Assembly: GCA_002712305.1 (NCBI GenBank)
Contig: PATE01000056.1
Location: 1-14,834, forward strand
DNA length: 14,834 bases
Origin: Gemmatimonadota bacterium
Lineage (GTDB): Bacteria > Latescibacterota > UBA2968 > UBA8231
Direction: 5' to 3'
Part shown: positions 1 to 14,834 of the stretch, in pieces
Layout: each line of letters opens with the position of its first letter
Numbering within the stretch: position 1 is the stretch's first letter
Notes under the pieces: model-generated
What the model saw: the letters and a program-made list of their open reading frames with translations, nothing else
Told to the model about the DNA's origin: nothing
Database searches by the model: none
Made by a program: the position numbers and the translations under genes

Positions 1-2
1 AT

Positions 3-113
3 AGAAATACTACACCTGTAAATTACTATAATGGTTCACTTTATGGAGATTTTCAAACAATTGATTCATACAGTGAGTATGGCTTATATGATATGCAGGG
101 CAATATAAAAGAA
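3..113 (+). pseudogene. Fragment of an FGE/SUMF1-type (formylglycine-generating enzyme-like) domain
   Basis: Translated in frame from base 3, about 35 residues read T-T-P-V-x-Y-Y-N-G-S, then Y-G-D-F-Q-T, then Y-G-L-Y-D-M-Q-G-N. This is the signature stretch of the FGE-sulfatase (SUMF1/EgtB/PvdO) fold, where the family normally continues N-(V/I)-x-E-W. Here the sequence leaves the family right after the Asn/Glu. The family includes oxidases that convert a sulfatase cysteine to formylglycine, but many members are iron-dependent or structural variants, so no specific reaction can be assigned. Base use is AT-rich, like the following kinase fragment and unlike the rest of the window. Both ends are incomplete (window edge on the left, junction on the right). 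Confidence 0.75.
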
Positions 114-2450
114 ATAGTAACGGTTGGCTCCATAGCTTTTGATTCTATTGAGACCCCCAAAGGGAAACGGAATGCTATATTAGGTGGGTCATCTACTTTT
201 TTTGGTATAGCAGCATCTCTTTTTTCTAAAGTCTATATAATTGGAGTTGTAGGAGATGATTTTAGAGATGACCAATGGGCTCTTTTTAAAAAATATAATA
301 TCAATACTAACTCTGTAGAGATAAAACCTGGAAAAACATTTAGCTGGGGAGGGGAGTATAATCACGACTATTCTTTAAGAGAGACTTTATTCACAGAACT
401 TGGTGTTTTTGAGAATTTCAAACCTAATATTAATGAAAATTTTAATCAGCCTATTTTATATCTTGGAAATATTCAGCCTGAACTGCAATTTGATGTTATC
501 AATAAAGTGAAATCGCCATCCCTAATTGCTGCAGATTCAATGAATCTATGGATTGATTTATTCCCCGATCAGGTTTGGAACTTAATATCAAAAGTTGATA
601 TTTTCATGTTAAACGATGAGGAGGCCCTTGCCCATCTGCGTGTGGGGGAACAGATCTCGCGTCGTCGTCCCGCCCATGGCTGGCTGTTCCCCATGACCGG
701 TACCGCAGAGCCGCCCTTTGCAGAGGGAGCTCGCACGGCAATCTCACTTTACACGACCAATCTGGAACGCGAGGTGGATCTCGGCACTCTGTGGCTGCTC
801 AATCTGGCGTACATGACGGTGGGAGAATACCCACATGGGATACCAGAAAAATGGCGGCTTGCCCCTGAAGCCTTCGACTCGGAACAGGATGTGGGATTCT
901 TCCACGACGTAGCCCAACCCTCGGGTGTCGCCGTCACGGGTCACGCAGGCGGCAGTGTGATGGATGACTTCGACGGAGATGGCCTGTTGGATCTGATCGC
1001 GTCCTCAAGAGGTCTGCGAGATCAGATGCGTTACTTCCACAATCGGGGAGACGGCACGTTCGCCGACCGGACACGGATCGCCGGCCTCGAGGGCCAGATC
1101 GGCGGCCTCAACCTGTCCCACGCGGACTACGACAACGATGGCGACCGCGATCTGATCGTGTGGCGCGGCGCGTGGATGGGAGAAGCGGGACGCCACGCCA
1201 ACTCCCTGTTAAAGAACACGGGACGTGGGCGATTTGAAGATGTCACTGAAGCGGCAGGGCTCCTGTCCTTCCATCCCACGCACTCCGGTGCCTGGGCAGA
1301 CTTCGACAATGATGGCTGGTTGGACCTGTTCGTCGGCAATGAATCAAGCCCAGCCCCAAAACCGCCCCATCCGAATCAACTCTATCGAAGCGATCGAAAC
1401 GGGACATTTACCGACATTGCATCCACGGCCGGAGTCGATGGTGTGGGCTTCGCAAAGGGCGTCACTGTTGGAGATGTCGACAACGATGGTCTCGTCGACA
1501 TCTATGTGTCGAATCTGAATGGTGACAATCTGTTGTATCACAATCGGAGTCACGAATCGACACTGCGATTCGCTGACATCAGCGTGTCTGCTGGCGTGCA
1601 GGAACCCTACGTCAGTTTCCCCACCTGGTTCTGGGACTACGACAATGATGGCTGGCAGGATCTGTTCGTTGCAGGATTCGACATGGCCAACCTCGATGAC
1701 ATGGCGTTGATCTACCTCGGTGAGCCCTTCGAGGCTGAACACCCTCGCCTGTATCGGAATCGCGGAAACCTGACGTTTGAGGAACTCGCCTCCGAAGTGG
1801 GTCTCGACCGGATCATTCTGCCCATGGGGGCCAACTTCGGCGATCTGGACAACGACGGATGGCTAGATGCCTACTTCGGAACGGGCATGCCGGACATGCG
1901 CACACTGCTGCCGAACCGAATGATGCGCAACGATGGTGGCGCACGATTTGCCGACGTCACCTCCTCTGGCGGTTTTGGCACGGTACAGAAGGGACACGGC
2001 ATCAGCTTCGGTGATATCGATCACGACGGCGACCAGGACATCTACCAGGTCCTCGGCGCTGCCTTTGAGGGTGACGTCTATGAGAACGCATTGTTGGAAA
2101 ACCCCGGGCACGGACATCACTGGTTGACTCTGGAGTTGGAGGGCGTCGTGAGTCACCGAGATGCCATCGGCGCCAGAATCCATGCCGTGGTCGAGTCGAA
2201 AGACGGCGAACAGCGATCGATCCACGTCACAGTGGGGCATGGTGGCAGTTTTGGTTCCTCTCCCTTGCGGCAGGAGATCGGCCTGGGCGACGCGCGTCAC
2301 ATCGACGCCGTCGAAATCGTCTGGCCTGGCACGCAGACGCCGCAGAGGATTGTCGGCCTGGAGTTGAACCACGCCTACCACGTGCGTCAGGGGCAGACCG
2401 GCGTCACGCCGATCGAGCGACAGACCTTCGATCTTTCGCCAGACTCCTGA
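3..2450 (+). CDS. Composite open frame: FGE fragment + PfkB kinase fragment + FG-GAP/ASPIC-UnbV protein (probable chimera)
   Basis: The frame is open from base 3 to the TGA at 2448-2450 with no internal stop, and it is open at its 5' end because of the window edge. The first ATG, at 93, is not a real start: the in-frame bases before it encode conserved FGE-family sequence, and this Met lies inside that family's G-L-Y-D-M-x-G-N motif. Three unrelated proteins follow each other in frame, with joins near 102-117 and 612-627. Base composition jumps from AT-rich to GC-rich at the second join. Each upstream domain is cut before its essential C-terminal parts. I infer an artefactual chimera rather than a working fusion. 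The segments are described separately; only the last (about 621-2450) belongs with the rest of the window. A natural fusion cannot be excluded from sequence alone but would have no sensible domain logic. Confidence 0.75.
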   Translation, partial: RNTTPVNYYNGSLYGDFQTIDSYSEYGLYDMQGNIKEIVTVGSIAFDSIETPKGKRNAILGGSSTFFGIAASLFSKVYIIGVVGDDFRDDQWALFKKYNINTNSVEIKPGKTFSWGGEYNHDYSLRETLFTELGVFENFKPNINENFNQPILYLGNIQPELQFDVINKVKSPSLIAADSMNLWIDLFPDQVWNLISKVDIFMLNDEEALAHLRVGEQISRRRPAHGWLFPMTGTAEPPFAEGARTAISLYTTNLEREVDLGTLWLLNLAYMTVGEYPHGIPEKWRLAPEAFDSEQDVGFFHDVAQPSGVAVTGHAGGSVMDDFDGDGLLDLIASSRGLRDQMRYFHNRGDGTFADRTRIAGLEGQIGGLNLSHADYDNDGDRDLIVWRGAWMGEAGRHANSLLKNTGRGRFEDVTEAAGLLSFHPTHSGAWADFDNDGWLDLFVGNESSPAPKPPHPNQLYRSDRNGTFTDIASTAGVDGVGFAKGVTVGDVDNDGLVDIYVSNLNGDNLLYHNRSHESTLRFADISVSAGVQEPYVSFPTWFWDYDNDGWQDLFVAGFDMANLDDMALIYLGEPFEAEHPRLYRNRGNLTFEELASEVGLDRIILPMGANFGDLDNDGWLDAYFGTGMPDMRTLLPNRMMRNDGGARFADVTSSGGFGTVQKGHGISFGDIDHDGDQDIYQVLGAAFEGDVYENALLENPGHGHHWLTLELEGVVSHRDAIGARIHAVVESKDGEQRSIHVTVGHGGSFGSSPLRQEIGLGDARHIDAVEIVWPGTQTPQRIVGLELNHAYHVRQGQTGVTPIERQTFDLSPDS
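108..626 (+). pseudogene. N-terminal half of a PfkB-family carbohydrate/nucleoside kinase, broken at its 3' end
   Basis: About 170 residues match the start of PfkB (ribokinase-like) kinases. They show an opening strand V-T-V-G-S-I-A-F-D followed by T-P-x-G-K, the substrate-site motif G-G-S-S-T-F-F-G-I-A-A-S, then G-V-V-G-D-D-F, and the late L-N-D-E-E-A motif just before the break. Known members phosphorylate a sugar or nucleoside using ATP. The diagnostic C-terminal half, with the G-A-G-D catalytic Asp and the ATP-binding region, is missing; about 300 residues would be usual, so the fragment cannot be active. The likely native start would be an ATG where ATA-AAA-GAA now stands (105-113), which suggests a join using the shared bases AAAGAA. 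Composition is AT-rich. The substrate cannot be told. Confidence 0.8.
612..627. other. Composition breakpoint / chimeric junction between kinase and FG-GAP segments
   Basis: To the left, codons are AT-rich and encode PfkB sequence up to L-N-D-E-E-A. To the right, codons are GC-rich and encode CRTAC1-family sequence. The bases gatgaggaggcc could belong to either parent, so the exact joint lies within this stretch. No insertion-sequence end, inverted repeat or target duplication is visible. Confidence 0.8.
621..2450 (+). CDS. CRTAC1-like secreted FG-GAP/VCBS repeat protein with C-terminal ASPIC/UnbV domain (5' missing)
   Basis: About 608 residues of a protein family with extracellular calcium-binding beta-propeller repeats. 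It opens with the family's helical N-terminal region (L-R-x-G-E, then L-W-L-L-N-L-A-Y-M-T-x-G-E-Y-P). Seven D-x-D-x-D-G type calcium loops follow, near bases 963, 1122, 1296, 1470, 1632, 1839 and 2010. The ASPIC/UnbV domain fills about 2160-2420 (I-G-A-R, a G-H-G-G-S turn, L-R-Q-E-I-G-L-G, V-E-I-V-W-P-G). Such proteins are exported and are thought to bind ligands or surfaces; no enzyme activity is established. The signal peptide and start are absent because the 5' end was replaced by the AT-rich kinase fragment. Codon use matches the downstream genes, so this part is native to the GC-rich genome. The next + strand gene begins about 100 bp later. Confidence 0.88.
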   Translation, partial: EALAHLRVGEQISRRRPAHGWLFPMTGTAEPPFAEGARTAISLYTTNLEREVDLGTLWLLNLAYMTVGEYPHGIPEKWRLAPEAFDSEQDVGFFHDVAQPSGVAVTGHAGGSVMDDFDGDGLLDLIASSRGLRDQMRYFHNRGDGTFADRTRIAGLEGQIGGLNLSHADYDNDGDRDLIVWRGAWMGEAGRHANSLLKNTGRGRFEDVTEAAGLLSFHPTHSGAWADFDNDGWLDLFVGNESSPAPKPPHPNQLYRSDRNGTFTDIASTAGVDGVGFAKGVTVGDVDNDGLVDIYVSNLNGDNLLYHNRSHESTLRFADISVSAGVQEPYVSFPTWFWDYDNDGWQDLFVAGFDMANLDDMALIYLGEPFEAEHPRLYRNRGNLTFEELASEVGLDRIILPMGANFGDLDNDGWLDAYFGTGMPDMRTLLPNRMMRNDGGARFADVTSSGGFGTVQKGHGISFGDIDHDGDQDIYQVLGAAFEGDVYENALLENPGHGHHWLTLELEGVVSHRDAIGARIHAVVESKDGEQRSIHVTVGHGGSFGSSPLRQEIGLGDARHIDAVEIVWPGTQTPQRIVGLELNHAYHVRQGQTGVTPIERQTFDLSPDS

Positions 2451-2551
2451 AGAACCCCGACCTCACAGATCGAATCGATGTTGACCCTGTTCATGCCCGT
2501 GGTAGCTTCTATGAATTCGCCCATCCTATCATCAAATCGACATCTACGACC

Positions 2552-3985
2552 ATGAAATCAATGAACGACTTCTTCCTTCGCTGGGCATTCTCGCTCATGC
2601 TTCTGTGGCTCGTCGCACCGGTCTCTGCGCAAGTGGTTGCCCGGGTGGGAGACACGGAGATTTCCGTTGAGGAGTATGAGGATCGCGCCCGGAGTCTGCG
2701 CCGATCCGGGTACAAGCACCTGCAATCCATGAACATGGACGCGAAACAGCAGTTGCTCGACGGAATCATCGCTCAGGAACTGCTTGTGTTGGAGGGCTAC
2801 AGGCAGGGCGTAGACGACGATCCTGTCATCGCCGCCGATCTTGCGCGCCACGAGCGGCGGGCCCTCATGAATGCGCTCTACGACACGCAGGCCCTGCTCG
2901 GCGACTATACATCAACAGAGGAGGAATTGCGGGCCTACTACCATGAAGCACAGTACGATATCGAAGTGAATGCCCGCCACATCGTGTGCGTCACCGAGGA
3001 AGACGCCTGGACAGTGGTCGAAGGTTTGCAGGCCGGTGGATCCTTCGATTCACTGCTGTCCATCTATTCGCTTCCGAGAATTCGTTCCCGCTTTGGACCA
3101 TCCGGATGGGTCGGGTGGTTTCGCACAGGTTCCCTCTTCGAGGACATCATCGCGCCCATGAATGAGCTCGCCGAAGGGGAATACCATCCGGCACCGGTGA
3201 AGACGGAGCTCGGTTATCATGTCTTCCTCCTGGAGGCTCGCCGAGACAGACCTTTCGAGACGTCCGTCGACTTTGCGCGGGACAAGGTGCGCACCCAACT
3301 CCGGGCGAATGACATGGAGGCGTATGTCAATTCGCTCAGGGAGCGGTATGAAATCACCATCGATCAGGACGCCCTGGAAATCGTGTCCCGCATCGACCAG
3401 ACCGTGGGTATGTCTGACGGAAGCCAGACCCTGGTGTCCTGGAAGGACGGCCATCTGAGTATCGCAGACTACATGGGGATCGTCGAGGCGGGTCGGGCCA
3501 AACATCCGTCTGAGGTGGACCTGGAAGATCTGAGCAGAAGTGTGGACAACCATGCCGGACAGCATGTTATGGTGGCAGAGGCACGGCGCCTTGGCCTCGA
3601 CCAGGAGCTGTCTGTGCGTCGCCAGTTTGAGGATCGTCGCCGCGAGTTGTTCGCCAAGTGGCTCTTCGTGCAGGAAACCCGGCGTCGAGTCGAGGCGGAC
3701 ACGAGTGCCGCCAGTGTTCGCCAATTCTACGAGCAGAACCTCGACATCTATACGCGTGAAGATGGACAGGTCACTGATTTGACCGTTGTGGAAGGTAGTA
3801 TCCGAGCTTCCATGCTGCGCTATGCGGAATCGGCTGCCATGGACGAATTCATCAGCGAGCTACAGGATCGCTATGCAGACCAGATCGTCGTCGATGAGGT
3901 CGCTCTATCGCATACGTTCCCGGAGGGAAACCTGCCCCCCACAAGAGCGACGCCCCCAGAGCCAACACGCTCAGATCTCGAGTAG
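2552..3985 (+). CDS. Secreted parvulin-type peptidyl-prolyl cis-trans isomerase / SurA-PrsA-like chaperone
   Basis: This 477-residue protein likely helps fold outer-membrane or secreted proteins in the periplasm. Residues 1-26 form a signal peptide ending V-S-A before Q27. An N-terminal chaperone segment follows (V-A-R-V-G-D-T-E-I-S-x-E-E-Y, then L-L-D-G-I-I-A-Q-E-L-L), with a parvulin rotamase domain at about 139-231. That domain keeps its hallmarks: R-H-I near residue 143, the G-x-x-G-W-x-G-W-F core, P-V-K-T-E-L-G-Y-H near 217-223, and the paired histidines. Residues 280-460 form a long helical second half, followed by a Pro/Thr-rich tail. No strong ribosome site precedes either ATG at 2552 or ATG at 2561; I keep the first. 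The gene converges on the barrel-protein gene across a stem-loop. Its proximity to several secreted proteins fits a folding role, which is inference. Confidence 0.88.
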   Translation: MKSMNDFFLRWAFSLMLLWLVAPVSAQVVARVGDTEISVEEYEDRARSLRRSGYKHLQSMNMDAKQQLLDGIIAQELLVLEGYRQGVDDDPVIAADLARHERRALMNALYDTQALLGDYTSTEEELRAYYHEAQYDIEVNARHIVCVTEEDAWTVVEGLQAGGSFDSLLSIYSLPRIRSRFGPSGWVGWFRTGSLFEDIIAPMNELAEGEYHPAPVKTELGYHVFLLEARRDRPFETSVDFARDKVRTQLRANDMEAYVNSLRERYEITIDQDALEIVSRIDQTVGMSDGSQTLVSWKDGHLSIADYMGIVEAGRAKHPSEVDLEDLSRSVDNHAGQHVMVAEARRLGLDQELSVRRQFEDRRRELFAKWLFVQETRRRVEADTSAASVRQFYEQNLDIYTREDGQVTDLTVVEGSIRASMLRYAESAAMDEFISELQDRYADQIVVDEVALSHTFPEGNLPPTRATPPEPTRSDLE

Positions 3986-4025
3986 TGCACCGAACCCGTG
4001 CCCCCCGACGATCTTTGTCGAACGA

Positions 4026-4058
4026 GAAGAGCCAGGCAGGACCCTGGCGTGCTCTTTC
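4026..4058. terminator. Bidirectional stem-loop between convergent genes
   Basis: AAGAGC (4027-4032) pairs with GCTCTT (4051-4056), and CAGG/CCTG extends the stem with a small bulge. It lies 40 bp after the isomerase stop and directly abuts the stop codon (4058-4060) of the minus-strand barrel gene. The right arm is followed by a short pyrimidine run on the + strand. The T-tract is weak on both strands, so it may be a modest terminator or an RNA-stabilising hairpin. Confidence 0.55.
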
Positions 4059-6703
4059 TATCGGTCCGTTCCGAGACCGGCAAATACCGTGATGAACGAC
4101 AGAAGTTCCGATGACGCCGGAGACGCCTGGATGTCACGCCGGATCCACCTGACCCCCACGTTCGTCGTCAGATCATAACCGAGATACGCCGAACGATTGG
4201 CGATCTGCCCCGCCAGGATCCACGTATTGCTGTCGAGCTTGAACCCCGAGGGCAGCGGATCCGGCTTCTTGCGCAGGTTATTGAAGATCTCGTATTCGGC
4301 GCCCGCGATGAAGCTGATGCTTCGGTTGAAGGGTCTGATGAACTGGAGCGACAGGATCTCCGTCAACTCACGTGTCTTCAGATTCGTGGTACGCGGGGGT
4401 ATTCGACTGCTGTAAAGCTGTTTCCATCGAGGTAGCAGTGTGAACTGCTCGATTTCGACGGGGTACTCGCCCTTCGTCATCACGCCGAAGAAGGACTGAT
4501 CCCGCAACCCCGTGTCCTCGTCTCCAAGTTGATTGTAGGATTCGTGCTTCACCTTCGCCGTGAACGGTAGGAAGCGATTGTATCTGACTTCCAGGTATGA
4601 CGTGTTCACGAAGGCATCCTGTGCGGCAAGCGGGTCGCGGGTGAAGACGGCGACACCGCGGGTACCTGGTTGCTCGGTCCACAACAGGACATCGTCGGGG
4701 ATGTCGTCCTTGACCTTGCGCGGATGCGTGATGAACCACGCGCTGAAATCCTGCTCGGGGATCTCGTGTTTGGCGGTGAGCAGGAGATAGATCGACTGAT
4801 TCTCTCTTGCCGTTCGGAGAAGGCGCTGATCGAGGTAACCGGCCATGACGTTGAACTGAGGGCGCACCTCGACGCCGGCGTAGGCGTTGTATCCTCTCCG
4901 GCCCCGTTTATACGGATAGTCCGCCTCGTTGTCATCCTCGAAACGATCGATGACGCCGTTGCTGTTCATATCCATGCCGAACAGATACTCCGGCGGCTCG
5001 ACGTCGAAGCGTATGAAGGGCTCAGTGTAGTCAGGTTGCGAATTGAAGTTCCGATTGAAGTCGGAGATATCGTCGTTGTTCTCGTCGATTCCCGGGAAGA
5101 CGGCGTTGTCCGACAGCAGCCCCTGGCCCTGACGGGTATTGACCCGTTCACCATAACTCAAGCGCGACCAGTCGGGCAGCTCATCCTGGTCGTCGTTGTC
5201 GTCAACGAACTCGTAGAGATGACGAGACTCGTTGTCGTAGAACACCTCACCCTCGGCATTGGGGATGAAAGCGCTCGTCGAGTAGTCCGCGTCGATGCTG
5301 AACGCCTCAGCAAAGAGTGTCCATGGATAACTTCGTTGCTGCGCAGTCAGGTAGAAGGCATCGGCTGTGTTCTTTGCCAGAGCCTGCTCCTTGATGATGT
5401 TCTCATTCGGGAAGCGACGAAACTGTGAATTGCGCACGAACTCACCACGCAACTCGAATCCGCCCACATCGGTGATCTGCAGATCGAAACCGAGAAGACG
5501 ATTCGCTGTGGGCAGACCATATCGAAAGCGGTGGAAGGCTTGATTGGAGCCATCCTTCACGTTACCCGACGCACGCAGCACGGGCAGAAAGACTGGCGAA
5601 CCAAGGTTGTTCGTCTGCTTGTTTGACGTGATTTCGACTCGATAGTCATTGGCCAGGACCAGACCGATCTCGATCAAACCGATCTCACGGAAGTCGATGA
5701 TCTCGTCTTCGACACTCGGTGAAAAGTCTTCAATGTTGTAGGTCAGCGTGATGGCATCGGTACCACTCGCCTCGATCACGCCTCGACGGCGTACGCCCCC
5801 TTCGACAGTGGGCGAGATATCGTCAGTGTGCTCCACGCCATCTATGAAGATGCGCCAACGAGACAGGAGGGCGCCGCCCTCGCCATCTTCTGGTGAGTCG
5901 TCGGTCACGCGCACCACGACAGAGCGGACGAAATCGTTGTTCATCGGCCCACTGAGCAAGCCGCTCATGGAATTGTCACCGAAGGGCAGCTCAGAGTTTC
6001 GATGCGCTGCGTTGACGAAGGTCATTCCGAGGCGGGCAAAGTCTCCAACCTGTGCCTGACCACGGGCGCCATACATATTCGTAAAGGTGCTGAAGGGAAC
6101 GGCGCCACCGAATTCCGATTGAGCGATCTCGGCCGTGTTGTTTACGCGCGACGAGAGCAGTGTGACGGCATACTTGTCGGTCTGGATGTCCCACTGAACG
6201 CCATCGAAACGCGGCTTCGAGAAGGTAAGCGGCGTCAGCGTCGTACGAATCCCGTCGCCGATCATCAGCGACGAATGGAACTGGCCTGCGTGACTGGAAG
6301 AGATGAGGATATTGTTGAACCAGGAACGAAAGCGCGGATTCTTGGTGATGGAGCTACCGTTGCTGGCCGGATAGTCTTCCGTCCAGTCGTAGATCTGCCA
6401 GCCCTGCGTGATGTAGTTGCCGTACACGTCATAGAACGGCGAACCTTCGAGGAACACGTTGTTGTAACGCTCGTAGTTATTGCGTGCGTAGTTGGAGTAT
6501 GTCTCCTGTCGCCAGTCGTAGAGCTTGTAGAGCCGTTGGGGAAGATACCACTTGCGCACGGAGGGTACGAGCGTTGCAGGCGCGATCTTGGTCCCCGACG
6601 TGTAGTAGGGATTCTCGAACCCGGTGGCACGTTGGGCAGTGGCCGCCTCGGGCGCCGATATCATCGAGCCGAGACAAACCAGAAGTGCGATTCCGCGTCT
6701 CAC
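4058..6703 (-). CDS. Large exported barrel-like outer-membrane protein with acidic Ca-binding-like loops
   Basis: I do not recognise a named family. The GTG at 6703 is preferred as start because CGGAG lies 6 bases upstream (6714-6710) and the product then begins with a clean signal peptide of about 24 residues ending A-T-A-Q. An upstream ATG at 6727 has no good ribosome site and would spoil the signal. The 881-residue product opens with aromatic-rich sequence (Y-Y-T-S-G, W-Y-L-P-Q-R-L-Y) and a motif G-D-G-I-R-T-T-L-T-P-L-T. The middle (about bases 4915-5215) has three Asp/Asn-rich loops like EF-hand or thrombospondin-3 calcium sites. The last 200 residues alternate polar and hydrophobic residues as in beta-barrel strands. 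It is the last gene of the five-gene minus-strand operon, about 50 bp after the preceding stop. I infer an outer-membrane location and a role as partner or exporter of the three secreted paralogues. Confidence 0.75.
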   Translation of the reverse strand: MRRGIALLVCLGSMISAPEAATAQRATGFENPYYTSGTKIAPATLVPSVRKWYLPQRLYKLYDWRQETYSNYARNNYERYNNVFLEGSPFYDVYGNYITQGWQIYDWTEDYPASNGSSITKNPRFRSWFNNILISSSHAGQFHSSLMIGDGIRTTLTPLTFSKPRFDGVQWDIQTDKYAVTLLSSRVNNTAEIAQSEFGGAVPFSTFTNMYGARGQAQVGDFARLGMTFVNAAHRNSELPFGDNSMSGLLSGPMNNDFVRSVVVRVTDDSPEDGEGGALLSRWRIFIDGVEHTDDISPTVEGGVRRRGVIEASGTDAITLTYNIEDFSPSVEDEIIDFREIGLIEIGLVLANDYRVEITSNKQTNNLGSPVFLPVLRASGNVKDGSNQAFHRFRYGLPTANRLLGFDLQITDVGGFELRGEFVRNSQFRRFPNENIIKEQALAKNTADAFYLTAQQRSYPWTLFAEAFSIDADYSTSAFIPNAEGEVFYDNESRHLYEFVDDNDDQDELPDWSRLSYGERVNTRQGQGLLSDNAVFPGIDENNDDISDFNRNFNSQPDYTEPFIRFDVEPPEYLFGMDMNSNGVIDRFEDDNEADYPYKRGRRGYNAYAGVEVRPQFNVMAGYLDQRLLRTARENQSIYLLLTAKHEIPEQDFSAWFITHPRKVKDDIPDDVLLWTEQPGTRGVAVFTRDPLAAQDAFVNTSYLEVRYNRFLPFTAKVKHESYNQLGDEDTGLRDQSFFGVMTKGEYPVEIEQFTLLPRWKQLYSSRIPPRTTNLKTRELTEILSLQFIRPFNRSISFIAGAEYEIFNNLRKKPDPLPSGFKLDSNTWILAGQIANRSAYLGYDLTTNVGVRWIRRDIQASPASSELLSFITVFAGLGTDR

Positions 6704-6707
6704 ATCA

Positions 6708-6716
6708 GTCTCCGTC
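6708..6716 (-). promoter_or_regulatory. Ribosome binding site that decides the barrel gene start (GTG 6703)
   Basis: On the minus strand the sequence reads ACGGAGACTGATGTG: a GGAG core 6 bases before GTG. The upstream in-frame ATG (6727) is preceded by no purine-rich site. The GTG start also places a Arg-Arg-led signal peptide at the very N-terminus. Confidence 0.6.
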
Positions 6717-6753
6717 AATTTGTCCATTGCCGATCATCAGTAGACCCCAAACA

Positions 6754-9477
6754 TCAATAGACAACATGTAAGGGCTTCTGCATGATCTGGTTTCTTGCGT
6801 CCGTCTTCATCTCGATCCTCGTCAGATACACGCCCGGTGGAACGGGCTTTCCACCGACGAGGCCATCCCATGTGTAGACCGGGCGATTCGACTCGATGTC
6901 CGGTTCGTTCAGTTCGGCCACGAGCTGTCCATCGAGAGAATAGATCTTGATCTCAACCTCGACCTGGGGCCGTACCAGGGTAAATGCGACTTCGTAGGTG
7001 TCGTTGATACCATCACTGTTCGGCGTGAACACCACTTTGTGCGTGAAATTGGTAATCAGCTCCCTGCCCACAGCCACATCCGGCACATGCACTTGGTCGG
7101 CGCCGAATTTCAGGGGCACGACACCTTGAGCGTTGTCGTCATCCTCAGCGCGCGATACATCAACACGGAACACGGACGGGCTCCTGATCAGTCTTGTCTC
7201 GAAGGCGACATCGACCGAATCTGCCAGAACCTTCATCGGCAGATTGATCAGCAGTGCGCCATCGCTGCTCGTCTCCACCGTCGCCTCGACGGGCACGCCG
7301 CCTACACTCACCTGACCGAAAGACAGGCTGTCAGCGCGTTCGGGAAGATCGATTCGAATGTGGTTGAAACCGGCGTCTGACTCGACCAGCTCGAGAACGG
7401 GGGTCCGTACGGCAGCCTGTTGCTCCGCATCAAGCGTGACGGTCACGTCATTGACCGCTGCTTCGAGCGTATCGAGCATCCCGTGTAGATCCACCCCCTG
7501 GACGAAGCGGACGTCAAAGATGGCTCGCCGCGGCGACATGGTGAAGGTGGTCCTGGCGACAGACTCCATCGCCCCGAAAGCGGCCCGCAGTGGCGTCGTC
7601 AGCGAAACTCTGACGAGGCTATCGGTGGTGACATCCACCAGGCTGTCTGTCACCGTTGGGATACGGCCGGATGCCGCCAGCCGGTTCAGCTGCGACCTGG
7701 CGACCCGATCAAGCGTATGTCGCAAGGTCACCGTCGCGGGCAAACTCGGATGGATCACGTAATTGAAGGACTGCAGCGAATCCAGCGGGGCTTCGTTGGG
7801 CGAAACGATGCCGCTCACCCCCTCTGCGATCAGTGGCAGGTTGGCAACGATCCGCAGCGAGCGGAGGATAGGCATCACATTGGGATCTTCGCTGATCAGA
7901 CGCACCCGGGCCCGCATCCACCGTCGAGGAGAGGGGGACTGGAACTCCTGGCCCGAGAATCTGTGGGGATCACTCCAGGCACTCCATGTGTCGTCGCGTA
8001 CCTCTTCCTCGACGACGGGACCCCGGTTGCGAGACCTTTGCGCCTCCCATGCCTGTTTCGTGATTTCGTTGCCGTTGACGAGGAAATACCTGGTAATCGA
8101 ATCGAATCCGTTGCCCGTCTGTGTGTCTACCTCAATGCGGGTGCCCTCTGGGATGTCACCCTCCCACTCGATCCGGCGAATGCTGCGCGCCCCACCGAGG
8201 GACAGATCGTCCGATTCGATCTCGACCTGCCGTGGATAACCCTCTGCATGGTAGACGAACAGTTGAAGGGCTCGGTGGAACTGCTGGGGTTTCGTCACCC
8301 GCCACAACAATAACCGCATGTCGAGAGGTGGAAACCGGAAGTCGAACATGTGACGTCCGGAGTTTTCCACCTGAGAGAGCACATCGTAGTGAAAGGGCCC
8401 TTCCGTAACGGGATCGGCACGATTGCTCGGGGATCCGTCCGACGTGAGAAAATCAAAGATCGACCAACTCCCCTGCTTGTCGCGCTCGAAGCCATAGATC
8501 ACGGGGCTTCGACCTGCAACGATGGGGAAGAAGATCACGCGGTCGATGCGAAAGATGCTGCCGAAGTCGATCGTCTGCCACACACCCGACTTGCGCCAGT
8601 CCCCCTTGTCGGAACCCTCGATCGTCCAGGTTCGGAACCCAACGTCTTCGTCAAGCATCTCGTCGGCGCCACTTCCCTTTCCACAGCCTTCGCAGTCGCG
8701 GTCCTTCGATGTCCACGTCGTACCGCCCCAGTGCGGCTCTTCATCTTCTCGGCGAGTTGGCGTACCGACCATGCTGGACAGATTGAAGCCCACGCCATCG
8801 ACTTCGATCTCTGCTAGAGCAGCATCCGGCGTCGCACCCGTTGCCTCGAACCGGATAAAGCGCACCAAATCGAAGTTCATGGTCGAGCTGAGGTCGAGAT
8901 GGGCTCCCTCGGCGCTGTTCAAGCCGGTCATGCTCAGATTGAACTCGACGACCTGAGAGGTATTGTTGTTGATCGGGCGACCGATCCGTTCGTAGACGAT
9001 CTGGGGCTGAATGCTGCCAAACACGGGGATGCCTGGACTGGCGAAGACGGAGAAGAAGCTGAAGGGGCGAGCCCCCTCTTCGTCAGGGAAAATCACGCGG
9101 ACCTTGTCAGCCACAACGACGCGACCCAGATCCAACTCGATCCACCACAGCTGCAGGGGATCATTCGGGTTCGGCTTCCAGTACGTCGTCTCGTCCTGGT
9201 CTCGAATGCGGTCTGCGGAGAACTGATTGGTTGGGGTGCGAGCAGGACGCGAACCGAACTGGCCAATCGTAATCGACGAGTGATCGTCGATATCAGCCAC
9301 GGCGTTTTCCGTCGCGCCAAACCGCTTCACCGTCACCCCTTCGTCGGTGACGTTCACGAGACCTGCCGGATACTGCCAACTCGCGAATTCATCCGTATCA
9401 AAGATCAGATCCTGGCCAATGGCCGGAATGGCGATCAACAGAACGGACAGTGTGAGGATTCGAGATAAGCGTTTCAT
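6754..9477 (-). CDS. Secreted discoidin-like protein with FlgD/gliding-type C-terminal domain (paralogue 3 of operon)
   Basis: The product is 907 residues from the ATG at 9477, chosen because M-K-R-L-S-R then starts a standard signal peptide ending A-I-G-Q; a second ATG at 9489 adds only four residues and has no clear ribosome site. Domain order: a first F5/8-type-C (discoidin)-like segment (about 85-235: W-W-I-E-L-D-L-G-R-V-V-V-A-D-K-V, then V-R-F-I-R-F-E-A); a C-E-G-C pair near residue 265; a second similar segment (G-V-W-Q-T-I-D-F-G); a W-S-A-W-S-D-P segment; beta-rich repeats; and a C-terminal domain with F-T-P-N-S-D-G-I-N-D, I-Y-S-L-D-G, W-D-G, P-P-G-V-Y and terminal V-V-Y. Discoidin folds usually bind glycans or surfaces; the C-terminal domain resembles sorting/anchor domains. 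No catalytic residues are recognised. It lies about 20 bp after the preceding stop. Confidence 0.82.
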   Translation of the reverse strand: MKRLSRILTLSVLLIAIPAIGQDLIFDTDEFASWQYPAGLVNVTDEGVTVKRFGATENAVADIDDHSSITIGQFGSRPARTPTNQFSADRIRDQDETTYWKPNPNDPLQLWWIELDLGRVVVADKVRVIFPDEEGARPFSFFSVFASPGIPVFGSIQPQIVYERIGRPINNNTSQVVEFNLSMTGLNSAEGAHLDLSSTMNFDLVRFIRFEATGATPDAALAEIEVDGVGFNLSSMVGTPTRREDEEPHWGGTTWTSKDRDCEGCGKGSGADEMLDEDVGFRTWTIEGSDKGDWRKSGVWQTIDFGSIFRIDRVIFFPIVAGRSPVIYGFERDKQGSWSIFDFLTSDGSPSNRADPVTEGPFHYDVLSQVENSGRHMFDFRFPPLDMRLLLWRVTKPQQFHRALQLFVYHAEGYPRQVEIESDDLSLGGARSIRRIEWEGDIPEGTRIEVDTQTGNGFDSITRYFLVNGNEITKQAWEAQRSRNRGPVVEEEVRDDTWSAWSDPHRFSGQEFQSPSPRRWMRARVRLISEDPNVMPILRSLRIVANLPLIAEGVSGIVSPNEAPLDSLQSFNYVIHPSLPATVTLRHTLDRVARSQLNRLAASGRIPTVTDSLVDVTTDSLVRVSLTTPLRAAFGAMESVARTTFTMSPRRAIFDVRFVQGVDLHGMLDTLEAAVNDVTVTLDAEQQAAVRTPVLELVESDAGFNHIRIDLPERADSLSFGQVSVGGVPVEATVETSSDGALLINLPMKVLADSVDVAFETRLIRSPSVFRVDVSRAEDDDNAQGVVPLKFGADQVHVPDVAVGRELITNFTHKVVFTPNSDGINDTYEVAFTLVRPQVEVEIKIYSLDGQLVAELNEPDIESNRPVYTWDGLVGGKPVPPGVYLTRIEMKTDARNQIMQKPLHVVY

Positions 9478-9497
9478 GTCGATTCCCATAGTGGCGA

Positions 9498-11582
9498 TCA
9501 GTAGGCGACCGCAACCGGTTCAACTCGCGTGACCGTGCCTTCGTCGACGTCGATCTCGACGCGGATCAGATACATTCCTGGAGCCACGACCTGGCGATCA
9601 TCGTCCGTGCCATCCCAGACGGCACCGAAGGCACCAGATGAGGCTCGGTCTGCGAGGATGTTGCGCACCCGTCGGCCTGCCAGGTCGAAGACCTCGACCC
9701 TGAACACACCGTCCTGAACACCGAACAAGTCGAAGAGAATCCGCGTGTCGTCGTTGATGTCATCATCATTCGGTGTGACGACGGGTGTCGACAGTCGAAT
9801 ATCACGCAAGACACCGAATCTGGTATCGCTGGCAATCACCTGAACGCCATTGCTGTTGACGTCGTCACGTGCGTCGCCCGCCTCGATCGATTGGGGCAAC
9901 TGATCCCCCACGCCACTGTTGGAAATGCGTCCCTCGAGGAACTGAGACGCCTGGAAAATGGCGGAGCGAAACCGAATCCTCATGGCTCGATCCTGCTGAA
10001 TCACCGCGGGAAAGGTCAGCGCGATTCGGTTCGTCTCCTGGGTCAGTTCGAAGTCCGTTCCTTCGGTGGCAGCTACACCTTCGATCTCGAGATCTACAAA
10101 CCGAGCGCCGGCAGGCAAGGACAGTTCGACACCGTCGTAGCCGGATAGAGCCGTGTCGCCTGCAACAGTGCGTAGATCGTAGGCGAACAGGGTATCGACG
10201 CCCATGGGCACTTCAACCTCTCCCTGGCTTGAAAGTGGCACACCATCGAGAGATACCTCGGCGATCGCACTATCGGCCAGTAGCGGCGACACTTCGAAGG
10301 AAAGGGAGTCCAGAACACCGAAGGTCATGGGATCTTCGGTGACGATCTCAAATGAAAACTGCAGATACTTGCTGCCATCCGATGACCTGTTCTCTGCCCC
10401 CGATCGTTCGTAGGGCACAGACCAGTTGTTCCAGTTGGTGATGTCATCGGCCCGTCGTGCCCGGAAACCGGGAACGCCCTCACTAAAGCGGCCATCCACT
10501 CGTGGTGCACGGAAGTATGTCGTTTTGTCGACGAGCAGGGAACGGCCCAGATCGTCGAAGATGAAGTAGTCCGTTGGATACTCATCACTGCCAGCACGGG
10601 TACGCAGCACCAGTTCCACGGGGGCATCAGGGTCTTCGAAAATCTCTCCCGAGGGTGCTTCACGGTAGCGGGTGAAACTCCAGTCGACGCGACCCAGACT
10701 GACGGGAGTACCGAAGAAGTGCGGCGCCGAGACGTATCGGGCCTCCTGCGGATAACCCCGACCAAAAGCTTTGATCTCCGCCACCAGGATCGTGCGCAGC
10801 TCCTGCCCCCAACGGAACCGAAGGAATCGGGTAAAAGCCAGATCGGTCGAGAGCGACACGATGCTCTTATTGTTGGCGAAGGCGGTTGCCACGATGTCGT
10901 CGAGTGCATGATAGCCGGCGCTTCCGACAGACGTCGTTTCGTCCTCAAAGATCAGCCACTCCACCGGCATATTGGTCCGGCTCACTTCGAAACTGGATGG
11001 GAACAATTCCCGCTGCCGCTGATTCTCTGAGTTGATGCCGCTCTGCGGCGGAAAGAAGACGATGCTGTCGATGGGCACAGGTACGGCGAGGTCGATGGTG
11101 TAAAAGATGAGGCCGCTGGGATCCCCCTTCCTTTCCTGGGCGTCGCTCCGATTGTGAGTAATCGCCGCCGTCAGTTCGTCACCGTCGACGAGGCTCAGAT
11201 TGTTGGCTCGGGCGTTCACTTCTCCGTTGTCCCAGAGACGTGGGTGCCAGCCCACCTGAAGGGTGTCCGCCTCGATCTGACGGGGACCCTTGTGAATGGT
11301 CCATCGGTAACCGAATCGACTCAGTTGCCTGGACGTGGGAGATGTACGCACGGGCTCCCGGATGAGATTGACGCCCTTTTTTAGCTGCAGAGGTTGCACA
11401 GAGCCGGGTTGAACCGAATCATCGAGAGCAATCCACTGCTGCACGGCATTCGCCCAGGGCTCGCCGCCCTGACCACCCACGACCCAGCTCGTAGCCTGAG
11501 CGATGGCCTGCCCGGGGAGCAGCTGAACCGCCACCGTCGCGATCACTGTGGTGATCGTCCGTGTCATTCCAAGCCGGCTCAA
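9498..11582 (-). CDS. Secreted discoidin-like protein with FlgD/gliding-type C-terminal domain (paralogue 2 of operon)
   Basis: This 694-residue protein starts with TTG at 11582; a GGGAG sequence lies 7 bases upstream, and the start overlaps the TGA stop of the preceding gene, suggesting translational coupling. A later ATG (11567) is too far from that site. The signal peptide ends near A-I-A-Q (residue 29). The mature N-terminus S-W-V-V-G-G-Q-G-G aligns with the S-W-R-V-G-G-S-G of the preceding gene's product, and V-D-T-x-F-x-Y-D-L-R-T is also shared, so the two are clear paralogues. In between are a discoidin-like segment (Y-T-I-D-L-A-V-P-V-P-I-D-S-I-V-F-F-P, then R-F-L-R-F-R-W) and W-N-N-W-S-V-P. 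The C-terminal domain (about 601-694) has V-T-P-N-D-D-D-I-N-D, V-F-D-L-A-G-R-R-V, W-D-G, A-P-G-M-Y and ends V-A-Y. Probably exported and surface-displayed. Confidence 0.83.
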   Translation of the reverse strand: MSRLGMTRTITTVIATVAVQLLPGQAIAQATSWVVGGQGGEPWANAVQQWIALDDSVQPGSVQPLQLKKGVNLIREPVRTSPTSRQLSRFGYRWTIHKGPRQIEADTLQVGWHPRLWDNGEVNARANNLSLVDGDELTAAITHNRSDAQERKGDPSGLIFYTIDLAVPVPIDSIVFFPPQSGINSENQRQRELFPSSFEVSRTNMPVEWLIFEDETTSVGSAGYHALDDIVATAFANNKSIVSLSTDLAFTRFLRFRWGQELRTILVAEIKAFGRGYPQEARYVSAPHFFGTPVSLGRVDWSFTRYREAPSGEIFEDPDAPVELVLRTRAGSDEYPTDYFIFDDLGRSLLVDKTTYFRAPRVDGRFSEGVPGFRARRADDITNWNNWSVPYERSGAENRSSDGSKYLQFSFEIVTEDPMTFGVLDSLSFEVSPLLADSAIAEVSLDGVPLSSQGEVEVPMGVDTLFAYDLRTVAGDTALSGYDGVELSLPAGARFVDLEIEGVAATEGTDFELTQETNRIALTFPAVIQQDRAMRIRFRSAIFQASQFLEGRISNSGVGDQLPQSIEAGDARDDVNSNGVQVIASDTRFGVLRDIRLSTPVVTPNDDDINDDTRILFDLFGVQDGVFRVEVFDLAGRRVRNILADRASSGAFGAVWDGTDDDRQVVAPGMYLIRVEIDVDEGTVTRVEPVAVAY

Positions 11583-11594
11583 TATGCCACTCCC
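11573..11594 (-). promoter_or_regulatory. Overlapping stop/start (TGA/TTG) with ribosome site inside the upstream gene
   Basis: On the minus strand GGGAGTGGCATATTGAGC holds the ribosome site GGGAG, the TTG start (11582-11580) of paralogue 2 and the TGA stop (11581-11579) of paralogue 1. This geometry usually couples translation of the two genes. Confidence 0.6.
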
Positions 11595-13576
11595 AGAATC
11601 TTGGCGCTGTGGAAGGTCTCGGCGTCAGTTGTGGCGGCGAGTCGGAGGATATAGAGACCTGGGGGCACCAGATCTCCGCCGTCGTCTCGACCGTCCCAGT
11701 CTTCATCGTAAGCGCCAGCCGCCCGCCGGTCGAAGACGAGGCGACGCACGCGACGGCCACTCAGATCGAGGATTTCCGCCTCAACTTCGATCCCGCCGAC
11801 GAATTGAGAGAGGATGAGCAGAATCTCTGCTTTGTCATTTCTGCCATCGTCATTGGGAGTGATCACGGACGTCGACGCCCGCGCCTCCACGATGGGACGA
11901 GTCTCGACGCTGAAGGCGTGGGTGACACTCGTGGAGATCTCCGCAGAAGCGTTGCCGGGATGCACAGGATGGGGTGGCGCATCGCCCTCACCGATCAGCC
12001 AGGCTTTGACGGGTGTGTTGTGTTCGAGAAGACGTAAGTCGAACAGCAGTCGGAAGGAACTGGAGATGTTCACTGGATCGAAAAACACATCAAAGCCCTG
12101 CTCCGTCTTGACCTCCTGCAGACCTTCCACGGGCTGCAGGGGATCACCAGACAGCAGACCCGTGAAGACCGGGGGCGGAAAGGCCTCGACACGAATTCCG
12201 CGAAACCCCGGCAGACTCGCCGAATCGAATTCGGTTCGCAGATCATAGACGAAGGCCGTATCGATACCGCCGGGCACCTCCACGATGCCATCGGCGGGGT
12301 TTGGATCATCGGCCAGGGCCAGTTCACCGATGGCTGTCGACACCAGTCGCGAGAAATGTTCGATCTCCAGCGAGTCGATACGCATGACGTTGTCAGCGTC
12401 ACCCGTGAAGGCGACGCGAAACTGCAGATACTCGCGTGGGCTGAACAGATCGATGGGGACGGTGAGGGTCCCTGTGGAGTCGATGGTCAGCGACGGCGAC
12501 CAGGCGCTCCAATTGTCGACATCGCCGCGGATGTCACCCTTGACGAAGTCTCGGATCGGGCCCTGCTCCGCTACCGGCAAAGCGAGATACGTCGATCTGT
12601 TGACTTCGCCGAGGATCTGCTTGGTGCTGGGGTCAACCTGGAACAGCGCCTGCCGCGGAAGTCGCTTGTCGTACTCCTCAAACTCGACCTCGAACTGCGA
12701 TCCCGTGTCCCTGTCGCGGCGAAAGTAGACATTGGGCGTCTCGTCGGCACCGGTACGAATCTGAATAACGGCTGTGGGGCCTTCATCATCCTCGGCCTCG
12801 ACACCACCATCGCGCAGCAATCGCGTTGCGTGGAGAGTCAGGTCGCCAAAATTGACGGGCGCGTCAAAGGAGTGCAGCTCTGACTCGTAGCTGGCAATGG
12901 GGACGAATCCTTCACCGTAGATCTCGAACTCCGCCAGATTGAAGGCGGTCTTCGACAAAACGAGCAACCGCAGGAACCTCCCCTGCAGAGATGCGAACTC
13001 CAGATCGACGACGATGTCTTTGTTCACCTCGACGCGACGCAGTTCCTCATACAGAGGTCGCCGAATGTCGTTGTAGTTCACCCCATCGTTGACGAAGATC
13101 GCGAAAGCCTCGATGAAGGAATCCGGGTCGTCTTCGGCGGGAAAGAAACGAATTCGGTTCAGCGGGAAGGGCGCACCCAGATCAAAGAAGAAGGCGGCGC
13201 CGGACTGGTTTCTGACAGCTTTAAAGAGAGCGTCCGTAGAGGTGTTGGGATCGCCGTCCAGCAAGTCCAGAGGCCCGTCGATGAGATTGAACTGGGTATC
13301 ATTCGACCAAGCCCGGGGCTGACCGGCGGCGACGAAGTCTGTGGGCTGGCCGTTTGCCCAGACGAGTCCTGTCTCCGTGAGCAACTCGATGAGATTGGCG
13401 CCCTCACGCAACTCGAGGGGCTGCAGGCCGCCATCCACCTCCAGGGCGCCGCTCTGCGTCAGCGCAATCTGGTTGAATCCGTCACCCGATCCACCGACTC
13501 GCCACGACTGGGCTTGACCGGAGATTGTAGTCGCCATCAGCGCCGTGATAGCGATGATCGCGAAAAGACGAGCCAT
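11579..13576 (-). CDS. Secreted discoidin-like protein with FlgD/gliding-type C-terminal domain (paralogue 1 of operon)
   Basis: This 665-residue protein starts with ATG at 13576, three bases after the lipoprotein stop, so both are on one transcript. The signal peptide ends near I-S-G-Q-A-Q. The mature start S-W-R-V-G-G-S-G-D is shared with the next gene's product, followed by L-Q-P-L-E-L-R-E-G-A-N-L-I. A discoidin-like segment (F-F-D-L-G-A-P-F-P-L-N-R-I-R-F-F-P, then G-R-F-L-R-L-L-V) leads to N-W-S-A-W-S-P and beta-rich repeats with I-D-T-A-F-V-Y-D-L-R-T. The C-terminal domain (about 571-665) shows I-T-P-N-D-D-G-R-N-D, I-L-D-L-S-G-R-R-V-R, W-D-G-R-D-D-G-G, P-P-G-L-Y and ends G-V-A-Y. No enzyme motif is seen. 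By family it should be exported and bind a surface or polymer; the ligand is unknown. Confidence 0.83.
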   Translation of the reverse strand: MARLFAIIAITALMATTISGQAQSWRVGGSGDGFNQIALTQSGALEVDGGLQPLELREGANLIELLTETGLVWANGQPTDFVAAGQPRAWSNDTQFNLIDGPLDLLDGDPNTSTDALFKAVRNQSGAAFFFDLGAPFPLNRIRFFPAEDDPDSFIEAFAIFVNDGVNYNDIRRPLYEELRRVEVNKDIVVDLEFASLQGRFLRLLVLSKTAFNLAEFEIYGEGFVPIASYESELHSFDAPVNFGDLTLHATRLLRDGGVEAEDDEGPTAVIQIRTGADETPNVYFRRDRDTGSQFEVEFEEYDKRLPRQALFQVDPSTKQILGEVNRSTYLALPVAEQGPIRDFVKGDIRGDVDNWSAWSPSLTIDSTGTLTVPIDLFSPREYLQFRVAFTGDADNVMRIDSLEIEHFSRLVSTAIGELALADDPNPADGIVEVPGGIDTAFVYDLRTEFDSASLPGFRGIRVEAFPPPVFTGLLSGDPLQPVEGLQEVKTEQGFDVFFDPVNISSSFRLLFDLRLLEHNTPVKAWLIGEGDAPPHPVHPGNASAEISTSVTHAFSVETRPIVEARASTSVITPNDDGRNDKAEILLILSQFVGGIEVEAEILDLSGRRVRRLVFDRRAAGAYDEDWDGRDDGGDLVPPGLYILRLAATTDAETFHSAKILGVAY

Positions 13577-13579
13577 CGA

Positions 13580-14302
13580 TCAGTTGTCTTTCACGGCGTC
13601 AGCAAGTGTGTTTCCGCGCAGGATATCGCGGCCAAACCTGAAGGTCAGGTCGATCTGTTCGACGGGCTCGTCGGCATAATCGAAACGGACTGCGATGTCA
13701 TTGAGATCCACGTCGATCTGCGTGACGTCATCGTCGAGACGGGGAAACACGATGTAGCCGTCGGCGTCGGTGCCACTGAAGATGAAATTGCTGGAAAACA
13801 TGGTCCGGTTCAGTACGTCCGTTCGGGTACGGAAGTCTGTGCGGCCCTGCCCGGTACGGCCCACCCAGTGCGCTCGATAGTATTCGTACAACTCCGCGAA
13901 GCTCAGCGGATCGTATTGTCGTCGGTTCGAGGCCGTAATCTGACTGACGTCTGGATCGATGCGGACCTTCGGAAATTGATAGTTGGCCACTTCCAGGCGA
14001 AAGACGGTGAAACGGCTCGGCGTCCAGTTTTCACCCGGTTTCGTGAGCTCACCAAAGGTGTATGGATTGACCTCCACGTTGCCCGATGGGGACACGAGCC
14101 GGTTCAGCTCCTCGTCCGTCATGGGGCGCAGTGTGATAGCCAGACGTTCGAGATCGTAGGTGATCGAGCCGTCGTCGTTGACGGTCATCCCCTCGACCTG
14201 CTCGTGAACCGGTCGGAAGGAAGTCGGAAAGTAGCGACCACAGGCGGGGGCCAGCACCAGGGCAACCACCGCCGCGACACAACAGATTCGCCAGCTATTC
14301 AC
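13580..14302 (-). CDS. Small probable lipoprotein, first gene of the surface-protein operon
   Basis: I do not recognise the family. The 240-residue product starts at GTG (14302), with an AGGATGAG purine-rich stretch just upstream on the minus strand. A hydrophobic N-terminus ends L-A-P-A-C-G, so Cys21 is a likely lipidation site, although the Pro at -2 is unusual for a lipobox. The rest is a soluble, beta-rich region of about 215 residues with M-T-V-N-D-D-G-S-I-T-Y-D, F-T-V-F-R-L-E-V-A-N-Y-Q-F-P-K-V and, near the end, D-A-D-G-Y-I-V-F-P followed by I-D-V-D-L-N-D-I-A-V-R-F-D-Y. The gene heads five closely spaced co-directional genes; only three bases separate it from the first secreted paralogue. 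I infer an envelope-anchored partner of those proteins. A plain secreted protein cleaved by signal peptidase I is the alternative. Confidence 0.7.
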   Translation of the reverse strand: MNSWRICCVAAVVALVLAPACGRYFPTSFRPVHEQVEGMTVNDDGSITYDLERLAITLRPMTDEELNRLVSPSGNVEVNPYTFGELTKPGENWTPSRFTVFRLEVANYQFPKVRIDPDVSQITASNRRQYDPLSFAELYEYYRAHWVGRTGQGRTDFRTRTDVLNRTMFSSNFIFSGTDADGYIVFPRLDDDVTQIDVDLNDIAVRFDYADEPVEQIDLTFRFGRDILRGNTLADAVKDN

Positions 14303-14327
14303 CGGATCTCATCCTGAAAAGGTCGGA

Positions 14328-14345
14328 GTGCGGTTCACACCGCAC
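14328..14345. repeat. Perfect inverted repeat upstream of the lipoprotein gene
   Basis: GTGCGGT and ACCGCAC form a perfect 7-bp stem around a TCAC loop, 26 bp upstream of the operon's first start codon. It may be an operator, an RNA hairpin in the leader, or the last part of the upstream gene's termination region; a T-run (CTTTTC) lies six bases after it on the minus strand. Confidence 0.5.
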
Positions 14346-14391
14346 AAAAGGTATGTGCAGAGATGGGAAAGAGTAGGAAAACAACGCAAAT

Positions 14392-14421
14392 CGGGCCAGC
14401 CGGTGACTACCGGCTGACCCG
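14392..14421 (-). terminator. Strong stem-loop terminator after the partial upstream gene
   Basis: CGGG-C-CAGCCGGT, loop GACT, ACCGGCTG-A-CCCG forms a 12-bp GC-rich stem with one internal C/A mismatch. On the minus strand it is followed by a T-containing stretch (TTGCGTTGTTTTCC). It sits about 55 bp after the stop codon at 14475-14477, so it probably ends the upstream transcript and separates it from the five-gene operon. Confidence 0.7.
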
Positions 14422-14474
14422 ACAAATGTACGTCCTACCAGGGGTTGCCCCCCAGAGGAAACTCCCTCAAAGAT

Positions 14475-14834
14475 CTAGCGGAAGGAGTTTTTGATGTTGC
14501 CCCACGTCGACGTCTGGACTGCAGTTGCGGTGCCGGCGGTGTACTCGCCGATTCTCAGCAGCGTCGCGAGCGCGTAATACTGACGACCGGAGGCCTCGGG
14601 ACCACGTGTGGTCCAGTCATTGCGGCCACCCGGGGTACCATCTTCGTTGGTACCGAAGGAAGAGTCGGGACCCTCACCATCCTCATACCAGAAAGCGAAG
14701 GGGAATCCGGCGCCATCAGGACCCGCGACAGCATCCATCTGCCACTCTTCACTGGCCGAAGGACCAGCGTCGTCCTGGAAAGCCAGAACCTTGATGTCGA
14801 ACTCGTAGACGGTGGTTCCACCATCCGTCCACAG
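14475..14834 (-). CDS. C-terminal end of an unidentified secreted-type protein (5' cut by the window edge)
   Basis: The frame is open from the window edge to a TAG at 14475-14477 and gives about 119 residues. It continues upstream of the ATG at 14738 with coherent sequence (T-T-V-Y-E-F-D-I-K-V-L-A-F-Q-D-D-A-G-P), so that ATG is internal. The visible part is acidic and Gly-rich, with V-Y-E-F-D-I, F-A-F-W-Y-E-D-G and a D-W-T-T-R-G-P-E-A-S-G-R-Q-Y-Y-A-L-A-T-L-L stretch. The pattern of a V-Y-E-F-x-I strand followed later by a W/G-rich loop recalls CBM9/DOMON-like beta-sandwich ends, but this is only a weak resemblance. The protein ends N-S-F-R, not with the V-x-Y of the neighbouring paralogues. 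The hairpin after its stop suggests a separate transcript. Confidence 0.65.
   Translation of the reverse strand: MWTDGGTTVYEFDIKVLAFQDDAGPSASEEWQMDAVAGPDGAGFPFAFWYEDGEGPDSSFGTNEDGTPGGRNDWTTRGPEASGRQYYALATLLRIGEYTAGTATAVQTSTWGNIKNSFR

Follow-up and report, generated by a model that had tools for sequence, protein, structure and literature searches.

The minus-strand gene set at positions 4058-14302 of the DNA analyzed here (14,834 nucleotides, referred to as the window) is, in our reading, one copy of a paralogous surface capture module of the Latescibacterota type, in which T9SS-exported proteins (D) dock on a co-adapted barrel protein (B), in a manner that is SusCD-like without homology to SusCD; we put the probability of this reading at roughly 0.45. 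We observed the gene set, its order and paralogy, the domain calls, the predicted barrel, the SprA gene, and the co-occurrence and co-divergence of the components, and from these we infer a physical complex, a ligand and its uptake.

The gene set and its recurrence in relatives

The genes are tightly packed in the order L, D, D, D, B. With the longest starts, the intergenic gaps from L to B are +3, -4, +8 and +26 bp, and with shorter starts about +3, +11, +20 and +50 bp. A preliminary description had listed five co-directional genes with short gaps; all five were found, on the minus strand, and the shorter-start gaps agree with the earlier figures. As a layout, however, the five genes are part of a wider arrangement, with a gene for a protein C upstream, a convergent gene for a SurA-like PPIase, and dozens of paralogous copies. 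Three things had escaped the earlier description: protein C, whose gene is cut by the window edge; the probable T9SS identity of the D tails; and the presence of dozens of paralogous loci in each genome.

The portion of C in the window (14475-14834, minus strand, cut by the contig end) comprises the C-terminal 119 residues; the protein is CBM9-like and secreted, and ends in the conserved motif TAVxxxTWGxIKxxF. Its homologues, of about 300 aa, lie ahead of L/D/B in most loci; 10 of 39 members match Pfam CBM9_1, and the C profile matches the CBM9 structure of a T. maritima xylanase (2.3e-6). Between C and L there is a strong hairpin (14390-14423, minus strand; -42.8 kcal/mol for an 81-nt segment, z -5.1). 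Hairpins of -22 kcal/mol or stronger were observed 3' of 93% of C genes, compared with 12% of D and 16% of B genes, and we propose that C is made in excess because the hairpin parts it from the remaining genes. The next gene (13580-14302, minus strand) encodes L, a probable lipoprotein of 240 aa, in which Cys 21 is invariant among 43 homologues, most of them with a canonical lipobox. Its AlphaFold2 model (pLDDT 88.7) is mainly a beta-sandwich of Ig/adaptin-ear/MPT63-like topology, with weak fold matches. L matched no Pfam family, the SusD family included, and no sequence relatives of L or B were found in the PDB.

On the far side of B, a convergent plus-strand gene (2552-3985) encodes a SurA/PPIC-type peptidyl-prolyl isomerase (Pfam Rotamase_2, 2.6e-8; SurA_N_3, 5.9e-5). 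Of 14 orthologous loci, 9 have a gene of this type at the B end, oriented opposite to B, and its product may serve B or D as a chaperone. The plus strand also carries a gene for an FG-GAP/UnbV_ASPIC protein (630-2450; Pfam); the first 630 bp or so of the window are foreign to that protein.

The preliminary description had proposed a comparison of gene order in related genomes. We observed that the genes are not scattered there: the order C-L-D-D-D-B is kept in 15 loci from 13 Latescibacterota genomes. One complete genome, G018, has about 47 B genes, of which 30 are immediately preceded by a D gene, as in the window, and a further 9 come after another B. Retention of the order in these loci, together with D-B adjacency in G018, points to an arrangement that is more than chance. 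Gene calls were made on genome stretches with a simple ORF picker, and some are wrong-strand calls in GC-rich DNA. A few of the B matches listed bear other phylum names; these bins may be misnamed or contaminated.

Neighboring genes bear on the capture reading in both directions. Sulfatases and sugar-type ABC transporters adjoin some loci, and a repertoire of about 47 B genes per complete genome resembles a substrate-specific one; against this, some B loci adjoin glycosyltransferase-like PMT/TPR genes or FG-GAP proteins, not catabolic genes, and at least 22 tail-bearing D genes of G018 have no B inside 10 kb. Also in G018, 38 of 53 UnbV_ASPIC genes have a B gene no more than 20 kb away, where 10.8 were expected (p 0.002). 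Within the same distance there was no enrichment of PorV-family genes (1 of 10) or of TonB receptors (3 of 28), so that crowding in the genome is not by itself a sufficient explanation for the UnbV_ASPIC result.

D proteins and the predicted barrel B

The three D genes are all on the minus strand. The first (11579-13576; 665 aa) encodes a putatively secreted protein with an F5/8 type C domain and a type-B-like T9SS C-terminal domain (CTD) ending GVAY, and the second (9498-11582; 694 aa from a TTG, with a probable start at an internal ATG near 11567, 15 nt past the TTG) a putatively secreted protein with such a CTD ending AVAY. The third (6754-9489; 911 aa, likewise putatively secreted) has an F5/8 type C domain and a CHU_C T9SS domain (E 5.3e-8) ending HVVY. 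These assignments, from Pfam and from the sequence itself, agree with the earlier claim of three secreted discoidin-like paralogues: F5/8 type C was found in two of them (E 5.8e-6 and 5.5e-4, both under the Pfam gathering cut-off), and CHU_C or FlgD_ig in all three (CHU_C above the gathering cut-off in one, FlgD_ig in the other two). Read by eye, hydrophobic signal-like N-termini are legible in all three.

A window D scored 32.6 bits against TIGR04131, for which the cut-off is 35. The final Y of the sorting domain is invariant, usually within V[AV]Y, and among 67 D proteins that end in Tyr we observed CHU_C in 64, FlgD_ig in 64 and F5_F8_type_C in 26. Full-length matches to the tail (79-123 bits) were present in 9 of 9 sampled B-carrying genomes and in 0 of 7 B-less genomes, where scores were at most 58 bits and the best matches ended before the C-terminus. 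SprA (TIGR04189) was over cut-off in the organism's own genome, full-length and away from the locus (G000:C91), and in 58 of 60 relatives; a search for GldM, the T9SS motor, gave no matches, controls included.

B (4058-6727, minus strand; 889 aa from the longest start, no Pfam entry) is predicted to be a large outer-membrane beta-barrel by an AlphaFold2 model built from 76 homologues (pLDDT 74.9, pTM 0.74), in agreement with what had been suggested for the 881-residue product, which begins at an internal GTG. The protein ends in FITVFAGLG and has an extracellular-side insertion at about residues 245-404 and a conserved acidic loop at about 479-609. Within the latter is an EF-hand-like loop, DMNSNGVIDRFE (residues 586-597; 4937-4972, minus strand), recognized by pattern and conservation. 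The strict EF-hand pattern was found in 69 of 159 B proteins but in 2 of 159 shuffled sequences, and D586, N590, D594 and E597 are invariant in 76 sequences. Structural matches to B in the PDB were all large barrels, the best being SlpA/SDBC barrels and FimD (Z 13.6 and 12.7).

No Pfam match to B was obtained, and no NCBIfam match at E values up to 1, TIGR03519 included. We rejected B as a PorP/SprF homologue, as it shows no profile similarity to PorV/PorP-like proteins (hhalign probability 1.8%). B as a TonB-dependent receptor or SusC was likewise rejected: the TonB plug PF07715 was not found in B by Pfam, and its profile does not resemble those of the separate TonB receptors that the genome encodes (hhalign 0.8%), both of which count against the capture reading.

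Distances among B proteins track those among D bodies (r 0.57-0.61, Mantel p 0.0005), whereas the correlation with the short D sorting domain is only 0.19-0.28. This test responds alike to binding and to joint duplication.

Alternative readings

Bacteroidota genes for type B CTD proteins are commonly followed immediately by a porP/sprF-like gene, and the CTD proteins are bound and anchored by PorP/SprF (PMC12618676, PMC9143113). By analogy, B might be the functional counterpart of the PorP/SprF shuttle, which would use the type-B-like tail to take over D from SprA and would fix D at the surface in an adhesive or protective coat that has no role in uptake. B sits exactly where such a gene would, directly downstream of D; a PorP/SprF-family gene was over cut-off in 0 of 10 genomes checked; and tail and B co-occur across families. 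We nevertheless regard this, the main rival, as less likely than capture, in view of the missing profile similarity noted above and the order D - PorV/PorP-like - B in 4 of 4 loci of family-f6 genomes, where B thus coexists with such a protein. Also, type B CTDs and their shuttles have been reported to pair in a largely specific way (PMC12618676), yet B and the sorting domain of D show no co-divergence. A reading with no physical complex at all, in which these are merely co-regulated surface proteins, is suggested by the purely genomic nature of our evidence; D-B adjacency over dozens of divergent paralogues and the fact that B and the D body diverge together make it improbable.

Of similarly low probability is the reading of B as a tether or as a porous component of a surface layer, comparable to the SlpA/SDBC barrels of Deinococcus, with D as the outer layer. 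SlpA/SDBC are among the top structural matches, and one remote B paralogue, and only that one, matches Pfam SlpA_C below cut-off (4.2e-4), but large barrels all score alike against B (Z 10-13), so that the structural match is generic; no SLH domain was found in B by Pfam, and about 47 divergent copies per genome are ill-suited to a single layer protein. We consider it very improbable that B is a dedicated exporter of D, of two-partner or usher type, as would fit a single barrel next to several secreted proteins and the FimD match. That match is no better than those to other large barrels, no window protein matched an usher or PapD-like chaperone family in Pfam, and many tail-bearing D genes have no B nearby. 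Since SprA is encoded elsewhere, B is probably not the exporter, and we dropped this candidate, along with the dedicated export module of the preliminary description, on the basis of SprA and the probable T9SS domains of the D tails.

Proposed capture module and its relation to known systems

In the capture reading, D proteins would be exported through the inner membrane by Sec and through the outer membrane by the genome's SprA translocon. The D protein, with its discoidin/galactose-binding-type body and type-B-like CTD, would then dock on B through the body, as a result of which, we propose, D and B diversify together. C and the lipoprotein L would hold or hand over what is captured, which is probably a carbohydrate, and the calcium-loop-bearing barrel B would act as pore or receptor. 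Carbohydrate-type domains, discoidin in D and CBM9 in C, favor this reading. Of the undescribed envelope system or surface complex postulated earlier, linkage in relatives and the predicted barrel have held up, while the physical complex is something that we infer. An adhesive layer, which was postulated as well, is a further possibility.

The locus resembles T9SS type B cargo with PorP/SprF in having a putatively secreted protein with a CHU_C/type-B-like CTD (TPNGDGxND motif), a gene for a predicted outer-membrane barrel directly downstream, and genes for SprA and for proteins of the PorV family in the same genome. It differs in that B, at about 880 aa, is not of the 14-strand PorP/SprF type, the D tail is Y-terminal (VAY/VVY) on a FlgD-like domain that falls below the TIGR04131 cut-off, L and the CBM9-like C stand in place of PorE, and there are dozens of copies. 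With the SusCD systems of Bacteroidota it shares massively paralogous pairs of surface binder and large barrel, accessory proteins of carbohydrate-binding type, and sulfatase or transporter genes near some copies; however, the module has neither a TonB plug nor SusD homology, uptake is here a prediction, and its binders are predicted to be T9SS-delivered whereas those of SusCD are surface lipoproteins. The likeness to the Deinococcus SlpA/S-layer deinoxanthin-binding complex lies in the predicted large barrel, as the best predicted-structure match, and in the sub-threshold SlpA_C match; the B family differs in its many divergent copies and in having no SLH match, and we know of no counterparts of the module's partner genes in the Deinococcus system.

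Tentatively, and with somewhat less confidence than we place in the module itself, B may have founded a novel class of receptors/transporters in the outer membrane, with D as an outer binding subunit that reaches the cell surface through the T9SS; dozens of such pairs would form a SusCD-like glycan uptake repertoire from unrelated parts. Latescibacterota are uncultured, widespread degraders, and in the literature searched we found no paper linking them with the T9SS. Our observations suggest that a T9SS cargo class can pair with a barrel other than PorV/PorP. If the capture reading is true, a barrel family that lacks a Pfam entry, with dozens of copies and its own T9SS cargo tail, would account for a large share of the Latescibacterota envelope, and it would become testable whether an uptake receptor can receive its outer half through the T9SS. 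The repeated module may be a route by which Latescibacterota capture and ingest large food molecules.

Gene order, C and L

Gene calls bore out, within the choice of start codons, the five minus-strand genes (4058-14302) and the gaps claimed in the preliminary description. They are a probable lipoprotein gene (L), three genes for discoidin proteins with tails of the type IX secretion (T9SS) kind (D), and one for a predicted outer-membrane barrel of 889 residues (B). Missing from that description was C, the 3' part of a gene for a CBM9-like secreted protein (14475-14834), which lies upstream of L and is followed by a hairpin at 14390-14423. A SurA/PPIC-type isomerase gene (2552-3985) is convergent with B, beyond its 3' end. 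All 14 orthologous loci, from 12 other genomes (L068, L071, L105-L116), have the order C-L-D-D-D-B, making 15 loci in 13 genomes with the window included; one D of L108 is interrupted by a frame break, and at 9 of the 14 a SurA-like gene converges on the B end. Elsewhere in the phylum, other families have a shorter layout, C-L-D-D-B (L121, L122).

The window is an entire contig of a 4.77-Mb genome assembled in 146 contigs. Among the matches listed, the nearest named relatives of its B gene are Latescibacterota assemblies, including the single-contig chromosomes OX638377.1 (G018) and OY282352.1 (G024); certain relatives bear the database names Gemmatimonadetes or Handelsmanbacteria. Positions 1 to about 630 (GC 31-35%) code for a piece of a PfkB-like kinase, fused in frame to an FG-GAP/UnbV protein of 58-60% GC whose homologue starts differently, and the junction near 630 is most likely a chimeric assembly join.

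Homologues of C are secreted proteins of about 300 residues. Pfam CBM9_1 matched 10 of 39, their profile matched the CBM9 structure of a Thermotoga xylanase (2.3e-6), and a C-terminal motif like TAVExxTWGxIKxxF was present in 36 of 44. Hairpins of at least -22 kcal/mol in strength, at most 110 nt to the 3' side, accompany 93% of C genes in the loci; the figure is 12% after D, 16% after B and 2% within genes. Their sequences are unlike between loci. Strong, sequence-unrelated hairpins lie directly 3' of nearly every C gene, in the window and about 40 other loci, as a conserved regulatory feature, the likely effect of which is that C is made in excess over the downstream products. The periplasmic binding protein of ABC operons exceeds downstream products in like manner. 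L was modelled (pLDDT 88.7) as a beta-sandwich that also has helices, and its weak fold matches (arrestin, adaptin-ear and MPT63, Z up to 8.8) say little about its function.

D tails and the export route

Among 67 D proteins whose last residue is tyrosine, CHU_C and FlgD_ig were each found in 64 and F5_F8_type_C in 26. The C-terminal domain of most B-linked D proteins opens with TPNGDGxND, and the terminus is V[AV]Y or a near variant; in the same genomes, FlgD-type proteins other than these have an NPFNPxT motif and end in K or R. When the tail alignment was used as query, full-length matches reached about 99-123 bits in B-carrying genomes of families f1, f5, f8 and f9 and 79-89 bits in those of f6, whereas seven B-less genomes (f2, f3, f4, f7) gave at most 58 bits, their top matches stopping short of the tail. 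Since the B-less f2-f4 share the class of f1, and f5, f6, f8 and f9 lie outside it, B and the full tail agree across class borders, the genomes not being independent samples.

The translocon protein SprA was above cut-off in the genome that holds the window and in 58 of 60 relatives, B-less ones included. PorV-family proteins were present in 10 of 10 genomes checked, and PorP/SprF-family proteins above cut-off in none of the 10. It is therefore most likely that SprA exports D and that B does something else; export of D by T9SS is well supported. Published work on Bacteroidota describes type B tails, PorP/SprF shuttles and anchoring (PMC9143113, PMC12618676). The main rival to a capture role is that B serves as an SprF-like anchor, which could hold in part alongside capture. 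In f6 all four loci (L215, L216, L217, L218) have the order D, PorV/PorP-like, B, so B is able to coexist with a shuttle-like protein; this order may represent a step between the type B layout of Bacteroidota and that of the window. At L219:7920-10569 and L234:6283-8980, C, L and a PorV/PorP-like gene form a separate operon that lacks B and is divergent to a D gene with the tail, a hint that L may be a partner of the PorV/PorP-like protein.

The predicted barrel and its paralogues

AlphaFold2 modelling with 76 B homologues gave a large beta-barrel (pLDDT 74.9, pTM 0.74) with long paired strands from residue ~150 to 884, about 22 by count from the strand list. Residues ~245-404 form an insertion and ~479-609 a conserved acidic loop; with a periplasmic C-terminus, both would be extracellular. 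The loop carries an EF-hand-like motif, and 69 of 159 B proteins fit the strict pattern, versus 2 of 159 shuffled. The N-terminal 110 residues, conserved and of low model confidence, could fill the lumen. Structural matches (SlpA, Z 13.6; FimD, 12.8; TonB receptors, ~12; part of SprA, 11.8) are to large barrels in general, and no solved structure was found among the sequence relatives of B.

Searches with the window's B protein gave 48 (G018) and 47 (G024) first-look candidates in the complete genomes, with 47 distinct B genes in G018; L had 15 matches in each. Directly upstream of the 47 B genes lies D in 30 cases, another B in 9 and C in 2; the other 6 lack a labelled neighbour. Type-B-like tails were <6 kb from B in G018 for 56 of 87 listed, against 7.5 expected from random placement. 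A divergent B subfamily forms tandem arrays of two or three (L069, L076, L098, L100, L101), most of them beside one D with a K tail (type-A-like) and one with a Y tail.

For the 30 pairs of D and B in G018, distances among B proteins correlated with those among the N-terminal parts of D (r 0.57, Mantel p 0.0005); the correlation with the sorting domain was weak (r 0.28, p 0.001). A full-length alignment gave 0.61 and 0.19 instead, and samples of 95 columns from the D body ranged over 0.47-0.70. These values speak more for B adapting together with the body of D than for pairing specific to the tail; the pattern expected from joint duplication is the same.

A candidate surface capture module

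UnbV_ASPIC/FG-GAP genes lie within 20 kb of B in G018 in 38 of 53 cases (10.8 expected; p 0.002 by rotation); TonB receptors were not enriched there (3 of 28 within 20 kb). Some B loci adjoin sulfatases, solute-binding proteins with ABC permeases, or PMT/TPR glycosyltransferase-like proteins. PMT_2 and/or TPR proteins at L081, L082, L090 and L094 (mannosyltransferase-like in the first three; directly 3' of B in the last three) may glycosylate surface proteins.

We found no paper joining Latescibacterota with T9SS, which is weak evidence of novelty given incomplete coverage of the literature; the 2015 Latescibacteria genome paper leaves discoidin, FlgD and type IX secretion unmentioned (PMC4454575). 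We propose that the whole locus would be a surface capture module, acting in the manner of SusCD. D, exported by T9SS, would dock on B through its body, and a surface assembly of D and B is reasonably supported (probability about 0.65). C and L would assist and B would pass the ligand inwards; that glycans are taken up in this way is a more tentative suggestion, at a little under even odds.
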